From a virus, in the IMG/VR virus record IMGVR_UViG_3300030060_002740, positions 28,414-92,413 of that record: a stretch of 64,000 nucleotides of DNA. The stretch is one strand, 5' to 3'. Below the pieces are notes generated by a model. It saw only the letters and a list, made by a program, of their open reading frames with translations. It had not been told where the DNA came from and did no database searches. Both the position numbers and the translations under genes were made by a program. Below are positions 1 to 64,000 of the stretch, in pieces (position 1 is the first letter of the stretch; the number at the start of each line of letters is the position of its first letter).

Positions 1-82
1 TATCTGCCAAGTGTTCGGGAACAGGCTCATCCTCTTTACCACAAAGAGTCTTTCCTAGTATTGAGAAGTGAATGTACTTCAC
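1..82 (-). CDS. Partial hypothetical protein (N-terminal 27 residues)
   Basis: A minus-strand reading frame opens with GTG at 80-82 and stays open to the window edge, so only the N terminus is seen (MKYIHFSILGKTLCGKEDE and onward). The GTG overlaps the TGA stop of the gene before it, and a run of GGAGGAGG lies just upstream as ribosome-binding site. This GTGA coupling is the same style used throughout the operon. The fragment is too short to assign a function. Confidence 0.55.
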   Translation of the reverse strand, partial: MKYIHFSILGKTLCGKEDEPVPEHLAD

Positions 83-234
83 TCCTCCTCCTCCATCTTA
101 ATCTTTACATCTTTTATCTCTCTAACTAACCACTTCACAGTAGCAGAGTCAACATCTCTTCTATTGACTATGTTCAGAGCCTTTTCCAATCCTCTTAGTT
201 TACCCATGAGATAGAACTTGTAGTCAGGAGTCAA
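79..234 (-). CDS. Small hypothetical protein, 51 aa, TTG start
   Basis: Reads LTPDYKFYLMGKLRGLEKAL at its start, followed by a short acidic/basic helix ending in EEEE. I chose the TTG at 232-234 because it overlaps the TGA of the zinc-finger gene upstream (TTGA) and has GGAGG about eight bases before it; the in-frame ATG nine codons later has no such site. The product looks like a single helical domain of unknown role. A second TTGA-coupled start occurs at 17771, which supports this unusual start being real. Confidence 0.5.
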   Translation of the reverse strand: MTPDYKFYLMGKLRGLEKALNIVNRRDVDSATVKWLVREIKDVKIKMEEEE

Positions 235-413
235 GACATAGCCCTCCTCAATCTCTCCGGTAGAACGACTTCATTCTGACACTTATCACAACATCTACCA
301 ACTACAATCGGTTCTGCATTGTGTCCATCTGCCCAATAGGGAGTTCCATCTTCCTTGTAGTGGATATCAATGGGTTTTCCACAGATATCACATGTCTTCA
401 TCTCAATCTTCAT
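231..413 (-). CDS. Small zinc-finger protein, 60 aa
   Basis: The protein has an N-terminal CDICG knuckle and a second cysteine cluster GRCCDKCQ about 30 residues later, with an intervening conserved-looking W-x-x-G-H-N-A-x-P stretch. Four or more cysteines in CxxC pairs indicate a single zinc site of treble-clef or ribbon type, likely for nucleic-acid or protein binding. It may start at the first ATG (411-413) or at an in-frame ATG four codons later. It overlaps the gene upstream by four bases (ATGA) and is translationally coupled. Proteins of this layout are common in phages but I cannot name the family. Confidence 0.7.
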   Translation of the reverse strand: MKIEMKTCDICGKPIDIHYKEDGTPYWADGHNAEPIVVGRCCDKCQNEVVLPERLRRAMS

Positions 414-655
414 TCTTCTTTCCCCCTATATGCCGGATGTTTCTTTGGTAAACGGTGTAGTCTACTTGTGATTAGTTTCTGCATTTGACGAGCAATCTCA
501 CCACTTCCATCTTCCCAACGCTTTACCAATCTAGGGTACTTATCATCTTCTTTGTATTGATGTACCATCTTCTCCTCTAACTCAGACAAGTCAATCTTAT
601 CCATTAGATGTTTAAGCACTTCATACTCAACGTGAATCTTTGAACCTGCTCTCAT
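410..655 (-). CDS. Hypothetical protein, 81 aa
   Basis: A charged, mostly helical protein (central SELEEKMVHQYKEDDKYPRL segment) without cysteine clusters, membrane segment or known motif. It overlaps both neighbours by four bases, the upstream one being the E1-like enzyme, so it is cotranscribed and probably cotranslated with it. I do not recognise the family. Its fixed position between the adenylyltransferase and the zinc-finger protein is the only functional hint. Confidence 0.65.
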   Translation of the reverse strand: MRAGSKIHVEYEVLKHLMDKIDLSELEEKMVHQYKEDDKYPRLVKRWEDGSGEIARQMQKLITSRLHRLPKKHPAYRGKEE

Positions 656-1242
656 ACGTTCAACACCATCTTATCTGCAACATTCTCATTATCAATGAAC
701 CATCTTTGAATCCACTGAGAAGCAACACCTGCAATTGCAATCTGCATACAGTTCACTTGTTCAGCACTACCATCCCAATCTCCACCTTGACAGGAGAAAG
801 AACCTTCTGAACCTGCTAACAAATCATCAACTAGATTCTCGTTGACCTTGTAAGAGATTAGTGCGGCGTTTCTGCCTTGCGCTCTCAAATCTAACCACTT
901 GAGTTTAGCGTCATCACCGTATCCTTGACGGTACAACATTCTTCTTACGGCTAAGTTATCTGCACAACAGATTACCAAATCATATCCTTTCAGTTGCTTT
1001 TCGACTAAAACCAAAAAGGGCTGTTCATCTACTAATTTCAACCCATTGACCTTCAATCTTTCATTGACGGCACTTACTTTGGTTTGACCCACTGTATCGG
1101 GGATGTAGTTCTGATATGTCAGATTCTTCTCTTCTAACTTATCATCGTCAAATACTGTTATGTCGTATATTCCTATGCGGGAAAGGGAGTCAATCAAATA
1201 ACTACCAATTCCACCTGCTCCTATTATCATTATCTTTCTCAT
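652..1242 (-). CDS. ThiF/MoeB/E1-like adenylyltransferase
   Basis: E1-superfamily Rossmann enzyme expected to adenylate the C-terminal glycine of a ubiquitin-fold protein. Visible signatures are the nucleotide loop GAGGIG (residues 8-13), the acidic strand VFDDDKLEEKNL, the conserved lysine in GQTKVSAVNERL, and DLVICCADNLAVRR, which matches the CTDNxxVR motif of MoeB/ThiF with its metal-binding aspartate. At 196 residues it is shorter than MoeB or ThiF (about 240-250), lacks the two CxxC zinc pairs, and the usual arginine of the NLxRQ motif is replaced (NLTYQ). A candidate acceptor cysteine lies in SFSCQGG. A ThiS-like protein ending in GGSC is encoded at 5811-6014 in the same strand block, a plausible partner. 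The target of modification is unknown. Confidence 0.85.
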   Translation of the reverse strand: MRKIMIIGAGGIGSYLIDSLSRIGIYDITVFDDDKLEEKNLTYQNYIPDTVGQTKVSAVNERLKVNGLKLVDEQPFLVLVEKQLKGYDLVICCADNLAVRRMLYRQGYGDDAKLKWLDLRAQGRNAALISYKVNENLVDDLLAGSEGSFSCQGGDWDGSAEQVNCMQIAIAGVASQWIQRWFIDNENVADKMVLNV

Positions 1243-1251
1243 TTTTATTCC

Positions 1252-2163
1252 TCAAATTACTATTGCATTTTGCATTATATCATTCAATCCATATAGATGA
1301 ATGTTCTTTCTTTCTATTCCCAACATCTCACAAATAATATCAGTGTGATTACGTAGTGTTACCTCTGATACACTGAAATGTTGCTTTACGTCTATTTGCC
1401 TTATCGGTGTGTTAGTCAGTTTACCTACCATCCACAGTGTTGTTGCTAATTGGCTATCGGCAAACCTCAAATCTCTTTCATTGTATTTGTTCTGAATAAA
1501 CTCAACGAAATTGAAGTAGTCTCTTCTATCTTTAACCGACTGATAGTTTGATTCAAACCAATCCAAGAACCCCGTCACCATGTTGTGTATATCTCTTTCA
1601 GCAAAGATATGTGACTTCCTGTAAAACTTGGCAACCTTCTTTGCTATTCTTGAAACCCTTCTCATCTCTATACCGCTTGTCTTAACAAAGTCCTTCAATG
1701 AAACATTGCCATTATCCATCAACATGAAATATGCTAAACCTGCTGCCCTGTCATCTATCGAATGCCCCCGAAATATCTGATGTTGCATTAGCCGTTGGTA
1801 TAGGTATATTACATGGTCAACGTCTATTGCATCACCACTCTTGTAAGGAGACATGAACATAACACACAAACGATGTGCTTGAGCATCGGTTTTACTATGG
1901 TACTGTTTATCTGAAACAACTCTTCTTTGAAGTTTAGATAGCATATGCTTTCTTGTCAGTATGTTCTGCTCGTTGAAATTACCGACAAATGACCCCAAGG
2001 TTCTGTTATTATCAATAGAGTGTGTAAATTCACTGTTATGTGTTGCACGAACAGTCTCCTCAAACATATCGCAATTCAAGACTAAACCACAATCAGAACA
2101 TATTGTATATCCTAATCGCTCATCGAACTCAGACGAGTTTGAACCGCACTCCGAACACTTCAT
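1252..2163 (-). CDS. tfb: Transcription initiation factor B (TFB/TFIIB-like)
   Basis: Archaeal general transcription factor that binds TBP-TATA and the B-recognition element and recruits RNA polymerase. The N terminus is a zinc ribbon (Cys3, Cys6, Cys22, Cys25; ends CSDCGLVLN), followed by a linker with RTLGSFV in the B-reader region, then two cyclin-like helical repeats (about 95-190 and 195-300). Length 303 residues fits the family. A virus-encoded TFB could redirect host polymerase to viral promoters. It overlaps the upstream gene by four bases and is spaced nine bases from the E1-like gene. This gene is the strongest single argument for an archaeal host. Sequence is divergent from cellular TFBs. 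Confidence 0.9.
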   Translation of the reverse strand: MKCSECGSNSSEFDERLGYTICSDCGLVLNCDMFEETVRATHNSEFTHSIDNNRTLGSFVGNFNEQNILTRKHMLSKLQRRVVSDKQYHSKTDAQAHRLCVMFMSPYKSGDAIDVDHVIYLYQRLMQHQIFRGHSIDDRAAGLAYFMLMDNGNVSLKDFVKTSGIEMRRVSRIAKKVAKFYRKSHIFAERDIHNMVTGFLDWFESNYQSVKDRRDYFNFVEFIQNKYNERDLRFADSQLATTLWMVGKLTNTPIRQIDVKQHFSVSEVTLRNHTDIICEMLGIERKNIHLYGLNDIMQNAIVI

Positions 2164-3476
2164 TTTGAAGCCTCCCTTTTGCGAGCGATGTATAGGTTTT
2201 CCTTCTCTCTAGTCCAAGACTTGAGTTTTGACATATCTAAACGATATTCAGGGTCTTCTCCACGTTTAACTGCTGAATCCACGTGAGTTCTTATAGTGTA
2301 TATTTGTTTAGCAGATGAAACATCATTCATCAAAGCCAATGCTCTTGCAGTTAGTTGGTCGCCAATGCTTGAGTTCCTATGGATGTTATCAATACAGATA
2401 GAACCACTAAGAGCATGTCCTTTCCAAGAACCTGATTTGTTGGCTTGACCTTCAACCATTTTACCAATCATGTATGTGTTAACATTCTGATGTCCTTGCT
2501 TCATTCCCCTTTTCTCGTCAACAACAACCCAATCTGCAACCTTGCCTCTAACAAAGAGAGCCTTGTTCAATGGATTCCTAAACTGAACTAGGCGAATCTG
2601 AGGGTATTCCGCATCCATCTCATGTAGTAACTGTGTTGCTCTATCCTCAACCATGTCCTGTTTCCTGTTTTGCATTAACCATGCTACACAGAGTTTGTTC
2701 TGAACATCAGTTGGTGGTTGACCCATAAGCAGTCTCCATAACTTAGCGGGTGTTGCTCTATACCAAACCTTAGATTTAGATTGATTGTGTCTGAAAGTGT
2801 TCAAAAACACATTCAAATCCTTTAGTGTGATAGCACCCCACACACCTTCTGAAATCTCCAAAGCACATTCATCATTGCTAATCAATTTTGTATTGATTAA
2901 CACTTCTTGTCTTGTTCCTTCACTGTAAAAGTGATAGGGTGAACGGTTCTCAATAGCATGAAGAACATTAGGTGGGAAATGTATAACCTTCTCGATGTAG
3001 TCATCCATTGTGTCTACATTACGAACAAATGCTCCCCTCATGATTATCTTAGCAAGAGTAACTGCCAAATCCTTCTTTGGTATTCTCTTACCATCTATGT
3101 GATGTTGTGTTCCCTTTCTACCGTATACAATGAAACACTCTCCATCTCTGTACTTGAATCCCATAGTACACATGTAATTGTCATTGTTGGTTTTAGGAAT
3201 GAGGTTCATTGCAACACTATCCGCAAGTATCTTCTGAACAGGATTATCGTATTTACCATGTTCTAGGGATGGTCTTGACGATTGAAGTGAAAACTCACCA
3301 AATTGATTCAGGTTACTTGGTTTGTATCTTACTCTGCTTTGACCATCAACTGTACGACTCACACCCGCTCTATACAAGGATGTAAAGTGTTTCTTCTGTC
3401 CTGTTCTGAACAAGAAACTACTTGTCACCCAACCCTTTTCGTCGCCTATTGATGGGATTCTGTATTTTATTTTCAT
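2160..3476 (-). CDS. Conserved-looking hypothetical protein, 438 aa
   Basis: I place the start at the ATG 3474-3476 (MKIKYRIPSIGDEKGW), which has a strong GGAGG seven to nine bases upstream; longer in-frame extensions would overlap the next gene deeply. The protein is soluble, rich in basic and aromatic residues, with segments such as FKYRDGECFIVYGRKGTQHH and KVADWVVVDEKRGMKQGHQ but no nucleotide-binding or metal motif that I recognise. It sits between the ribonucleotide reductase block and TFB. A nucleic-acid-related role is possible from the charge, but this is a guess. Confidence 0.7.
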   Translation of the reverse strand: MKIKYRIPSIGDEKGWVTSSFLFRTGQKKHFTSLYRAGVSRTVDGQSRVRYKPSNLNQFGEFSLQSSRPSLEHGKYDNPVQKILADSVAMNLIPKTNNDNYMCTMGFKYRDGECFIVYGRKGTQHHIDGKRIPKKDLAVTLAKIIMRGAFVRNVDTMDDYIEKVIHFPPNVLHAIENRSPYHFYSEGTRQEVLINTKLISNDECALEISEGVWGAITLKDLNVFLNTFRHNQSKSKVWYRATPAKLWRLLMGQPPTDVQNKLCVAWLMQNRKQDMVEDRATQLLHEMDAEYPQIRLVQFRNPLNKALFVRGKVADWVVVDEKRGMKQGHQNVNTYMIGKMVEGQANKSGSWKGHALSGSICIDNIHRNSSIGDQLTARALALMNDVSSAKQIYTIRTHVDSAVKRGEDPEYRLDMSKLKSWTREKENLYIARKREASK

Positions 3477-3780
3477 TATTATTTTCCTCCTTTTTCCAAA
3501 ATTCTGTATCGCCATAATTGTGATGATACCAACAATCTCTTTCGATTGCTTCTGCAAGTTCTTCCATTGATTTGAAGGTTGAATGACCTCCAATAATGAT
3601 ACGTTTCATACCTCTGTAAAGATATCTGTAAGTACATTGACCCGTCTTATACAGGGTAAATTTACGATGTAGTTGCGATACTTGCGGAACGCCAATACAA
3701 CTTTCTTTCATTCTATTTTCATAGAAGACAAAATCTCTTGGTTTGATTAGTATTTCAGATTTCACAAACTCCACCGGCAC
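3418..3780 (-). CDS. Hypothetical protein, 120 aa, overlapping both neighbours
   Basis: Begins inside the 3' end of the ribonucleotide reductase gene (26-base overlap) and its last 59 bases overlap the start of the next gene in a different frame. The core reads FTLYKTGQCTYRYLYRGMKR and FKSMEELAEAIERDCWYHHN, suggesting a small alpha/beta fold. The C terminus is low-complexity and basic (KEENNNENK, NRRRKGLGDK), which is where the overlap with the next gene lies. Family not recognised. Confidence 0.65.
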   Translation of the reverse strand: MPVEFVKSEILIKPRDFVFYENRMKESCIGVPQVSQLHRKFTLYKTGQCTYRYLYRGMKRIIIGGHSTFKSMEELAEAIERDCWYHHNYGDTEFWKKEENNNENKIQNPINRRRKGLGDK

Positions 3781-5647
3781 AGGCTAGTTCGCCTTGTAGA
3801 TTGGTGGAGTCTTCGTATTCTTTAACCTCACTCAAGTCAATTGAGTGGAGTTTACTAACGAGACTGTCGTATTCCAATAGGGTTATTTCTTCCATAGGTG
3901 CTTGTTCGTATGTACCCCCATCATAAGGTAGGAAGGCCATACCATTGTAGTATTCTCTGTTATCCCAAAGCCACTCGGTAACTCTCTTCCATTCAACATC
4001 ACGAACATACACTGTTGCTGATACGTTATGTGTATTATTTCCACGAACATGTCCAGTCTTTACCCATCCCTTTGATACTGCCTTAATCCTGTTAAGCATA
4101 CCAATAGCATCTTCATCACTACGAATTATCGCGGAAGTGTCGGGTATCTTTTGTGGGATAGTCAGCACTGCATCTCCATATGACATCCTATCGTCCTCAA
4201 TAAGTTCGGGCAGTTTCTCAACAAGATAAGGATATATTGCTTCTCCCTTGCCTATACGGATTCTTCTTGCATAGTAATATCCATACCATGCGTGAATACC
4301 ACTTGATGTACCTAACACACAACTGGTTGTTCCGGCAGGTTTGACACAAGTAGTTCTTGCTGCCGTATTAATACCAAACATTCTTGCAAATCGTTGATTG
4401 ATTATCTTAACCATATTCGCCCCATCTGATAACCACTCATCCTTTACCTTCTGACTAGCAATGCCAGTCATAGAAACACCAATCAGAGCATCCTTCTCTG
4501 TTGTTCTTTGCCATATGCCTCTAAGGTAGTGGAAGTCGGTGTATGTTGCTTGTAATGTACCCAAGAAAGATGCTGCCTCTACTCTTTGGAGGAAGTCTTC
4601 TTTTGACATTACACTCGATACGTTCACTTCACACAAATTACAAAATTGATAGGGTCTAAGTGCTATCTCACAACAGGGGTTAGTTCCCCAATCCTTGTCG
4701 TTGGATAGGTAAATACCGGGTTCACCGCTACCACTCTTTTCTATCTTCTTCATCAAAGACTTGAATGTGTCTTTGTCTAACTTATGGCGTAGTAGAACTG
4801 CTGAATTGTTTGCTCTACCTCTTTGTGGGTTTAGTTCCCACCAACTTCCTGATTTGCATAGAGCCATCTCTTCATCATCAGCACTGAATAGGCTGATTAA
4901 CGCTGCTCTGCGAATACCACCTGCTAAAACTGAATCAGCAATATGACAAACCATATCGTGAACTTGTATGGATGTCATCTTGTGACCATTAGGCATATCT
5001 CTCAACATACCTTCAATGATAGTAAGGCATATTCTAAGTGGTTCAGGACCGGGTGCTTTTCCTCCACTTGTCTTCAGTCTTGCACCCTTTGCTCTTATGT
5101 CTGAATAATCGAATCTTGGGCTTGCAGTTCTCTTGCCAGTATAACTGTTGAAAAGAACCTTAATTGCGTCAGCCCAACCTTCTATTGAATCTTGAATCTT
5201 ATATCTGTAAGTTCTATCAGATAGTGGTTGTTGAATATGTGGTAGTTTAGCCACATGATGTCTCTGAACAGAATAACCTACACCTGTTCCACCTAATAGT
5301 AAGAACATTGCTTCACTGAAAGATGTAATGTTATCAATTGGCATGTACGCACAATTGTATATTCTGTTCGGAGACAATTCAACTGGTTTACCTGCGAATT
5401 GCATTGACCTCATTGAAGGCAATACTTTCTTAGTCATCACAAAGTTATCATATACATAGTGTATCTGTTTTTCAACAACAGTTCTGTTTGTCTGACTAAT
5501 TGGAAGTGCCTTAATATGCTTAAGGTGCATATCTCGGTTCCTGTTACATATCTCTTCCCAAGTTTCCTTCCTTTCTTCTGCTTCGTTCCATTTTGCGTAT
5601 TTGGTATTAACCACTATTTCTGATAATACTTCATTTCCTAATTTCAT
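3755..5647 (-). CDS. nrdJ: Adenosylcobalamin-dependent ribonucleotide reductase (class II, monomeric type)
   Basis: Reduces ribonucleotides to deoxyribonucleotides for viral DNA synthesis, using B12 to make a thiyl radical. Key residues are visible: redox Cys99 (YNCAYMP), thiyl Cys325 with Glu327 in TNPCCEI, second redox Cys336 eleven residues later (the same spacing as Cys408/Cys419 of the Lactobacillus enzyme), the KPAGTTS phosphate-binding loop, and a swivel pair at the extreme C terminus (CAGGVC, Cys623/Cys628). GGTGVGYSV and SGEPGIYLSN are also typical. At 630 residues it is about 100 shorter than the Lactobacillus enzyme. No class I small subunit is near, consistent with class II. Upstream lies a promoter-like region with a palindrome at the expected transcription start. 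Confidence 0.95.
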   Translation of the reverse strand: MKLGNEVLSEIVVNTKYAKWNEAEERKETWEEICNRNRDMHLKHIKALPISQTNRTVVEKQIHYVYDNFVMTKKVLPSMRSMQFAGKPVELSPNRIYNCAYMPIDNITSFSEAMFLLLGGTGVGYSVQRHHVAKLPHIQQPLSDRTYRYKIQDSIEGWADAIKVLFNSYTGKRTASPRFDYSDIRAKGARLKTSGGKAPGPEPLRICLTIIEGMLRDMPNGHKMTSIQVHDMVCHIADSVLAGGIRRAALISLFSADDEEMALCKSGSWWELNPQRGRANNSAVLLRHKLDKDTFKSLMKKIEKSGSGEPGIYLSNDKDWGTNPCCEIALRPYQFCNLCEVNVSSVMSKEDFLQRVEAASFLGTLQATYTDFHYLRGIWQRTTEKDALIGVSMTGIASQKVKDEWLSDGANMVKIINQRFARMFGINTAARTTCVKPAGTTSCVLGTSSGIHAWYGYYYARRIRIGKGEAIYPYLVEKLPELIEDDRMSYGDAVLTIPQKIPDTSAIIRSDEDAIGMLNRIKAVSKGWVKTGHVRGNNTHNVSATVYVRDVEWKRVTEWLWDNREYYNGMAFLPYDGGTYEQAPMEEITLLEYDSLVSKLHSIDLSEVKEYEDSTNLQGELACAGGVCEI

Positions 5648-5720
5648 TTCTCTCCCTCTCTTGAGTGTGTTGATAAGGGCTTCTCACCCTCTTGGCATCT
5701 TACCCGATACTAGGATTATG

Positions 5721-5768
5721 TAGGCTTAACCTAAGCCTAATAATAGTTACCACTTGTGCATATAAATA
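5721..5768 (-). promoter_or_regulatory. Putative promoter and operator of the ribonucleotide reductase operon
   Basis: On the minus strand a TATA-like TTTATATG lies at about 5761-5768. The expected start site 25 bases downstream falls inside a perfect inverted repeat, TAGGCTTA (5721-5728) - ACC - TAAGCCTA (5732-5739). A dyad covering the start site is the usual arrangement of a repressor operator. The reductase start codon is 74 bases further on. The regulator is not known; the reading is from sequence layout only. Confidence 0.5.
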
Positions 5769-5810
5769 CCCACAAATGGGTTACGTGTTTCGACATTGTT
5801 ACTTGCTTAT

Positions 5811-6014
5811 TTAGCAAGAGCCGCCGACGATGGCAGGTACAAGGTTAACGGAATCAACGGCTGACCAATCAATGCTTGTCACATTTTCTCGGCTTACCAT
5901 ATCTCCATCAACATACACCCAATGAGTTGGGTGGTCTGCTATCTGCTCAATCATCTCAGCACTGGTTACTTCCAGTTCTGTGTGGCCTGTTTCATTCAAT
6001 ATTCTCAGTTTCAT
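5811..6014 (-). CDS. ThiS/MoaD-like ubiquitin-fold protein ending in GG-SC
   Basis: Small beta-grasp protein of 67 residues. The pattern MKLRILNETGHTELEV, then VYVDGDMVSRENV, then SVNLVPAIVGG aligns well by eye with ThiS (xxNxxxVPREQW ... DxxxLFxxIAGG), including the VxR, the D-x-V-x-L strand and the terminal diglycine. Two extra residues (Ser-Cys) follow the GG, so the glycine would need to be exposed by a protease, as known for QbsE (ends GGCF), which is trimmed by the JAMM protease QbsD. The only E1-like enzyme in the window is at 652-1242. The role could be sulfur carrier or protein modifier. No JAMM protease is seen in this window. Confidence 0.75.
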   Translation of the reverse strand: MKLRILNETGHTELEVTSAEMIEQIADHPTHWVYVDGDMVSRENVTSIDWSAVDSVNLVPAIVGGSC

Positions 6015-6041
6015 TCTTATTACCTCTGTTATGTTTTTTTT

Positions 6042-6284
6042 CTACTGTTGTAGTTGTTGTTGTTGTACCGCAATCGTCTTGTTGAGTTCTTGGACTCTGC
6101 CCGAAAGGACATTGATTGTTTGCTCATAGTGAGCGCACAACGCCATGTACTGCTGCAACTGGCTTATCGCCTGTTGTGCAGTCTGTTGGAGTTGAGCGTT
6201 GTTTGCTTGCATTGCCGCAAGAACCTCACTCGCATCCGACTCTTCTTCTGTTTGCTTTACTTCTGTTTCTTTTTTCTTACTCAT
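6042..6284 (-). CDS. Gln-rich coiled-coil protein, 80 aa
   Basis: After a charged N terminus (MSKKKETEVKQTEEES) the whole protein is one predicted coiled coil with heptad-like spacing and a glutamine-rich end (AVQQQQLQQ). It lies between the ubiquitin-fold gene and the 388-residue gene, 28 bases from the former and 4 from the latter. Such small coiled coils often mediate oligomerisation. No enzymatic motif is present and the family is not recognised. Confidence 0.7.
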   Translation of the reverse strand: MSKKKETEVKQTEEESDASEVLAAMQANNAQLQQTAQQAISQLQQYMALCAHYEQTINVLSGRVQELNKTIAVQQQQLQQ

Positions 6285-6288
6285 GTTT

Positions 6289-7455
6289 TCATCTCCTCTC
6301 GTTTAACAGTGCGTCAATAAACTTAGATGCACTCTCTTTTGTTAGCGAGTCTGTTTCTCCTTCATAGCCCAATCTTCGTAAGTACCTAACTTGCTTCTCA
6401 GTAGCAGGTGTCTCCTCCGCAGTATTGGCAGTATTGTCTGTAAAGAGTATACGCTTTAGGGTTTCGGATTGTTTCTCTGTTGGTTCTGCACCACGAATGA
6501 ATCTCCTTTTCATATCTCTGAGGAAGTTCCTTTCCCATCTGTTAGAGCCATCTTCATGAGAATCAAACACTGGTAGTCCAAAGTAAAGACAGGCTTCAAG
6601 GAACTTACGCTCCCTCCAATCTTCTTCCATAAGACCACGCATCTTATCCTTAATCTCCAAGTCAAGAGTCTCCAAGAACACCTTTCTATCCTCAATATAC
6701 TTGTCTTCAACTTCAATCTGTTTTAGATAGTCGTCAATCAGTATAGAGAACAAATCCATATCTTTCAGAAGTTTATCATTAGGATACCCTCTTGTGTTAA
6801 TCTGAGCCTTCTTGTTGTCGGGATGATTCCATCTCCAAACAATAGAAGCCATCTTGTAATCTTCTCGACCAAACTTACCCGAACCAGTTTTCCTGATGTA
6901 TGTTACAGGGCGATACTCTTTCAATTCGTCATCATAGTATTGTTTACCTGTCTGCCTTACATTCAACCTCAAGTCCAAGTCTTTGATTTCATCGAATAAC
7001 TCAGTGAAACCATCACCATTCTCAATCCACCACGCTTCTTTGATTAGAGTTTCAACTGCTTGCTTTTTCCATTGCTCAATCTTTTCCTCTGTAATAGCGG
7101 ATAGTGGCATGTTCAAGGTTTCAGCCATGTGTCTGAGAACCATCCAGTTGTTGATACAGGTTGAACCTACAATCTCCAATGTTCCATTCTCAGTGTTCTC
7201 AATCTCAAAGTTGTAAACAATGTCCTTACCACAAAGACAGTGATGTGGATGATTGCTTGGGTGATTCTCGATAATGTGTCTATGAGTTCCATAGATGGTC
7301 TTACGCCAAACTCTACCTGTTATCCTCCATTCCTTCTTTGCCTCTTCGTAGTTGTCTGATACAGACAAATCAAGAAGCCTTCTTGTTAGTGCCGGATAGT
7401 GGTGACTTGTTTCAGCAGTGTTATCTACCATTTGTATATCACTAATACCATTCAT
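6289..7455 (-). CDS. Zinc-knuckle hypothetical protein, 388 aa
   Basis: Three parts can be seen. An N-terminal region (about 50-115) has CLCGKDIVYNFEIEN followed by LEIVGSTCINNW, a C-x-C-G / V-G-S-x-C-I pattern found in many phage proteins and likely a small metal-binding domain. The middle is charged and helical. The C terminus (about 350-388) has TPATEKQVRYLRRLGYEGE, resembling small helical modules that begin A-T-x-x-Q and follow with Y-L-x-x-L-G in phage and bacterial proteins. It overlaps the following gene's neighbour by four bases. The biochemical role is unknown; DNA or RNA metabolism is an inference from its operon. Confidence 0.7.
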   Translation of the reverse strand: MNGISDIQMVDNTAETSHHYPALTRRLLDLSVSDNYEEAKKEWRITGRVWRKTIYGTHRHIIENHPSNHPHHCLCGKDIVYNFEIENTENGTLEIVGSTCINNWMVLRHMAETLNMPLSAITEEKIEQWKKQAVETLIKEAWWIENGDGFTELFDEIKDLDLRLNVRQTGKQYYDDELKEYRPVTYIRKTGSGKFGREDYKMASIVWRWNHPDNKKAQINTRGYPNDKLLKDMDLFSILIDDYLKQIEVEDKYIEDRKVFLETLDLEIKDKMRGLMEEDWRERKFLEACLYFGLPVFDSHEDGSNRWERNFLRDMKRRFIRGAEPTEKQSETLKRILFTDNTANTAEETPATEKQVRYLRRLGYEGETDSLTKESASKFIDALLNERR

Positions 7456-7697
7456 TGTAAATCCAACCGCTCGTTGTTCCTCTGTTCTTTCAAGAATCCA
7501 TCAAGGAGATGGTCTATCTTACCATAAAGTGCTTCAGGTAGACCACCTATTGTTTTTCTGTTCAGCGATAGCCAAATCAAAAAACGTGTGTTAAGTATTA
7601 CCTTAACTTCATCATTCTCATTCATCGTTATTACCATAGGTGGCATTTCTTCATCAGTTACCATCCTAAATTCTACATTACTTTCTTGTTTTATCAT
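7452..7697 (-). CDS. Hypothetical protein, 81 aa
   Basis: A small acidic protein with a likely beta strand pair (MPPMVITMNENDEVKVILN) followed by helices. No cysteine cluster or membrane segment. The last four bases overlap the start of the 388-residue gene (ATGA), and a 27-residue gene lies 12 bases upstream, so it is part of the same polycistronic unit. Family not recognised. Confidence 0.65.
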   Translation of the reverse strand: MIKQESNVEFRMVTDEEMPPMVITMNENDEVKVILNTRFLIWLSLNRKTIGGLPEALYGKIDHLLDGFLKEQRNNERLDLQ

Positions 7698-7709
7698 TTT
7701 TATTCCTCT

Positions 7710-7793
7710 TTATTCATCGTGTTCAAATCTGTCGCCAGTTGTCCATTTTAGTGGGTTGGCTATTCTATACAGTGTTCCTAATATTCCTAACAT
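7710..7793 (-). CDS. Micropeptide, 27 aa
   Basis: Reads MLGILGTLYRIANPLKWTTG and ends DRFEHDE. The ATG overlaps the preceding TAA (TAATG) and sits nine bases after a good GGAGG site, which is why I accept such a short frame. The hydrophobic N-terminal stretch followed by charged residues suggests an amphipathic or membrane-associated helix. Function unknown. Confidence 0.5.
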   Translation of the reverse strand: MLGILGTLYRIANPLKWTTGDRFEHDE

Positions 7794-8014
7794 TATATTC
7801 TTCCTCCTTCATCTATCAGTTCTTTTATTATGCCATCCATTGTTACCATGATGACGTGCATCGCGTCTTCCAAAATCTGCTTCCTTACAGGTTTCAGTTC
7901 GGGAAGACCCTCGTATCCTTCTACCATATCATTGAAGCCATTCTTCATCTTCTCGATGTTAATTGCAATCTCTTCGTAGATATCCAACTTTCTAGGTTCA
8001 GGCATAATGCTCAA
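7793..8014 (-). CDS. Helical hypothetical protein, 73 aa
   Basis: Mostly helical (YEEIAINIEKMKNGFNDMVE, then a second helix ending IIKELIDEGGRI). It starts inside the end of the upstream gene; either the first ATG (8012-8014) or one three codons later is usable. No motif recognised. It is coupled to the 27-residue gene by a TAATG junction. Confidence 0.65.
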   Translation of the reverse strand: MSIMPEPRKLDIYEEIAINIEKMKNGFNDMVEGYEGLPELKPVRKQILEDAMHVIMVTMDGIIKELIDEGGRI

Positions 8015-8486
8015 CCTCAGTGTGTAGTTGTTTGAATCTGTGTCTCATTTTCTCCATGTTGTTCTTCGTGCAAGCGGTAACAAAGTTCTGACCACCACGA
8101 AGGAAAATAACCAACTTGAAGTATTTCTTCTCCTCTTTACCATTCATTTGATTCTTGAATAAGTTAGAAAGAGACTCTGTTTCCTTCAAGGTTGACCACG
8201 TAAAAGCCTGAATATCATTTAGGTTAACAATCCCGTTTATGAATCTGATATACTGCTTCTTCGGGTGTTCCATAACCTCTTGCTGAGAGGCTACGGTAGT
8301 AATATTTTGTTCTTCATCAATCCCATGCAAACGAAAGAAGTCATCTTCTGCGAGGCACAAACAAGGTTCTTGTTCATGTTCTCCCCATTTGTTTTGGAAT
8401 ACTTTTATCCCCGTTCCTGAGCAAATACGACAAGTGGAAACTTTTGCTGCGTTTTTATTTTCATTAACTTGTTTATTTCTAATCAT
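7998..8486 (-). CDS. Zinc-knuckle hypothetical protein, 162 aa
   Basis: The N terminus carries CRICSGTGIKVF and, after about 16 residues, PCLCLAED, resembling a single half of a DnaJ-type CxxCxGxG zinc domain. The remainder is an alpha/beta domain with a hydrophobic strand FKLVIFLRGGQNFVT. It is the first gene of its minus-strand block: a 224-base gap with a TATA-like stretch lies upstream. The role is unknown; single zinc knuckles of this type often bind nucleic acid or chaperone partners. Confidence 0.7.
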   Translation of the reverse strand: MIRNKQVNENKNAAKVSTCRICSGTGIKVFQNKWGEHEQEPCLCLAEDDFFRLHGIDEEQNITTVASQQEVMEHPKKQYIRFINGIVNLNDIQAFTWSTLKETESLSNLFKNQMNGKEEKKYFKLVIFLRGGQNFVTACTKNNMEKMRHRFKQLHTEVEHYA

Positions 8487-8710
8487 TTTATTACTTCCAT
8501 TTATTTCTATTATGAATATAATTCAAATAAACTACTTTGTGTAAATTCTTTACGCTGCTTAAATAATCTGGACAGAAAATAGGGCATTGTCAGAGTTTTT
8601 TACATCAAGTTGTTTATTTTGGTCGGGGAGTGATATGCGGGAGAGAGCAACGTCTACTTTGGGAGAATCTCACTCATTACCGTAGCAAACCGACACGAAT
8701 ATACATTCAA
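8487..8710. other. Intergenic gap with promoter-like and hairpin elements
   Basis: No convincing gene in this gap. On the minus strand, AT-rich TTTATTTG and TTATATTC stretches just upstream of 8486 may serve as TATA box. An ACTACTTTGTG string at 8531-8541 matches the right half of the dyad family found at 10.9-15.1 kb (identical 11 bases at 13135-13144 region). A nested inverted repeat occupies 8622-8694 and is listed separately. Confidence 0.5.
8622..8694. other. Nested inverted repeat, possible structured RNA or operator
   Basis: An outer stem GTCGG (8622-8626) with CCGAC (8690-8694) encloses an inner perfect stem GAGTGA (8628-8633) with TCACTC (8670-8675). The enclosed loop is purine-rich. 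It lies in a gene-free gap behind the 176-residue gene's stop codon. It does not fold into a tRNA cloverleaf by eye. Could be a terminator for neither strand in the usual sense, as there is no following T-run. Confidence 0.3.
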
Positions 8711-9241
8711 TCAGTAATTAACCGCCATTTGTGTGTACCACTCAGGCGGATAATGAGGCCACTTCCAAGAAGCGAACCATTTCTTATCATGTATGTAGTA
8801 GGCACGATACTTTTCGACAACTGAAAGGTCATCGAAATTCTCAACCTTTTGCCTACATAGTTGGTTGTGGGATATTGCAACTGCAAAGGGCGTTAGCCCA
8901 ATATCAGGAAGCATTTCCTCAACCTTATCGAAAACATCGGAATACTCTTCCAATGTCATTGCGACTTTGTGTGTGTTACCAGTGTACCAGTAACGTTTTG
9001 CGTATGTGTCAAGCAATCCTTCAAGATGGCTTCTCAACCACTGGAAGTTCTGTCTTGTTTCTCTTGCCCAAATAGTGCAAGGATGGTTTAACATTATGGG
9101 GTCATAAGGACTATCCAAACCTAAGTGGTCTGCAATAGTGGACATCATCTGCATTGATTCAAGTGGCATCTTCACGGAATGTTTGTCTATTACCAAACTT
9201 GCCGCTACTTTAGGGTCTTCGTCAAGGATGAATATGTTCAC
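8711..9241 (-). CDS. Conserved phage-type protein of unknown function, 176 aa
   Basis: Begins MNIFILDEDPKVAASLVIDK, followed by HSVKMPLESMQMMST and later NHPCTIWARETRQNFQWL. The pattern M-N-I-F-x-L-D-x-x-P, D-K-H-x-V-K-M-x-x-E-x-x-Q, N-H-P-x-x-x-W recurs in many myovirus and cyanophage proteins, some of which are annotated as nucleic-acid related; I do not trust any specific name. Conserved His, Asp, Glu and Lys suggest an enzyme. It overlaps the next upstream gene by four bases. Confidence 0.7.
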   Translation of the reverse strand: MNIFILDEDPKVAASLVIDKHSVKMPLESMQMMSTIADHLGLDSPYDPIMLNHPCTIWARETRQNFQWLRSHLEGLLDTYAKRYWYTGNTHKVAMTLEEYSDVFDKVEEMLPDIGLTPFAVAISHNQLCRQKVENFDDLSVVEKYRAYYIHDKKWFASWKWPHYPPEWYTQMAVNY

Positions 9242-9567
9242 TCTTCCTCACCTGCCATTGCATCAATATAATTCATACGAAGTGCCTCCTCAAGACTCTT
9301 TATTCTCTTGTCCATTGCAATTAAGACAGAACGAACAGAGTCGAATTTAGCATCGTATTCATCTATCTTATTATCATAAGACTTCATCATCTTATCAACG
9401 AACTTTGCCTTCTTCTCAATCTTAGCATCAACCGCTCTCCTGTTTCTGGAAACACCAGAATCGCAGTCGTGACAAAACTTGAGATGACTTGTGTTAGTTC
9501 TAACATAGAATTGCTTGTTGCATCTATGTCCATCTTTCATTACTTTCTGACAATATTTGTAAGGCAT
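9238..9567 (-). CDS. Zinc-finger plus coiled-coil protein, 109 aa
   Basis: N-terminal Cys/His cluster (YCQKVMKDGHRCNKQF, then KFCHDCDSG) looks like one zinc site within the first 40 residues. The rest is a long coiled coil (about 45-100). This arrangement would suit a small DNA-binding dimer. Four-base overlap with the 176-residue gene downstream in the operon; three bases from the 62-residue gene upstream. Confidence 0.7.
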   Translation of the reverse strand: MPYKYCQKVMKDGHRCNKQFYVRTNTSHLKFCHDCDSGVSRNRRAVDAKIEKKAKFVDKMMKSYDNKIDEYDAKFDSVRSVLIAMDKRIKSLEEALRMNYIDAMAGEEE

Positions 9568-9569
9568 TA

Positions 9570-9758
9570 TTATTTCTCTCCATTCTCATTTGTTGGTTTA
9601 GGCAAGAAAGCGTAGGGCAAAATAAGTCCCTTTAACCAAAGGTAAATGACTTGTGCTTTTTTACTTGGTAAACTTGCCTCATAATCCCCGCCCAACAGTA
9701 GGGGTTTGAGTGTAATAGTAAGGTGAAGACATTGCACCGCAACTGGTTTCGTCTTCAT
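9570..9758 (-). CDS. Possible small hypothetical protein, 62 aa
   Basis: Open frame at the promoter-proximal end of the minus-strand block. It has a hydrophobic stretch (VIYLWLKGLILPYAFLP) that could lie in a membrane or be a buried strand. The start context lacks a clear ribosome-binding site, so it might be leaderless or not translated. It borders the long gene-free region. Confidence 0.4.
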   Translation of the reverse strand: MKTKPVAVQCLHLTITLKPLLLGGDYEASLPSKKAQVIYLWLKGLILPYAFLPKPTNENGEK

Positions 9759-9833
9759 TAAGTTCGTATTGCCTCGTCAGGACTTACGCAATTGAACGCC
9801 TTACTCTTGTGTGATAACATGAGTGTGTTGGGA

Positions 9834-9878
9834 GTGCAGTTTTACCTGCACCCCCGTTATCAGGGTTTGAGTCCTGAT
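9834..9878. repeat. Two adjacent perfect hairpins
   Basis: GTGCAG (9834-9839) - TTTTAC - CTGCAC (9846-9851), followed at once by ATCAGG (9859-9864) - GTTTGAGT - CCTGAT (9873-9878). I tested whether the pair forms the anticodon and T arms of a tRNA: the loops are six and eight bases, T-loop C56 is absent and no acceptor stem exists. More likely structural signals of the origin region or transcript ends. Confidence 0.45.
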
Positions 9879-10286
9879 TGTTTTGTGTGATATTTGTGAG
9901 TGTGTGTTGTGGGGATGAATAACGTACTGTGCCGTCTATCTCGGAGAGCATACAAAAAGTAAAGGTAACTCTTCCAATTTATTTACCGCAATGCCGACTA
10001 CTCTTTTTTATAGCGCAAAGTAACCCAATGGTATGTTCAAAGGGTTAGGCAACTCATTAACATCTTTCTAAATCTCACCCGCCTAAACGGGGCTTGACTT
10101 GTCCAGTGCCAAAGGCGAACTCCTGTATCTTAAATTCAATTACTGATAGATACCCACAATCCCAACTGTGCCGTTACTAGGTCACTCCGTCATTCCTCCT
10201 AAGAGTCACTACTTCGCTTGTCAGATGACAAACCGCTAAGTTTGCCAAACGCTTTTCACGTCCTTCCACAAATGTTGAGTATGTTC

Positions 10287-10350
10287 ATTTATCATCCATT
10301 TCTCACGCCGATGATAAATATTAATCTGCGTAAACAATACCGTTTCGCAG
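10287..10350. repeat. Inverted repeats in candidate origin
   Basis: A perfect ten-base inverted repeat ATTTATCATC (10287-10296) / GATGATAAAT (10310-10319) with a 13-base loop is followed by CTGCGTAAAC (10326-10335) / GTTTCGCAG (10342-10350), perfect but for one bulged base. A further TTTATCATC copy lies at about 10380. Repeated sites of this kind beside AT-rich DNA are typical of initiator-binding regions. Confidence 0.5.
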
Positions 10351-10395
10351 GTTTTTGGCGTTCATTTCTCGTTTCTCACGTTTATCATCACCCCT

Positions 10396-10670
10396 AGTAA
10401 TAATAATAGGGGGTATAATATATTAGAGAGAGTGTGTGTGTAGTAGTAATAATATAATGATAATAATGATAAATGATAATTGAATATCAAAAAATATTGA
10501 TTCTATCCAAGAATCCCAACTTTCTACCCCTCGACCTTTCTCATTTCTATGATAATCGGTGAGAAATGAAAGGAGAAATCAGAACTCATATCAGATAGAA
10601 TATAACTATACTAAATCTCATACTAATATTAGTATAATATATTATATTATATTATGACCCTGTTTGATAC
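10396..10670. repeat. AT-rich low-complexity tract with palindromes
   Basis: Contains runs of AATAAT, a GAGAGAGTGTGTGTGTAG dinucleotide tract and ATGATAATAATGATAA repeats at 10396-10500, a CATTTCT / AGAAATG inverted repeat (10542-10548 / 10562-10568), the perfect palindrome ATACTAATATTAGTAT (10620-10635), and an adjoining TATTATATTATATTA stretch. This is the lowest-GC stretch I noticed in the window and would melt easily. Confidence 0.55.
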
Positions 10671-10763
10671 CCGATAAATTATAGTGATATTTAGGGAGCA
10701 AACCTTTCGTGATGAACAACTAGTGTTCGTTAAGTAGCACATTAGGTAATGACTACGCTGAAG

Positions 10764-10831
10764 GGGTCGGATTCTACAATATGAAATCCACCTCCGAGGG
10801 TATATGTACCCTGCCCGACCACGCTGACCCC
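10764..10831. other. Compound stem-loop, possible RNA element
   Basis: GGTCGG (10765-10770) can pair with CCGACC (10815-10820) and enclose the tight hairpin AGGGTA (10797-10802) - TATG - TACCCT (10807-10812). Alternatively GGGGTC (10763-10768) can pair with GACCCC (10826-10831). ACGCTGA is directly repeated at 10754 and 10821. Two mutually exclusive pairings resemble a switch, but protein binding sites could look the same. Confidence 0.35.
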
Positions 10832-10852
10832 TCTGCCGACTTTATTTCCAAT

Positions 10853-10896
10853 GCGTGTCTAACAACCATATGGTAGGCTACTTTGTCAGACACCCC
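10853..10896. repeat. CCATATGG dyad, copy A (left half truncated)
   Basis: Core ACCATATGGT at 10865-10874; right arm ACTTTGT at 10880-10886 and CCCC at 10893-10896, followed by ATATG. The left arm keeps GCGTGTCTAACA but lacks the AAAGT part, as if about nine bases had been deleted. It lies in the gene-free region, about 315 bases from the nearest gene. Confidence 0.7.
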
Positions 10897-11155
10897 ATAT
10901 GAACCTTAGATTGGTCAGGGCTTACATCCCAAGTAGCCTTGTGAATGCCTGTTGTGAGAATATATGGGGCATCGGAACATTGACGCCAGTGCTATATGAG
11001 TTTTCAAGGTCATCTAAGATTCACTGTCCAGTCAGTGTCATGAGTAACTGAACCATTTGCCCGAAGAACTTTCCGTTCTCGCATTCCACTTGTGTTTTAC
11101 TCCTCTCATTAACTCTATTGTTTGTTCGTCAGCCCCATATGGGAATAGGTCGAGG

Positions 11156-11178
11156 ATGAGAATGCGAACTATTCTCAT
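11156..11178 (-). terminator. Hairpin downstream of the 60-residue minus-strand gene
   Basis: ATGAGAA (11156-11162) and TTCTCAT (11172-11178) form a perfect seven-base stem with a nine-base loop, 32 bases past the stop codon of the gene at 11211-11393. No strong T-run follows, so a terminator role is only plausible. Confidence 0.3.
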
Positions 11179-11210
11179 AAATCATCTTCGCTGATGAAAC
11201 CTCGTTATGT

Positions 11211-11393
11211 TTATTGTCTAAGGATGGTATTGAATACCTTCAATGCTGAATCTAATTGTTCTAATGCACTGGGTAGGTCATCACTACGAACCTTAAGGCT
11301 CTTGATGATTAGAACGTGGTCTTGACCCGACTTGGAGTGAGCCACTTCTAACTCGTATGGGTATAACTTGCCCTCAACTATCTGTGCTGTCAT
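11211..11393 (-). CDS. Small hypothetical protein, 60 aa
   Basis: Reads as a compact alpha/beta protein: a strand pair (LYPYELEVAHSKSGQDHVLI) and a C-terminal helix LPSALEQLDSALKVFNTIL. The amino-acid make-up is that of a real globular protein. Divergently oriented from 11559, with dyad copy B between them; a TATA-like CATATATC (minus strand, 11412-11419) at the edge of the dyad lies about 25 bases ahead of the ATG. AAGGT precedes the ATG by a few bases. Family not recognised. Confidence 0.6.
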   Translation of the reverse strand: MTAQIVEGKLYPYELEVAHSKSGQDHVLIIKSLKVRSDDLPSALEQLDSALKVFNTILRQ

Positions 11394-11420
11394 ACCTTGT
11401 ACCTACGAAGTGAGATATAT

Positions 11421-11480
11421 GGGGTCTTTCCTACAAAGTGTCACTACCATATGGTTGGTATACTTTGTCAGATAAACCCC
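11421..11480. repeat. CCATATGG dyad, copy B (perfectly symmetric in length, 60 bp)
   Basis: GGGG (11421) - ACAAAGT (11433-11439) - ACCATATGGT (11446-11455) - ACTTTGT (11462-11468) - ACCCC (ending 11480). Each half is exactly 30 bases. It is flanked on both sides by TATA-like ATATA adjoining the GGGG/CCCC arms and sits between the divergent genes 11211-11393 and 11559-12029. This is the type copy: it looks like a shared operator between two promoters. Confidence 0.8.
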
Positions 11481-11558
11481 ATATAGTTAATATCCGACTA
11501 ATACAGTGCTTAGAAGGGTTTGAGAAAATCCGATTGTTTTGAATAAAGGTGATAAAAG

Positions 11559-12029
11559 ATGGAATGGAAAGAATTTTCAGGTACAACATTAGCATGGCTA
11601 AAGAATGACAAGACTGTTGATGAAGCAGACGCTTCAACTATCAGCAGAATGATTGAGAAGGGTAACGCAAACCCTACACGACAGGTTCGTATTTCGACCA
11701 CAATCCGAGAGATTGCGAGAGATTACGCAACTGCCCCATATGGACAGAGAGGATACGCTCTACCCACAAACGCACAAAGCATTGTAAACGATGTGACTGC
11801 AATAGTGAATGAGATGGCTTCTCTCTTTGATAACGGTGGAGATGCTATTAGAGCATTGCTTCTACCTAACCAAAGGAGCAAGGTCAAGCATTACCCTAAC
11901 GGGTCTGCTTGGGCCTCTTCAGTTCTAAAGAACGTGAACGGCGTAGCAGTCAAACTATCCAAAGACGGAACTTGGGATGGTTCGGCTGAGAGTCTATCCG
12001 CTACAATTTCGGAGGTAACTTCGGAATAA
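11559..12029 (+). CDS. Hypothetical protein, 156 aa, paralogue of the 13210 product
   Basis: Starts MEWKEFSGTTLAWL after a good AGGTGA site. A 41-residue stretch, TISRMIEKGNANPTRQVRIS and following, aligns without gaps with the product of 13210-13740 (shared W-x-E-F, R-x-[IM]-x-K-G, R-x-R-I-x-[ST]-T-[IV]-R, D, P), so the two are likely paralogues. The protein is helical with Arg-rich segments, which would fit DNA binding, but no known fold is evident. It occupies its own dyad-bounded segment (between copies B and C). Confidence 0.7.
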   Translation: MEWKEFSGTTLAWLKNDKTVDEADASTISRMIEKGNANPTRQVRISTTIREIARDYATAPYGQRGYALPTNAQSIVNDVTAIVNEMASLFDNGGDAIRALLLPNQRSKVKHYPNGSAWASSVLKNVNGVAVKLSKDGTWDGSAESLSATISEVTSE

Positions 12030-12068
12030 GCGGGTAACTCTCATTGCCCTTCTAAGCACCCGTTCTTT

Positions 12069-12129
12069 GGGGTTTGAGATTACAAAGTATCTCTTACCAT
12101 ATGGTTTTGCACTTTGTCGTTAGAACCCC
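12069..12129. repeat. CCATATGG dyad, copy C
   Basis: GGGG (12069-12072) - ACAAAGT (12082-12088) - ACCATATGGT (12096-12105) - ACTTTGT (12111-12117) - ACCCC (12125-12129). A TATA-like CTTATACC follows at 12131-12138, 25 bases ahead of the leaderless-looking ATG at 12159. It separates the 156-residue gene from the tiny-gene operon. Confidence 0.75.
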
Positions 12130-12130
12130 A

Positions 12131-12138
12131 CTTATACC
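12131..12138 (+). promoter_or_regulatory. TATA-like box for the tiny-gene operon
   Basis: CTTATACC is centred about 25 bases before the ATG at 12159 and directly abuts the right arm of dyad copy C. No ribosome-binding site precedes that ATG, so a leaderless transcript starting at the codon is likely. Confidence 0.45.
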
Positions 12139-12158
12139 TCAGTTAGAACCTAATTAAC

Positions 12159-12347
12159 ATGAGTAGCAATCTATTTACAAAGAGACATTACGAATGGCTT
12201 GTTGATATGGCTTTATCCTTACAACTAACCCAAGAACAATGCAGAGAATTGGCTGATATGTTAGAGAAAACGAATCCTAAGTACAATAAGGCTAAATTCA
12301 TTACCACCATTGTCCATACAAGAAATACGAGGAGTGGAGGAATATGA
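12159..12347 (+). CDS. Small helical protein, 62 aa
   Basis: MSSNLFTKRHYEWLVDMALS, then LTQEQCRELADMLEKTNPKY and a helix ending in TRNTRSGGI. It resembles short helical phage proteins of the type 'hY-x-x-[IL]-A-x-x-[IL]' that often sit in early operons, with no known function. First gene of a run of seven tiny overlapping genes behind dyad copy C, with a leaderless-type start. The final ATGA overlaps the next gene. Confidence 0.65.
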   Translation: MSSNLFTKRHYEWLVDMALSLQLTQEQCRELADMLEKTNPKYNKAKFITTIVHTRNTRSGGI

Positions 12348-12463
12348 TAAGGGACAACATAATGAAAGTTTGCAGAGGATGCCTATACGTAATGGAACAT
12401 AAGTGGACAAGGAAAGGGTATGCCTGTAAAAGATGCCTACATATAACAACGGAGAGATATTAA
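12344..12463 (+). CDS. Tiny zinc-ribbon protein, 39 aa
   Basis: Encodes MIRDNIMKVCRGCLYVMEHK, then GYACKRCLHITTERY: two CxxC pairs about 17 residues apart, enough for one zinc site. It has a GGAGG site upstream (GGAGTGGAGGAAT) and starts in the ATGA of the previous gene. Role unknown; such mini zinc ribbons are common viral regulators. Confidence 0.6.
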   Translation: MIRDNIMKVCRGCLYVMEHKWTRKGYACKRCLHITTERY

Positions 12464-12603
12464 TGTATAAAATAATAAGATTTAGGTTTGATGGAAATCA
12501 TAGAACAATGAAGAGAGGACTTACTCTTGAAGAAGCAAAAGCACATTGTCGCGACCCTGCAACTAGTGGCGACGGTTGGTTTGATGGATATACGGAGGAG
12601 TAA
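12463..12603 (+). CDS. Small conserved phage-type protein, 46 aa
   Basis: Reads MYKIIRFRFDGNHRTMKRGL, then TLEEAKAHCRDPATSGDGWF and DGYTEE. The pattern Y-K-[IV]-I-R, G-L-T-L-E-E-A-x-x-H-C-x-D-P-x-T-S-x-x-G-W-F is one I recognise from many tiny phage proteins of unknown function. It starts in a TAATG junction with the gene before. Recognition of this pattern confirms that the short frames here are real genes. Confidence 0.75.
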   Translation: MYKIIRFRFDGNHRTMKRGLTLEEAKAHCRDPATSGDGWFDGYTEE

Positions 12604-12606
12604 GAT

Positions 12607-12735
12607 ATGATAGAGTGCATACGGTGCAAAGAATGCGGAAATATAACAATCAAGCCGGAGGATGAAGAGTTCTTCAGTGAATGGGATGAATGTATGTGTA
12701 GAGTAAATGAAATATTGGAGGAATACGAATTATGA
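12607..12735 (+). CDS. Tiny cysteine-rich protein, 42 aa
   Basis: MIECIRCKECGNITIKPEDE followed by an acidic helix with CMC. The C-x-x-C-x-x-C-G start indicates metal binding. Three-base spacing from the previous gene and four-base overlap with the next, in the same run of coupled small genes. Function unknown. Confidence 0.55.
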   Translation: MIECIRCKECGNITIKPEDEEFFSEWDECMCRVNEILEEYEL

Positions 12736-12860
12736 GTATAATAACAAGTTGGAGAATTGAAGTAACGTTAGAGAATGGAGAAACAGTGTATGTATCAGAC
12801 ATGCCTAATGACGTTTCTAGTGTGGTTGATGAATACCTCACTGAGTTGGAGGCTGATTAA
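12732..12860 (+). CDS. Tiny hypothetical protein, 42 aa
   Basis: MSIITSWRIEVTLENGETVY, then VSDMPNDVSSVVDEYLTELE. It looks like a strand-turn-strand followed by a helix. It starts in an ATGA overlap and stops directly against the next ATG. The Trp near the N terminus does not fit the docking motif of the head genes. Function unknown. Confidence 0.5.
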   Translation: MSIITSWRIEVTLENGETVYVSDMPNDVSSVVDEYLTELEAD

Positions 12861-12926
12861 ATGATGAAATTAGTTTTGAGAGTAGAAACAGAAGAATACA
12901 TCTTTGAAAGGTGGGTCTATGCGTGA
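12861..12926 (+). CDS. Possible micropeptide, 21 aa
   Basis: MMKLVLRVETEEYIFERWVY plus Ala. It begins immediately after the preceding stop and overlaps the next gene by eight bases. It may serve mainly to carry ribosomes to the downstream start (AAGGTGG lies inside it). Low confidence as a functional protein. Confidence 0.3.
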   Translation: MMKLVLRVETEEYIFERWVYA

Positions 12927-13080
12927 GAGAAGTAACGCATTACCGGAGGATAGTTTGCCCTCTTGGGTTTTCTATATGGAGGAATGCCCTAAATGCGATT
13001 GTGTAATCAATGAAGGCCATGACTACGCTGAATATGATATTGAAGTGTGTGACCCCGATGAATGCGGAGAAGAGGAATAA
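12919..13080 (+). CDS. Small cysteine-rich acidic protein, 53 aa
   Basis: MRERSNALPEDSLPSWVFYM, then EECPKCDCVINEG and CDPDECGEEE. Cys pairs CPKC and a C-terminal CxxxxC suggest one zinc site. AAGGTGG precedes the ATG by five bases. Last member of the tiny-gene run before dyad copy D. Confidence 0.6.
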   Translation: MRERSNALPEDSLPSWVFYMEECPKCDCVINEGHDYAEYDIEVCDPDECGEEE

Positions 13081-13096
13081 ATCTCTTACTCCCATC

Positions 13097-13158
13097 AGGG
13101 TATTATGACAAAGTATCCTACCATATGGTATGAACTACTTTGTGAATTTGAATACCCT
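13097..13158. repeat. CCATATGG dyad, copy D
   Basis: AGGGTA (13097-13102) - ACAAAGT (13108-13114) - ACCATATGGT (13120-13129) - ACTTTGT (13137-13143) - TACCCT (13153-13158). The outer arms are AGGGTA/TACCCT rather than GGGGT/ACCCC. A TATA-like CTAAATAG follows at 13166-13173. An in-frame ATG inside the dyad (13105) is not the real start of the next gene. Confidence 0.75.
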
Positions 13159-13209
13159 AATACCCTAAATAGAGACATAATACCGTCTAAAACGACAGGA
13201 GAAACAAAT

Positions 13210-13740
13210 ATGACCGAAAACAAATGGACTGAGTTCACTGAGAAGATAACACAATGGAAAAGAGCGAATAAGGGATGGAACGACCCCGAACATAAGTCGT
13301 ATCAAGAGGATTTAGATTCTCTTGACCGAATCATGAAGAAGGGTAGGAAGGATGAAGGCCGAAGGGCTAGAATCATGTCTACTGTTCGCACTCTCTTTAT
13401 GGATATACCAACATCACCATTCAGAACAGGCAAAGCCTCTTCGATTGATGCGGGTATGCTTGCAAAATACAACAAAAGCCGAATTGATGCCCGAACTGCC
13501 TTGATTACTGCATGGAATGCGTCAAAGTTCCTTCAGATGTATGAAGTAAAGAGCAAAAGAGGCGGAGGCGGAGTTTTCGCCACTGCTGAAGAGTATGCTG
13601 ACTATCAATTGAGTTCATCGGACTCAAGAGTTCACTCAGCAATGCGTGGAACATCAAAAGACTATCAGTTCGCTGATGGTAAGCCTCTAATCAACCTTAT
13701 ACCTCAAAAGGTAGTACCTCTATCAGAGTTATTTGATTAG
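13210..13740 (+). CDS. Hypothetical protein, 176 aa, paralogue of the 11559 product
   Basis: Start chosen at ATG 13210 (MTENKWTEFTEKITQWKRAN), which has AGGAG seven bases upstream; an upstream ATG lies within dyad copy D. The segment LDSLDRIMKKGRKDEGRRAR and the following IMSTVRTLFMD align gap-free with the 156-residue product of 11559. The C-terminal half (FATAEEYADYQLSSSDSRVH and onward) is additional. Helical, basic; may bind DNA. Occupies the segment between dyad copies D and E, suggesting duplication of a cassette. Confidence 0.7.
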   Translation: MTENKWTEFTEKITQWKRANKGWNDPEHKSYQEDLDSLDRIMKKGRKDEGRRARIMSTVRTLFMDIPTSPFRTGKASSIDAGMLAKYNKSRIDARTALITAWNASKFLQMYEVKSKRGGGGVFATAEEYADYQLSSSDSRVHSAMRGTSKDYQFADGKPLINLIPQKVVPLSELFD

Positions 13741-13756
13741 ACGGACCAAAAGTAGG

Positions 13757-13788
13757 GGGGGACACCCTAAAACTCGCCTCAGTCCCCC
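13757..13788. terminator. GC-rich hairpin between convergent genes
   Basis: GGGGGAC (13757-13763) pairs with GTCCCCC (13782-13788) around an 18-base loop; flanking AG/CT can extend it. It lies just past the stop of 13210-13740 and faces the 3' end of the minus-strand gene 13892-14155, so it could stop transcription from both sides. No T-run is present. Confidence 0.45.
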
Positions 13789-13793
13789 TCTAC

Positions 13794-13805
13794 ACCCTTC
13801 GGGGT
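13794..13805. terminator. UUCG-tetraloop hairpin
   Basis: ACCC (13794-13797) - TTCG - GGGT (13802-13805): a C(UUCG)G loop, the most stable RNA tetraloop class. Its right arm is also the GGGGT arm of dyad copy E. Directly follows the GC-rich hairpin. Confidence 0.45.
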
Positions 13806-13865
13806 CTTATGTTCGCAAAGCAATTACAACCATATGGTTGCTACGAACTTTGTGACGTTAAACCC
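13801..13865. repeat. CCATATGG dyad, copy E (between convergent genes)
   Basis: GGGGT (13801-13805) - GCAAAGC (13815-13821, variant) - ACCATATGGT (13829-13838) - ACTTTGT (13847-13853) - ACCC (ending 13865). This copy lies between the 3' ends of two convergent genes and has no TATA-like box at its edges, so at least this copy is not a promoter. Confidence 0.75.
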
Positions 13866-13891
13866 TGAGAGGATGCCCGAAGGCAATCCAA

Positions 13892-14155
13892 TCAGTATCC
13901 GTCCTGAACCCTAATTGTCTCAACGAAATACTTTGGGTTTTTGAGCATCTCACGGATTTGGTGCATCCTTTCAACGCCCTTACCACGAATAGCACCATTG
14001 AGGGTTGCAATTTCAGCAGTCAATCTGTCTATCTGTATTGCATTCATTCTTTTTACTTCCCGAATTGCACTTCTCTCATATTGGTGGTATTCTGTGATTC
14101 TAACTGTGTCATCTGCGTAGTTTCTGCTCTTTATTGCATACATTGTTCTTGTCAT
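13892..14155 (-). CDS. Small helical protein, 87 aa
   Basis: Start set at ATG 14153-14155 (MTRTMYAIKSRNYADDTVRI); longer in-frame extensions would run through dyad copy F. A central coiled-coil helix (RMNAIQIDRLTAEIATLNGA) is followed by a basic C-terminal segment. AGGTGG lies about 12 bases upstream, and a TATA-like ATTATACC (minus strand, near 14181) abuts the dyad. This is the only minus-strand gene beyond 11.4 kb. Confidence 0.6.
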   Translation of the reverse strand: MTRTMYAIKSRNYADDTVRITEYHQYERSAIREVKRMNAIQIDRLTAEIATLNGAIRGKGVERMHQIREMLKNPKYFVETIRVQDGY

Positions 14156-14176
14156 GTAGTATATATCCACCTTTTC

Positions 14177-14255
14177 GGGTATAATTAGGGTTCTTTCTGC
14201 AAAGCATAGAACCATATGGTAGTATATACTTTGTAGAAATGCTACCCTAATACCC
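14177..14255. repeat. CCATATGG dyad, copy F (with two outer arms)
   Basis: GGGTA (14177-14181) and AGGGT (14187-14191) - GCAAAGC (14199-14205) - ACCATATGGT (14211-14220) - ACTTTGT (14228-14234) - ACCCT (14244-14248) and TACCC (14251-14255). It lies between divergent genes 13892-14155 and 14275-15039. TATA-like strings (ATTATACC on minus, TAATACC on plus) lie at both edges, each about 25 bases from an ATG, which is a strong case for a bidirectional promoter with a central operator. Confidence 0.8.
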
Positions 14256-14274
14256 ACAATATCTTGATAATACC

Positions 14275-15039
14275 ATGAGCGTAACATACGAACAAACAGC
14301 GAAATACACATACAGCGAAGAGAAGTTTAGCGACAAAGCATTCTGCAAGGTTGCTAAGAAACTAATGGACAGAGGGTTGACTTTAGTTGGTTGGCACTAT
14401 TCAGCATCGCCACCAGAGATAGTTTATGGCGAAGTCGAAAAGGAAACAGTCGCAACCGACTATGAGATTACTATTGGTGGTAAATCTGCATTCACTACTC
14501 AGTACCGTTCAACTGCTAACGATATTGTAGCGGAGTTGGAAGGCAATGGTTTTGATGGTGGTATTTCAGAGGTCACTAGGAAGACCACTAAGATGGTGTG
14601 GCAACAGCCAAAAGGCTCTAAGATGTATATGCAAGTCTCAAACTTTGAGGGTGAATTGTCATACTACAAGCAGTATCTCACATACAGTATAGTCCATCCA
14701 AGGAATGACGGCATGGAAGATGACTTGGCTGAAGTGGAACTAGTACCTAAACTCACTAACTCAAACGATGGAGTCATACTGACTATGAAAACGATTCTAA
14801 AGTTAGATAGGGTTCTGAGGGCTGACAGAGTAAAACCGAGTATGGTTGATATTACTCTACATGACTTTGGCCTAATCAAGAGTAAGGTCGAAGACGCACT
14901 CGGTATTCGTAATGCTATATTGAAGGACTGTACTTTCAATGTGAATACCCTCAGTGAAACTGAGTGTTCACCCGATATCATTTACCAAAGGGAAGTAGCG
15001 ACCCAATCAGCGAGGGATGGCCCACAAGAAGAAGAATGA
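14275..15039 (+). CDS. Hypothetical protein, 254 aa
   Basis: A soluble alpha/beta protein (MSVTYEQTAKYTYSEEKFSD at the start; later GKSAFTTQYRSTANDIVAEL and LTYSIVHPRNDGMEDDLAEV). Strand-rich pattern with alternating hydrophobics in the first 150 residues. No motif recognised. No ribosome-binding site precedes the ATG; the TATA-like box at the right edge of dyad copy F makes a leaderless start likely. Single gene between dyad copies F and G. Confidence 0.65.
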   Translation: MSVTYEQTAKYTYSEEKFSDKAFCKVAKKLMDRGLTLVGWHYSASPPEIVYGEVEKETVATDYEITIGGKSAFTTQYRSTANDIVAELEGNGFDGGISEVTRKTTKMVWQQPKGSKMYMQVSNFEGELSYYKQYLTYSIVHPRNDGMEDDLAEVELVPKLTNSNDGVILTMKTILKLDRVLRADRVKPSMVDITLHDFGLIKSKVEDALGIRNAILKDCTFNVNTLSETECSPDIIYQREVATQSARDGPQEEE

Positions 15040-15061
15040 ACGTAAACCCATTGTCCCGAAA

Positions 15062-15108
15062 GGGGCTTTGTGGTCGTTTATACAAAGTTATCCAACCATA
15101 TGCTTTGC
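15062..15108. repeat. CCATATG dyad, copy G (right half shortened)
   Basis: GGGG (15062-15065) - ACAAAGT (15082-15088) - ACCATATG (15095-15102) - GCTTTGC (15102-15108). The right arm is the GCAAAGC variant in reverse and directly touches the core, so spacer bases were lost. CCC-GAAA-GGG at 15055-15064 forms a GNRA hairpin sharing the left arm. A T7 run follows at 15120. Confidence 0.65.
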
Positions 15109-15151
15109 ATTGCAAAATTTTTTTGTTTCATTGTTTCTATTACCCAAAGTT

Positions 15152-15161
15152 AATTTGTATA
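15152..15161 (+). promoter_or_regulatory. TATA-like box before the 75-residue gene
   Basis: AATTTGTATA is centred about 24 bases before the ATG at 15180, which has no ribosome-binding site. This fits a leaderless archaeal promoter that may drive the late head operon. Confidence 0.4.
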
Positions 15162-15179
15162 ACCTCTTAGCGAACACCA

Positions 15180-15407
15180 ATGACCGATGAGGCTGTTATT
15201 TTAGAACTGGTAAAAAACGCCAATAAGATACTGTCCTCAATACGAGAAGAAATTGACAACATAAAGGTTCAAGGCAAGTTAGACCCTTCTTTGGATAAGA
15301 AATTAGTTGCAATAAAAACCGCTACAAAACAACTCGGTAGTGAGATATTAAACAAGGTATTCAGACAAACACGCTTAACAGATTATGAGGGCTTTGGCAC
15401 TAAATGA
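15180..15407 (+). CDS. Small helical protein, 75 aa
   Basis: MTDEAVILELVKNANKILSS followed by two helices rich in Lys and Glu, then RQTRLTDYEGFG. Looks like a small coiled coil. First gene of the long plus-strand run and directly behind dyad copy G. Function unknown. Confidence 0.6.
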   Translation: MTDEAVILELVKNANKILSSIREEIDNIKVQGKLDPSLDKKLVAIKTATKQLGSEILNKVFRQTRLTDYEGFGTK

Positions 15408-15434
15408 TTTTTATTCTGGTTATAGGTGAAAAAG

Positions 15435-16016
15435 ATGGAAAAAATTTTTGCTAGTCCCGAAAAAATTCCAGCCCATTTTTTGAAAAAAGACGGGGTAGAA
15501 TCTTTTGACCTATGGTTTGATACACTTCACAAGGACTTTCAGATGGCTAAGACCGAAGGTGGTGTTGATGATGCTATTGATGAGTTAGAGGAAGTAGTGG
15601 AAGAGTTCGACTTGACCGAGAATGAATGGGCTTCGGTTGATGATGCGTCTGATTACCTCTTTGAGCATAAGTACAAAGATAAGATGAAGAAGAGTTGGGC
15701 CGATATCATAAAAGCCACTATGAAAGCACCCCGTATTCCAAGAAAGAAAGGACAGAAAAGAAACTCAAAGGAGCATTCTGATTTGTATACAGATGAAAAC
15801 CCAAAAGGAACTATTCATGGTTTGGGATTCAAGGATGAGGAGAAGTCTAGGAAGTCTGTTTCTAAGATAAAGAACAGTAACAGAAGTCATGCACATAAAA
15901 CACAAGCCGCAATAGCAATGGAGCAAAGAGCAAGGGAAATGGGTAAGACCAAAGAAGCAGCGATATACAGGAAGTTCATAGAACAGCAGAAAAAGAAAAC
16001 CGAGGCTAGAAAATGA
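15435..16016 (+). CDS. Virion-associated-type basic protein with internal Trp motif, 193 aa
   Basis: I use the ATG at 15435 (AGGTGA six bases upstream) rather than the in-frame GTG nine bases earlier. Acidic helical N terminus (about 1-85), then KKSWADIIKATMKAPRIPRK, an internal copy of the W-x-x-[IV]-[LI]-K motif seen in many head-region genes. The C terminus, KGTIHGLGFKDEEKSRKSVS then HAHKTQAAIAMEQRAREMGK, is a module I recognise from phage and giant-virus proteins (T-I-H-G-x-G-[FY]-K-D ... Q-x-x-x-x-M-x-x-R-A), function unknown. The four-base ATGA overlap couples it to the next gene. Confidence 0.7.
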   Translation: MEKIFASPEKIPAHFLKKDGVESFDLWFDTLHKDFQMAKTEGGVDDAIDELEEVVEEFDLTENEWASVDDASDYLFEHKYKDKMKKSWADIIKATMKAPRIPRKKGQKRNSKEHSDLYTDENPKGTIHGLGFKDEEKSRKSVSKIKNSNRSHAHKTQAAIAMEQRAREMGKTKEAAIYRKFIEQQKKKTEARK

Positions 16017-16288
16017 AACAGTGGTTGATTAGAAAGTTGATTGCCTTAATGGGTAACACCTATGTTTGGTTGGACAAGAAGTTAGTTCATCCTGATGGGC
16101 CAGTTCTAGGTTTGGAGATTGATGATGACTTTGCTAAGATGAGCAGATATGAGTTATGTTGTCACATTGAGGATAAGTTCGGATTAGAGAGAGATTCTTT
16201 TTGGAAGTTGGAATCTACACAGAAGATAAGGTTCTGTTCTCAAACTGCAAGGAACATACTTACGCCAAAAAAGAGGAAGAAGAAATGA
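16013..16288 (+). CDS. Hypothetical protein, 91 aa
   Basis: MKQWLIRKLIALMGNTYVWL at the start suggests an amphipathic or weakly membrane-associated helix; the rest is globular (FAKMSRYELCCHIEDKFGLE) with a Lys/Arg-rich C-terminal tail (PKKRKKK). The tail could contact DNA. Coupled to both neighbours by four-base overlaps. Confidence 0.6.
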   Translation: MKQWLIRKLIALMGNTYVWLDKKLVHPDGPVLGLEIDDDFAKMSRYELCCHIEDKFGLERDSFWKLESTQKIRFCSQTARNILTPKKRKKK

Positions 16289-16542
16289 GTAACTTAAGCA
16301 AGTTTGATAGTCTTCATCATAGTGCGACTATGCAGGGTTCACTAAGCACCGATGATGATTCTTGGTTTAACATACTAAGAATGGGAGGGGCGGTAACGTC
16401 AACCTCAAGTGGTACATCGGCATTATTCAACAATAAAACGGGAGGGGGAAAAAGACGTGGTAAAAAGAAAAAGAGTCTCAAAAGACAAAGGTATCAAGAC
16501 GAAACTACCAGACGGGACAGACGCTACAATCAACGTAAGTAA
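16285..16542 (+). CDS. Small basic protein with internal Trp motif, 85 aa
   Basis: Start at ATG 16285 within the ATGA of the previous gene. MSNLSKFDSLHHSATMQGSL, then DDDSWFNILRMGG, a Trp motif like those at the N termini of later proteins, then a Lys/Arg-rich tail (GKRRGKKKKSLKRQRY). A head-targeting motif plus a DNA-binding-like tail would suit a protein packed with the genome. Its 3' part overlaps the start of the next gene in another frame by 86 bases. Confidence 0.55.
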   Translation: MSNLSKFDSLHHSATMQGSLSTDDDSWFNILRMGGAVTSTSSGTSALFNNKTGGGKRRGKKKKSLKRQRYQDETTRRDRRYNQRK

Positions 16543-17569
16543 AAGGTCTTTTGGACAGAATTTCCAAGAGTGGGAAAGAAAAGCCGGAGGACTTTCAGGT
16601 GATTCAATTGGGATGATTAGTCCTGAAGCCAGTAACATGACTTTACTCGATGTAGTGAAAGAACAAGGAGTAATTGGAAGAATCAAGGGAAAGAAGGGAA
16701 GTAAGATAAAGGGCAAAGGTGGAGTTGCTATCTTCAAGGCGTTGAAAACTATCTTCAATAAACCTGATATGTCCAAAGGACAGTTACCTGCCTTGAAAGC
16801 ATTGGATACACTAATGAATGCGATTGAGGGAAGTTCTGCTGACCCTCGTAATATTGTATTCTCTAATCCGGTGGATTGGTCAGAAGACACTGGAAGAGTC
16901 TTGGATACTGAACCTGTTTATGGACATTATAGAACTGATGAGTATGAAACTGTTAGAGATTTGAAAGACGAGGATGTTCCCGCAGTTTCATCAGAATGGT
17001 ATAATGATTCCAAGAATGCTGCCACACCACCATTTTGGCAAGCACTTTATGGTAAGGGAACTAATGCTCCTTTCAATTCTCCAAGCCTACATATGATAAT
17101 TAAACAGGCTATCAAAGATATTGGGGATGCCCCAATAATTATCAACAAGGACAACCCTGTTCCCATCGAGGGTAAGAAGGCTGCAACTACTGCCCTCACA
17201 ATTTCTGTATTGAGAGGCATAGTGGAAACAGAGTTGAATAATGGAAAAGAGGGTAAGTCATTTCCTGATAGTAAAGTTAGAAGATTGATTATGGGGCAAC
17301 CGTTTGATATTAGAACGGAAAAGGAATCCGAAGCAGTCAAGTCCCTCAAGAAACTGAACATTCCAAATGACATCGAGGAGTGTTGGTTCAAGTTATCAAG
17401 AAGACAAGTTAAGTTGATGGCTTTTGAACTTGCTAAGAGAAAAGGCGTGAAGATGCACTTCAGACAAGCAAGTGGAGATATTGCAAGAAGCCCATTGGTC
17501 TTCGGAGAAAGACCTGACCCTGATACTGAGAAGAAATCTCTTGATTGGAAAGGGATGTTAGCGAGGTGA
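16457..17569 (+). CDS. Hypothetical protein, 370 aa, C-terminal Trp motif
   Basis: I place the start at GTG 16457 because GGAGGGGG lies eight bases upstream; another in-frame GTG at 16409 lacks one. The N terminus is basic (KRKRVSKDKGIKTKLPDGTD). The core is globular with KVRRLIMGQPFDIRTEKESE and FKLSRRQVKLMAFELAKRKG. It ends KKSLDWKGMLAR, a C-terminal form of the Trp motif. Likely virion or packaging related by context; family not recognised. Confidence 0.65.
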   Translation: MVKRKRVSKDKGIKTKLPDGTDATINVSKRSFGQNFQEWERKAGGLSGDSIGMISPEASNMTLLDVVKEQGVIGRIKGKKGSKIKGKGGVAIFKALKTIFNKPDMSKGQLPALKALDTLMNAIEGSSADPRNIVFSNPVDWSEDTGRVLDTEPVYGHYRTDEYETVRDLKDEDVPAVSSEWYNDSKNAATPPFWQALYGKGTNAPFNSPSLHMIIKQAIKDIGDAPIIINKDNPVPIEGKKAATTALTISVLRGIVETELNNGKEGKSFPDSKVRRLIMGQPFDIRTEKESEAVKSLKKLNIPNDIEECWFKLSRRQVKLMAFELAKRKGVKMHFRQASGDIARSPLVFGERPDPDTEKKSLDWKGMLAR

Positions 17570-17572
17570 TTA

Positions 17573-17659
17573 GTGTTGAAGTGTTGTAAAATAATAGGTT
17601 CATTTGATAATTGGTCTAATACAATGTGTCCTTATTGTGGGAATTACATAGAGAGGTGA
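17573..17659 (+). CDS. Tiny zinc-binding protein, 28 aa
   Basis: Reads LKCCKIIGSFDNWSNTMCPY then CGNYIER: CC and CPYCG clusters for one zinc site. Start is GTG 17573 or the next codon TTG 17576; AGGTGA lies just upstream and spacing favours the TTG. Such micro zinc proteins recur in this virus. Confidence 0.4.
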   Translation: MLKCCKIIGSFDNWSNTMCPYCGNYIER

Positions 17660-17663
17660 GAGT

Positions 17664-17774
17664 TTGTTTTGGGGAGTCTGTTGTTTTTGTTTAGCAGTAA
17701 CTCCCTTTGAGTCATCAACTTCTTCCGGTGATTTTTGTGTTACATGTGGAACATACGAGGGGGCGTTATTTTGA
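17664..17774 (+). CDS. Tiny zinc-binding protein, 36 aa, TTG start
   Basis: A frame from TTG 17664 reads FWGVCCFCLAVTPFESSTSS then GDFCVTCGTYEGALF. CxxC pairs 20 residues apart indicate a zinc ribbon, and AGGTGA precedes the TTG. Its TGA overlaps the TTG of the next gene (TTGA). Cysteine pattern rather than length is the argument that it is real. Confidence 0.4.
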   Translation: MFWGVCCFCLAVTPFESSTSSGDFCVTCGTYEGALF

Positions 17775-18430
17775 CTGTAACAAGAAAAAGATGTCGTCTT
17801 TGTATGCACGAAGACAGGGAAATCTTTGAGAGAGATTTGGAGAGTATGCACCTTCACCCTGATGACTTGGACAGTAGGATGAACTGGCCTAGTGGGACAT
17901 CTGCCAAACATCAGAGAAATCACATGGGAGGTTATGCTGATGCCTCTAACCCCAAGTGTGCATTGTGTGTTTATGAGAATCGTTCAGAAATTGAACAGGA
18001 ATTGTATTCGGGAGATATGACTCCTGAACTTGCCGCCAAGATAGTGGGTTGTTCAAAGGAGCAAGTTGTTAGACACATCAAGAAACATACACAACCATTG
18101 GTGCAAAAAGCAGCAGCACAAATATTGGCGACAAAGGAAGTCAATGAGATTGATACCCTAAGTGGTAACATCACTAACCTTGAGAGAAAGTTGGAAGCCT
18201 TGTTTGAGATAGAAGACTTAGACCACAAATCAATTGATTCACTGACAAAGTTAGCGAAGGAAGTAAGAGAGTCGCTAAAGTATCTAATGGAGTTCAAGGG
18301 TAAACTCGTTCACAGAAGACAAGACACAATCATTGTTCATCAAATGCAGATTATCAAAGAAGTGTTAGCACAAAACCATCCCGAAGTTTGGTTGGATGTC
18401 AGAAAACAAATGGAGGATAAGTTACAATGA
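17771..18430 (+). CDS. Zinc-finger DNA-binding protein, terminase small subunit candidate, 219 aa
   Basis: Start chosen at TTG 17771 with GAGGGGG eight bases upstream and TTGA coupling. Two repeats each have C-x-x-C followed by a helix and a His pair: CRLCMHEDREIFERDLES...HQRNH, and CALCVYENRSEIEQELYSGD...VRHIKKH, i.e. two C2H2-like fingers. A coiled coil (about 125-215) follows. DNA-binding domain plus oligomerising helix, placed a few genes before the large terminase, is what a small terminase subunit would look like; this is inference. A transcription regulator is the alternative. Confidence 0.6.
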   Translation: MTVTRKRCRLCMHEDREIFERDLESMHLHPDDLDSRMNWPSGTSAKHQRNHMGGYADASNPKCALCVYENRSEIEQELYSGDMTPELAAKIVGCSKEQVVRHIKKHTQPLVQKAAAQILATKEVNEIDTLSGNITNLERKLEALFEIEDLDHKSIDSLTKLAKEVRESLKYLMEFKGKLVHRRQDTIIVHQMQIIKEVLAQNHPEVWLDVRKQMEDKLQ

Positions 18431-20226
18431 GTTGGTCAAGGGTTCTGAAGAGAAAGACTCTACGGGATAAGGTAGTTCAAGCATCCAAGGATGGTAACTT
18501 CGATGAACTTCTTCAGAACCATAAACCCGCACAATTGCGTAGAGCAGTAAACGAATTATTAGACATTGATATGCCACAAGAGAGGTTTCAGCCTTTGTTG
18601 GATAAACTTGGAACTGCTAAGAGGGTTGATGGTAAAAGAAACCCTGAATATGAAGACCCTAATACTAAGGAAATAGAAATGTATGAATCCTTCATGAAAG
18701 GTAATCACGAAGAATTACTTACATTCCTAACAGAAGGAGGAAGAAGCACAGTAACAAATAGAATTTCACGCTTGATGAAATGGAACTCTGAGAACGGAGA
18801 TGCACTTCTGAAATACGTCAAGGATAAACCCGAACTCTATGGCTACATCACTAAGGACATAACACTCACACTACCCAATAACTTTGATAGGGATATTTTG
18901 GATGATTACCAATTTGTAATGGAGAGAGGTATCAAAGTAACTTTACCTGAGTTCCTAACAATAGAACAAGGAAAGGCACTTGCAGGTGGTCAGCCATCAC
19001 AACCAATTGAGAGAACTGCTTTTGCTAGAATCTTCAAAGCCCCTGAATACAAGGATAAGATTGTAGCAACTTCTGTCAAATTAGAGGAAAGCACAATTGA
19101 TGGTGGATTTGCAGCAGATTATCTGAACATGGTTGTAACAAATCTACGTGGTAATACAAGAGAACCATTCATGCCTACATTCTCAGTATCAGAAGCCCCT
19201 TCTTCGGGACAAATTAGAGAAGCACAAAAGTTGTTCTTCGGTGCTAAGACTGGTGGAGGCACAAGTAGGATGTATCCCGCAATGGAGTATATTCTAAGAA
19301 ATGAGAAGTTGGACTTGGATGTTGGTTTTGTTAGAACTCAAACTAAGGAAACACTACAAGAAGTGGAGTTGGCTAATAAGTTCCAAAGGGCAGAGATAGA
19401 TGATGAGGAATTGAATAAGTTATACAATAAGTTTGTAAAAACCAAGACTGATGAGGATGGTAATGTAACAAGCGTTACAGGTTATGCTAACTTCAAACGA
19501 GCAGTTGTTGATGCAGGGCTTGAAGACAGGTATAACAAGTTCTTGAAAGAAACCCAAGTCAGACGCTATACTCTACCTGTTGAAGTTAGAGATGCTTTAG
19601 TTGCTATGATTGACAATGAAGCAGATGATAAACAAGTTAAATTGGTAAAGGCCAAATTAGGGCATCTATTCTCAAAGGTTGGTTTCAAGCGTTCAGTCAG
19701 AGAGATGCGTAAGAAGAAGGTAAACTACGGCGACCCTGATAAGATAAAAGAGGCTCTACTTTCTATGGAAGAAAAAGCAGAGGGAACTGTTTCTATAACA
19801 GACAAACTATTCCTTGAGAGAGTTAACTTCCTATTCGATGATGTAGACCAAGACCCATTGGGTAATTTCCTTTCGGGAATGGATAGTGGTGGTAAGTTTA
19901 GATTAAGGGATATGCAACTTTCTTCTAAGCAGGTTCTACAATTTTCAGATTTATTGGTTATGGTTCTACAATTATCGAGAAAGATGTTGAGGGATTCTAA
20001 GTTGCAAATGTCCTTGAAGAGATTACTTAGAGAAACAGATGCTAAGAAAAAGAAAGAAACGGAAGACGAGTTTAAGACAAAACTATCAGAATCATATTCT
20101 AAAATACATAAAGGTGTATTAGACGCAATAAGAAGAAAGATGGTGCAAGTGATGGAAGAACCATTGCTACACAATAAATCAGGAGCGATTCAACCATACG
20201 ATTGGATTAACGAGAACAGGAGTTGA
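18427..20226 (+). CDS. Large helical head-region protein with N-terminal Trp motif, 599 aa
   Basis: Begins MSWSRVLKRKTLRDKVVQAS, the Trp motif. The rest is charged and mostly helical with little cysteine, for example KAQLRRAV-type segments and DITLTLPNNFDRDILDDYQF. No catalytic motif recognised. A virion-internal or scaffold-like role is inferred from motif and position. It overlaps the preceding gene by four bases and the next gene follows after four. Confidence 0.7.
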   Translation: MSWSRVLKRKTLRDKVVQASKDGNFDELLQNHKPAQLRRAVNELLDIDMPQERFQPLLDKLGTAKRVDGKRNPEYEDPNTKEIEMYESFMKGNHEELLTFLTEGGRSTVTNRISRLMKWNSENGDALLKYVKDKPELYGYITKDITLTLPNNFDRDILDDYQFVMERGIKVTLPEFLTIEQGKALAGGQPSQPIERTAFARIFKAPEYKDKIVATSVKLEESTIDGGFAADYLNMVVTNLRGNTREPFMPTFSVSEAPSSGQIREAQKLFFGAKTGGGTSRMYPAMEYILRNEKLDLDVGFVRTQTKETLQEVELANKFQRAEIDDEELNKLYNKFVKTKTDEDGNVTSVTGYANFKRAVVDAGLEDRYNKFLKETQVRRYTLPVEVRDALVAMIDNEADDKQVKLVKAKLGHLFSKVGFKRSVREMRKKKVNYGDPDKIKEALLSMEEKAEGTVSITDKLFLERVNFLFDDVDQDPLGNFLSGMDSGGKFRLRDMQLSSKQVLQFSDLLVMVLQLSRKMLRDSKLQMSLKRLLRETDAKKKKETEDEFKTKLSESYSKIHKGVLDAIRRKMVQVMEEPLLHNKSGAIQPYDWINENRS

Positions 20227-20230
20227 GCAA

Positions 20231-23017
20231 ATGATATCAGATGAAGAATTATACAACGCATTTAGGATTTTAATGCTTGAGCCTGATGAGTTCGATGAGT
20301 TTACTGAGAGGATGGTTGCTGAACAGTATAAGGATGAAGACCCTAAAGCAATAGCAGATAAGGTTGAATTAGAAGCCGATGATAGAGCAGAAGACTATCT
20401 TAGGTCTTTCAAGCCTGAGTTCCTATACAACTTGATTAAAGATGATGCAGACTTCATGGAGAATGGGAAGTTATCTTCTAAGTATCAGAAGTCAGGCAAA
20501 CAATTGGGAGAACTAACTCAATTACTGATAGAGGACATTTCTTCCAAACACGAAGAGTTTGAAGAAATACCCGATGCTATCAGAAATAGCATGATTAAGA
20601 AATTATTAGAGTTAGGCGGTGTATCAGGTAGAGTTCTGACTACTGACTTAGAAGAAGCAACAACTGACCCTAGTAGGTCTATTGCAGTTGATGTTAAGAA
20701 ATTGGATAAGGTTTTGAGGGCTTTTTTAGATGAAACTGGTAAACAGTTAACGTACAAGAATACAATAGAGAGTGGTGTAAAGAAAAGAAGTGATTTTGCC
20801 TCAACAGAAGCATATGAGGAATACTTAGAATCAATAAAAGGTAAACCACGTCAAGAAAGAGATTTAAGCAGAGTTTCGTTGAAGAATAGAAACATAAGGA
20901 AGAAAGAAGTAGAACAGATGAAGTTTATTCTTGAGAATCAAAAGCCTTCTGTCAGAGACAGGCTTTCACCGTTAATGGTTGTATTGAGACAATTCGATAA
21001 GGTAGAAGAGAGAATAATTCAATTAGACGCTGACCAAATAATTGGTGAGTTGGATTTGAAGATGCTGAATAGAAGAAACAGAATCTATTCCTTTTGGAAA
21101 GACCATCAAGGTAAGTATGGTGATTTCAAAGAAGCGTATAACAATTGTAGGACTGCATTCGCTAAAATACTAGCACCCTTGATTGAAGAGAATAAGGAAA
21201 ACAAAGAAATCCAAGAGTTCAAAAAAATATTAGATAATTTCTTGGGATTTGCATCAGCAATAAACAATGACGAAATGAACTATGTTGTTAAGTTCAAACC
21301 AAAGGACATGGAAGTTTACTTTAGGAATCACAAGGGACTTGCTCTATATGAGAAGTTCATGGAAGATAGTGGTTTAGTTCGTGGTGAAACAAGGGAAGAC
21401 GAAGATAGGAAAGCGAGAAGCGAGGGGTACTATGATGAGACAACTGGTGAATTCAAGGAAACCGTTTCCGTAGAAGGTGTCGAAACTCTTGATTCTGAGG
21501 AAGAAGTAATGGAAGCAGAGAGGAAAAAGGAAATGGAAGAACTCTCATTGTTTGGAGCAAAACTCAAGAGGCTTGAAAGCAAGAAAGTAGACCCACTATA
21601 CTATCACGCATTCACTAAAGAAACAGGAGCGTTCAAGGATACTGTTGCCTTTGCCCAAGATATTCAAGCAATTCGTGAAGCCATGTTAGGTGCGGGAGCA
21701 GTTAGAGAAATGGCTACTGGTATTGATATGGATGACGAGATAAATGATTACGTCAACCAATTAGAAAGAACATTAGCAAGAGGAGGAAATGGCCCGTATT
21801 ATCTACCATTATCTGAATCTGTTAGTAAGTTTGCAATCGAAGAGAACTGGAATGCTGACCCTATAAGTCTGAATACTGCAAGGGGAATCAACAATCGTCT
21901 TAGACAGATTGGAGACTTCTTGGATAATCTCAGCCAAATCTTAGATGCAGGGGATGATTTGGATAGAGCGTCAGCACCCAGTTCCGCAATTGCAGATAAA
22001 CAGGGAGAAGGTGTACCAAGTCAGAAGATGCCGCACCTTGGAACAAAGAACAGAAAAGACCATCTCGATAAAATCGAAGAGGCAAGAGAAGAGTTTGATG
22101 ATTTGATAGAAGCAGTGTTAGATTACTTCGTAGTTCCTATGAGCGGTTCAAACAAACCATTCGATGACCCTCTACCTTTCGACACAAAGACAAACAAGAC
22201 CCGTAGGATTTTCAGAGCATTAGCAACAGGAAAAACCGACACTGCATTGTTCAAGGTATTAGCACTGGAAGGCAGAGCAGGTTATACAATGGTGAAAGCC
22301 TCAGAGTTAGAAAGCCTAACGAGAATGTTGGAGTTCTTACAAGATATAGAAGGTAGGAAAGACTTGCCTACTTTGGTTAATGAATTGGAAAAGGGAATCA
22401 AAACTGTCAATTTCATAATGCTAAACAAAAAAGGTTCTGCACTAGCAGAGGAAACTATGGTAGAGTTTGGTCATTATCTACATGAAGTCTTAGAGGCTAA
22501 CGATATATCTTGGCCTTCCGACATGAAGTTCCCGAATAACAGTAGAGGCAAGACTCCCGAAGAGTGGAGTCAGATGTATGATACTGGTAAGGTGTATCCG
22601 TTTGAAGCAATAGAAACTCACATCAAGAGGAACATTGGAGGATACTCAGACAGTATGAGAACAATGGTTAGGGGTAGTGATAGAAGAGGAAAAGGCTCTA
22701 ACACTATTGTTCAAAGATTCATCAATGCGATAAATGGAATGAAGATTCTAAGAAGTGAAAAGGAAAACACAATCCTATCGGTTCATGACGAGATTCGTAA
22801 GATGATGGGTAAACCCGTATACTACAACAATGCTAAGTTGGACAACTATGACCATGTAAATAGTGCAATTGGTCTGATGAAATCAAGATTCAAGGTTGAT
22901 GTAACTGCACATGAAGTGGAGTCCATTGTAGGTGAATTGAACTCAATGGAAGAACTGAGCAAAAAGCATGGTGTTCCAAAGGAAGGTGTATATTTCTTGA
23001 AGGCTAATTTCAGGTGA
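20231..23017 (+). CDS. Very large helical hypothetical protein, 928 aa
   Basis: Acidic N terminus (MISDEELYNAFRILMLEPDE), long charged helical stretches throughout and no membrane segment or known motif. It lacks an N-terminal Trp motif, unlike the preceding gene, but is in the same transcription unit. Possibly an internal head protein or minor structural protein; the sequence gives no direct evidence of function. Confidence 0.65.
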   Translation: MISDEELYNAFRILMLEPDEFDEFTERMVAEQYKDEDPKAIADKVELEADDRAEDYLRSFKPEFLYNLIKDDADFMENGKLSSKYQKSGKQLGELTQLLIEDISSKHEEFEEIPDAIRNSMIKKLLELGGVSGRVLTTDLEEATTDPSRSIAVDVKKLDKVLRAFLDETGKQLTYKNTIESGVKKRSDFASTEAYEEYLESIKGKPRQERDLSRVSLKNRNIRKKEVEQMKFILENQKPSVRDRLSPLMVVLRQFDKVEERIIQLDADQIIGELDLKMLNRRNRIYSFWKDHQGKYGDFKEAYNNCRTAFAKILAPLIEENKENKEIQEFKKILDNFLGFASAINNDEMNYVVKFKPKDMEVYFRNHKGLALYEKFMEDSGLVRGETREDEDRKARSEGYYDETTGEFKETVSVEGVETLDSEEEVMEAERKKEMEELSLFGAKLKRLESKKVDPLYYHAFTKETGAFKDTVAFAQDIQAIREAMLGAGAVREMATGIDMDDEINDYVNQLERTLARGGNGPYYLPLSESVSKFAIEENWNADPISLNTARGINNRLRQIGDFLDNLSQILDAGDDLDRASAPSSAIADKQGEGVPSQKMPHLGTKNRKDHLDKIEEAREEFDDLIEAVLDYFVVPMSGSNKPFDDPLPFDTKTNKTRRIFRALATGKTDTALFKVLALEGRAGYTMVKASELESLTRMLEFLQDIEGRKDLPTLVNELEKGIKTVNFIMLNKKGSALAEETMVEFGHYLHEVLEANDISWPSDMKFPNNSRGKTPEEWSQMYDTGKVYPFEAIETHIKRNIGGYSDSMRTMVRGSDRRGKGSNTIVQRFINAINGMKILRSEKENTILSVHDEIRKMMGKPVYYNNAKLDNYDHVNSAIGLMKSRFKVDVTAHEVESIVGELNSMEELSKKHGVPKEGVYFLKANFR

Positions 23018-23021
23018 TAAG

Positions 23022-23522
23022 ATGTTAGAGTTTCAAGAGATGTCTGAGGATGATGCCGTTAGAGTATTCTTAGATGATGGGTATTATGAATACCAAAAAA
23101 GAAGAGAGCGTTACCAAAAAATATCTCCTAATTCATCTTGGGCTACTGCACCCGCAAGAATGTTTGTTGGTTTTTTAGAAGATAAACCAGTAGGAGTTAT
23201 TGGTTTTTCTAAATACAAAGGAGTTTTGTTAGGAGCAGGTATTCACGTTAGAAGAGGATTTAGAGGTAGAGGACTATCACAATTATTAGTTCAAAAACTC
23301 ATAGAGGAAAAAGGAGGTCAAACTCTTTTTGTTAATATCGGCAACCCAAGAATTGCTAACACATATAGAAGATACGGATTCAAAGATATGAATGAAGAAG
23401 AGTTACCCGATGAATCAAGAAATGCTATTCAAGGATTAGAATTTGCCGACCAAGTTCAGAAGTGGGTTTGGGGAGTTCATCGAGATGTTTGGTTTGATGT
23501 GGTGAAAAATGGAATTAGATGA
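23022..23522 (+). CDS. GNAT-family N-acetyltransferase with C-terminal Trp motif
   Basis: Acetyl-CoA-dependent transferase fold, 166 residues. Motif A is clear: AGIHVRRGFRGRGLSQLLVQ, with R-G-x-G-x-S for the CoA pyrophosphate. NIGNPRIANTYRRYGFKDM is the usual C-terminal helix and strand. Substrate unknown; it could acetylate a viral or host protein, or a small molecule. The C terminus WGVHRDVWFDVVKNGIR carries W-F-D-V-V-K, matching the N-terminal W-F-D-V-L-K of the gene at 26279, so the enzyme may be taken into the head. Overlaps the terminase gene by 14 bases. Confidence 0.8.
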   Translation: MLEFQEMSEDDAVRVFLDDGYYEYQKRRERYQKISPNSSWATAPARMFVGFLEDKPVGVIGFSKYKGVLLGAGIHVRRGFRGRGLSQLLVQKLIEEKGGQTLFVNIGNPRIANTYRRYGFKDMNEEELPDESRNAIQGLEFADQVQKWVWGVHRDVWFDVVKNGIR

Positions 23523-24942
23523 TTTAGATTTTGTTTCAGCAATGGATATGGAACTATCTAAAACTTCATTTCCATACTTTTTTCAGAATGTTCTTGGAAT
23601 GATGTTTCCCCCATACATGCAAGAATGGCTAGAGACAATGGAAAAAACAGATAGAACTGTTATTGTTTGTAGTCGTGACCACGGAAAATCTGTTTTTATG
23701 CACAGTTGGGTAGTATGGAATCTTGTCTTTCAAGAACCACCATATCAAATGCTTTACATTTCCTCTAACCAAAAGCAGACTCTTGTTCACATGAGAGAGA
23801 TTGACAGATACTTCAATCACCCTGCTCTTAAGAAATACAAACCCAGTAGAGGTTGGGCTATTGGAAATATACAATTAACAAACGGTAACGCTATCTTGGA
23901 GCGTTCCGTTGGTTCTCAAATCAGAGGACTTCACCCACAGGAGATTATCATTGACGACCCTTTGAAGGAGTTCAGTCTTGCAGGTATTCAACGAGTTACT
24001 GATTGGTTCTTCGGAGATATGATACCAACACTTCATCATACATCTAAGTTGAGGATGATTGGAACTCCATTTACCTATACAGATATCTTTGCTCAGTTAG
24101 AGGAAAATGAAGCATATTCTGTTCAGAAGTATCCATGTCTAAACTCTTTGAATGAACCACTATGGCCTGAGCGTTGGGACTATGACGCACTAATGAAGAG
24201 AAAAGCAGAAATAGGCTCTCTCAAGTTTACAAGAGAATATCTTTGTGTTCCTATATCTACGGGAACTGCTCTATTCAATCCTGAGTTTATCGAGAAGTGC
24301 AAGAACAAGGACTATGTTTTGAAACTTGGACATCGTAAGGAGAAGGGATACAAGTATTATGTGGGCGTTGACCCTGCCATCTCAACAGATGGAGACTACA
24401 ATGTAATCACGGTTTTGGAAGTTGATGATGAGAAAAATAAAACCATAGTCCATGTAGATAGGGCCAAGAATGTAGAGTTCAGAGAGAACATAGAGAAGAT
24501 TAGATTAATTGGTAAAATCTTTGAACCAGAAGAAATACTCTATGAAACCAACACGTTTGCAAAAGCATTCACACAGGAACTAAGAAACATATCCGATTTG
24601 AATGTTAGAGATTTTACCACTACAAGAAAAAAGAAGCAAGAGATAATTCTGAGTCTTCAAATGAACATAGAAAATGGAAAAATAAACTTTCCATATGGCG
24701 ATAATGCAAGCAGAAGATTGACGAATGCTTTGATAGAGGAACTGTCTATGTTCTCTATTACCACTGCCGGAAAGTTTGAGGGTGTAGGAGCGCATGACGA
24801 CTTAGTTATGAGTTTAGCATTGGCAGTGGCTTGTGCTACAAAGACATCAGATGTGTTCCTGTTGTTAGATGATATGGGAATATTTGATGAGCCTAAACCA
24901 ATGAACAGGTCTTTAGGCGGAATGATGGGGCTGAACTTCTAG
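23509..24942 (+). CDS. terL: Terminase large subunit
   Basis: ATP-driven DNA packaging motor and nuclease, 477 residues. The ATPase half has a Walker A-like loop CSRDHGKS (54-61), Walker B EIIIDDP (D149, D150) and a coupling-type RMIGTPFTY. The nuclease half has RNase-H-like acidic residues: GVDPAISTDGD (D288), ILYETNTFAKAF, and HDDLVMSLALA near residue 430. Length is typical. It overlaps the GNAT gene and is followed by a LAGLIDADG protein, then the basic head proteins and the portal, a standard packaging-module order. Confidence 0.95.
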   Translation: MELDDLDFVSAMDMELSKTSFPYFFQNVLGMMFPPYMQEWLETMEKTDRTVIVCSRDHGKSVFMHSWVVWNLVFQEPPYQMLYISSNQKQTLVHMREIDRYFNHPALKKYKPSRGWAIGNIQLTNGNAILERSVGSQIRGLHPQEIIIDDPLKEFSLAGIQRVTDWFFGDMIPTLHHTSKLRMIGTPFTYTDIFAQLEENEAYSVQKYPCLNSLNEPLWPERWDYDALMKRKAEIGSLKFTREYLCVPISTGTALFNPEFIEKCKNKDYVLKLGHRKEKGYKYYVGVDPAISTDGDYNVITVLEVDDEKNKTIVHVDRAKNVEFRENIEKIRLIGKIFEPEEILYETNTFAKAFTQELRNISDLNVRDFTTTRKKKQEIILSLQMNIENGKINFPYGDNASRRLTNALIEELSMFSITTAGKFEGVGAHDDLVMSLALAVACATKTSDVFLLLDDMGIFDEPKPMNRSLGGMMGLNF

Positions 24943-24953
24943 GGGGGTAGTGC

Positions 24954-26282
24954 GTGACGGAGGAAGATAGCGAAATCTTGGAAGATATTCTTGAGCGAAC
25001 AAAGCGAAGAGAGACTTTAGACCAAGAAATCGAAGAACGCACTAAGGATTTGAAACGCGCTTGGCTATCCAGTGTTCCAATAGAAGACCACAGTATTTTG
25101 GAAAAGAAATACGCAGAAGATTTCAGAATGAGCCTATCTGATGCAAGAAAGGAATTGAAGTATACTCTGACTAAGTATGAGATTGAGGGTTCTGATATTC
25201 CAAAGACAATAAAGGAATTGAAAAAATACCGAAGGACTCTCAAAGGAGAGGACAAGGTGAAGATTACCAATTCGATTGAGAATTTAATCAAGGCATATTC
25301 TGACCACTTGGATAAGAGTATGGATGACATTTACTGGATTAGTAAGTATAAACCAGTTCTCAAAGACATGACTTGCTCGGAAGATAATCTAATCAAACTA
25401 TCATATGTTGATGATGCAAGTACAAGGCGAGAACTAGTTGATACTCTCTGTAAATATTGGGAAGCAAAAATAGAGAAGGAGGGTATGCCCTTCAATTCTG
25501 ACTACTCAAGATTAACAAAGGAAATGACTAACACAAAAAGACAATTCAAAAGATTGCTGAAGAAGCATATGAAAACCACTTCTCCAAAGGATAAAATCAA
25601 ACATCACATTCTAAAATCAATATGTGAAGAACCCGGAATATCAGCAAGGCAGATACATGAGAGACTACCGAAGAGTCTCTTTACTAGAACAACACCAAAC
25701 GTTATTGCTAAAATGGCTAAACAGGAAAACATCACCACTGTTAATGGTGCTTTCTACAAGTTTAGTGATGAGATAAAGAAAGACATCTATGCCTATACTG
25801 CTGCGTTTATTGATTCTGATGGCTACATTACAATGGATAAGAATTACAATCCAAGAGTCGGTTTGGTTGCAACAGGAGAAAGAGGCAAGGCTTTCATGAT
25901 GGAGATGCACAAGTCATTGGGATGTGGCAGATTGCATCTTGACCAAAAATCTCCACAGGACACAAGACCAGTAAACAGGTTGAACTTTTATTCGGGTGCT
26001 GATGTTACAGAACTACTCACAAAATGTAGGCCACATTTCAGAATGAAAGGTAAGAATGCTGACATTCTATTAGAGTTAATCAGAATGAAGAAATCGCATA
26101 AGAAGGCTGATTGGTACAAAGAAAGAAGGGAAGAACTATTCAAGTTGATGAAATATGAGAATCATAAAGACCACGTAGGTTATGATTTCACACGATATGA
26201 TATTGATATTGATAGTGTTGCCAAGTTACATGATAATTGTAAGATGGGTGCAATGGATGTTATTGAGGGGGTGATTGCATGA
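24954..26282 (+). CDS. LAGLIDADG-domain protein with winged-helix-like middle, 442 aa
   Basis: Starts at GTG 24954 after AGGGGGGTAG. The first 200 residues are charged coiled-coil-like helices. Around 205-275 a segment KHHILKSICEEPGISARQIH looks like a winged helix. From about 281 it reads YTAAFIDSDGYITMDKN, the LAGLIDADG helix, and continues with LVATGERGKAF, LGCGRLHLDQ and NRLNFYSGADVTELLTKCRP, as in single-motif homing endonucleases. It is not inserted inside an intron or intein; it is a normal operon gene beside terL, a place where phages often have HNH nucleases. A packaging-linked or free-standing endonuclease is inferred. Confidence 0.75.
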   Translation: MTEEDSEILEDILERTKRRETLDQEIEERTKDLKRAWLSSVPIEDHSILEKKYAEDFRMSLSDARKELKYTLTKYEIEGSDIPKTIKELKKYRRTLKGEDKVKITNSIENLIKAYSDHLDKSMDDIYWISKYKPVLKDMTCSEDNLIKLSYVDDASTRRELVDTLCKYWEAKIEKEGMPFNSDYSRLTKEMTNTKRQFKRLLKKHMKTTSPKDKIKHHILKSICEEPGISARQIHERLPKSLFTRTTPNVIAKMAKQENITTVNGAFYKFSDEIKKDIYAYTAAFIDSDGYITMDKNYNPRVGLVATGERGKAFMMEMHKSLGCGRLHLDQKSPQDTRPVNRLNFYSGADVTELLTKCRPHFRMKGKNADILLELIRMKKSHKKADWYKERREELFKLMKYENHKDHVGYDFTRYDIDIDSVAKLHDNCKMGAMDVIEGVIA

Positions 26283-26524
26283 CTTGGTTTGACGTTCTAA
26301 AAAGAAAGTCTGGTAGGCGAGGAAAAAAGGCTCGCAAGAAGAGAAAGAAAGGTAAGTCAAAGGTGAATCAGGCTGGTAATTACACAAAGCCCACTATGAG
26401 GAAGAAACAGTTTGCAAGAATCAAAGCAGGTAGCAAAGGTGGCCCTGCGGGTAAGTGGTCAGCGAGAAAGGCACAGTTGCTTGCTCGGAGATACGAGAAA
26501 GCAGGTGGTGGCTATCGTGACTGA
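26279..26524 (+). CDS. Lys/Arg-rich small protein with N-terminal Trp motif, 81 aa
   Basis: MTWFDVLKRKSGRRGKKARK at the start joins the Trp motif to a strongly basic stretch. The second half, PTMRKKQFARIKAGSKGGPA then GKWSARKAQLLARRYEKAGG, is a module I have seen in many phage proteins (K-P-x-x-R-x-x-x-x-x-I-K-A-G-x-K-G-G, W-S-A-R-K-A-Q). Probably binds DNA inside the head; inferred. ATGA coupling with the gene before it. Confidence 0.7.
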   Translation: MTWFDVLKRKSGRRGKKARKKRKKGKSKVNQAGNYTKPTMRKKQFARIKAGSKGGPAGKWSARKAQLLARRYEKAGGGYRD

Positions 26525-26864
26525 TTGGTTTGATATCATTAGGAAAAAAAGTAAACCCCGAAGAAGAAAGGGTGCTAAGTCTAGTAAGAAAAAACTTAGG
26601 CGTAGAAAACAAAAGAAAAATCTGAAGCAGGGTCAACAGGCTCTTGTAGAATGGACTGATGAAGAGTGGGGAAGTGCAGAACAACACAGTGCCAAAGAAA
26701 AAGGAAAAAAAGCACCCTCCAAGACAAAGGGCAGATATATGCCAAAGGCTACTTACAAAAGAACTCCTAAATCTAGGTTGAAGTATCAAGATAAAAAGAA
26801 AAAAGAGGGACGTAAGAAAGGAAAGCAAAACGTCCCAACAGGAAAGAAATTCTCTCAGAAGTGA
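26517..26864 (+). CDS. Lys/Arg-rich protein with N-terminal Trp motif, 115 aa, GTG start
   Basis: Start set at GTG 26517, overlapping the previous stop by eight bases, because it gives MTDWFDIIRKKSKPRRRKGA, the Trp motif seen in neighbours. Over one third of residues are Lys or Arg, in low-complexity runs (KKKLRRRKQKKN, KYQDKKKKEGRKKGK). A histone-like or DNA-neutralising head protein is plausible. No folded domain recognised. Confidence 0.65.
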   Translation: MTDWFDIIRKKSKPRRRKGAKSSKKKLRRRKQKKNLKQGQQALVEWTDEEWGSAEQHSAKEKGKKAPSKTKGRYMPKATYKRTPKSRLKYQDKKKKEGRKKGKQNVPTGKKFSQK

Positions 26865-26868
26865 TATT

Positions 26869-27174
26869 ATGGATTGGTTTGAAGTTCTAAAGAAAAAGGG
26901 CAAGCACCCTGCTTTGAAGAGAGCGGGTGTTAGTGGTTTCAGTAAACCAAAAAGAACTCCTAAGCATCCTAAGAAATCTCATGTGGTTGTCGTCAAAGAT
27001 GGCAAAAAGGTAAAGACTATTCGCTTTGGGCAACAAGGTGCTGATACAGTAACCGAGAAAGACCCAAAGGGAAAAAGAAAAAAGAAACAAGCATCATTCA
27101 AGGCTCGCCATGCTAAGAATATTAAGCGGGGGAAAATGTCTGCGGCGTATTGGGCTAACAAGGTAAAGTGGTAA
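26869..27174 (+). CDS. Small basic protein with N-terminal Trp motif, 101 aa
   Basis: MDWFEVLKKKGKHPALKRAG at the start, then a conserved-looking module: KSHVVVVKDGKKVKTIRFGQ and FKARHAKNIKRGKMSAAYWA with NKVKW at the end. The pattern I-R-F-G-x-x-G ... F-x-x-R-H-x-x-N-I-x-x-G-K-x-S-A-x-Y-W is familiar from T4-like and giant phage proteins of unknown function. Precedes the portal gene. Likely virion component. Confidence 0.7.
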   Translation: MDWFEVLKKKGKHPALKRAGVSGFSKPKRTPKHPKKSHVVVVKDGKKVKTIRFGQQGADTVTEKDPKGKRKKKQASFKARHAKNIKRGKMSAAYWANKVKW

Positions 27175-27176
27175 GT

Positions 27177-28835
27177 ATGGTAGAAGAAAGAAGAAGATTT
27201 AGTTTAACAAATTTGTTTAGGCAAACTACGCCTAAGCCCGCAGATAGAACAGTATACAATCCGGGTATACAAGAGAGAGATAATTCATATCTTTTGACTA
27301 GTCCAATCATCTATCACATAGTATCTCAATCAACTATTGTTAGAACCTGTATCACTCAGTTGAAACAGGAGATATTCAGAAGAGGATATCATTGGGATTC
27401 TAAGTTTGCTCTAAAATGTAGAAATTGTGGTAAGGAACACGAAAACACAGTAAAGCAATGTGTTGAATGTGAAAGCACTGATTTGGCAAAGCCTAATGTT
27501 GAACAACTAAAATATGCTAAAGAGTTCTTAGATGGGTATGTGAATTGCTCAGAGCAGATGTTTATTGATGTCCTAAAGGAACTTGAAGATGACTTGAATA
27601 TAATGGATGACGCATACTTGGTAATGGTAAAGGAATACTATGCCGATAACAACTCCAAGGTCAGGATGCACAGAATAAAGGAAGTATACAGAGGCGACCC
27701 AGTTACTATGCACATCTATTCAAACGATTTGGGAGAAAGAGGCAAAGCCGGATATACTTGTTTAAGACATAGAGATAGAGTATATTCAAGTCCAACTGAA
27801 CTTTGCGAAACTTGTAATTCAGAACTCTATCCTATTCATTATGTTAACAGGGTAAATGGTGAAGAACAGTATTTCGTAAAGGGAGAAGTTCTACACTTCA
27901 GCAAATACTCTCCAAGTAGATTATATGGACTTTCACCTATAATCACTCTATGGAATAATGTTACAACATTGATTGCTATGGAGAATTATGTTAACTCATC
28001 ATATACCAAAGCAAGAATGCCGAAGGGACTTCTTGCTGTTCAAACAAGAAACATGGATTCGATGAAGTCATTTTGGCGTGGTGTCAAAGAAAAGATGGAG
28101 CAAGACCCACACTTCATACCTGTAATGGGAATAGAGGGAGAAGGCGGTAAGGGTTCTGTTGAATGGGTCAAGTTCATGGACAGTCTAAAAGAAATGGATT
28201 ACATACAAGTTAAGGATGATTTGAGAGATAGGATTTCAGCATTCTATGGTGTGAGTAAAATCTTCATGGCAGATAACTCTGCAAGTGGTGGATTGAACAA
28301 TGAGGGTATGCAAGTATTAGTTACTAATAGAGCAGTTGAAATGGCTCAAACAATTTGGAATAACTATGTGTTCCCATTTATGACGGAAGAATTTGGTATA
28401 ACTGATTGGCGTTTGAAACTACCACCATCCGAAGAAGAGGATGAAATTGCAGTTCTACGTAAAAGAGAGATAGAAGTGAATGTCGCTGCTGCAATTAAAA
28501 ACTTAGGATTTGAAGTAGACATGGATGATGAAGGTGGATTCATTTACACAAAACCTGAACCTAAAGAACCAACAGAAGGAGAAGGTGAAGAAGGTAGCGA
28601 AGAAGTTGAATTAGACCCATACGCCGGAACTGATATTGATGCCTCTCAACTAGGACAATTACAAGAACAAATGATGGGTGGTGGAAATAAGTCTGAGAGC
28701 AAACCTCAAGAGAACCCCCCCGCTACGAGAAACAAACCATCTATGGCAACTGGGCCGGATAAAAGATTTACAGGATTACCAAGAGAAGCCGGAAATGAAA
28801 ATGTTGACGAAAGAACAGAGAGGAGAGTAGGATGA
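27177..28835 (+). CDS. Portal protein with inserted zinc knuckles
   Basis: Dodecameric head vertex protein through which DNA enters. Evidence is the position after terL, length (552 residues), and portal-like segments such as YFVKGEVLHFSKYSPSRLYG, LSPIITLWNNVTTLIAMENY and DLRDRISAFYGVSKIFMADN, which match the clip/stem and crown regions of HK97/SPP1-type portals. Two cysteine insertions are unusual: CRNCGKEHENTVKQCVECES (about 80-100) and CLRHRDRVYSSPTELCETCN (about 195-215), each a potential zinc site. The C-terminal 100 residues are acidic and disordered. Start ATG 27177; GTG 27168 is possible. Confidence 0.85.
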   Translation: MVEERRRFSLTNLFRQTTPKPADRTVYNPGIQERDNSYLLTSPIIYHIVSQSTIVRTCITQLKQEIFRRGYHWDSKFALKCRNCGKEHENTVKQCVECESTDLAKPNVEQLKYAKEFLDGYVNCSEQMFIDVLKELEDDLNIMDDAYLVMVKEYYADNNSKVRMHRIKEVYRGDPVTMHIYSNDLGERGKAGYTCLRHRDRVYSSPTELCETCNSELYPIHYVNRVNGEEQYFVKGEVLHFSKYSPSRLYGLSPIITLWNNVTTLIAMENYVNSSYTKARMPKGLLAVQTRNMDSMKSFWRGVKEKMEQDPHFIPVMGIEGEGGKGSVEWVKFMDSLKEMDYIQVKDDLRDRISAFYGVSKIFMADNSASGGLNNEGMQVLVTNRAVEMAQTIWNNYVFPFMTEEFGITDWRLKLPPSEEEDEIAVLRKREIEVNVAAAIKNLGFEVDMDDEGGFIYTKPEPKEPTEGEGEEGSEEVELDPYAGTDIDASQLGQLQEQMMGGGNKSESKPQENPPATRNKPSMATGPDKRFTGLPREAGNENVDERTERRVG

Positions 28836-29161
28836 GTTGGGAAGATACGATAAGAAAGAATGTGTTTGATAAAAACCCTAATGATATGACTGACTTTATG
28901 AATGTCAGTCCTAGAATGGAAAGGGAAGCAGAAAAGAGAACACAGGGGGAAAATAGATACAAGATAGAGAGAATGTTACTGGATGCTTCTGTTGCTTTAG
29001 GTAATGCAGAAAAGTTGTTAACTGAGTTAAATAGAGAACATAAAGATGAATTAAACTCTACTGAATATATGAAAGGAGATAGATTAAAGAATAGTATGTC
29101 TAAACTCATAAGAAGAAGTGTAAAGAACATCTCAGTTGTTGAAAAAGAATTGTTTAGGTGA
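28832..29161 (+). CDS. Small helical protein with N-terminal Trp motif, 109 aa
   Basis: MSWEDTIRKNVFDKNPNDMT is a Trp-motif variant (W-E-D-T-I-R). The remainder is one long helical region with EIERMLLDAS-like periodicity, consistent with a coiled coil. Four-base overlap with the portal gene. Function unknown, probably head-associated. Confidence 0.65.
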   Translation: MSWEDTIRKNVFDKNPNDMTDFMNVSPRMEREAEKRTQGENRYKIERMLLDASVALGNAEKLLTELNREHKDELNSTEYMKGDRLKNSMSKLIRRSVKNISVVEKELFR

Positions 29162-29167
29162 TTTAGA

Positions 29168-29569
29168 ATGAGTTGGCGGGTTATTCTGAAAGAGGTTTCT
29201 TGTCCTTTAGCCACTCAAGATTTAATGTTGAATACAAAAAATAGAGATGCTTCAGTAAAAAATCCTAACATCAGATATGGCCCACTTAATCTTGAAGATG
29301 AAGATTATTGGGTAGAATATGGAAAGAGATGGAATACTACTGCTGATGTAGCAAAAGAATCTAATTGTAGCAATTGTGTTGCTTTTGATATATCACCGAG
29401 AATGGATGACTGTATGCCGTTGACTACTGATGAAGATGGATATTTAGGTTACTGTTGGATGCACCATTTCAAATGTCATTCAGCAAGAACATGTTATACT
29501 TGGGCTAAAGGTGGCCCAATAGATGATGATGCAACATCAAAAGAAAATCAAATGAGGGGTAAACAATGA
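29168..29569 (+). CDS. Cysteine-rich protein with N-terminal Trp motif, 133 aa
   Basis: MSWRVILKEVSCPLATQDLM at the start. The core has IRYGPLNLEDEDYWVEYGKR, then SNCSNCVAFDIS, DDCMPL, GYCWMHHFKCHSARTCYTW. The pattern Y-G-P, S-x-C-x-x-C-x-A-F-D, Y-C-x-x-x-x-F-x-C-x-x-x-R-T-C-x-x-W is one I know from phage proteins resembling small iron-sulfur or HiPIP-type folds. It may bind zinc or an Fe-S cluster. The role in the particle is unknown. Confidence 0.7.
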   Translation: MSWRVILKEVSCPLATQDLMLNTKNRDASVKNPNIRYGPLNLEDEDYWVEYGKRWNTTADVAKESNCSNCVAFDISPRMDDCMPLTTDEDGYLGYCWMHHFKCHSARTCYTWAKGGPIDDDATSKENQMRGKQ

Positions 29570-29682
29570 ATTGGTTCGATGTATTAAAGAAATTAAAAGG
29601 TAAACAAAAACTACTTGACAAAGATGATGATGGAGATATTGATGAAGAAGACTTCAAAGCACTAAGGGAGGAGAAGGAATGA
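29566..29682 (+). CDS. EF-hand micropeptide with N-terminal Trp motif, 38 aa
   Basis: Reads MNWFDVLKKLKGKQKLLDKD then DDGDIDEEDFKALREEKE. After the Trp motif comes a canonical calcium loop D-K-D-D-D-G-D-I-D-E-E-D (ligands at 1, 3, 5, 7, with Gly6, Ile8 and Asp at 12) and its exiting helix. It overlaps both neighbours by four bases. A single EF-hand joined to a putative docking peptide is unusual; calcium may control assembly or release. The product is short but fully motif-defined. Confidence 0.65.
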   Translation: MNWFDVLKKLKGKQKLLDKDDDGDIDEEDFKALREEKE

Positions 29683-29933
29683 GTTGGCAAGATATACTAA
29701 AAAACGAGATGGACATAAAGACATTAGAAGAAATAGCAGGTGAATTGGAGAAAGCAGTTGAAGCACATGGTTCTCAAGCAAAGAGAATCAGAGAGATAAT
29801 TTCTCAATACAAGAAAGAACCACCCACAAAAATGCCCTCACCACAATACATAACCAATAGGCCAAAAACCGCAGGGCAACAGTCTATGATAGATAGAGCA
29901 ACTAGGAACTTGAGAGAACAAGAGAGAAGGTGA
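29679..29933 (+). CDS. Small helical protein with N-terminal Trp motif, 84 aa
   Basis: MSWQDILKNEMDIKTLEEIA is the clearest Trp motif. A helix with EIAGELEKAVEAHGSQAKRI follows, then a proline-rich linker (KKEPPTKMPSPQYI) and a basic C-terminal helix. Probably a small assembly or virion-internal factor. ATGA-coupled to the EF-hand gene. Confidence 0.65.
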   Translation: MSWQDILKNEMDIKTLEEIAGELEKAVEAHGSQAKRIREIISQYKKEPPTKMPSPQYITNRPKTAGQQSMIDRATRNLREQERR

Positions 29934-29937
29934 TTAC

Positions 29938-30165
29938 ATGAGTGAAGAAAAAACAGTAAGAGAGTTAGAAAGAGAATTGAAGGCAGCAAGGGTTAGAGAA
30001 AGAAAGGAACACACCGATAAGGTGACTGTTAGTAGAGACTATTCTATTGGTGGTATTGATAGAGATACCACAGTAGAAAAGAAAAGTCCTGATTCTGCTG
30101 ATATACCTGATGCTATTCTGCTACCTAAGAGTAAGAGAAACCGAAGAGAGAACATACCTTTCTGA
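29938..30165 (+). CDS. Small charged protein, 75 aa
   Basis: MSEEKTVRELERELKAARVR forms a coiled-coil helix; the rest is likely disordered (VEKKSPDSADIPDAILLPKS) and ends in a basic KRNRRENIPF. It lacks the Trp motif, unlike its neighbours. Function unknown. Confidence 0.6.
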   Translation: MSEEKTVRELERELKAARVRERKEHTDKVTVSRDYSIGGIDRDTTVEKKSPDSADIPDAILLPKSKRNRRENIPF

Positions 30166-30174
30166 GTTGGTTAC

Positions 30175-32004
30175 ATGACATGGACTAGTATTCTCAAGAG
30201 AAGCGAAATCCATGCTGATGTTATGTGGGCTTACAATCAAGCCCAACAACAAGAATCAACCAAGTTTCCTATTGCAGATTTGCGTGAGGCGCATCGTGCA
30301 TTAGACGATGCAGCCGAAAAAGACGCAGAAGAAAGAGATGAATCGGAGGCTAAGGTTACAAATATTTTGAGTAGAGGTTTTTTCTCTAACTCAAGGGATA
30401 GGTTAACTCCTGTTGAGTTTGAGAAGGATAAAAGAAAGTTCGTCAACAGAATAAATAATTTAGAAAGATTACTAAACAAAAGAAGTACAGAATCTATGAA
30501 ACTTCCCGAAGGACAGACATTGAACATAAGAGATTTAGATGCTATAAGAGAAGAAAACTCTTTGCTAGAATTATTGTTTGAGGGAGAGAAAAAAGTTCTC
30601 GTTAAACTAAGAGAAGGATTAGGAGAAAGAAAAGATGCTGCCATTGACTTTGCAGAAAAACTTACTGATGCAATGGAATCATGGGATAGGTACGGAGATA
30701 ATACCCGTAGTAGAAATCTTGCTGATAACCTAAGACCACGACTATCATCAGGAGCAAAGAACCTACAAGCATATTTGTTAGAGGGAAAGGGTCGAATTAG
30801 AACTGAGGTTTCTTCTGTATTTCACGAAAAGAATGCAGAGTTCGATGATGAAAGTAAAACTTGGAGTCCTCTTAAGGTATATCCAAAGGGAAACACTTCC
30901 TTGGAATTACTTGAGCAAATATACTCTTATCTTAGAATACCAATAAAAATATCAGGAGAAGATGAAGCCGGAGAGAAGGCAATACGAAGTTATTTCTCAT
31001 TGGATGTGGATGGTTTTGTAGAAGAGATTCATGATATGATAGGCAGTGATGACCCAAAGATTCACGCTAAATTATTCTTTAACAAGGATGATGTTTTGAG
31101 AAAGATATACAGAATAGTTCCTGAAATCATACAGATTGCAGAGGAAAAGATGGATGAGAAGGAAAAGAGGGATTTGCTTACTAAGCATTTTGACGTGTTG
31201 GAGTATCTGATTAGGATTAATTCTTTGACTGGTGATTATAGTAGACTCAAAGAAAGCAGGTTGGACAAGGTGAAAAGATTTGCTCATATGCGAAAGGGAA
31301 AAAGAAATCTCAGTATGAATAGAAACTTCCCGATGTTAGAAGATGCGTATGAGGAGTATGAGGCAAACCCAAGTGAATATCATGAAAGTGGTAGAAAACA
31401 AAGAAGGGCAGGGAAAGACGCTTCTTCTCTACAAACCCTTGGATTGAAACCAATACCTGACGGAGCAGTTAGGGGAACTTACCCTAAGAAAAAGAAGGTA
31501 GAAGACTTACAAAGAGAAATTGTTTCTTTCGGGGAAAAAGCAAGGGAAGCAATCAAAGAAGAACAAAAGAAACTTGCTGTTAACAAGCCTAAGACAGAAA
31601 AAGAAAAAATTCAAGCAGAGAGAACTTTCTTACTTCCTCTCAAGAGGCAGATAGAGAGATACACGAAAGAAGTAGAAGAACTAGGGTTACTGTTTGAGGA
31701 TACTCCTGAGTCTGCTGCCGAGTTCCATGACTATGGAGATTTAAGTTCTGATAACTTAGATGAAAAAATAGAAGAAGCAAAGGAGCAATTGAAACTCGCA
31801 GAGGAGGCAAAATTGGAAGAAGAGGAATTAGAAACATACAAGGATTATGTTGTTACTCTGCAAACTATCAAGAAACTCCCCCAAATTAGAGAAACAGTTG
31901 GTAGGATTCAAAGCATAATAGATTCTGCTAAATATCCTATAATGTCTGAGCAACAATCATTAGATGAACCCTCATCTGAAGATGCAAAGGAGGAGTCTGC
32001 ATGA
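30175..32004 (+). CDS. Large helical protein with N-terminal Trp motif, 609 aa
   Basis: MTWTSILKRSEIHADVMWAY at the start, then almost continuous charged helices (for example KFVNRINNLERLLNKRSTES, KEVEELGLLFEDTPESAAEF). Size and character match the 599-residue protein at 18427, which also begins with the Trp motif. No enzyme motif. Probably an internal head protein; it may be cleaved during maturation. Confidence 0.65.
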   Translation: MTWTSILKRSEIHADVMWAYNQAQQQESTKFPIADLREAHRALDDAAEKDAEERDESEAKVTNILSRGFFSNSRDRLTPVEFEKDKRKFVNRINNLERLLNKRSTESMKLPEGQTLNIRDLDAIREENSLLELLFEGEKKVLVKLREGLGERKDAAIDFAEKLTDAMESWDRYGDNTRSRNLADNLRPRLSSGAKNLQAYLLEGKGRIRTEVSSVFHEKNAEFDDESKTWSPLKVYPKGNTSLELLEQIYSYLRIPIKISGEDEAGEKAIRSYFSLDVDGFVEEIHDMIGSDDPKIHAKLFFNKDDVLRKIYRIVPEIIQIAEEKMDEKEKRDLLTKHFDVLEYLIRINSLTGDYSRLKESRLDKVKRFAHMRKGKRNLSMNRNFPMLEDAYEEYEANPSEYHESGRKQRRAGKDASSLQTLGLKPIPDGAVRGTYPKKKKVEDLQREIVSFGEKAREAIKEEQKKLAVNKPKTEKEKIQAERTFLLPLKRQIERYTKEVEELGLLFEDTPESAAEFHDYGDLSSDNLDEKIEEAKEQLKLAEEAKLEEEELETYKDYVVTLQTIKKLPQIRETVGRIQSIIDSAKYPIMSEQQSLDEPSSEDAKEESA

Positions 32005-32345
32005 GTTGGCAAGATGTTCTAAAGGAAGAGGGATTCTACTTCGCTCCTGTTTTCATTGAGAAACTCGACGGTAAGCAGAAAAAGAAGTTGAAGAAACTCA
32101 TACAGAAGGCCCAACCAACAAACATGATGGGTCAAGACATGACTCAACTCTCAGATATAATCGAAGAACTGAAAGATATGGATTTAGTAAAATCCGACAA
32201 GAAACTAAGTAAAACCGTAGAAGGGTTTGATGAGAAGAACTTGGATATCCTCGCTTCTGCCTCTGAGTTGAGGAAAGACTACGAAACATTATTCACACAA
32301 CTAAGGAAAATGGTTTATCCACCATCAAAGAAAGGTAAGCAGTGA
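32001..32345 (+). CDS. Small helical protein with N-terminal Trp motif, 114 aa
   Basis: MSWQDVLKEEGFYFAPVFIE then a basic segment (GKQKKKLKKLIQKAQ) and helices rich in Leu, Lys, Asp. ATGA overlap with the gene before it. Function unknown; head-associated by motif and position. Confidence 0.65.
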   Translation: MSWQDVLKEEGFYFAPVFIEKLDGKQKKKLKKLIQKAQPTNMMGQDMTQLSDIIEELKDMDLVKSDKKLSKTVEGFDEKNLDILASASELRKDYETLFTQLRKMVYPPSKKGKQ

Positions 32346-32349
32346 TACA

Positions 32350-32430
32350 ATGAATTGGAAAGAAGAACTAAGAATACGGATTAAAGAAAGTTTATCTAAA
32401 ATGTATGAGGAGGAAGCATACAATGAGTGA
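32350..32430 (+). CDS. Micropeptide with Trp motif, 26 aa
   Basis: Reads MNWKEELRIRIKESLSKMYE then EEAYNE. It is little more than the docking motif plus an amphipathic helix. Its stop overlaps the next ATG (ATGAGTGA). If the motif is a capsid-targeting signal, this peptide might compete for or cap the docking site. Confidence 0.5.
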   Translation: MNWKEELRIRIKESLSKMYEEEAYNE

Positions 32431-32644
32431 CGAGATGTTGATGCTGATGAAAGAATTGGTAGACAAAGTGAAAGCCTTAGAGCAAGCAGTTTACCACAAA
32501 GACAACCTATTGATGAAATCAGGATTTGTTGTTTACGATTCACCTACACCCACAATGAATAGTAAAGATGTTGTAGGTAGTAGTACGATAAAAAAGAGTA
32601 TGGATTGGGAAGACATACATGAATTAGTAAAACAGATGGAGTGA
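32423..32644 (+). CDS. Small coiled-coil protein with C-terminal Trp motif, 73 aa
   Basis: Start at ATG 32423 (MSDEMLMLMKELVDKVKALE) with GAGGAGG upstream. A coiled coil fills the first 30 residues. The end, KKSMDWEDIHELVKQME, carries a W-E-D-I-H version of the motif that is nearly identical to the end of the protease/scaffold at 35533 (SWEDIHALTRGD). Confidence 0.6.
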   Translation: MSDEMLMLMKELVDKVKALEQAVYHKDNLLMKSGFVVYDSPTPTMNSKDVVGSSTIKKSMDWEDIHELVKQME

Positions 32645-32649
32645 GCGAT

Positions 32650-32868
32650 ATGCCGGAGAGAGTAACAAAAGAAGAGAAAGTAGTCGAATTGGCTATTGCA
32701 AAAGCAAAAGAAGTATTGCAAGAGGCTAAACACCTTGGGCAGTTAGAGTTAGATGAGCCTCTTACTGGTGAAGAAGTAAAAGTAAAAAGACCAAAGAAGA
32801 ATCCTTCGGAAGAACCTTTGCCAAAAACAAGTAATGTCGAAGGAAAAGAAGATAAGTTAAATGACTGA
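32650..32868 (+). CDS. Small charged protein, 72 aa
   Basis: MPERVTKEEKVVELAIAKAK at the start; the second half is Lys/Pro/Glu-rich and probably disordered (VKVKRPKKNPSEEPLPKTSN). I prefer ATG 32650 (GGAG eight bases upstream) to GTG 32641. No motif recognised. Confidence 0.55.
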   Translation: MPERVTKEEKVVELAIAKAKEVLQEAKHLGQLELDEPLTGEEVKVKRPKKNPSEEPLPKTSNVEGKEDKLND

Positions 32869-32895
32869 ATCCCTACGAAAGACTTGAGGGGTCAG

Positions 32896-35487
32896 ATGCC
32901 GCAAACAGGAATAGAGTTTGAAAAAGAAACTAGTGGCCTCACAAAACAGGTCTTAGATTTCTTTGAGAAGGTTCGTTATTCCTATCTTTCAGCAAGAGAA
33001 AATCCCGATGACTACGGGGATGCTTGGAAAAAAACAGTAAAGGATATCAGAGAACAATTAGATTCTCTTGATGATTTCAGCAATGAGTTGAAAACTTATG
33101 TCAAGGAAGACTTGGCTCAATCTGATGAAGCATACAATCCAAAGTCAAGACAAGCAAAAGAATTGTACGAAGCGGTAAAAGAACTTAGGTTCAAATCCGA
33201 AAAAGTCAGTGACCCGTTTTCAAAACAACTTGGTGATGATGTAATACCTAAGTTGTTGAAGAATGAAGCATTATTCGCTTATTTTATTCATTATGCACTA
33301 CGCTCTCATGCAAATGCTTTACCTGAAAAAGCGTGGAAGGCAGTGGAACTCAAACCTGACAAGATAACTCAAAACGTGATGGGTTTGGATTTAGAGCCAA
33401 AGGACATACCGCTATACATCATAGAACATTATGGCGGGGAAGAGGAAGACACAAGAAGAGTAGAGAGTAAGTTCAAGGGGGCTTACAAATTATTGGAGAA
33501 GGTGTATGCCTCTCAATATGATGAGGGTAAATGGGAGAATCTTGTTGAGTTAGATATTGCTAAGAGTGAGCAAAAGCAAGAAATTGATTTTATCGTTCCC
33601 AACAAACCAATGTATAGAATCTTTGAGATAGATGACATGAAGGAAATCAAGGGTCTTACTGGTGAGTACATTGTCCAAGAGAAGTATGACGGGATGAGAA
33701 TACAACTTCACAAGTTCAATGGTAAAGTCAGAATATACTCTTTCAATGAAAAAGACATTACAGATAAGTGTTCAAAACAAGTTAAGCAATTAGAAAAGAA
33801 AGCATTTGGGGATTGTATCTTAGATGGAGAACTCATGTTGTTTGACGGTGATGAACCACTACATAGAGCAGATACAATAGCCCATGTTTTCAAGAACAAA
33901 AAGGGTGGTGAACTAAAAGCACACGTCTTTGATATTATGGTTCATGAAGGAAAGAACATCGCTGATGAAACCCTAAGAGAAAGAAATAACATTCTTCTGT
34001 ACCAATACGCTCAACATTCATCAGAAGACTTAGCATTCCCATCTAAGAAAGATACAAGGATTGCTGACTCCATAAAAGAAGTAGAAACCTATGCTAAAGA
34101 AATAATGCAGTTACCTGCATCAGAAGGTGTGGTAATCAAGGATATAGAATCAACATACTACATTGGGGTTAAGAAAAATCCTAAGTGGATTAAGTGGAAG
34201 AAGTTCGTTGACTTGGATGTTATAGTTTTAGATGATAAGAAAACAAAGAGCAACTTACATTCCTACACAATGGGAGTTGGGCCAGTAAATGCTGAAACTG
34301 CTAGGAACTACAAGACTGTTGAGTTTGAGGATAAAGACTACTTAGAAGTAGGTAAGGCTCTCAATACAAAACAATCAGTAAAGATTGGTAGCATAGTCAG
34401 AGTGAAAGTTGACGAGGTTAAAAAAGGAAAGGACGGTTTCAAATTGTTCTCTGCTAAAGTTATAGAGATACCTGAAGTAACACAATCGGATACTGTTGAA
34501 ACATTAGAGCAATTAGCAAGTAAGACAAAGAAATCTCTCAATGCAATCGGATACACCTTTGGAGAAACAGTAGGCGGTGCATTTGAAGTTACATCAGGAA
34601 TGAAGAACCCAAGAGGTCAGACTAAGAAAGATGTAAAGAAAGGATATTACATTACAGACCACATACATGGAACTGCTGAGATTATTCTAAAGGAGGACAT
34701 GGATGGTTTCACAATCTATGGGTTTGAGGGAGATTCTCTTATGCAGAAGAATGCTCTATACAACATAGATATGTGGAAAGAACAAGTGGTTAGTATAATG
34801 AAAAGTAAACGTTCTACCTTTAGATTGGCTATCCGCAATGAGATATTAGACAGTGGTAGAGATAATCTAAGGTTTGAGCAGATATTAGATTATGTCAAAG
34901 ACAAACATCAAGGAACCTTTGAGGATTTATTCGACTCAGATGAAGGAAGATTAATGTCTTGGATGAAACAACAAGAAGATTTGGTTTATCTTCATCCCAA
35001 CAAGTTTACTGCAAGAGAAGACGTATTGGAAAAGGATGTTGAAGAATTACAAAAAGAAGAAATGGGAAAGTATACAATTAATCTTAGAGAAGATAATAAT
35101 GTTGATTTAATCATAGAATACAAAGACGAGCGTATGGGTTGGACTATTGATATTGAAGAGTCAGAAGACATATACGAGTTGTTTGGTAAATCAGGTAAGT
35201 ATCCGGCTATTGTTATGAAGAATGCAGGTGAGCCTAAGAAAGTCTTAGATAAAGGAAATATAGAATTAGGAATTCAAAAAGATGGATACCATGAATATAG
35301 ATTAGATGGAGATAAGTTCCAAACAAGAATGCACTTTAGAGTAATTCCTTTAGATGAACAAAAGAGTTGGATAGCATGGACAGGAAAGAAACAGGAAATG
35401 TTAGACGATGAAGAGAACCCAAATAAATGGAATCTGAATGAAGACTCTTATGCTCAATTACCTTTCCCTTCGGATAAAAAAGAGTAA
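32896..35487 (+). CDS. ATP-dependent DNA ligase with extra N- and C-terminal regions, 863 aa
   Basis: Seals nicks with ATP. Nucleotidyltransferase motifs are clear: motif I EKYDGMRIQ with Lys263 as adenylation site, motif III ILDGELMLFDG, motif IV SEGVVIKD, motif V WIKWKKF, followed by an OB-type domain (KIGSIVRVKVDEVKKGKDGF). A helical N-terminal region of about 230 residues may be the DNA-binding domain. The last 300 residues are extra and include GYTFGETVGGAFEVTSGMKN and KDGYHEYRLDGDKFQTRMHF, of uncertain function. Start ATG 32896 has GAGGGG upstream. It is odd that a repair/replication enzyme lies among head genes just before the protease; it may act on packaged or entering DNA. Confidence 0.88.
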   Translation: MPQTGIEFEKETSGLTKQVLDFFEKVRYSYLSARENPDDYGDAWKKTVKDIREQLDSLDDFSNELKTYVKEDLAQSDEAYNPKSRQAKELYEAVKELRFKSEKVSDPFSKQLGDDVIPKLLKNEALFAYFIHYALRSHANALPEKAWKAVELKPDKITQNVMGLDLEPKDIPLYIIEHYGGEEEDTRRVESKFKGAYKLLEKVYASQYDEGKWENLVELDIAKSEQKQEIDFIVPNKPMYRIFEIDDMKEIKGLTGEYIVQEKYDGMRIQLHKFNGKVRIYSFNEKDITDKCSKQVKQLEKKAFGDCILDGELMLFDGDEPLHRADTIAHVFKNKKGGELKAHVFDIMVHEGKNIADETLRERNNILLYQYAQHSSEDLAFPSKKDTRIADSIKEVETYAKEIMQLPASEGVVIKDIESTYYIGVKKNPKWIKWKKFVDLDVIVLDDKKTKSNLHSYTMGVGPVNAETARNYKTVEFEDKDYLEVGKALNTKQSVKIGSIVRVKVDEVKKGKDGFKLFSAKVIEIPEVTQSDTVETLEQLASKTKKSLNAIGYTFGETVGGAFEVTSGMKNPRGQTKKDVKKGYYITDHIHGTAEIILKEDMDGFTIYGFEGDSLMQKNALYNIDMWKEQVVSIMKSKRSTFRLAIRNEILDSGRDNLRFEQILDYVKDKHQGTFEDLFDSDEGRLMSWMKQQEDLVYLHPNKFTAREDVLEKDVEELQKEEMGKYTINLREDNNVDLIIEYKDERMGWTIDIEESEDIYELFGKSGKYPAIVMKNAGEPKKVLDKGNIELGIQKDGYHEYRLDGDKFQTRMHFRVIPLDEQKSWIAWTGKKQEMLDDEENPNKWNLNEDSYAQLPFPSDKKE

Positions 35488-35490
35488 ATA

Positions 35491-35512
35491 TTACTATTAC
35501 TTCATATAGTAA
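35491..35512 (+). promoter_or_regulatory. Hairpin and TATA-like box before the capsid operon
   Basis: TTACTAT (35491-35497) and ATAGTAA (35506-35512) form a perfect seven-base inverted repeat. The right arm forms a TATA-like CATATAGTA centred about 26 bases before the ATG at 35533, which lacks a ribosome-binding site. A leaderless promoter for the protease-capsid genes, or a terminator of the previous operon, are both possible. Confidence 0.5.
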
Positions 35513-35532
35513 GAGTGTAAAACTTACCGACA

Positions 35533-36774
35533 ATGCTGATGATGGGTACTCCTTTACTAAAGGCTGAGAGTAACCATGAGTTTAGTATTTTGAAGTCTGA
35601 CAACCTAATTATTGGTGGTTATGCTTCAATCGAAATAGTGGACAAGCAGAATGATTTAATCACACTTGAAGCACTACAAGATGCAGTAAACAAATACATG
35701 GTTGATGAGAAATACAGAAATGTAATGTCTAACCATTCTAATGTGCAAGTTGGAGAAGTTGTAGAACAGTATAGAGATGCTAACGGAGTTTTGCACAAGA
35801 CTGCGGTAGATGACGTAGGATTCTATGTTGTAATAAAACTACGAGATGATATTGAGAAAGCAAAAGAAATTTCAAGAGGAATTAGAAAGGGAACTCTACG
35901 TTCCTTTAGTATTGGAGGACAAGCCATTTCAAAGAGACAGAGAACTTCTGATGAGTATGGGGAGTACAATGAGATAGACAGGTTGGAACTGCATGAAGTT
36001 ACAATCTGCGAGAAGGGGATAAACCCCGAAGCGAAATTCGACATTTTAAAAATGGAGGAAAAAAACATGAGTGAAAAGTTAGAAAAAGCACTTGAAGAAC
36101 TGAACGACCTGATGAAACAGGTTAGTGATGTTACTTCAACAGAAAATGAAGACGTAACGAAGAACGAAATGGCCTATATGGACACCAAAGACGACGAGAT
36201 GGCTATGGCTGATGATGAATCAGGCAGCATGGACAAGGGTATGTACGGCGGCAAGGATATGGACAAGGCAGATGATGAGGAGATGGACGACGACACGAAG
36301 AAGGAACTTGATGAAGATTCAACAAGAGACTACGATGCCGGAGAGTTGGTTGTAGATAACGGCAACCCCACTGATACTCCAACCGAACTAAAGTCATTTG
36401 GTCTTGATGGAGCAGACTTTGCTACACTAGACCTATCTGCTGAGAACGTAGAAAAGGCATATGCAAAGTATAAGGCGGAGAAAATGGAAGCAATGGCTTA
36501 CGATTCTCTATCAAAGCAATTTGAAGCCCGTCTTACAGAAGAGTTGTCTGTAAAGAAAGCGGAAGCAGAAAAAGCATCTTACGATGCTCGCACAGATGTA
36601 GCGGCACTAAAAGAAGAGTTTGCTGAACTACGCAAGTCATTGTCCGAGAAGGACACAGAAATAAGGAAGGCACAGGAAGTAGCATTTGCTCTACCTGATG
36701 GAATGCCAACAAGCATTGAGGCGGCGGCTGATATGTCTTGGGAAGATATTCACGCATTAACAAGAGGTGATTAA
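35533..36774 (+). CDS. Prohead protease fused to scaffold region, C-terminal Trp motif
   Basis: Residues 1-175 match HK97-type prohead serine proteases: GGYASIEIVDKQNDLITLEA, catalytic-His-like VMSNHSNVQVGEVV, the nucleophile region GTLRSFSIGGQAIS, and ELHEVTICEKGINPEAKF. The second half (from an internal ATG at about residue 179, MSEKLEKALEELND) is acidic then helical, as in scaffolding (delta) domains, with DDEMAMADDESGSMDKGMYG low complexity. It ends in DMSWEDIHALTRGD, the Trp motif. This places the motif at the end that in other phages contacts the capsid shell. It precedes the capsid gene by two bases. The internal ATG could give a separate scaffold. Confidence 0.85.
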   Translation: MLMMGTPLLKAESNHEFSILKSDNLIIGGYASIEIVDKQNDLITLEALQDAVNKYMVDEKYRNVMSNHSNVQVGEVVEQYRDANGVLHKTAVDDVGFYVVIKLRDDIEKAKEISRGIRKGTLRSFSIGGQAISKRQRTSDEYGEYNEIDRLELHEVTICEKGINPEAKFDILKMEEKNMSEKLEKALEELNDLMKQVSDVTSTENEDVTKNEMAYMDTKDDEMAMADDESGSMDKGMYGGKDMDKADDEEMDDDTKKELDEDSTRDYDAGELVVDNGNPTDTPTELKSFGLDGADFATLDLSAENVEKAYAKYKAEKMEAMAYDSLSKQFEARLTEELSVKKAEAEKASYDARTDVAALKEEFAELRKSLSEKDTEIRKAQEVAFALPDGMPTSIEAAADMSWEDIHALTRGD

Positions 36775-36776
36775 AC

Positions 36777-38171
36777 ATGTCAGGATACATTAAAACATTG
36801 AAAGACCTAGAAGCAGCAACATACGGATACGGTGGAAACACTGGTAATGCTCTACTCAAAGCGGGTGGAGTTGTTGGAGGATTCGGAACTCCTCACGATA
36901 CAGCAAGTAACCCATTTACTGCTGCCGCAGGTCTTGGCGACCTTTACAACGTTCTGTATGGACAGAAAGTTTGGTCTATGCTAAACCAAGAAGTTAACCC
37001 TCTTGCTATGTTGGCTAAGAGGCCATACACATCTTCAGGTTGGAGAGTTCTAAAGAGCCGACCTATCGGTGGTAGTGGTTCTTCCTTCGCAACAGGTTCT
37101 AACGCTGTAACTGCAAACATTTCGTCTGCAAACGCAGCAACACCAAGAGCAGATACAATTGGTGGAGTTGGAGAAAATGCAGTTCTTGGAACTGACTTTG
37201 TTGCACTTGCACCTGAGTACACCAAACTGTATGTCAGCCCTAAGACTATTGCACACCTGTTTGAGTTCTCAGAACTCGGTATGGAACTTGCTGCAATTGA
37301 TGATGGTGTCGGTGACATCAGGGCAATTGTTCGTGAGGACATGGGTAAACTACACGCAGAAGTTCAGAGCAAGATGCTAGTTATGCCTCTTGAGAAATAC
37401 TCAGAGAACGGAACAACTGGAATTGAGAAGAACTATACTTCTCTACTAAAGATTGTTTCATCTGCTGCGGAATTGGCTCAAATGGCTGATGACGATGTAT
37501 TCTACCACAACCAGACAAACAACGGAACTGCTGCACAACTTGCTGATGCAACCAGTATCTTTGGAACTGAGAGAACTGTAACTGTCAATACATCCGGTGG
37601 TAGTGGAAACTACACATACACTGGTGTTGCATCTTTCCTTGATGCAGAGGTTGACTTCGGAGCAAACTACACATCAGGCGGTTGCCGTGTACTAACTCTA
37701 AGTCTACTAAATGACATGATTCGCAGAATCAGACAGAATGGTGGAAACCCGAAAGTTATCATTACCGGATACGATACCATCCAAAAGATTGCTGACTTGC
37801 TACAAAGCCAAGAGCGATTCATGGACAGGAAAGAGGTTGTTCCAACCCACAACGGAGTTCGTGGTGTAAAGGGACAGGAAGTTGGATTCAGAGTTGCAAC
37901 ATACTATGACATCCCAATTATCCCTGCAAAGGATATGCCTTCTACTGGTAAGTCAACAAGCAACAGGCTTAGTGACATACTGGTTCTTGACACTGACCAC
38001 CTGTGGCTATCTGTGATGAAGCCTACTCAATACTTTGAGGATGGTATCACTAGTGGAAACCCATTCGGTGTTGGCAAACTTGGGAACCAAGGAATGTACC
38101 GCACTATGGGTGAGACTTGCTGTTCCTTCTTCAAGGGACAAGGTAAGATTACCAACCTAAAGAGTGCTTGA
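36777..38171 (+). CDS. Major capsid protein (HK97 fold)
   Basis: Forms the icosahedral shell. The call rests on position directly after protease/scaffold, length (464 residues), and composition: an N-terminal arm rich in Gly/Ala, then a large alpha/beta region with RVLKSRPIGGSGSSFATGSN, KLYVSPKTIAHLFEFSELGM, NPKVIITGYDTIQKIADLLQ and DILVLDTDHLWLSVMKPTQY, the last resembling the P-domain strand that closes HK97-type capsid proteins. GC-richer codon use than neighbours fits high expression. Strongest hairpin of the region follows at 38222. Confidence 0.88.
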   Translation: MSGYIKTLKDLEAATYGYGGNTGNALLKAGGVVGGFGTPHDTASNPFTAAAGLGDLYNVLYGQKVWSMLNQEVNPLAMLAKRPYTSSGWRVLKSRPIGGSGSSFATGSNAVTANISSANAATPRADTIGGVGENAVLGTDFVALAPEYTKLYVSPKTIAHLFEFSELGMELAAIDDGVGDIRAIVREDMGKLHAEVQSKMLVMPLEKYSENGTTGIEKNYTSLLKIVSSAAELAQMADDDVFYHNQTNNGTAAQLADATSIFGTERTVTVNTSGGSGNYTYTGVASFLDAEVDFGANYTSGGCRVLTLSLLNDMIRRIRQNGGNPKVIITGYDTIQKIADLLQSQERFMDRKEVVPTHNGVRGVKGQEVGFRVATYYDIPIIPAKDMPSTGKSTSNRLSDILVLDTDHLWLSVMKPTQYFEDGITSGNPFGVGKLGNQGMYRTMGETCCSFFKGQGKITNLKSA

Positions 38172-38221
38172 TTTCAACACTGAATAAGTAAGTAAATCTG
38201 AAAAACGTAAAGTAGTAGCCT

Positions 38222-38243
38222 CTGCCCCGACAGTATGGGGCAG
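38222..38243 (+). terminator. Hairpin after the capsid gene
   Basis: CTGCCCC (38222-38228) - GACAGTAT - GGGGCAG (38237-38243), extendable by flanking CC/GG. It lies 50 bases after the capsid stop and 35 before the next gene. It could be a partial terminator or 3'-end stabiliser that sets high capsid expression. Confidence 0.55.
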
Positions 38244-38277
38244 GGGTTACTGCCGAAACAAAAAAAGAGGTAATAAT

Positions 38278-38712
38278 ATGGCTTATATTAGATTGAAAGA
38301 ACACAGAACAAGAGGCGATATAGAGATACAAGGCGCAGGTGAAACGGTATATTCTGTCAACGAAATACCTGTTGAGATACCTGCAAGAATTGCTGCACTT
38401 TACTTGGGTGACGAGCAAATGATTGTAGAGTTTATTGATAGCGATAAGAAAGATATCAAGAGTATGCCTGAAAATAGATTGGTTTCTATTAGAAACCATT
38501 TGGGTTTAGATGAGGGTGCAGATGTTTTGAACGTCCTATATCCTAAGAAAGCAAGAACTACTGTTAAGAAGAAAGTTGAGGAGGTTGTTGAAACTGTTAC
38601 TGAAACCGTTGTTGAAACAGTTATACCAGAAAAGAAAACACCTGCTCCTAAGAAAGCAACAACCAAAAAAGAACCTGCTAAGAAAACAACCACTAAGAAG
38701 GAAGTGGAATGA
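38278..38712 (+). CDS. Small protein with histone-H1-like Lys/Ala tail, 144 aa
   Basis: First 95 residues form a compact domain (MAYIRLKEHRTRGDIEIQGA, SVNEIPVEIPARIAALYLGD). The rest alternates Val/Glu/Thr repeats (EEVVETVTETVVETVI) and a Lys/Pro/Thr tail (PKKATTKKEPAKKTTTKKEV), resembling histone H1-like tails. GAGG precedes the ATG. It could be a head-completion or DNA-contacting protein. Family not recognised. Confidence 0.65.
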   Translation: MAYIRLKEHRTRGDIEIQGAGETVYSVNEIPVEIPARIAALYLGDEQMIVEFIDSDKKDIKSMPENRLVSIRNHLGLDEGADVLNVLYPKKARTTVKKKVEEVVETVTETVVETVIPEKKTPAPKKATTKKEPAKKTTTKKEVE

Positions 38713-38993
38713 TGGTAGGAGGAGTAGCGGGTAGTCCAGTTAGAACCGCTAGTGCAGTGTTAAATGTAGGTAACTGTAAATTGAACAGTGTTCATTTTAC
38801 TTCTACTGGAACTGCAACTCTAAAAATATACGACCACAATAGCACAACTGTTGGTTCTGCTGATGAGGTCGCACGTCTAATTTTAACCGCTAATACAACA
38901 ACTGAGTTCGATTTGCATGGGAGAGCAATGGGAACAGGTATTACGGCAATATTAAGTGGTACAGGGGGAGCGTACTCTTGCACATGGAGTTGA
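38709..38993 (+). CDS. Small beta-rich protein, 94 aa, decoration-protein-like
   Basis: MMVGGVAGSPVRTASAVLNV then NSVHFTSTGTATLKIYDHNS and LTANTTTEFDLHGRAMGTGI: alternating beta strands with small residues, the style of phage head decoration or tail-fibre knob proteins. It overlaps the previous gene by four bases. Assignment as decoration protein is from position and fold impression only. Confidence 0.55.
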   Translation: MMVGGVAGSPVRTASAVLNVGNCKLNSVHFTSTGTATLKIYDHNSTTVGSADEVARLILTANTTTEFDLHGRAMGTGITAILSGTGGAYSCTWS

Positions 38994-38997
38994 TTGC

Positions 38998-39408
38998 TTG
39001 CCGGTTATAGACACAGATACACGCTTAATAATGACTATGCTCTTTGTTGGAGCAGTAAGTGGATTGAACATTTACGTATACGCCTTAGTGGGAGTTTCCT
39101 TCCCATATGGCGGAGTGGCCCATGCAGTGTTATTCGGAGTTAGCACTGTCGGTGGGATAATGATATTGAAAGTAGTATTAGATTTAATTGCCAATGACTT
39201 CATAGAGGAGTTCTTACTAAAGAGAAGAATAGATTCTTATTGGAATAGAAAGGCAAACGATGAAGAAAACAGAAAGAGGGTCAGAGAGTCCTTACTTCAA
39301 TTCCAACAGGCATATTATCAGAACCAACAGATGCAACAGAATGTTGTGGTTCAGCCAGTGAACGACAATACTCTAAGCCCTACTTTCTTGACACAGTTCC
39401 AAGAGTGA
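38998..39408 (+). CDS. Membrane protein with two transmembrane helices, 136 aa
   Basis: Two clear hydrophobic spans: LIMTMLFVGAVSGLNIYVYA with LVGVSFPYGG, and AVLFGVSTVGGIMILKVVLD. A charged cytoplasm-like tail follows (EEFLLKRRIDSYWNRKANDE) and a Gln-rich end. Start placed at TTG 38998 with GGAG eight bases upstream; an ATG ten codons on is possible. Next to another membrane protein and a Ras-like GTPase, suggesting a membrane-linked unit. Confidence 0.65.
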   Translation: MPVIDTDTRLIMTMLFVGAVSGLNIYVYALVGVSFPYGGVAHAVLFGVSTVGGIMILKVVLDLIANDFIEEFLLKRRIDSYWNRKANDEENRKRVRESLLQFQQAYYQNQQMQQNVVVQPVNDNTLSPTFLTQFQE

Positions 39409-39417
39409 GGTTAGTGC

Positions 39418-39645
39418 ATGGTCGGAGAAATCCTAATGGGGTTCGATGAATCCACATTAGCATATGACTTACAAAGAGCGCATTCTGCTGATATTTGGTT
39501 TCTAAGAGCAAGGTTCTACATTTGGGGAGCATTGGCTTCTGTCGGAACTTTTCTAATAGGCCATGCTTTGCCGATGTTCGGTGTTAATCTATACTCTATC
39601 TTTTGGGATGGGTTTGTCTCTCTTTGGAATCACTTATGGGGGTGA
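39418..39645 (+). CDS. Small membrane protein, 75 aa
   Basis: A central hydrophobic span FYIWGALASVGTFLIGHALP and a second amphipathic C-terminal segment VNLYSIFWDGFVSLWNHLWG rich in Trp. Placed between the two-helix membrane protein and the GTPase with six-base spacing. Possible holin-like or virion-membrane role; nothing in the sequence decides. Confidence 0.65.
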   Translation: MVGEILMGFDESTLAYDLQRAHSADIWFLRARFYIWGALASVGTFLIGHALPMFGVNLYSIFWDGFVSLWNHLWG

Positions 39646-39651
39646 AGCCTA

Positions 39652-40350
39652 ATGTCCGTGATGACGGGCTTTGCCATACTCATAGTTGAGGCTATGAACA
39701 AAATGTATCAACGGCTTCACTCTATACCGTTTGGGGTGTATGGTGCAAGCAAAGTAGGTAAAACAACATTACACCACCAATTGAGAACAAGAGGGGAAGT
39801 CCCTGCTATTACTGATAGAACAGTTGGTTTGCATCGAGCCACAAGAAAGTATGTCAAACTTGACGGTGATGCTCACACAATAAAATCAGCAGATGTTGGA
39901 GGAGAAACGGTTTATTGGAACGAATGGTTAGAAGACATGCGTGGTCGTCATGTAAAATACATTATTTTTATGATAGATGATAGACATATGGATAAGCACT
40001 ATGATATAGAACAACAACTATGTTGGACATTTTTAGTTGATACTATTTGTTCATCCTATTGGAATGTGAACGGAGTTAGCACTATTGGTGGATTGATGGG
40101 GAAGAAAAGAAAAAAGAAACCTCATGATTACCCAATAGCAGTATCTATTTGGGCCAACAAATATGACTTGTGGAAAGACAAATATGATTACAATGGAGAT
40201 ATGGATAAACACCCTATATTTGAATCATTTAAACCGGGTATGCAAAAGTTGAATGATAAGGGAATACCATGCCATAAGTATATTGTAAGTGCTAAATCTG
40301 ATTCGGAGATGGTATATAGGGGAATCCTAACAATCATAAAGGACTACTGA
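39652..40350 (+). CDS. Ras/Arf-like small GTPase
   Basis: All core G motifs are present in order: G1 GASKVGKTTL (31-40), a switch-like TDRTVGLH (55-61), G3 DVGGE (81-85), G4 NKYD (169-172) and G5 VSAK (212-215). DVGGE is the Arf/SRbeta/Rag-like form of DxxG. Length 232 fits, with a basic insertion KKRKKK near 151-156. The N-terminal 20 residues are hydrophobic/amphipathic. It would bind GTP and switch conformation; partners are probably the adjacent membrane proteins or the next gene. I do not know of a standard head-tail role for such a GTPase in tailed viruses. Confidence 0.85.
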   Translation: MSVMTGFAILIVEAMNKMYQRLHSIPFGVYGASKVGKTTLHHQLRTRGEVPAITDRTVGLHRATRKYVKLDGDAHTIKSADVGGETVYWNEWLEDMRGRHVKYIIFMIDDRHMDKHYDIEQQLCWTFLVDTICSSYWNVNGVSTIGGLMGKKRKKKPHDYPIAVSIWANKYDLWKDKYDYNGDMDKHPIFESFKPGMQKLNDKGIPCHKYIVSAKSDSEMVYRGILTIIKDY

Positions 40351-40362
40351 GGGAGGGATACC

Positions 40363-41037
40363 ATGTCTATGCAATTTCAGCCACCTAGTTTAATTGGCGC
40401 ACAGTCAGCAAATACAGGAATGAACCCATTCCTTGACAGACTCTCTGCTGCAAGAGCGGCAGGTTCAGTCATGCTTTATGAGTACAAAAGTGTTAAGCCA
40501 AAAAAACAATTGAAAGAAATAACTAAGGTTTTGATGCCCGAAAAGAAAAAATTGTTAGGAATAAAATACGGGTTCAAATACAACATAAAAGATAGATGTG
40601 TAGTATGTGGAACACAGAAGAATTGGGAAGCAGGGGACACAATGAGGCCACCCCTTCCTTTACATAAAGTGCGTAAAGGATACCCGATGAGAGGAACATA
40701 TTGTGAGAAACACGCTCAGATACATAGGCAGTATGAAATGTTAGAGCAACAAATGTTAGCAGAGGAACATGGTCTTTCTTTTAGTGCTTATATTCCATCG
40801 GCAAGAAGTTTGAATCCTCTAGCAAGTGGCCCTATGACTAGTCTAAAACAGGGAGATATTACTTCTTTAACATCATTAGGTTGGACTATCAAACCTCCTA
40901 TTGCTTTAGTAGAAACTAAAGAAGAAGAATTGTTCAGATTAATCATAGAAACTAATGGAATCAATAGTAGGATGAAAACTCTATTAGCCGAAGGCACTAG
41001 GGTATCATCAACACAAGACGAGGAGGATGTAGAGTAA
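40363..41037 (+). CDS. Zinc-binding hypothetical protein, 224 aa
   Basis: Pro/Gly-rich N terminus, basic segment KSVKPKKQLKEITKVLMPEK, then a zinc site DRCVVCGTQKNW with TYCEKHAQIHRQY about 40 residues later (C-x-x-C and C-x-x-H). Helical C terminus. It directly follows the GTPase and overlaps the next gene by one base, so it may belong to the GTPase unit. Confidence 0.65.
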   Translation: MSMQFQPPSLIGAQSANTGMNPFLDRLSAARAAGSVMLYEYKSVKPKKQLKEITKVLMPEKKKLLGIKYGFKYNIKDRCVVCGTQKNWEAGDTMRPPLPLHKVRKGYPMRGTYCEKHAQIHRQYEMLEQQMLAEEHGLSFSAYIPSARSLNPLASGPMTSLKQGDITSLTSLGWTIKPPIALVETKEEELFRLIIETNGINSRMKTLLAEGTRVSSTQDEEDVE

Positions 41038-41735
41038 TGGGATTATTTGGAACAAGTAACAGTTCGTTGTCTACTCAAATACAAGGACAACAACAAACTA
41101 ACTTCAAAGCCATGAATAATCTATTGACACTACAAGAAAATCACGTAGAGGATTTCTTTCAGTATCATGGAGAAGCATTTTTGGGTGCTTTGGAGAAGTT
41201 AATTGAGGATGTGGTAACACGTTCAGTAAGTCAAATGTTAACTAAGTTAGAGTTTAATCAGAGTTCAAGTGGTAATCTAACAATCGCTCCTGAAGCACTT
41301 ACTGAGTTTACGTCAATAACCCAAGAAAATATTGATTTGGATTTGGCTAATCTTTTGGCTACCGCAATAAATAGTGAAGTTGTTATGCAAAGGAGAATGG
41401 CTAAACAACAGTATCTTGAAGCACAAGGGTTCTCCTCTCCTTCTCAACCACAACCTACAACAACTCCAATGGGTATGAATCCAAATGGATTAGACCCATC
41501 ACAGATACAAGGTGCTAATATGGCAGTTGGAATGAATAACACCATGATGCAACAACAAATGGCTTTCAATAACCAATCAGGATATCCTGTTCCTCCTTCT
41601 GGATATGACAGTATGAACAATCCATATTGGATTGACCCCGCAACAGGCCAACCAACATACAGTCCACCGCAGAGTGGATTAGGTATAGCATCAGGACTCG
41701 GAAAAGCAGTTGCATGGGCTAAGTGGTTAGCATAG
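41037..41735 (+). CDS. Hypothetical protein with Gln/Pro-rich tail, 232 aa
   Basis: Helical N-terminal half (LLTLQENHVEDFFQYHGEAF, VVTRSVSQMLTKLEFNQ), then a low-complexity Met/Gln/Pro/Gly region (QPQPTTTPMGMNPNGLDPSQ) and an end SGLGKAVAWAKWLA. Looks like a structural adaptor or virion protein. Follows the GTPase block with a one-base stop/start overlap. Confidence 0.6.
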   Translation: MGLFGTSNSSLSTQIQGQQQTNFKAMNNLLTLQENHVEDFFQYHGEAFLGALEKLIEDVVTRSVSQMLTKLEFNQSSSGNLTIAPEALTEFTSITQENIDLDLANLLATAINSEVVMQRRMAKQQYLEAQGFSSPSQPQPTTTPMGMNPNGLDPSQIQGANMAVGMNNTMMQQQMAFNNQSGYPVPPSGYDSMNNPYWIDPATGQPTYSPPQSGLGIASGLGKAVAWAKWLA

Positions 41736-41750
41736 GATGGGGTCTGATGG

Positions 41751-43874
41751 ATGGCGGAGATAAAAGTAACAAGTAGGGTTGTTGACGGGTTAAAAGTAGG
41801 ATTTATTCTCAAACCCGAAAAGAAAAAACAATCTGTTGATGACTTGTTTAGTGATGATGAGTTATTCAGAACTCTTACTGCTTTTATCTTCAATGGTATT
41901 TCTAACACATCACCCATGAAAGGAGTTCGTAGATTAACTAGAAAATTAATCTCACTAGATGATTCTGATTATAGAGGTACAGACTTAGAGTTCAATGAAA
42001 TAGAGTATGAAAAATATCTTGATAACTACTTTACTAAAATAGAGAAAGCACAATTAGATGAATTAGTTGATATGCTTGAGAATATGAATTTCGTTACTAA
42101 CTCAGGTAAAAATCGTGCTTTTTCACAAGGACTTCGTAAAGAGATGGCAAAAGAAAATATTAGACTTTTAGATTTGAGGAACGACTTGAAAGTTAGTAAA
42201 TTACTAGGTAAGAGATACGGTAAAGGATTAGATGAAACTGATGTTGATGATAGTGTAAAAGGTAAGAAGGCTGCTGAGAAAAGAAGAGAGGAAAAATATG
42301 AGCAAAGAAGCAGTAGATTGTTAGGGGCTTTTGATAGAAGTGAACCCGCACTCTATCCATCAATATTAATGAAGCACATTACTATTTCAGGTGGAGTAAT
42401 AACTATTGATACAGAAGAATATTTCAAAGAGATTTTCAAGAAAGAAGGGTATGGAACAATAGGAACAGGCTCATTTCAATTTAATGTAGGCGGAGCATCA
42501 AAATCAACATTTGAAGGTAAGGATGAAGAATCTAAGAAGGAAAAGGATAAGAGATTAGATAGAGAAGGAGAGGAACAAGCATTAGAAGACTTTGGTTCAG
42601 ATATGGAAACTGATGAAGGCATAACTCAAGAAGAAGTAAAAATGCTGACTAAAGCAAATCCTGATGCTATCATTTCTGAAAACTATGGACAACCAGTTGA
42701 CCAATTAGTATCTCTTGTGATTTTAGATGGTGGTAAATATGAATTGTTTGTGTTTGGAGAAAGACAGTCTTTCAGTTCTAATAGTAGAGATGAGAATATG
42801 GAAGATGTTTGGAATGCTATTCAAGACGTAAAGATGCCTGATAAGAAGTCATTACTTGATATTCTTCGCTCACAGAGAAAATCAGTATTGAAAGACACTA
42901 TCCTTTCTTTCATTACTCCAAGAGAAAATAAGATATCCATAGGAACTGCTACTATGACGTTAAAGAGAAAAGAATGGAAAGATGAAGAAGATTTTATTCT
43001 TTGGTTGACCAAAGGAGCAGGTAGTGAGCAAGATAAGAAAGTCGTCACAAAGGCGAGAAAACTTTCTGAACATCTTATGAAGATTGATAATCAGATAGAT
43101 GCTATTGAAAGTAGTTGGAATGAGTATAATACCAATGTTTCTTTTGATAGATTTTTCTCATACTTAATGTCTAAACAAAGAAAGGAAATGGTAGGTTGGC
43201 TTCAAGATTTAATCACAAGCATAAAGGATGACAAGTATAATGTTGATAATCCAATACAACAAGAAACAAAACCTGTCGTAGATGCAGAAGGAAACCCTGT
43301 TTTAGATGAAAGAGGATTTGCAGAGCGAGAGGTTGTAAGAGAGGGGAGGATACAGGTTGAGCAACAGGGTAAGAAAGTTAAATACGAACCAGTATATGAT
43401 AACCATGAAAAACTCATGGGGTTATTATCCACATTAAGAAAACAATTGCGTAATAGTAAGATAACAGAGGGACTTAACGTTGGTCAGTTCTTTTTACAAG
43501 AAGGAAAGAGAGAGGACTTAATCTTGGAAGAACTACAAAAAGATGTATTAGACGCTCTAAAAGGACAAGGAGACTTTCAGACTTACAAGGATGAGGAAAC
43601 AGGAGAGTCTACTGAATTTAGAATGACTACAAACAAATACGTTCCAATAATCAAATACACATCAAATGCTCCTAAGAAAATGGTGATTGATACTAAGTTA
43701 GACGGAATATCAAGTAGAGAGTTCAAGCGCGGAAGATTCAGTGAATCAAGAGTCAGAGCAACTGATAAACAGAAGGAAGAAAGAGCAGGTAAAGGGGATA
43801 AGAATGACCCTGAAGAATTACAACTTGTTTATAATGAATATATGGCTTTGAAGGAATTAATAGGAAGTGTATGA
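41751..43874 (+). CDS. Large helical hypothetical protein, 707 aa
   Basis: MAEIKVTSRVVDGLKVGFIL at the start, then charged helical regions resembling those of the 599-, 609- and 928-residue head-region proteins, with a conserved-looking ITISGGVITIDTEEYFKEIF segment and a globular part near ENYGQPVDQLVSLVILDGGK. No Trp motif. Position before the connector proteins suggests head or neck. Family not recognised. Confidence 0.6.
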   Translation: MAEIKVTSRVVDGLKVGFILKPEKKKQSVDDLFSDDELFRTLTAFIFNGISNTSPMKGVRRLTRKLISLDDSDYRGTDLEFNEIEYEKYLDNYFTKIEKAQLDELVDMLENMNFVTNSGKNRAFSQGLRKEMAKENIRLLDLRNDLKVSKLLGKRYGKGLDETDVDDSVKGKKAAEKRREEKYEQRSSRLLGAFDRSEPALYPSILMKHITISGGVITIDTEEYFKEIFKKEGYGTIGTGSFQFNVGGASKSTFEGKDEESKKEKDKRLDREGEEQALEDFGSDMETDEGITQEEVKMLTKANPDAIISENYGQPVDQLVSLVILDGGKYELFVFGERQSFSSNSRDENMEDVWNAIQDVKMPDKKSLLDILRSQRKSVLKDTILSFITPRENKISIGTATMTLKRKEWKDEEDFILWLTKGAGSEQDKKVVTKARKLSEHLMKIDNQIDAIESSWNEYNTNVSFDRFFSYLMSKQRKEMVGWLQDLITSIKDDKYNVDNPIQQETKPVVDAEGNPVLDERGFAEREVVREGRIQVEQQGKKVKYEPVYDNHEKLMGLLSTLRKQLRNSKITEGLNVGQFFLQEGKREDLILEELQKDVLDALKGQGDFQTYKDEETGESTEFRMTTNKYVPIIKYTSNAPKKMVIDTKLDGISSREFKRGRFSESRVRATDKQKEERAGKGDKNDPEELQLVYNEYMALKELIGSV

Positions 43875-43875
43875 A

Positions 43876-44949
43876 ATGAGTAAGGTTCGTTCTCCAAGTG
43901 ATTTTACAGATATTAACGTGAACTACGCAATAGGAAATGGACATTATACCACACATACAGATGTTTCTAATCTCTTGCAAATAAGTGCCTTCAGTGATAC
44001 TACTACTCCTACTAGAGCGGAAGTAGGTAAGATAATCAAGAGAGTAGAGGAAAAGATTGATGATAGCATAAAACAATCTTACAGGCCAATAATACATCAT
44101 GAGGAGTTCTATTCTTTTGATGGATGGAATAAGGGTTCATACCCTGTTCAGCCTTATCGTGATTATGTAGGTTTTATTCAACTATCACAACCCAAGATTC
44201 AGAAGTTAGTTCGGCTAGAAGTATGGCAAGGTGATAGGTATATTGACTTGGCATCTGCAACTGCTAGGCTAACCCTACCAACTTCTGTTACTAATAGTGC
44301 ATGGACAATATCTCTCACTGCCGGAACTTACACTTTCAATCTCGTAGAGGGAACTCACTTCTATGATAACTTTGGTTCAAGCACAACCGCAAGTCAACTG
44401 TCTGATGCAATCAATGAGAGATTCCCCGCAAAGACTGCTAGGTTTACGGGAGAAACTGCTCGTAAGACTTTGAAGGACACCACTAATACGGTGAGCATAT
44501 CTGATTTCTTCTATGCAACAGTTGATTCTGAGAATGGAGATACCGTTGTAATATCCTCATTACTATTGGGTAATGATGGTTCAAGTTGTAATATAACATC
44601 CACATTCGGGACTATTGAATCATTTACTGGTAATCAGGACTCAGGAAGAACAAGAGACTTTTGGCAGATGAAAAAAGAGGGTAAGATATTCTTCTATCAA
44701 GAGTACCCTCATGTTACTAATCATTCAATCAGAGTTGCATATGTTGCGGGTGATGGTAGAGTACCTGCACCAATACATGAGGCAGCGACTAAGTTTGTGG
44801 CGGCAGAAGTAATACGACATGATGATAACTCAATCATGATTGCTGAAACAGAATCAAATATAGATTTGAAAACTAAGCATGATATTCTTCTTGAGGAAGC
44901 AAATAAGATAATTGACGGCAAGAAAAACATAATCCATTTCATAACGTGA
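43876..44949 (+). CDS. Head-tail connector-type protein, 357 aa
   Basis: Start at ATG 43876 (MSKVRSPSDFTDINVNYAIG) with AGGAAG upstream. The helix RAEVGKIIKRVEEKIDDSIK and the end HEAATKFVAAEVIRHDDNSI with EEANKIIDGK resemble the helical core of HK97 gp6/SPP1 gp15-type adaptors. In between is a beta domain with TYTFNLVEGTHFYDNFGSST. Followed by two short genes in the usual neck-gene order. Moderate confidence. Confidence 0.65.
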   Translation: MSKVRSPSDFTDINVNYAIGNGHYTTHTDVSNLLQISAFSDTTTPTRAEVGKIIKRVEEKIDDSIKQSYRPIIHHEEFYSFDGWNKGSYPVQPYRDYVGFIQLSQPKIQKLVRLEVWQGDRYIDLASATARLTLPTSVTNSAWTISLTAGTYTFNLVEGTHFYDNFGSSTTASQLSDAINERFPAKTARFTGETARKTLKDTTNTVSISDFFYATVDSENGDTVVISSLLLGNDGSSCNITSTFGTIESFTGNQDSGRTRDFWQMKKEGKIFFYQEYPHVTNHSIRVAYVAGDGRVPAPIHEAATKFVAAEVIRHDDNSIMIAETESNIDLKTKHDILLEEANKIIDGKKNIIHFIT

Positions 44950-44953
44950 TACT

Positions 44954-45142
44954 ATGGCGAACCTAATTTCTACCTTTAATGAGATTCTAAAAAGGGAACA
45001 GGAAAGGAATGAGATACTAAACGAAGTAGGTTTAGCAGGGTTTTCTCTAAGCGATGATGAAGTATTCAAACACGCAGTAGAAGCCTTTGTGGACAAAGTA
45101 AGAGAGCAAGCAGTGGAGGCGGCGTATGGCAGAACTCCTTGA
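44954..45142 (+). CDS. Small helical neck-region protein, 62 aa
   Basis: MANLISTFNEILKREQERNE then VFKHAVEAFVDKVREQAVEA. Two helices. The N-terminal F-N-E-I-L-K-R resembles the Trp motif without its Trp. Overlaps the next gene by 17 bases. Function unknown. Confidence 0.6.
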   Translation: MANLISTFNEILKREQERNEILNEVGLAGFSLSDDEVFKHAVEAFVDKVREQAVEAAYGRTP

Positions 45143-45659
45143 TGAAGTTACATTCGTGAAAAGACTTCTTTCTGATAATTGGAGTGCCTCTGCTTTATCA
45201 CTATACAACAGTGGCAAGATAGCAACTAACCTCCCTGTTCCTAAAATCATAGATGTTCGCTCGATTGAGCCACAAGAAGGGAGAAGGGTAGATGTAGACT
45301 CAAACAATGTGATTGTCATCTTTGAAGATAGTTCCTCCACCACATATCCTACTATTGATTATGCTGTTAGAAACGAGACATTTACCTTTACGGTACACAT
45401 ACGAGTATTGCATAGAAGGGACTTTCCCGACAATACAACTTCAAGAGATAGGCTCAGAATACTATATCGAATCGTGCGACACATTCTTGAGACAAACTCT
45501 CTTAGCCCGACCATAACGACTACAACGGGAGGCTCAACTTACACTGATAGTGCAGAGGTAATCAAACTAACAAGTAGAAGTGAAGCCAATGATAGAAAGA
45601 AAAGGTTATTGGGCTACAAACTAAGCGTAGAGATGAAGAGAATGGGGAGAAGCATATGA
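45126..45659 (+). CDS. Tail completion/terminator-type protein, 177 aa
   Basis: Alternating strand/helix pattern with FTFTVHIRVLHRRDFPDNTT, RLRILYRIVRHILETNSLSP and a last strand KRLLGYKLSVEMKRMG, as in gpU/gp17-like tail terminators (helix then a beta sheet describing tail-ring contacts). Sits between the connector and the tail tube gene. The ATGA overlap couples it to the tube protein. Confidence 0.6.
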   Translation: MAELLDEVTFVKRLLSDNWSASALSLYNSGKIATNLPVPKIIDVRSIEPQEGRRVDVDSNNVIVIFEDSSSTTYPTIDYAVRNETFTFTVHIRVLHRRDFPDNTTSRDRLRILYRIVRHILETNSLSPTITTTTGGSTYTDSAEVIKLTSRSEANDRKKRLLGYKLSVEMKRMGRSI

Positions 45660-47227
45660 CGACAACCGCAATATTGACTGATGAGGTGTTTACCGGAGCA
45701 GGTTCATCTGCTACGATGATACCTGAATGCGACATACACTTGCCCTCTTGCGACCTTTCCTCTGTTTTCTCAGTTGTTGATATTGAGAGTGCATCTACCG
45801 AATCAGTAGCGATGCACTTAGTTCCCAATCTATATGTTGGTTGTATGGCTAAAGTGGTTAATGCAACAAGTGCCTCTTTTAACGGAACATACATGATAAA
45901 GAGCAACACGATAAACTCAATCACATTTGGAGAGGATGTTGGAGATGCTGCCAATGACGATATTACAATTACAATACAGGCATTTGGTGCGCCATCACCT
46001 GCACCCAATGTGATATCAGGAAAGCCTACGTTGTTGGCTGATAACTGGTTAGGCTTAGTCAATACAATTACTCCTCCATCAGTTGAGGTTGAAGTGGGAC
46101 AACTAAATCTCGCATTGGGAGGAAGCAGAAACTTCGGATACCAATTCAAGAAGGGAGAAACCGTCAGTGGTGGTTCTCTTGATATCTCAATGAATAATGG
46201 TTCATGGCTTTACTATGTCTTAGGAGATTACACTGTATCTAATGGTTCAGGTGGAGGTGGAACTTTACACTCATTAGGTGGAAGTGGAAGCCTATCAGGA
46301 AATGGAGTAGCATTAGATACTACTGCTGACAGACTGGTTAGAGTTATTGGTGGTAAAGAGTATCCACCATCATCAAGCATAGGAAACTTACAAATGGTCA
46401 CAGAGAATACTGGTGGGTACTTTGTCTACAACTTCACTGAAAATAATGGAGATTCATTGCCTTCATTCGCATTGGAACTGGCTTATGAGAAAACAGGATT
46501 AGCAGATGCAAATTACTACGTTGGTTCGGAGGGAACATCAACTGATGCTACTACAAAGCCAATCAAGGATATCTATGCAAAGGTATTCACTGGATGTCAA
46601 GTAAACAGTATGACCATGAACTTTGAAGAAGGTCAAGAGTTGAAGACAAGTTTAGACTTGGTTACAAGAAGGGCATTTGATGCACCAATAGATTACACTC
46701 CAAGAAGAAGAGTTCGCACAAACACTTCTCTATTCAACTACCATTCTGATGATACTAACAACAGACCATACCTTTTCTCAGGTGGTCTGATACAGTTGTA
46801 TGGTCAGACTATTGCAAGAGTAAAGTCAGGAAGTTTGACTATTGCTAATAACATAGCCCCTCAGAGATTCATAGGACAGTCCTCAAGGCAAGTCATGTCT
46901 GCCCATATTCCGGCACAAAGAACATATGATATCTCTCTAACACTATTAATTACAGACTCAACAGTTTGGGATGAACTCAGAAAGGAAGGAGAGTCATTAG
47001 GAACAGGTCAAAGGCTCACCCTAAAGTTTGCAAAAGATTTGGACAATGCCACTGTTGATGATTTCATTGAGTTGAAGTTCAATGACTATCTAACCCAAAG
47101 CGTAAACATACCGTTCCCCGAAGACAAAGGGCCAGTAGAGGTAGAAGTTACCTTATCGGCAAGGACTTTGGAAAGTGCAACATATCAAGGAGATTGGAAG
47201 ATACTACAATCTGCGTCAGGAGTATAG
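45656..47227 (+). CDS. Major tail tube protein candidate, 523 aa
   Basis: Beta-rich protein directly before the chaperone and tape-measure genes. Features such as FKKGETVSGGSLDISMNNGS, SMTMNFEEGQELKTSLDLVT and DDFIELKFNDYLTQSVNIPF followed by GPVEVEVTLSA are typical of long-tailed phage tube proteins. At 523 residues it is larger than usual, with an added N-terminal domain (1-150) and Gly/Ser-rich inserts. No sheath gene is visible, so a non-contractile tail is likely. Confidence 0.7.
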   Translation: MTTTAILTDEVFTGAGSSATMIPECDIHLPSCDLSSVFSVVDIESASTESVAMHLVPNLYVGCMAKVVNATSASFNGTYMIKSNTINSITFGEDVGDAANDDITITIQAFGAPSPAPNVISGKPTLLADNWLGLVNTITPPSVEVEVGQLNLALGGSRNFGYQFKKGETVSGGSLDISMNNGSWLYYVLGDYTVSNGSGGGGTLHSLGGSGSLSGNGVALDTTADRLVRVIGGKEYPPSSSIGNLQMVTENTGGYFVYNFTENNGDSLPSFALELAYEKTGLADANYYVGSEGTSTDATTKPIKDIYAKVFTGCQVNSMTMNFEEGQELKTSLDLVTRRAFDAPIDYTPRRRVRTNTSLFNYHSDDTNNRPYLFSGGLIQLYGQTIARVKSGSLTIANNIAPQRFIGQSSRQVMSAHIPAQRTYDISLTLLITDSTVWDELRKEGESLGTGQRLTLKFAKDLDNATVDDFIELKFNDYLTQSVNIPFPEDKGPVEVEVTLSARTLESATYQGDWKILQSASGV

Positions 47228-47254
47228 GGGGATTTCTAAAGTAAATAGAATCCC
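47227..47254 (+). terminator. Hairpin directly after the tail tube gene
   Basis: GGGATT (47229-47234) and AATCCC (47249-47254), extendable through ATAG/CTAT with one mismatch, enclose a 14-base loop. It begins at the stop codon of the tube gene. Together with the next element it marks an operon boundary. Confidence 0.5.
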
Positions 47255-47274
47255 TATACAGTTCATACATTCCA

Positions 47275-47300
47275 CCAACATTGTTTGTTTGTTGGTTTTT
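47275..47300 (+). terminator. Stem-loop with T-run
   Basis: CCAAC (47275-47279) and GTTGG (47291-47295) followed by TTTTT. This is the most terminator-like structure in the window and separates the tube gene from the tail chaperone gene. An outer CCACC/GGTGG pairing (47272-47276 with 47306-47310) would sequester the next gene's AGGTGG ribosome-binding site, hinting at translational control. Confidence 0.6.
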
Positions 47301-47319
47301 AGTTAGGTGGAAAGACATT

Positions 47320-47685
47320 ATGAGTGATGAAAAAATAGTAAGTGATAAGAACAGTTTGTTTGCGACAGTAAACACCGATTGCCATACGTTGAAGGTTAGC
47401 CCTGATTCGGATGAAGTGCTGAAAGTTTGGGTAAAAGAACCCACTTGGCTACAAGTAGAACAAGCACTATCATCTGTTATGAATATGAGCGATAGTGGTG
47501 AAATGAGTCTTGATTTAAATAAAATGTATAAGTTTATGTGTCAAGAGTTTGTTGAAAAGACAGAACCACATCTTACTAGTTTAGAATTGCTCAGACTAAG
47601 CCCTTATGTTGGGTCACAGTTGAAAGAAGTCCTCCCAAATCCATTCTTTGAATTACAGGAGGAGGATACAAAAAAAGCAATATAA
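47320..47685 (+). CDS. Tail assembly chaperone, short form (gpG-like), 121 aa
   Basis: Start at ATG 47320 with AGGTGG nine bases upstream. N-terminal beta part (LFATVNTDCHTLKVSPDSDE) then helices KMYKFMCQEFVEKTEPHLTS. Position between tube and tape measure is the fixed place of G/T chaperones, which guard the tape measure during tail assembly. The last codons run through ACAAAAAAAGC, a slippery sequence allowing a longer product. Confidence 0.75.
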   Translation: MSDEKIVSDKNSLFATVNTDCHTLKVSPDSDEVLKVWVKEPTWLQVEQALSSVMNMSDSGEMSLDLNKMYKFMCQEFVEKTEPHLTSLELLRLSPYVGSQLKEVLPNPFFELQEEDTKKAI

Positions 47686-47903
47686 TTCGGCAAGCATTAA
47701 GTGGTAGAGAAGTAGACCCGTCTATTGCTTTTAGGATTATATTGTATTCATACTGCAAGACTTTCTCAATAAGTCCCGCAGAAGCACAACACACCCCAAT
47801 GAAATTAATGAGTGAAATGCTACAAATACACGCAGAAGTAGAAACATTGAAGGGTAAAGAAATAGAAAAGGAGTTAAAGAAACATGACAGAATCAACAGA
47901 TGA
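47320..47903 (+). CDS. Tail assembly chaperone, -1 frameshift form (gpGT-like), 194 aa
   Basis: At A-AAA-AAA (47670-47676) a -1 slip re-reads base 47676 and continues as SNIIRQALSGREVDPSIAFR, IILYSYCKTFSISPAEAQHT and onward to TGA at 47901-47903, without any stop. The 75-residue extension is a helical domain with no usable start codon of its own, and the same arrangement (short G, frameshifted GT, then tape measure) is conserved in lambda-like tails. It overlaps the tape-measure start by 20 bases. Coordinates span join(47320..47676,47676..47903). Confidence 0.8.
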
Positions 47904-49329
47904 TTTGTCTAAATTGGCCTTAGCATTTGATAGGGCTAACAATTCTATAACAAGAACAGGTCAAGCATTCGGTGAATTAGCAGAAAGCAGTAAAGAGTGG
48001 ACAGTTGTTAGTCGTATTCTTTCTGGTACAGGAGCATGGAGATTACAGAATCAGATTCGTGCTATTGGTCAAACAATTAACATATTTCATAAAAGACAAG
48101 AAGAAGCGACTAAGAGTACAATTGAAGCAATTGATGCAAATGTGAAATTAGCAGAATCGTTCAAGGATATACAGGACGCTAGAAATAAATTAGCAAAGGG
48201 TGGGGAAGCACTAGAGAATGACCCGATATTCAGTATGTTTAGTGGAACGGCAGGTGTTGATGCTGTAAAAGAGTATGGTAAATACTTAGACTTAGCCGAA
48301 AGCAGATTAAATAAAGCAAAAAAAGGAGTTGGCGTAGCAATAAGAAAAGCAGCACTACCTGACGCTGCTACTGATTTTATGAGAGGAGGTTTCTTTGCAG
48401 ATGAAAAGGGAGAAGGCGGTGTTGTAAATTTTATGAAACAGAGTCGTCAACAATTTATGAGTCAAGGACTTGGAAGACATTTTGTTAGAGGAGGAGGAGG
48501 ACTTAGAGATATAGGTATGGCTAGAGATACATCAGGTGAAGTTTTGAATAAAACTGCATTTGGTGATAGAAAAATGTATAGACAAAGGATGAACAATATC
48601 GCTAAGAAACTGTCACCAATAGCAGGGAAGATAGGTCAATACTTTGTCATTGGTACTTTTGCACTGTCTAAATTTTTAATATATTTCTTGGCTATCATTA
48701 CTGGCTTTGCATTATTAGTCTTCATAGTAAGGAAGATGAAAATAGGAACTAAACTAAAGGCATTTGAGAAACGGTTTGGTATTTTCGGAGATATATTTGC
48801 AAACATAAAGGAAATATTAACATCAGTATTTAATTTGTTCAAAGCCGCTTTTGGTGGCGATGGTCAAGGCTTCAAAAAGGCTCTTAAAGAATTTGCAATA
48901 GCAGTAGGAACACTGCTTAAAAATATTCTAAAACTATTACTAGTGTCATTTTTACAAGTGGTTAAATTCTTAGTTTCAGGTTTAGTTACTGTTATTGGAA
49001 AGATAATAGGTAAAATACCACTTATGGGAGGAGTAGGTAAATCAATAGTAAATGTCGGAAAGGACATTAGAGGGATGGCTACTGGTGGTGTTAGTAGTGG
49101 TGGTCTAACGTTAGTTGGTGAACGTGGCCCTGAACTAGTTAGACTACCTTCAGGAGCAAGAGTTCATTCTAACGCTGAAAGTAGAAGAATGGGTGGAGGA
49201 ACAATCAACGTTCATGTTAACGGAAGAGTTGGTGCTTCCGATGCAGAGATAAGAGATATAGCCAGTAAGGTAGCAAGAGAGATTAACACACAAATGAACA
49301 GACAAGCACATACGGTAGGTAGGTTCTGA
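47884..49329 (+). CDS. Tape measure protein, 481 aa
   Basis: Long helical N-terminal half (LAFDRANNSITRTGQAFGEL, RAIGQTINIFHKRQEEATKS), central hydrophobic spans (VIGTFALSKFLIYFLAIITG, and LLKNILKLLLVSFLQVVKFL) and the classical C-terminal GGVSSGGLTLVGERGPELVR, then INVHVNGRVGASDAEIRDIA. These are standard tape-measure features. By the usual 0.15 nm per residue rule the tail would be about 70 nm, short for a siphovirus. Confidence 0.85.
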   Translation: MTESTDDLSKLALAFDRANNSITRTGQAFGELAESSKEWTVVSRILSGTGAWRLQNQIRAIGQTINIFHKRQEEATKSTIEAIDANVKLAESFKDIQDARNKLAKGGEALENDPIFSMFSGTAGVDAVKEYGKYLDLAESRLNKAKKGVGVAIRKAALPDAATDFMRGGFFADEKGEGGVVNFMKQSRQQFMSQGLGRHFVRGGGGLRDIGMARDTSGEVLNKTAFGDRKMYRQRMNNIAKKLSPIAGKIGQYFVIGTFALSKFLIYFLAIITGFALLVFIVRKMKIGTKLKAFEKRFGIFGDIFANIKEILTSVFNLFKAAFGGDGQGFKKALKEFAIAVGTLLKNILKLLLVSFLQVVKFLVSGLVTVIGKIIGKIPLMGGVGKSIVNVGKDIRGMATGGVSSGGLTLVGERGPELVRLPSGARVHSNAESRRMGGGTINVHVNGRVGASDAEIRDIASKVAREINTQMNRQAHTVGRF

Positions 49330-50018
49330 TGACAGAGCCAAATTACAGAGTCTTCTTGGAACTGCAAAGAAGAAGTGAGTTTGGTTCAGGACAAGAAAAC
49401 AGGATATCACTTCTTGCAACAGATTTGACAGTAGCCACAAACAAAACAGTATTGAACTTAGGAGTTCCCTTTTCAGGTGCGGTTCGTGGAGAATCACTGA
49501 ACTTAGCGATGGACGTAGGCATGGCTCAGAAGACGGTTAGTGTCAGTGGTTTTTTGGTTGAGCAAACTATCACTAAGAAGAAGGATGAAGATGGTTCACC
49601 TACAAGTGTAAAACTAACTTCCTTTGAATTGGCTCAGTTGATACATTCCTATGCAGATGCCAGTTCTTTTCAAAATGACCAAAACATAAACAGGTTAGTT
49701 GTACTCATACCAAGTAGGGTGAATCACAACTTTGAGTATCACACTTCTGATACTGAAACTGATGATATAGCAGACTTACCCTTGATATCTTGGTCATGGA
49801 AGAATAGGGAGTATGATAACTCATTTACTTCGGGTGTTAGTGGGGGAACAAAATATTTCCAACCATACGAATCTACTAACACAGATGCTTCAGGTCTTGG
49901 TATAACTGGATTTATTCGCTCATTTTCAACTACTGTAAGTGGCCAAGAATTTCCGGCGGTTCAATTTCAATTGGAGTTTGAAGAAGCAATGGTGGTAGCG
50001 GATAACTTCTTGGATTGA
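49329..50018 (+). CDS. Distal tail protein candidate, 229 aa
   Basis: Follows the tape measure with a one-base overlap. Beta-rich: KTVLNLGVPFSGAVRGESLN, VSVSGFLVEQTITKKK, and a C-terminal strand FPAVQFQLEFEEAMVVADNF. The start resembles Dit-type N-terminal rings (T-x-x-L-x-L-G), and position agrees. No closer family evidence. Confidence 0.55.
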   Translation: MTEPNYRVFLELQRRSEFGSGQENRISLLATDLTVATNKTVLNLGVPFSGAVRGESLNLAMDVGMAQKTVSVSGFLVEQTITKKKDEDGSPTSVKLTSFELAQLIHSYADASSFQNDQNINRLVVLIPSRVNHNFEYHTSDTETDDIADLPLISWSWKNREYDNSFTSGVSGGTKYFQPYESTNTDASGLGITGFIRSFSTTVSGQEFPAVQFQLEFEEAMVVADNFLD

Positions 50019-50027
50019 GGGATAGGG

Positions 50028-51119
50028 ATGGTTACAGTAAATGCTTATGTCGGCAATCCATACAAATTGGTTTTCCCTCTTCTATCATCAGGTTATTTAG
50101 AAATAGACTATGATGCAACAGTTACTCCCGCAGGGTCATCTGCTACTGTTGTGTCGGATACAAGGGAGAGGAAAGTATGGGGACATACTGGTGCATTTAC
50201 ATTGGAGTGTTTGATAACTCCCTATGACGTAAACGGCTCTGCTAAGACGGGTGGTTCTGAGTTTGGTGTTTTGGATTCCACTAAGACTCCTCCTTACCCA
50301 AGCGATACTCTAAGCAGTAGAAGTAGCACATATCAAAGCACAAGCATATTAGGGACATCAAGTGGAACTAAGTATACTGATTCTCCTTTGAAGATGATGT
50401 TGTTTCACAATACGAATGTAAAACTGTATTTAGAGAACACAACGGATAACAGTTACAACCAACCTGCTGAATACAAAGTTGTTGCTGAGTTTAAGAAAAC
50501 TGGTGGAGACACAATCAAACTTGAGACTGATACAGTTATCAAAGCAGAGAATAGATTAACAGGATACTATGACCCATATGGGTACTATGAAGGGAGTAGA
50601 ACTTCTCTAACTAAATTGGATGATGCGAGTAGGGATATCTCCAACACTTCAATGATAGAACTGGATACTGCTTCAAATGTTAACAAAGTAGGTAAGGGAA
50701 CAGAACTGTTTGACCAAACAGGGACTTCAATTGGGAAGGTTGTTTCTATTGATACTAGTGCCGGAACACTAACAATGAGTCAAGTTCAATCTGCATCTAT
50801 TTCGTCAGCATATATCTCTCAACTAAAAGAAGCCCTTTACTTAGAACAGATGTATAAGATATCATTCGTCTATCTAAAACACGCCGCAGAGATTCACTTA
50901 GATAACCAGTTAATTGCTTCAATGAGTCATGCAGAACCAGATGTAGTAATTCATCCAAGTGACATTAGACTATGTGGTAGTGGAACAACAAGTGAACAGT
51001 TCTATGGTGAACTGTATGAAATAGCCATGTCAACTAATAACACGGTTAATGTGTCAACGACCAAATCCCTTTCTCCAAGTTTCAGTAACATATTGTTTTA
51101 TTTTAGGTTTGGTGAGTAG
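50028..51119 (+). CDS. Tail protein with LamG/concanavalin-like domain, 363 aa
   Basis: Pattern WGHTGAFTLECLITPYDVNG ... YKISFVYLKHAAEIHLDNQL ... HPSDIRLCGSGTTSEQFYGE matches the jelly-roll LamG/ConA fold (F-T-x-E-x-x-[IV], I-x-x-x-G or similar, F-x-G-x-[IL]). Such domains often bind sugars at the tail tip. It abuts the 2430-residue gene at its stop. Role as distal tail or adsorption protein is inferred. Confidence 0.6.
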   Translation: MVTVNAYVGNPYKLVFPLLSSGYLEIDYDATVTPAGSSATVVSDTRERKVWGHTGAFTLECLITPYDVNGSAKTGGSEFGVLDSTKTPPYPSDTLSSRSSTYQSTSILGTSSGTKYTDSPLKMMLFHNTNVKLYLENTTDNSYNQPAEYKVVAEFKKTGGDTIKLETDTVIKAENRLTGYYDPYGYYEGSRTSLTKLDDASRDISNTSMIELDTASNVNKVGKGTELFDQTGTSIGKVVSIDTSAGTLTMSQVQSASISSAYISQLKEALYLEQMYKISFVYLKHAAEIHLDNQLIASMSHAEPDVVIHPSDIRLCGSGTTSEQFYGELYEIAMSTNNTVNVSTTKSLSPSFSNILFYFRFGE

Positions 51120-54100
51120 ATGGGAGCGAACGATAACACCACTGGTAGGATGTTCTATCCAATCAACTCAGGCAAGAAGAGTGGTGATATCACAAACAGT
51201 TACGCAAATAGAAACTCTGAGTTTACTGGAAATGACGCATTCAAGAACGTGAGCGTAAACCCACAATTCAAAACAATAGGCATTCAACAGGAGAACTCAA
51301 CAACAGGAAGTTCCTTCGTTAATTCTGCTAATTTTATAGAGATAAGAGATGCACCAAGAGCGACAGGGATATCAAATGATTCAGGAGATAAAATCGTAAA
51401 CAGGATATTACCAAAAAATACTAACTTGAGTTCTTATGGTGTAAATAATGATGAAACGAGTCCAAGTAAAATAAAGGTGTATGATTTCAATGATTCTTTC
51501 AGTGAAACTAACAGGAAGTTTATTTATAGCACAACTCTCTATCCTAATAGCAATACAGTAGGATTAGACATTGATAACTATGATTACTTTATTCTGATAA
51601 ACCCCGAAATGACTTCTGCCGGTACGAATAGAATAAGGCCACACTTTGCTAAAGTAACTAGAATACTAGCCTTTGATGAGTTTGGTGATGGTTTAGAGTT
51701 TGAACCTGCATACCATACAAGCGTTGCATCACAAAGCAAGTTTGAAATTTTCAAAGGGCCATCCAAAACAGATACATCAGTTGTAGCAGTGAGTTATGGT
51801 CTTAGAGGGGACACTGATGCTAACACTTCAAAGTTTGATATTCTTCAAAGAGCAGTAAGACCAACGTTCTACTTCTACAATGATAGATTAGATGAGAAAG
51901 ACCAATTGGACTATGCAGAGAAGTATACTGCTACTTCTGAAAGATATTGGGAATATGGAACAGAGATATCTATTGTAGGTAGAGATGCTCACACACAATA
52001 TGCGAATACTACTACGCAGAAGTTTACACTTGCAACTAATGCAGATTTAGACAAGTTTATTCATGGTCAATCCATATTCGATGCGAATAACAATTTTATC
52101 GGAAATGTAAAAGAAAAGACATATTCAGGGGCTTTGTATTCATTCAAAATAGACTATGCGAGAACTGCACTGTCTTCGTTTAGTTCAACTAACTCAAGAA
52201 TTGCAACCATTGGGACACATAGCGTTACAGGAACACCATCATCAGGTAACGTTGGAACTAACACATACTCGGCAACTGGTGGTAGTGGTAGTGGTGCTAC
52301 ATTTACTATTGTAGTAGTTGAAGCAGACGGAGTTAGAAGTGTTCAATCTGTTTCTCTCGCTTTTGGAGGCACTGGTTATGCTGCGAGTGATAGTCTTAGT
52401 GTAAGTGTTGGAGGGGCTACCGTGACAATACCCGTTGCTTCTGTTACAGGTGACGATATCAAAATAAAAATAGGAAAGACAATACAGAATGTAGCATTCA
52501 AAACTAAAGGTAAATACTCCAATACAGTACAGAGTTTAGGTAGAAACCCAATCTCTGCTACATTGGTTGACTCAAACAGAACTTCTGATGAAGCAGATAA
52601 CTCATTCGATGCAACTAGATGGCAAACTGCTTTTCCTAAAATGAAAAGACACTCTGCTGATTTAATTACCGCTACTGCTAATTCACTAGATGGTGGTTTG
52701 ACTGGCCCTAACAGATACATCACATTTGAGAAAGCAGAATACAAGAATAGCAAAGTTGAGCCTAGTATCAGTGCTTCTCTCAATAGTCCTAAGAATAAAC
52801 TTACAAAACTTGTTAGATTTCAACTTAGTGATAATAGTGGTCTGCAACATTTGAAGATAAAGGAAAATTCAGACTTAAAAATAAGAAGAAACCTACATAG
52901 TGGTACTTTTACTAAAAAAGAATTTATTGGTTTTGCTAAATCAATAGCCTCACCTAATAACAAAATACAATTAAGCGAGTTAAATAGTGAAATTGATTTG
53001 AAACACATTCTAAGTGTTAATGATATTATTGAATTAAATGGATATCATTTCGTTGTTAATTCAATAGACAATAAATCAAGTGATACTGAACAGGCCATTG
53101 TCATCAAAGATAGAAAGTTGAAAACGGCTAAAGTTTGGGAGTCAAGTTCTGTCGTTCCTACATTTGATAGAGAAAAATTATTCTTAATGCCTTTTACTGG
53201 TGTTTTGAATTTGAACTTTGAAAGCGATACAGAAGTGTTGTTAGATTCAAGTGGTAATTTCCAAACTCTAACCATGAATGGAGTTGCAGTAAGTAAAACA
53301 GATAGTAAACTACACAAGTCATTTCTATCACCACTGTTTTACAATAGTCACTTAGTTGAAGTAGACTATGCAGATAAGAACAACAAGTATGCTAAAATTA
53401 TAGATAGCGATAAGACATTTTACCAAAAGTCAGATGTTTCTGCAAGTAGATTGTATTATTACAATGGAGCATTTAGTATATCAGAACAAGTGCTTAGTGG
53501 TAGTGTTGATGACTTAGAGTTTATCACAGAACAAGGAAATACAACTGTTAAGGTAACAGGTAGAGATGACACAAGTAAATTACTTGGTAAAACTATAACC
53601 AAATCTCTAACACATCATAGTGATATTGTAAAAACAACATTACCACCTACTATTACTACATTTACAAATCTAACAGGGCTAACTGTCACTGCGATTGGGT
53701 CTACAACCATAAGTGTTTCAGGAACACCAAGCACAACATTTAGTAAATATATGCTCTTATTTGATGGAGACAGTAATTTTATTGGAGAAGTAAACAGTTA
53801 TGTTCAAGTTTTGGGTTCAGTGTATTCTATCACATTTACTCATGAACATTATTGCACTAAGACTGTTAGTGAATTGAATACTAGTGGGTTCAAATTCTAT
53901 AATCCCTATTCTGCTACTCAATATAATCAAATTGCAGGGACTAAATCTTTGCAAAGCAATGTCCTACACAGTGGAGGAATAGGTGATTTCACTTCAATTA
54001 GTGAAAGAGGTCTATCTTTTAGAAAGGGACTACATATTAATTATGATGGTTCTTTCAGTTATACTCCTTTGAGTTTGAGTTCTAATCAGAGTAATTCTTC

Positions 54101-57100
54101 TGCCGATACATTGGGATATGACATTTCATCACCCATTTCAATATCAACTGATGATGCAGTATTTGCTTTTAACATTGGAAACGAAAATGGAGTAACAGTA
54201 GATAAACAGGATATAATGACAGTCAATTCTGAGTTATTTGATGTTGTTAAAGTAAGCGAGCAAGATACTGCTTCTACTGTTTTAGAGATAGCCCCTACAT
54301 TTCCTATGGTGTTAGGCAGAATAGATAGTAACACTTCTGATAGTAGAGGAAACGCAAAATTGTATCTTGTGAATAATAACATAGAAACTGGTGGATTTAT
54401 TCATAGATTAAAGGATAAGTTTGTTGGAGGAGATGGGATTGTTCAATTTGCTCCAACAGACACAATAAGATACTGGGATTTACAGATAATAAGACCAAAT
54501 GCCTTAGTCAGAACAGTAGATAGTATATACAGTACAGGTACAAGACCTCAAGCAATACAAGGATATGCAGTTGGATATGGCATTAATGCAACAGGAAGTA
54601 CAACGTCTGTTACAGAAACTCCTGATAACAAACCAATAAACGGGAGTAATACCTTAAGCGGTTGGACTCATTTAACTAATTTCTATGGTAACTATCCACT
54701 GATAACGACATACCCCTCTCATTCTAATGGTGTAAGTGGGGAAACTGATATTATGTATTCTGAGTTTGAGCAAATTGACCCAAGAACTCTATCATATGAG
54801 TTGCTTGCGACAGGAGATATATTTCCCTCGTCTAAACAACGACACAATAATCTGTTTAACACAAGCCATGCAAGAGGATTCAATAATTATGGGATTATGT
54901 TAGAAACACTATCAGACCAAACGAATAGCACATCTCACCAAAAATACACAGGAACTACTTCTCAGACTTTGAAGAGGGATATACATTTTGAGTCTGCATC
55001 CATAACAGATAGTAGTCCTGTAAACACTGACCAAATCAGAAGGTGGGGAGTAATACGTTTAGTAGAAGCAACCTTTGACTGGCATTTTAATCCTTTAGAC
55101 TTCGATTCATTAGCGGATACTTTTGATGCACTAAAGTATTTTGATTATGTTATGATAAGAAAACCAACTGAAATTAGTGGTTACACTCTAACTGTTTCCA
55201 GTGGTAATGCCGGAGGAACTCTAATAGGACAAATGACTGCGGGTGATGTAGCCTACAAGAAAGATGCAATAGGAACTAACAGCAGTGAAACTAGAGCAGA
55301 TTTGAGAATACCCGGAGATACTCATAGTGGGTTTGTTGCGTATCGTGCTAGTAGCACAACCGCAGTAAATGGTAACTTTACAGACAACTTAGGGACTATA
55401 ATCAATACAACCCCTGCTGATAATATACTAAGGTTCGATGGAGTAACAGTTAATGGAACTACTTTCAAGGGGGTGGAGAGTTTCAGGTTGTTCACCGATG
55501 ACCAAATCTCTCTCAATGCTTTGGAAACTGCTAATGATGTAGGAATTTTTATTGATAGAGTAAATGGGCATAAGGACATACACTTCCATAGAAGTTGGAT
55601 TACACACCCACCTGTTGACTATACAGACGGTACTAATGGATTTATGCACCAGTTGTTGAAGAACGCTGACGATGATAAATACGACCCAATGAATGTTATT
55701 CTCCCCATAATCGCAGAGAACAAGTCAGGTAATAGCGATAAGAACGACAAACTGTTCTCGCCTTTCCATAGGCAAGACCATTGGGATGATACCGCTACCA
55801 CAAGTCTAACCTCTGCAAATAGTATAGATATGCTACATATGTCAAGAGTCATAAGTGGGTTAATCAAACCTTCATATGGACAAGGGCCAAGTTTAGACAA
55901 GGGAGATATAGAATTATTAGGATTAGGCCAAGGAGATGTGTATGCTAACTGTATTGGTCTATTTAGAAACCTTGAGGCAATAGGCGAGTCATCAAACCTA
56001 TACCTAAACTGGGACGACTCGATTTCCCTGATAAGTAGTCCGTTGGGTAGGACTGACACAACAAATTATGCTACTAGGGAAGGATATAGTATGAGTTCAA
56101 CTAAATTTAACAGTTATTCTCACAGTGTACTACTCGGTACAAATACATACGGAGCGAACACGGATAGTGACCAACATTCAGAATCAGCAAGATTGTATGA
56201 ATGGACTAATCCCGATGTTACTTCTTACAACACAGGAAGCCCTGTTTTAACATCTCAAAATTACAAAGCGTCTATGTTGGGTATACATACTACTGCCTAT
56301 CCATTTGATAAAAAAGGAACAATGTCGGCAGCACGTAGAGGCTCTGATTATCGAGGTCTTGACCACACCACTCATACTACCTTATCAGGTAATTCCATTG
56401 ATAACTGGGGTCAGATGTGGTCTTCTCAATTTATTGTTAAACCTACATTTAATCTAACTGCCGCATCTAATTTAGTGTATTCAAATTCAGATAAAACAAT
56501 CACATTTACTCTTGATGATGCTTCTACTCATAATTGGTTAAGTTTCATGCCTAACTTGAAGGGGTATTATTTGGTTTCTGAGTCATTAGTAGATGGTGAT
56601 ACTTTAAGAAACGCAAAGCATCATGGTGTCCCGAAGTTCATTGCTAAGATAGTTAACCACACTATCTCTACTGCCCCTAACCATGTTCCGGGTAATACAT
56701 CTGCAAGTACCTTTGAGGCTCAACAGATTGAGTTTGACACTGCGATTGATGTTTCCTCCAATGGAGCAAATTACAGATTAATGAGAATATCAGAAACCAC
56801 CTTTGACGATACTCCTGAAAAGATAGAGTTCAATGTAATGAAAGACACTGGATTAGATTACAATTTAACTTCTGTTAACTTTAGAACTGGTAAAGGAAGC
56901 AATGAAGACAAAACTGATGATAAGAGATTTCACGAAACGGTTTATTCAATGTATTTGAGATTAGATATTGATAATCCTATATTGAGTTCAGAAAGCAACC
57001 CGTTCATAGAAGCAAGAAACACAACAAGGGCAAAGGTTGGTTTTACAGAAGGGGAGATAATTACTGCTTTCGTTTCTGATGGCAATACAAAAAGAAAGGT

Positions 57101-58412
57101 AGACTTGACTGTGAGTTTAACAAGACAAAAGAAAACAAGTTCTTCTACTGAAGATTGTTTAGTATTTACTTATGGAGGTAAACTGAATGGAAGTGGTGTT
57201 GTTTCTTTTGGCGAAGTCATAGATATTACGTTGGGAAGAAAGCCAAGACTAAAGAGATTAAACCGATGTTATATTGGAACTTCATTTGACATTGGTTCTA
57301 ATGTAGATACAGAATTGAACAATGTAGTAACAGAAGCAGGTTTAGAGTATGATTTCACTAAAAGTAATGCGATATTTACAACAAACATAGTAAACACAAA
57401 TGGAACAAACACAATTGTTTGTTTAGAGAATGTTACTGAATTAAGTGCAGGTGATGTAATATATACCCAAGAAGGACATCTAATAGGGGAGATACTTTCT
57501 ATTAACAACCAAACAATAACCTTTGCAAGTGGGAAAAAGTATTACACCCCTCCCCAATACTCAAACATCATCAAATTAAATGAAAGAACATTTGTTAGTA
57601 ATCTAAAACTGAATAGTTCTGATGTTTATAGTACAATTAATTCTCTAACAAGTATGAAAGGCATGGATTATAAAATACAAGACAACAAGGTAATTTTTAG
57701 AAACTTTGAAGATACTTCAAGTCTTTTGAGAAAGGAAGTAACTTTCTCAGATTTAACGGGTACAAGTCCAATTAGCAATAACGTTTCTTTGTTAGATAAA
57801 GTAAACAGAGTGGAAATTAAGGGAGATGGGGTCGAACACATTGTTGAAATATTCACCAATGTAGATAACAAGACAATGGTAGTAAATGACCCAACTATAA
57901 CAACAGTACAAGAAGCAGAGATAAGAGGAATAAAATTATTGCAAATACACAATTCCGATGCAAGAAAAATAACATTGGAAATAAATGCGAAAGGATTTGA
58001 GTTATTAGAAGCAGGGGATTTGCTACACTTGGACTTCCCTACATATAACGTACCAAAAGGAGATTACATAATATTTGAGATTGAAAATATCTTAGGGCCA
58101 ACTATGAGAATGACAGTTGGAACTTATAACAAAGGAATTGCAGAGAGACTAAGTGAAATATCACAAGAAAGCAGTGGGAACATTAGCCATATCCTAACTG
58201 CAAATGCAGAAGGAAGCACTGGACACAAAACAATATTTGAACCATTAAATCTCAAAGTAACTGAATTAGAATACACAGTGCGTGGTGGATTAACCGATTC
58301 AAATATAGGCTTTGACGATATAGCAGGTTTCACTGAAACAGTAGGGTTTGATATTGTCGCAACAGGTGAAATAGGAATAAAGAAAGAATACAAGGATAGA
58401 TTCTATGATTAG
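51120..58412 (+). CDS. Giant tail-tip/hub protein, 2430 aa
   Basis: One uninterrupted frame. The N-terminal 350 residues look like a baseplate scaffold; at about 366-445 a Gly/Ser-rich beta module (NTYSATGGSGSGATFTIVVV, LAFGGTGYAASDSLSV) resembles modules of marine phage tails. The middle (about 600-1900) is beta-rich with many D-x-T and S-x-S repeats. The C-terminal 450 residues (KVNRVEIKGDGVEHIVEIFT, KGFELLEAGDLLHLDFPTYN) resemble the hub domain of siphovirus tail-associated (gp37/Tal-like) proteins. Likely contacts and maybe degrades or penetrates the host surface; no peptidase or hydrolase motif noticed. Confidence 0.7.
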   Translation: MGANDNTTGRMFYPINSGKKSGDITNSYANRNSEFTGNDAFKNVSVNPQFKTIGIQQENSTTGSSFVNSANFIEIRDAPRATGISNDSGDKIVNRILPKNTNLSSYGVNNDETSPSKIKVYDFNDSFSETNRKFIYSTTLYPNSNTVGLDIDNYDYFILINPEMTSAGTNRIRPHFAKVTRILAFDEFGDGLEFEPAYHTSVASQSKFEIFKGPSKTDTSVVAVSYGLRGDTDANTSKFDILQRAVRPTFYFYNDRLDEKDQLDYAEKYTATSERYWEYGTEISIVGRDAHTQYANTTTQKFTLATNADLDKFIHGQSIFDANNNFIGNVKEKTYSGALYSFKIDYARTALSSFSSTNSRIATIGTHSVTGTPSSGNVGTNTYSATGGSGSGATFTIVVVEADGVRSVQSVSLAFGGTGYAASDSLSVSVGGATVTIPVASVTGDDIKIKIGKTIQNVAFKTKGKYSNTVQSLGRNPISATLVDSNRTSDEADNSFDATRWQTAFPKMKRHSADLITATANSLDGGLTGPNRYITFEKAEYKNSKVEPSISASLNSPKNKLTKLVRFQLSDNSGLQHLKIKENSDLKIRRNLHSGTFTKKEFIGFAKSIASPNNKIQLSELNSEIDLKHILSVNDIIELNGYHFVVNSIDNKSSDTEQAIVIKDRKLKTAKVWESSSVVPTFDREKLFLMPFTGVLNLNFESDTEVLLDSSGNFQTLTMNGVAVSKTDSKLHKSFLSPLFYNSHLVEVDYADKNNKYAKIIDSDKTFYQKSDVSASRLYYYNGAFSISEQVLSGSVDDLEFITEQGNTTVKVTGRDDTSKLLGKTITKSLTHHSDIVKTTLPPTITTFTNLTGLTVTAIGSTTISVSGTPSTTFSKYMLLFDGDSNFIGEVNSYVQVLGSVYSITFTHEHYCTKTVSELNTSGFKFYNPYSATQYNQIAGTKSLQSNVLHSGGIGDFTSISERGLSFRKGLHINYDGSFSYTPLSLSSNQSNSSADTLGYDISSPISISTDDAVFAFNIGNENGVTVDKQDIMTVNSELFDVVKVSEQDTASTVLEIAPTFPMVLGRIDSNTSDSRGNAKLYLVNNNIETGGFIHRLKDKFVGGDGIVQFAPTDTIRYWDLQIIRPNALVRTVDSIYSTGTRPQAIQGYAVGYGINATGSTTSVTETPDNKPINGSNTLSGWTHLTNFYGNYPLITTYPSHSNGVSGETDIMYSEFEQIDPRTLSYELLATGDIFPSSKQRHNNLFNTSHARGFNNYGIMLETLSDQTNSTSHQKYTGTTSQTLKRDIHFESASITDSSPVNTDQIRRWGVIRLVEATFDWHFNPLDFDSLADTFDALKYFDYVMIRKPTEISGYTLTVSSGNAGGTLIGQMTAGDVAYKKDAIGTNSSETRADLRIPGDTHSGFVAYRASSTTAVNGNFTDNLGTIINTTPADNILRFDGVTVNGTTFKGVESFRLFTDDQISLNALETANDVGIFIDRVNGHKDIHFHRSWITHPPVDYTDGTNGFMHQLLKNADDDKYDPMNVILPIIAENKSGNSDKNDKLFSPFHRQDHWDDTATTSLTSANSIDMLHMSRVISGLIKPSYGQGPSLDKGDIELLGLGQGDVYANCIGLFRNLEAIGESSNLYLNWDDSISLISSPLGRTDTTNYATREGYSMSSTKFNSYSHSVLLGTNTYGANTDSDQHSESARLYEWTNPDVTSYNTGSPVLTSQNYKASMLGIHTTAYPFDKKGTMSAARRGSDYRGLDHTTHTTLSGNSIDNWGQMWSSQFIVKPTFNLTAASNLVYSNSDKTITFTLDDASTHNWLSFMPNLKGYYLVSESLVDGDTLRNAKHHGVPKFIAKIVNHTISTAPNHVPGNTSASTFEAQQIEFDTAIDVSSNGANYRLMRISETTFDDTPEKIEFNVMKDTGLDYNLTSVNFRTGKGSNEDKTDDKRFHETVYSMYLRLDIDNPILSSESNPFIEARNTTRAKVGFTEGEIITAFVSDGNTKRKVDLTVSLTRQKKTSSSTEDCLVFTYGGKLNGSGVVSFGEVIDITLGRKPRLKRLNRCYIGTSFDIGSNVDTELNNVVTEAGLEYDFTKSNAIFTTNIVNTNGTNTIVCLENVTELSAGDVIYTQEGHLIGEILSINNQTITFASGKKYYTPPQYSNIIKLNERTFVSNLKLNSSDVYSTINSLTSMKGMDYKIQDNKVIFRNFEDTSSLLRKEVTFSDLTGTSPISNNVSLLDKVNRVEIKGDGVEHIVEIFTNVDNKTMVVNDPTITTVQEAEIRGIKLLQIHNSDARKITLEINAKGFELLEAGDLLHLDFPTYNVPKGDYIIFEIENILGPTMRMTVGTYNKGIAERLSEISQESSGNISHILTANAEGSTGHKTIFEPLNLKVTELEYTVRGGLTDSNIGFDDIAGFTETVGFDIVATGEIGIKKEYKDRFYD

Positions 58413-58423
58413 GAGGAAGGAAA

Positions 58424-58762
58424 ATGATAGCAGATGAAGGAGTATCGGATATAATAGCGAATTACATTCAAAGTAATTACACGAAAATAAAAGTCGGAAG
58501 TGGAGGTGATGCTCCATCAGAGGCAGATACAGAATTAGATTCCTTTGTTGCAGAAAAGACTGTTACGCCTTCTTTAATAGGAACTGTAATGACTTGGACA
58601 GTTGAGTTTACTGGTGCAGAGATTGGTCTTGAAGGTATATCAGAACTAGGAATTTTCAAGTCATCAGGAGATAAAATGTTAAGTCGGGTCACATTCAGCA
58701 ATACAGGAGTGTTGGCATCAGCAGACACATTGACTATAACAATTAGAGTGGAGGTAGGTTAA
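58424..58762 (+). CDS. Small beta-rich tail protein, 112 aa
   Basis: MIADEGVSDIIANYIQSNYT, then IKVGSGGDAPSEADTELDSF and VMTWTVEFTGAEIGLEGISE with a last strand TITIRVEV. Pattern (S-G-G-x-x-P-S-x-x-D-T-x-L) is common in small proteins that adapt fibres to the tail tip. AGGAGG precedes it, and TAATG joins it to the fibre gene. Confidence 0.65.
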   Translation: MIADEGVSDIIANYIQSNYTKIKVGSGGDAPSEADTELDSFVAEKTVTPSLIGTVMTWTVEFTGAEIGLEGISELGIFKSSGDKMLSRVTFSNTGVLASADTLTITIRVEVG

Positions 58763-61700
58763 TGTCACTAAGAACTAATCCAAATTTTATCAGCACATTG
58801 TCTGCTTCTCCCACACTCAGAATAACTGATGGAACAGACAGTTTGCATAGTGGTCTGATTAATTCATTGAATATCGCTACTGGTGGTAATAGAATAGTAA
58901 ACGGGTTTAACATTACATTATCTCAGGGAACAACTTACACAGTTTATACGATTTCTTCGGCAACCAATACATATCTTAGAGATGGTATTTTCTCTACTAT
59001 CGCACAAAACACCGCAGTAACTCAATCAATTACAATGGCTTCATCGAGTAGTCCAACATATCTAATGTTGGTAATTGCATCAGGAAGTCCTGATACCCTT
59101 GCTTTGAGAGAACACACTGTTGCTAACAAGGTAGCCCCTCTATCAGCAGATGATATTCCAATAGCAATAATAGAAGTTGCAGCAAACAGTTCTGCAAAGG
59201 CCACGGATAGAAGAGTCCAGTTCTTAGGGTATGAACAAACAAATCAAGGTCTTAGTATAATAGATAACAATGCTGAAACACTGAAAATAAATAAAGAGGG
59301 AACTATAACTAAGGGAGGACAAACAATTACCTTCCCTTCATCAGCAGGTACTCTTGCTCTTACATCGGATATACAATACACTTCTGCAATACCAAATGCA
59401 ACTGCATCTCAAACAGGTTTGGCTACATCTACTCAGATAACTAAGTTAGATGGAATCGCCGCCAATGCAAACAACTACTCTCTTCCTACTGCGGCTGCGG
59501 GAACATTAGGTGGAATAAAAGTAGGAACTAATCTCAGCATAAATGGTAGTGGTGTCCTTTCTGCTACTGATACTAATACTCAACTAAGTAATGAGGAAGT
59601 TCAAGATATTGTAGGTCAAATGTTTGATGGAAACACCGAAACAGGAATCAGTGCAACATATCAAGATGGTGACGGAACTATTGACCTAAGCGTTACTGCA
59701 TTGAATGATGATGTTAGTGTAAGCAATTTGGAAAGTAGACTACCACAAATAGACACTCCTGTAACAATAGGAAATGGTGTAGGAGTTACAATGGGAGGTA
59801 ATCTAACTGTTAGCGGTAATCTTACAGTAGCCGGAGAAACAACTACACTTGATGTAACTAACCTAGCAATAGAAGACCATACTATAATACTGAATAAGAA
59901 CCAAACAGGAAACTCAAACACTGATGCAGGGGTAGAGGTAGAAAGAGGGGACTACACAAATGTTCAGATTAAGTGGAATGAAACAACTGATAGGTGGACT
60001 TTCACCAATGATGGTAATAATTTCTTTAACATACCAATACCCTCAGAACTAGCAAACCCATACACTCATCCAACATACTCTACAACTAACATTGATACGA
60101 CTGGCGCAGAAATAGTAGATAGCATAACCACTAACTCTACTGGACATATTACTGCAATGGCTAAGAGAACACTAACTCTTGCTGACTTAGGGTATACAGG
60201 AAGTACAGATGCAAACACATATGTTCACCCTAATCACTCAGGAGATGTAACTTCCAGTGCAGATGGTGCAACTACAATATCCGCTAATGCAGTTACCACC
60301 GCTAAGATATTGAATAGTGCGGTAACTGCTGATAAACTAGCAAGCAACTCAATTACAAATGTCAAGGTAGATTCTAACGCTGCAATTGCACAAAGCAAGA
60401 TTAGTGGTTTAGTTGCATCTCTTGCTGGAAAAGAACCTGCTCTCACTATCAGTGATGGTCTTGATAGAACAGGTACTACATTGAAGTTAGACATAACAGG
60501 GCTAACTAATGAAAATGCGATAGACAGAACTGCCGACTTTATTGCTTACCACGACAATTCTGTTGGTTTGAGAAAGGTAAATCTTGCAAATGTATTCTCA
60601 AAACTAACTGCAAGTGACATTCCTGATTTGAGTGGTTCATATCGAGCAGTTGGAACGCAGATAGTAAATGCTGATGTTAGTAATACTGCGGCAATAAGTG
60701 CAGATAAGATTGCGGCGGGAACAACCAACAAACTATTCACAAGCACATTAGAGGCAAAATTAGCAGGTATTGCAACAGGTGCAGAAGTCAACGTTCAAGC
60801 AAATTGGAGTGAATCGAGCAATAGTTCTGATGCGTATATTCAGAACAAACCAACAATACCAAGCGGTAATCAGATTATTGATTGGACTGCAAGTGGAGCG
60901 GGAACGATTCATGCTTCAAACTACACCAATACAACATACTCTGTTGGTGATGGTGGGTTATCACAAAAGAACTTCACCACTGCTTTGCATGATAAGTTAG
61001 TTGGAATCGCAGCAAACGCCAACAACTTCTCTCTCACAAATGGTTCTGTAACTAATGCTCACCTTGCAGGTAGTATTGCTAATTCCAAACTGGATGATAT
61101 AGCACAAAGCAAAGTAACTGGATTAGTGACTGCTCTAAACTCTAAGGTTGAGAATCTTGGTGATTTGAGTGTAACTGCATCTGCTTCTGAACTTAACATA
61201 TTGGACGGTGTAACAAACGTAAGTGCTACTGAGATAGGCTACTTGGATGGAGTTACCTCATCAATACAAACTCAATTGAACTCTAAACTCTCTTCACTAG
61301 CAGTTACAGGATTAAGTGATATTTCTACTTTTGATACTAGTATAGGCAGTGGAGCGTCAAACAGTGGATTAGCAAGCACTCTAGCGATTAAGACCTATGT
61401 AGATGGCAAAGCAACAGTTGACACTACTTACTCACTAACAACCGCAGATGGAACAGATACTAATGGGGATGACGACCCTACATTCAAGACAATCAATCTT
61501 GCTGATAACACAAGTGGTTCAGGTAGTGTAGTTCACTTAGCGGTAGGAGCAGGTCTTGGTATCTCAAGAAATGCCGCCAACAACACACTAACATTGACCA
61601 ATACTGGTAGTTCTCTAACAAAGGCAACACTAACACCCATTCTTGCCTCTTACAATGGAACAGATACATTGAACATAGGAGATACAGATAATGATACTAC

Positions 61701-64000
61701 TGTAAATATTAGGGGTAATCTAAATGTCTTGGGGACTACTACAACTGTAAACCAAACCCAAGTTAATGTTCAGAATGCTTTTGTCTTTGAGGGTGCTAAT
61801 GCTAATGACTATGAAACCACTTTGACAATTACAGAACCTACTGCTGATAGAACAATCACTCTACCGAACATAACTGGAACGGTAATTACTTCGGGGGATA
61901 CATCAACTATCACTAATAGCATGATAGCAAGCACTGCAATCACTAGTGCTAAACTTGCAAGTAACGCTGTATTGACAAGTAAAATAGCATCAAACGCAAT
62001 AAGCACTGCAAAGATTGCTAATAGTGCAGTAACCTCTGATAAGTTAGCAGCGTCTTCTGTAACCACTGCTAAACTCAACGATGACTCAGTTACCGTAGAT
62101 AAGATAGACGGTGTAACTTCTTTTGGTAGTGGAAGCATTATCAGTTCTGCTGAGAGAACGAAACTAACTGGAATAGAAACTTCTGCTGATGTTACTGATG
62201 CAACAAACGTAGCCTCCGCCGGAGCAGTAATGGATTCAGATTTCAGTTCTAATGGGTTCATGAAAAGAACAGGAGCAGGTAGTTATACTGTTGATAACAA
62301 CACATATCTCACTTCTTTAGCAGTTACAGGACTCTCAGACATCAATGCCTTTGATACCGATTTGAGTAGTGTCAGTGCATCTCACGATACTTTGGCTTCT
62401 GCTAAAGCAATAAAGGCATACGTGGATGCTAATGGAGGAGGAGGAGGGGGAGGCTCTTTCAACTCATTCTACCTATTAGATGGAACAGGAACAAGCGTAA
62501 ACGTCACTGATGGAAAGTACGTTCAATTTACACAAGGAACAGGAATAACCGCTACATGGACTGATACTAACAGTGGAGCATCAACTGACCCATTTGACAT
62601 CACACTTACAAACACAGGTGTAACATCTAATGTTGCGGGAACGGGAATAGGGGTAAGTGGTGCTACTGGTGCAGTAACAATAACAAATACAGATTTGGGT
62701 TCTTCACAGAACATATTCAAGACAGTAGCAGTTAGTGGACAAACTAATATCGTTGCAGATTCCAATAGTGATACTCTCAACTTCGTTGGTGGAACAAACG
62801 TAACAATAGCAACTGATGCTTCTACGGATACAATTACAATCAATGCTGCTGATACAAACACTCAGATTAGCCAAGAACAAGTTGAGGATTATGTTGCGGG
62901 ACTGCTTACAGCAGGTAGTAACATTACTTTGAACTATTCCGATAATAATGCTTCAGCAGGTACTCTTACAATAGCGGGAACTGCTAACGATGACGTATCT
63001 GTTACGAATCTAAAGTCTGCTCTTAACTCAGATTTTGGTGGAGATTTCACCATTGGTAATCAGTCAGACGATACTGTAACTGTCAGTGGTTCACTTACTG
63101 TTGGGGCTGATTTGATTGTCAGTGGGGATACTGTAACTGTAAATACTTCAACTCTAACAGTAGAAGACCCGTTGATTTCTCTTGGGAAGAACAATTCTGC
63201 TGATTCTGTTGACTTAGGATTCTATGGAAGGTACAATGATGGAAGTAATATTCGATACAGTGGTTTGTTCAGAGATGCTTCAGATAACGACAAGTGGAAG
63301 TTATTCTCATCAACAGGTAACTCAAATGCAGAACCTACAAGCACAGTAAACACAACGAGCGGTTTCGCATTAGGAACACTAGTCGCTTCTACCTTTGAAG
63401 GTGGGTTAGTTGGTAATGCTACTACTGCAACAACATTGGCTACTGCGCGAACAATAGCAGGTGTATCTTTTGATGGTTCAGCAGACATAGCATTGCCTTT
63501 GAACAACCTCACAGGAACACTTGCAGTTTCAAGAGGAGGAACAGGATTAACTTCTATTGCTTCACTATTGAACAGTAACGTATCACTAGCGGTTGCAGAC
63601 TTATCTGATATTGCTTCCCTTGATACTGATATAAGTTCAGTTAGCGGTAGTGATGACACTCTTGCTTCTGCTAAGGCCATCAAAACGTATGTAGATGCTC
63701 AGTTTGCAGGTGCAGGTTCAGGAGATATGACTGGTGTTGATATCACCGCAGGTAACGGTATCAGCGTAACTCAAAACAATGTATCGAGCGGGAACTATAC
63801 TGCAACTATTTCCGCATCAGGAATAACCACTGCACAGTTAGCGGGTACGGCTCTACAAACAAGTTCAGAATCTTTCAACAACAACGATACGAGTTTGATG
63901 ACTTCTGCTGCTATTGAAGATAAGATTCTATCATACGGATATGGAACAGGTAGTGGTGATGGGGACATAACCAGTGTAGTTGCCGGAACAGGTTTGAGCG
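58762..64000 (+). CDS. Tail fibre, at least 1746 aa, runs off the window
   Basis: ATG 58762 overlaps the previous stop (TAATG). In each place I checked, the frame is open to 64000. The sequence is a chain of beta-repeat modules typical of phage and marine-virus fibres: TASASELNILDGVTNVSATE, IGYLDGVTSSIQTQLNSKL, N-L-x-V-x-G-x-T-T-x-[IV] strands (two copies near 59810 and 61710, one near 63090), and 'LSDI-x-x-F/L-D-T-D ... A-I-K-x-Y-V-D' units at about 61309, 62320 and 63595. A poly-Gly linker lies at about 62434-62455. It would mediate adsorption. Confidence 0.85.
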   Translation, partial: MSLRTNPNFISTLSASPTLRITDGTDSLHSGLINSLNIATGGNRIVNGFNITLSQGTTYTVYTISSATNTYLRDGIFSTIAQNTAVTQSITMASSSSPTYLMLVIASGSPDTLALREHTVANKVAPLSADDIPIAIIEVAANSSAKATDRRVQFLGYEQTNQGLSIIDNNAETLKINKEGTITKGGQTITFPSSAGTLALTSDIQYTSAIPNATASQTGLATSTQITKLDGIAANANNYSLPTAAAGTLGGIKVGTNLSINGSGVLSATDTNTQLSNEEVQDIVGQMFDGNTETGISATYQDGDGTIDLSVTALNDDVSVSNLESRLPQIDTPVTIGNGVGVTMGGNLTVSGNLTVAGETTTLDVTNLAIEDHTIILNKNQTGNSNTDAGVEVERGDYTNVQIKWNETTDRWTFTNDGNNFFNIPIPSELANPYTHPTYSTTNIDTTGAEIVDSITTNSTGHITAMAKRTLTLADLGYTGSTDANTYVHPNHSGDVTSSADGATTISANAVTTAKILNSAVTADKLASNSITNVKVDSNAAIAQSKISGLVASLAGKEPALTISDGLDRTGTTLKLDITGLTNENAIDRTADFIAYHDNSVGLRKVNLANVFSKLTASDIPDLSGSYRAVGTQIVNADVSNTAAISADKIAAGTTNKLFTSTLEAKLAGIATGAEVNVQANWSESSNSSDAYIQNKPTIPSGNQIIDWTASGAGTIHASNYTNTTYSVGDGGLSQKNFTTALHDKLVGIAANANNFSLTNGSVTNAHLAGSIANSKLDDIAQSKVTGLVTALNSKVENLGDLSVTASASELNILDGVTNVSATEIGYLDGVTSSIQTQLNSKLSSLAVTGLSDISTFDTSIGSGASNSGLASTLAIKTYVDGKATVDTTYSLTTADGTDTNGDDDPTFKTINLADNTSGSGSVVHLAVGAGLGISRNAANNTLTLTNTGSSLTKATLTPILASYNGTDTLNIGDTDNDTTVNIRGNLNVLGTTTTVNQTQVNVQNAFVFEGANANDYETTLTITEPTADRTITLPNITGTVITSGDTSTITNSMIASTAITSAKLASNAVLTSKIASNAISTAKIANSAVTSDKLAASSVTTAKLNDDSVTVDKIDGVTSFGSGSIISSAERTKLTGIETSADVTDATNVASAGAVMDSDFSSNGFMKRTGAGSYTVDNNTYLTSLAVTGLSDINAFDTDLSSVSASHDTLASAKAIKAYVDANGGGGGGGSFNSFYLLDGTGTSVNVTDGKYVQFTQGTGITATWTDTNSGASTDPFDITLTNTGVTSNVAGTGIGVSGATGAVTITNTDLGSSQNIFKTVAVSGQTNIVADSNSDTLNFVGGTNVTIATDASTDTITINAADTNTQISQEQVEDYVAGLLTAGSNITLNYSDNNASAGTLTIAGTANDDVSVTNLKSALNSDFGGDFTIGNQSDDTVTVSGSLTVGADLIVSGDTVTVNTSTLTVEDPLISLGKNNSADSVDLGFYGRYNDGSNIRYSGLFRDASDNDKWKLFSSTGNSNAEPTSTVNTTSGFALGTLVASTFEGGLVGNATTATTLATARTIAGVSFDGSADIALPLNNLTGTLAVSRGGTGLTSIASLLNSNVSLAVADLSDIASLDTDISSVSGSDDTLASAKAIKTYVDAQFAGAGSGDMTGVDITAGNGISVTQNNVSSGNYTATISASGITTAQLAGTALQTSSESFNNNDTSLMTSAAIEDKILSYGYGTGSGDGDITSVVAGTGLS
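61309..63699 (+). repeat. Three dispersed fibre repeat units
   Basis: Units of about 35 residues with the pattern L-[ST]-D-I-x-x-[FL]-D-T-[DS], then S-x-x-x-x-x-L-A-S-[AT]-x-A-I-K-x-Y-V-D, occur near 61309-61410, 62320-62433 and 63595-63699. Spacing of 1.0-1.3 kb suggests duplication of a larger module. Confidence 0.6.

Follow-up and report, generated by a model that had tools for sequence, protein, structure and literature searches.

What is a small GTP-dependent switch doing among the head genes of a tailed virus? The question is raised by a 64 kb window, the whole stretch of DNA analysed here, drawn from a 92,413-base virus record, in which a small GTPase (39652–40350, + strand) lies between the major capsid protein (MCP; 36777–38171, + strand) and a protein (43867–44949, + strand) that we read, from its position and profile, as a head–tail connector, the counterpart of HVTV-1 gene 125. 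The initial annotation had put the GTPase in the capsid region, behind two small membrane proteins and ahead of a CxxC/CxxH protein, had considered such a slot an unusual place for a GTP switch accompanied by membrane proteins, and had suggested that the GTPase might steer contact between virion and membrane, egress, or a GTPase pathway of the host. Our analysis bears out the coordinates, the neighbors and the setting, and supports the view that the arrangement is non-standard. The four genes do co-occur, but the unit comprises five, the last of which (41037–41735, + strand) had been missed.

The virus is a magrovirus, that is, a tailed virus of marine archaea, as the earlier reference to archaeal viruses had rightly anticipated. 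The MCP, portal, TerL and protease are recognizable in the window; a B-family polymerase (PolB) is coded in two pieces on the opposite strand elsewhere in the 92.4-kb record, and an ATP-dependent DNA ligase and a TFB zinc ribbon were detected. The only relatives of the MCP among named phages were from the Druskaviridae, which are the nearest, and methanogen-associated tailed viruses, in a collection from which named Magrovirales genomes (e.g., ON649702) did not turn up. These capsid relatives, the split PolB, the ligase and the TFB zinc ribbon are the grounds for our assignment to the Magrovirales. The features used to recognize this group, namely the head module, the virus's own B-family polymerase, the ATP-dependent ligase and the divergent gene blocks, are all present, a genome of 90–110 kb also being part of the definition, and this gene content matches the published description (PMC10768690, PMC12999244).

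The GTPase has 232 residues, compared to about 223 in its homologs, the window copy having a 9-residue insert in a basic loop. It displays the P-loop or G1 motif GASKVGKTT (residues 31–39; 39742–39768), the G2 threonine T57 of an RTVG motif (39820–39822; PTIG in Arf), the G3 motif DVGGE (residues 81–85; 39892–39906) with E or Q at the catalytic position, the G4 motif NKYD for guanine specificity (residues 169–172; 40156–40167), and the G5 motif SAK (residues 213–215; 40288–40296), all on the + strand; four of these, G1 and G3 to G5, had been annotated correctly from the outset. We aligned 134 distinct homologs from two clades, with a lowest pairwise identity of 56%, and found G31, G36, K37, T38, T39, T57, D81, G83, G84, N169, K170, D172 and S213-A214-K215 to be invariant in all of them. 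At the catalytic position 85, following DxGG, 98 of them have E and 36 have Q. A loss of nucleotide-binding residues, against which the initial annotation had cautioned, was thus seen in none of these homologs. The G1, G3, G4 and G5 motifs, with the guanine specificity conveyed by NKxD and SAK, mark the protein as a small GTPase of the Ras superfamily, and because NKxD and SAK are invariant, a different P-loop NTPase, such as a kinase or an AAA protein, was ruled out.

Pfam profiles place the GTPase weakly among MMR_HSR1, SRPRB, Roc and Arf (best single-member E-values: Arf 3.8e-5, SRPRB 5.5e-5, Roc 7.1e-5). When members are scored individually, the window copy (15.2 bits) and the copy from contig L054 (18.1 bits) do not reach the Arf (PF00025) gathering cut-off of 22.3 bits. 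Two AlphaFold models were built, both of the GTPase monomer: the first had a pLDDT of 65.5 and a poor P-loop, the second, with both clades in the alignment, a pLDDT of 69.8 and a pTM of 0.70, and the switch regions are of low confidence in both. Apart from these low-confidence switch loops, a Rossmann-like G domain is recovered, with a Foldseek probability of 1.00 to G-alpha, Arl and Ras structures. Searches of the PDB with the second model returned G-alpha and Arf-like proteins (Arl10B, Arl8b) at the top by E-value and Arl1 with the highest target-normalized TM score (0.71) among the matches listed; given these best matches, we read the predicted fold as that of the Arf/G-alpha branch of the Ras superfamily.

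In common with the Arf/Arl/Sar proteins and SRP receptor beta (PF00025, PF09439), the viral proteins show the patterns GxxxAGKTT, TxG, DxGG[QE] and ANKxD[LI] and an N-terminal helix. They differ from these families in that most members have E at the position of the catalytic glutamine, a basic loop is inserted ahead of G4, partner proteins of the eukaryotic kind are lacking, and individually scored members stay below the curated Pfam cut-off. No meaningful homologs were found in named phages or plasmids. Searches of a library of viral predicted structures gave clear small-GTPase matches only to Ras/Rab-like GTPases from giant viruses of eukaryotes (Nucleocytoviricota), the matches from tailed phages being of low probability and to other folds. 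The giant virus proteins differ from the magrovirus versions in that they belong to viruses of eukaryotes and are of host Rab, Ras or Ran type, and the matches give no sign of a fixed cassette of several genes.

Directly before strand 1 and the P-loop, where Arf and SRP receptor beta also carry one, the GTPase has a hydrophobic helix (residues 3–22; 39658–39717, + strand) in which G6, F7, I9 and E13 are invariant. This helix is likely a membrane anchor, and it could be either in-plane or spanning, since a hydropathy threshold scores it as membrane-spanning in 85 of 174 copies. Upstream, separated by gaps of 9 bases from each other and 6 bases from the GTPase, are the genes for M1 (38998–39408, + strand; 136 residues, TTG start) and M2 (39418–39645, + strand; 75 residues). 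M1 features two predicted transmembrane segments (residues 10–28 and 43–61), followed by a basic helical segment and a Q/P-rich tail with SPTFLTQFQE as its last residues. We rejected an upstream GTG start at 38956 for M1, because its homologs begin with MPSIDTDTRL at the TTG at 38998. M2 combines a very conserved N-terminal segment, DESTLAYDLQRAHSADIWFLRARF, with a tryptophan-rich C terminus, and has one transmembrane segment in 145 of 172 homologs, the window copy scoring slightly under the threshold. Downstream of the GTPase follow the 224-residue zinc protein (40363–41037, + strand; CxxC at 40597–40608, CxxH at 40702–40713), with the arrangement C..C...YC..H in 162 of 170 copies (the exceptions among those listed being three with FC for YC and one truncated version), and the fifth protein, an acidic, Q/P/N-rich product of 232 residues with a C-terminal GIASGLGKAVAWAKWLA helix. 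Only the GTPase belongs to a recognizable family; M1, M2 and the fifth protein do not, and the zinc protein matched no family in Pfam.

The order M1, M2, GTPase, zinc protein and Q/P-rich protein is fixed. The co-occurrence search proposed in the initial annotation gave an all-or-none pattern: among the 170 loci in which both MCP and connector are visible, 123 have all five genes, 47 have none, and none has a partial set. As many of these loci were reached via the GTPase, the count is biased, and we therefore ran two scans led by the capsid. The first, an alignment led by HVTV-1, reached a sister clade of magroviruses and, among haloarchaeal viruses, the Druskaviridae, both without the cassette; the second, with the window's capsid protein as query and restricted to loci extending 5 kb or more downstream, found the five genes complete in 53 of 53 loci. 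In a capsid tree with 80 rows, a single change, on a branch with an SH-aLRT of 88, accounts for where the cassette is present; the tree by itself cannot separate gain from loss, and the simplest reading of these sequences is one gain, since the cassette is missing from the sister clade as well as from the Druskaviridae outgroup. Further, no copy of the GTPase was found elsewhere in 11 whole records without the cassette (sister clade, Druskaviridae and other capsid-related viruses), five of which are 88–111 kb long. The cassette is thus confined to one magrovirus clade, and it is dispensable for being a magrovirus, since the sister clade manages without it; there, the interval between MCP and connector contains decoration-type proteins and one protein of 600–885 residues.

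In the Druskaviridae, as exemplified by HVTV-1, a homologous MCP and a connector-type protein flank the same slot and a small transmembrane protein lies inside it; unlike the magrovirus interval, that of HVTV-1 has no GTPase, zinc or Q/P-rich cassette protein, and no GTPase was found in the rest of the HVTV-1 record. The lone small membrane protein, gene 124 (L086:11199–11531), lies between the decoration proteins and the connector; it carries no annotation and is a candidate for a role in lysis or in contact with the membrane. We found nothing usable on HVTV-1 virion proteomics. One 184,733-base IMG/VR contig (L118), twice the usual genome length, codes for two distinct cassette GTPases separated by about 92 kb and likely represents two related genomes joined end to end by assembly.

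Across 124 loci, the mean p-distance of the GTPase is 0.27, the lowest of seven genes (MCP 0.31), and its median dN/dS of 0.05 is likewise the lowest (0.07–0.11 for the others), ratios that are rough because synonymous distances are near 1. These comparisons show the GTPase to be under strong purifying selection and, by sequence distance, the most conserved member of the cassette. In clade 1, distances correlate more strongly among the cassette genes (0.61–0.86) than with the MCP (0.44–0.66), a pattern compatible with either a functional unit or block transfer. Mirror-tree partial correlations (GTPase with zinc protein 0.33 and with the fifth protein 0.32 in clade 1; GTPase with M2 0.43 in clade 2) are only suggestive.

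The closest design we are able to offer for comparison is the ArvABC (OapABC) system. Vesicle budding in Haloferax volcanii is driven by an Arf-like GTPase whose N terminus forms an amphipathic helix; vesicle numbers fall strongly when this GTPase is knocked out and rise when it is overexpressed, and a zinc-ribbon protein from the same operon limits budding and has been proposed to act as a GAP (PMC10927574). The magrovirus cassette resembles it in pairing an archaeal Arf-like GTPase, with an N-terminal hydrophobic or amphipathic helix, with a zinc protein, and in a Pfam assignment of the GTPase split equally between MMR_HSR1 and Arf. It differs in having two membrane proteins instead of OapB and OapC, an additional Q/P-rich protein, a zinc protein of a different sequence family, and a location within a viral structural operon. 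Neither OapB/ArvB (PF09846; H. volcanii control positive) nor the OapC/ArvC zinc ribbon (PF09845) had a match in eight records, seven from magroviruses and that of HVTV-1, and membership in ArvABC by way of these proteins was accordingly rejected. Because both are absent and the zinc protein of the virus has no counterpart in Pfam, we speak of an apparent resemblance in design and not of membership by the tests run, ArvA itself being compared by description only.

These features lead us to favor, tentatively and at somewhat short of even odds, the view that the cassette is a late membrane-bound G-protein machine for membrane remodeling or membrane-site assembly, operating much as ArvABC or eukaryotic Arf does and serving assembly or exit. 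The GTPase would be held at the host membrane via its N-terminal helix, M1 and M2; in its GTP state it would cluster or recruit partners, such as the cytoplasmic tail of M1 and the Q/P-rich fifth protein, which would then bend or locally organize the membrane late in infection. The resulting change might serve head assembly at the membrane or exit, and the zinc protein might regulate or read the GTP state, as proposed for ArvC. Late expression, membrane localization, a physical complex and the direction of action are what we infer from this arrangement, which suggests that the virus remodels the host membrane during particle building or release. Even a correctly placed cassette at the membrane need not bend it, and the remodeling reading has against it the four familyless cassette members, the absence of OapB and OapC, a sister clade that manages without the cassette, and the low-confidence switch regions. 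The more specific proposal that a tailed archaeal virus runs its own Arf-type machine, in which a viral G protein would act with membrane anchors, a regulator and an effector devoted to it, to bud or scission the host membrane late in infection strikes us as rather doubtful.

The main rival to membrane remodeling is a role in the virion or in head completion, with the cassette products as assembly factors or minor virion proteins and GTP hydrolysis driving ordered assembly, for example, of a membrane-interacting vertex or injection complex that leaves the host membrane unbent. The location between decoration-type proteins and connector, the small membrane protein of HVTV-1 in the same slot, and cassette distances that track those of capsid and connector all speak for it. 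Yet the sister clade makes the same type of head without the cassette, and no tailed virus known to us completes its heads with the help of a Ras-like GTPase; on balance, we hold this role to be possible if unlikely. A lower probability attaches to a host-directed mimic, by which the viral GTPase would compete with a host Arf- or ArvA-like GTPase and block vesicle release or another pathway. In other systems viruses commonly mimic host switches, and GTPases of the ArvA type are present in 14 archaeal phyla (PMC10927574), but a decoy need not retain all catalytic residues, four fixed partners and a place in a structural operon, and no drift or loss was observed in the GTPase or the cassette.

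Superinfection exclusion or lysis timing, with M1 and M2 as a regulated pore or blocker and the GTPase as the timer, appears about equally improbable: it would account for small transmembrane proteins within a late gene block, and a convincing holin was not recognized among the proteins scanned, but M1 and M2 show no holin-specific sequence or topology and the cassette is far more elaborate than known timers. Lastly, Ras-like GTPases are common enough in archaea (PMC10927574) for a passive auxiliary gene recently captured from the host to be envisaged, as the initial annotation had done. What we see instead is a single old acquisition inherited all-or-none with four other genes, a GTPase conserved across hundreds of contigs, dN/dS of 0.05 and complete cassettes in every locus of the second capsid-led scan; the all-or-none loci, the single change on the capsid tree, the scan and the dN/dS rule out passive cargo, for which we would leave only a minute probability.

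Magroviruses have been described as globally distributed, and their hosts, the Poseidoniales, are among the most abundant surface-ocean archaea; no member has been cultured, and to our knowledge no exit route from the host is known. A conserved G-protein cassette in the structural block offers a testable handle on how magroviruses leave their hosts, and an Arf/G-alpha-branch switch in a prokaryotic virus bears on GTPase-driven membrane bending outside eukaryotes. If the remodeling reading were true, Arf-type remodeling would be a further envelope strategy for tailed viruses beside holin–endolysin lysis, and the cassette would mirror, in a virus, the vesiculation machinery of archaea. In the literature searched, papers on magroviruses and on archaeal tailed viruses included, none joined magroviruses and a GTPase; a prior one-line annotation of the protein is possible.

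Several other features of these genomes deserve mention. The ATP-dependent ligase domain resides in an 867-residue protein (32884–35487) with long additional N- and C-terminal parts, coded within the structural block, with the terminase and portal genes to one side and the protease gene to the other. Among the genes of the block with the opposite orientation are those for a ThiF-family (E1-like) protein (655–1242, − strand) and a ribonucleotide reductase of the B12-dependent type (3758–5647, − strand). Two magrovirus contigs (L087, L088) had been placed in a bacterial MAG labeled Maricaulis sp. and are probably mis-binned virus DNA. Finally, seven proteins upstream of the capsid protease (starts at 18427, 26869, 28832, 29168, 29679, 30175 and 32001, + strand) have the same tag at their N terminus, M[STD]WxxxL[KR] in this or a closely similar form. 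It begins proteins in 68 related loci, including those of the sister clade, is absent beyond residue 30 in frames of at least 150 residues (1.1 million residues), and looks like a common targeting or packaging peptide.
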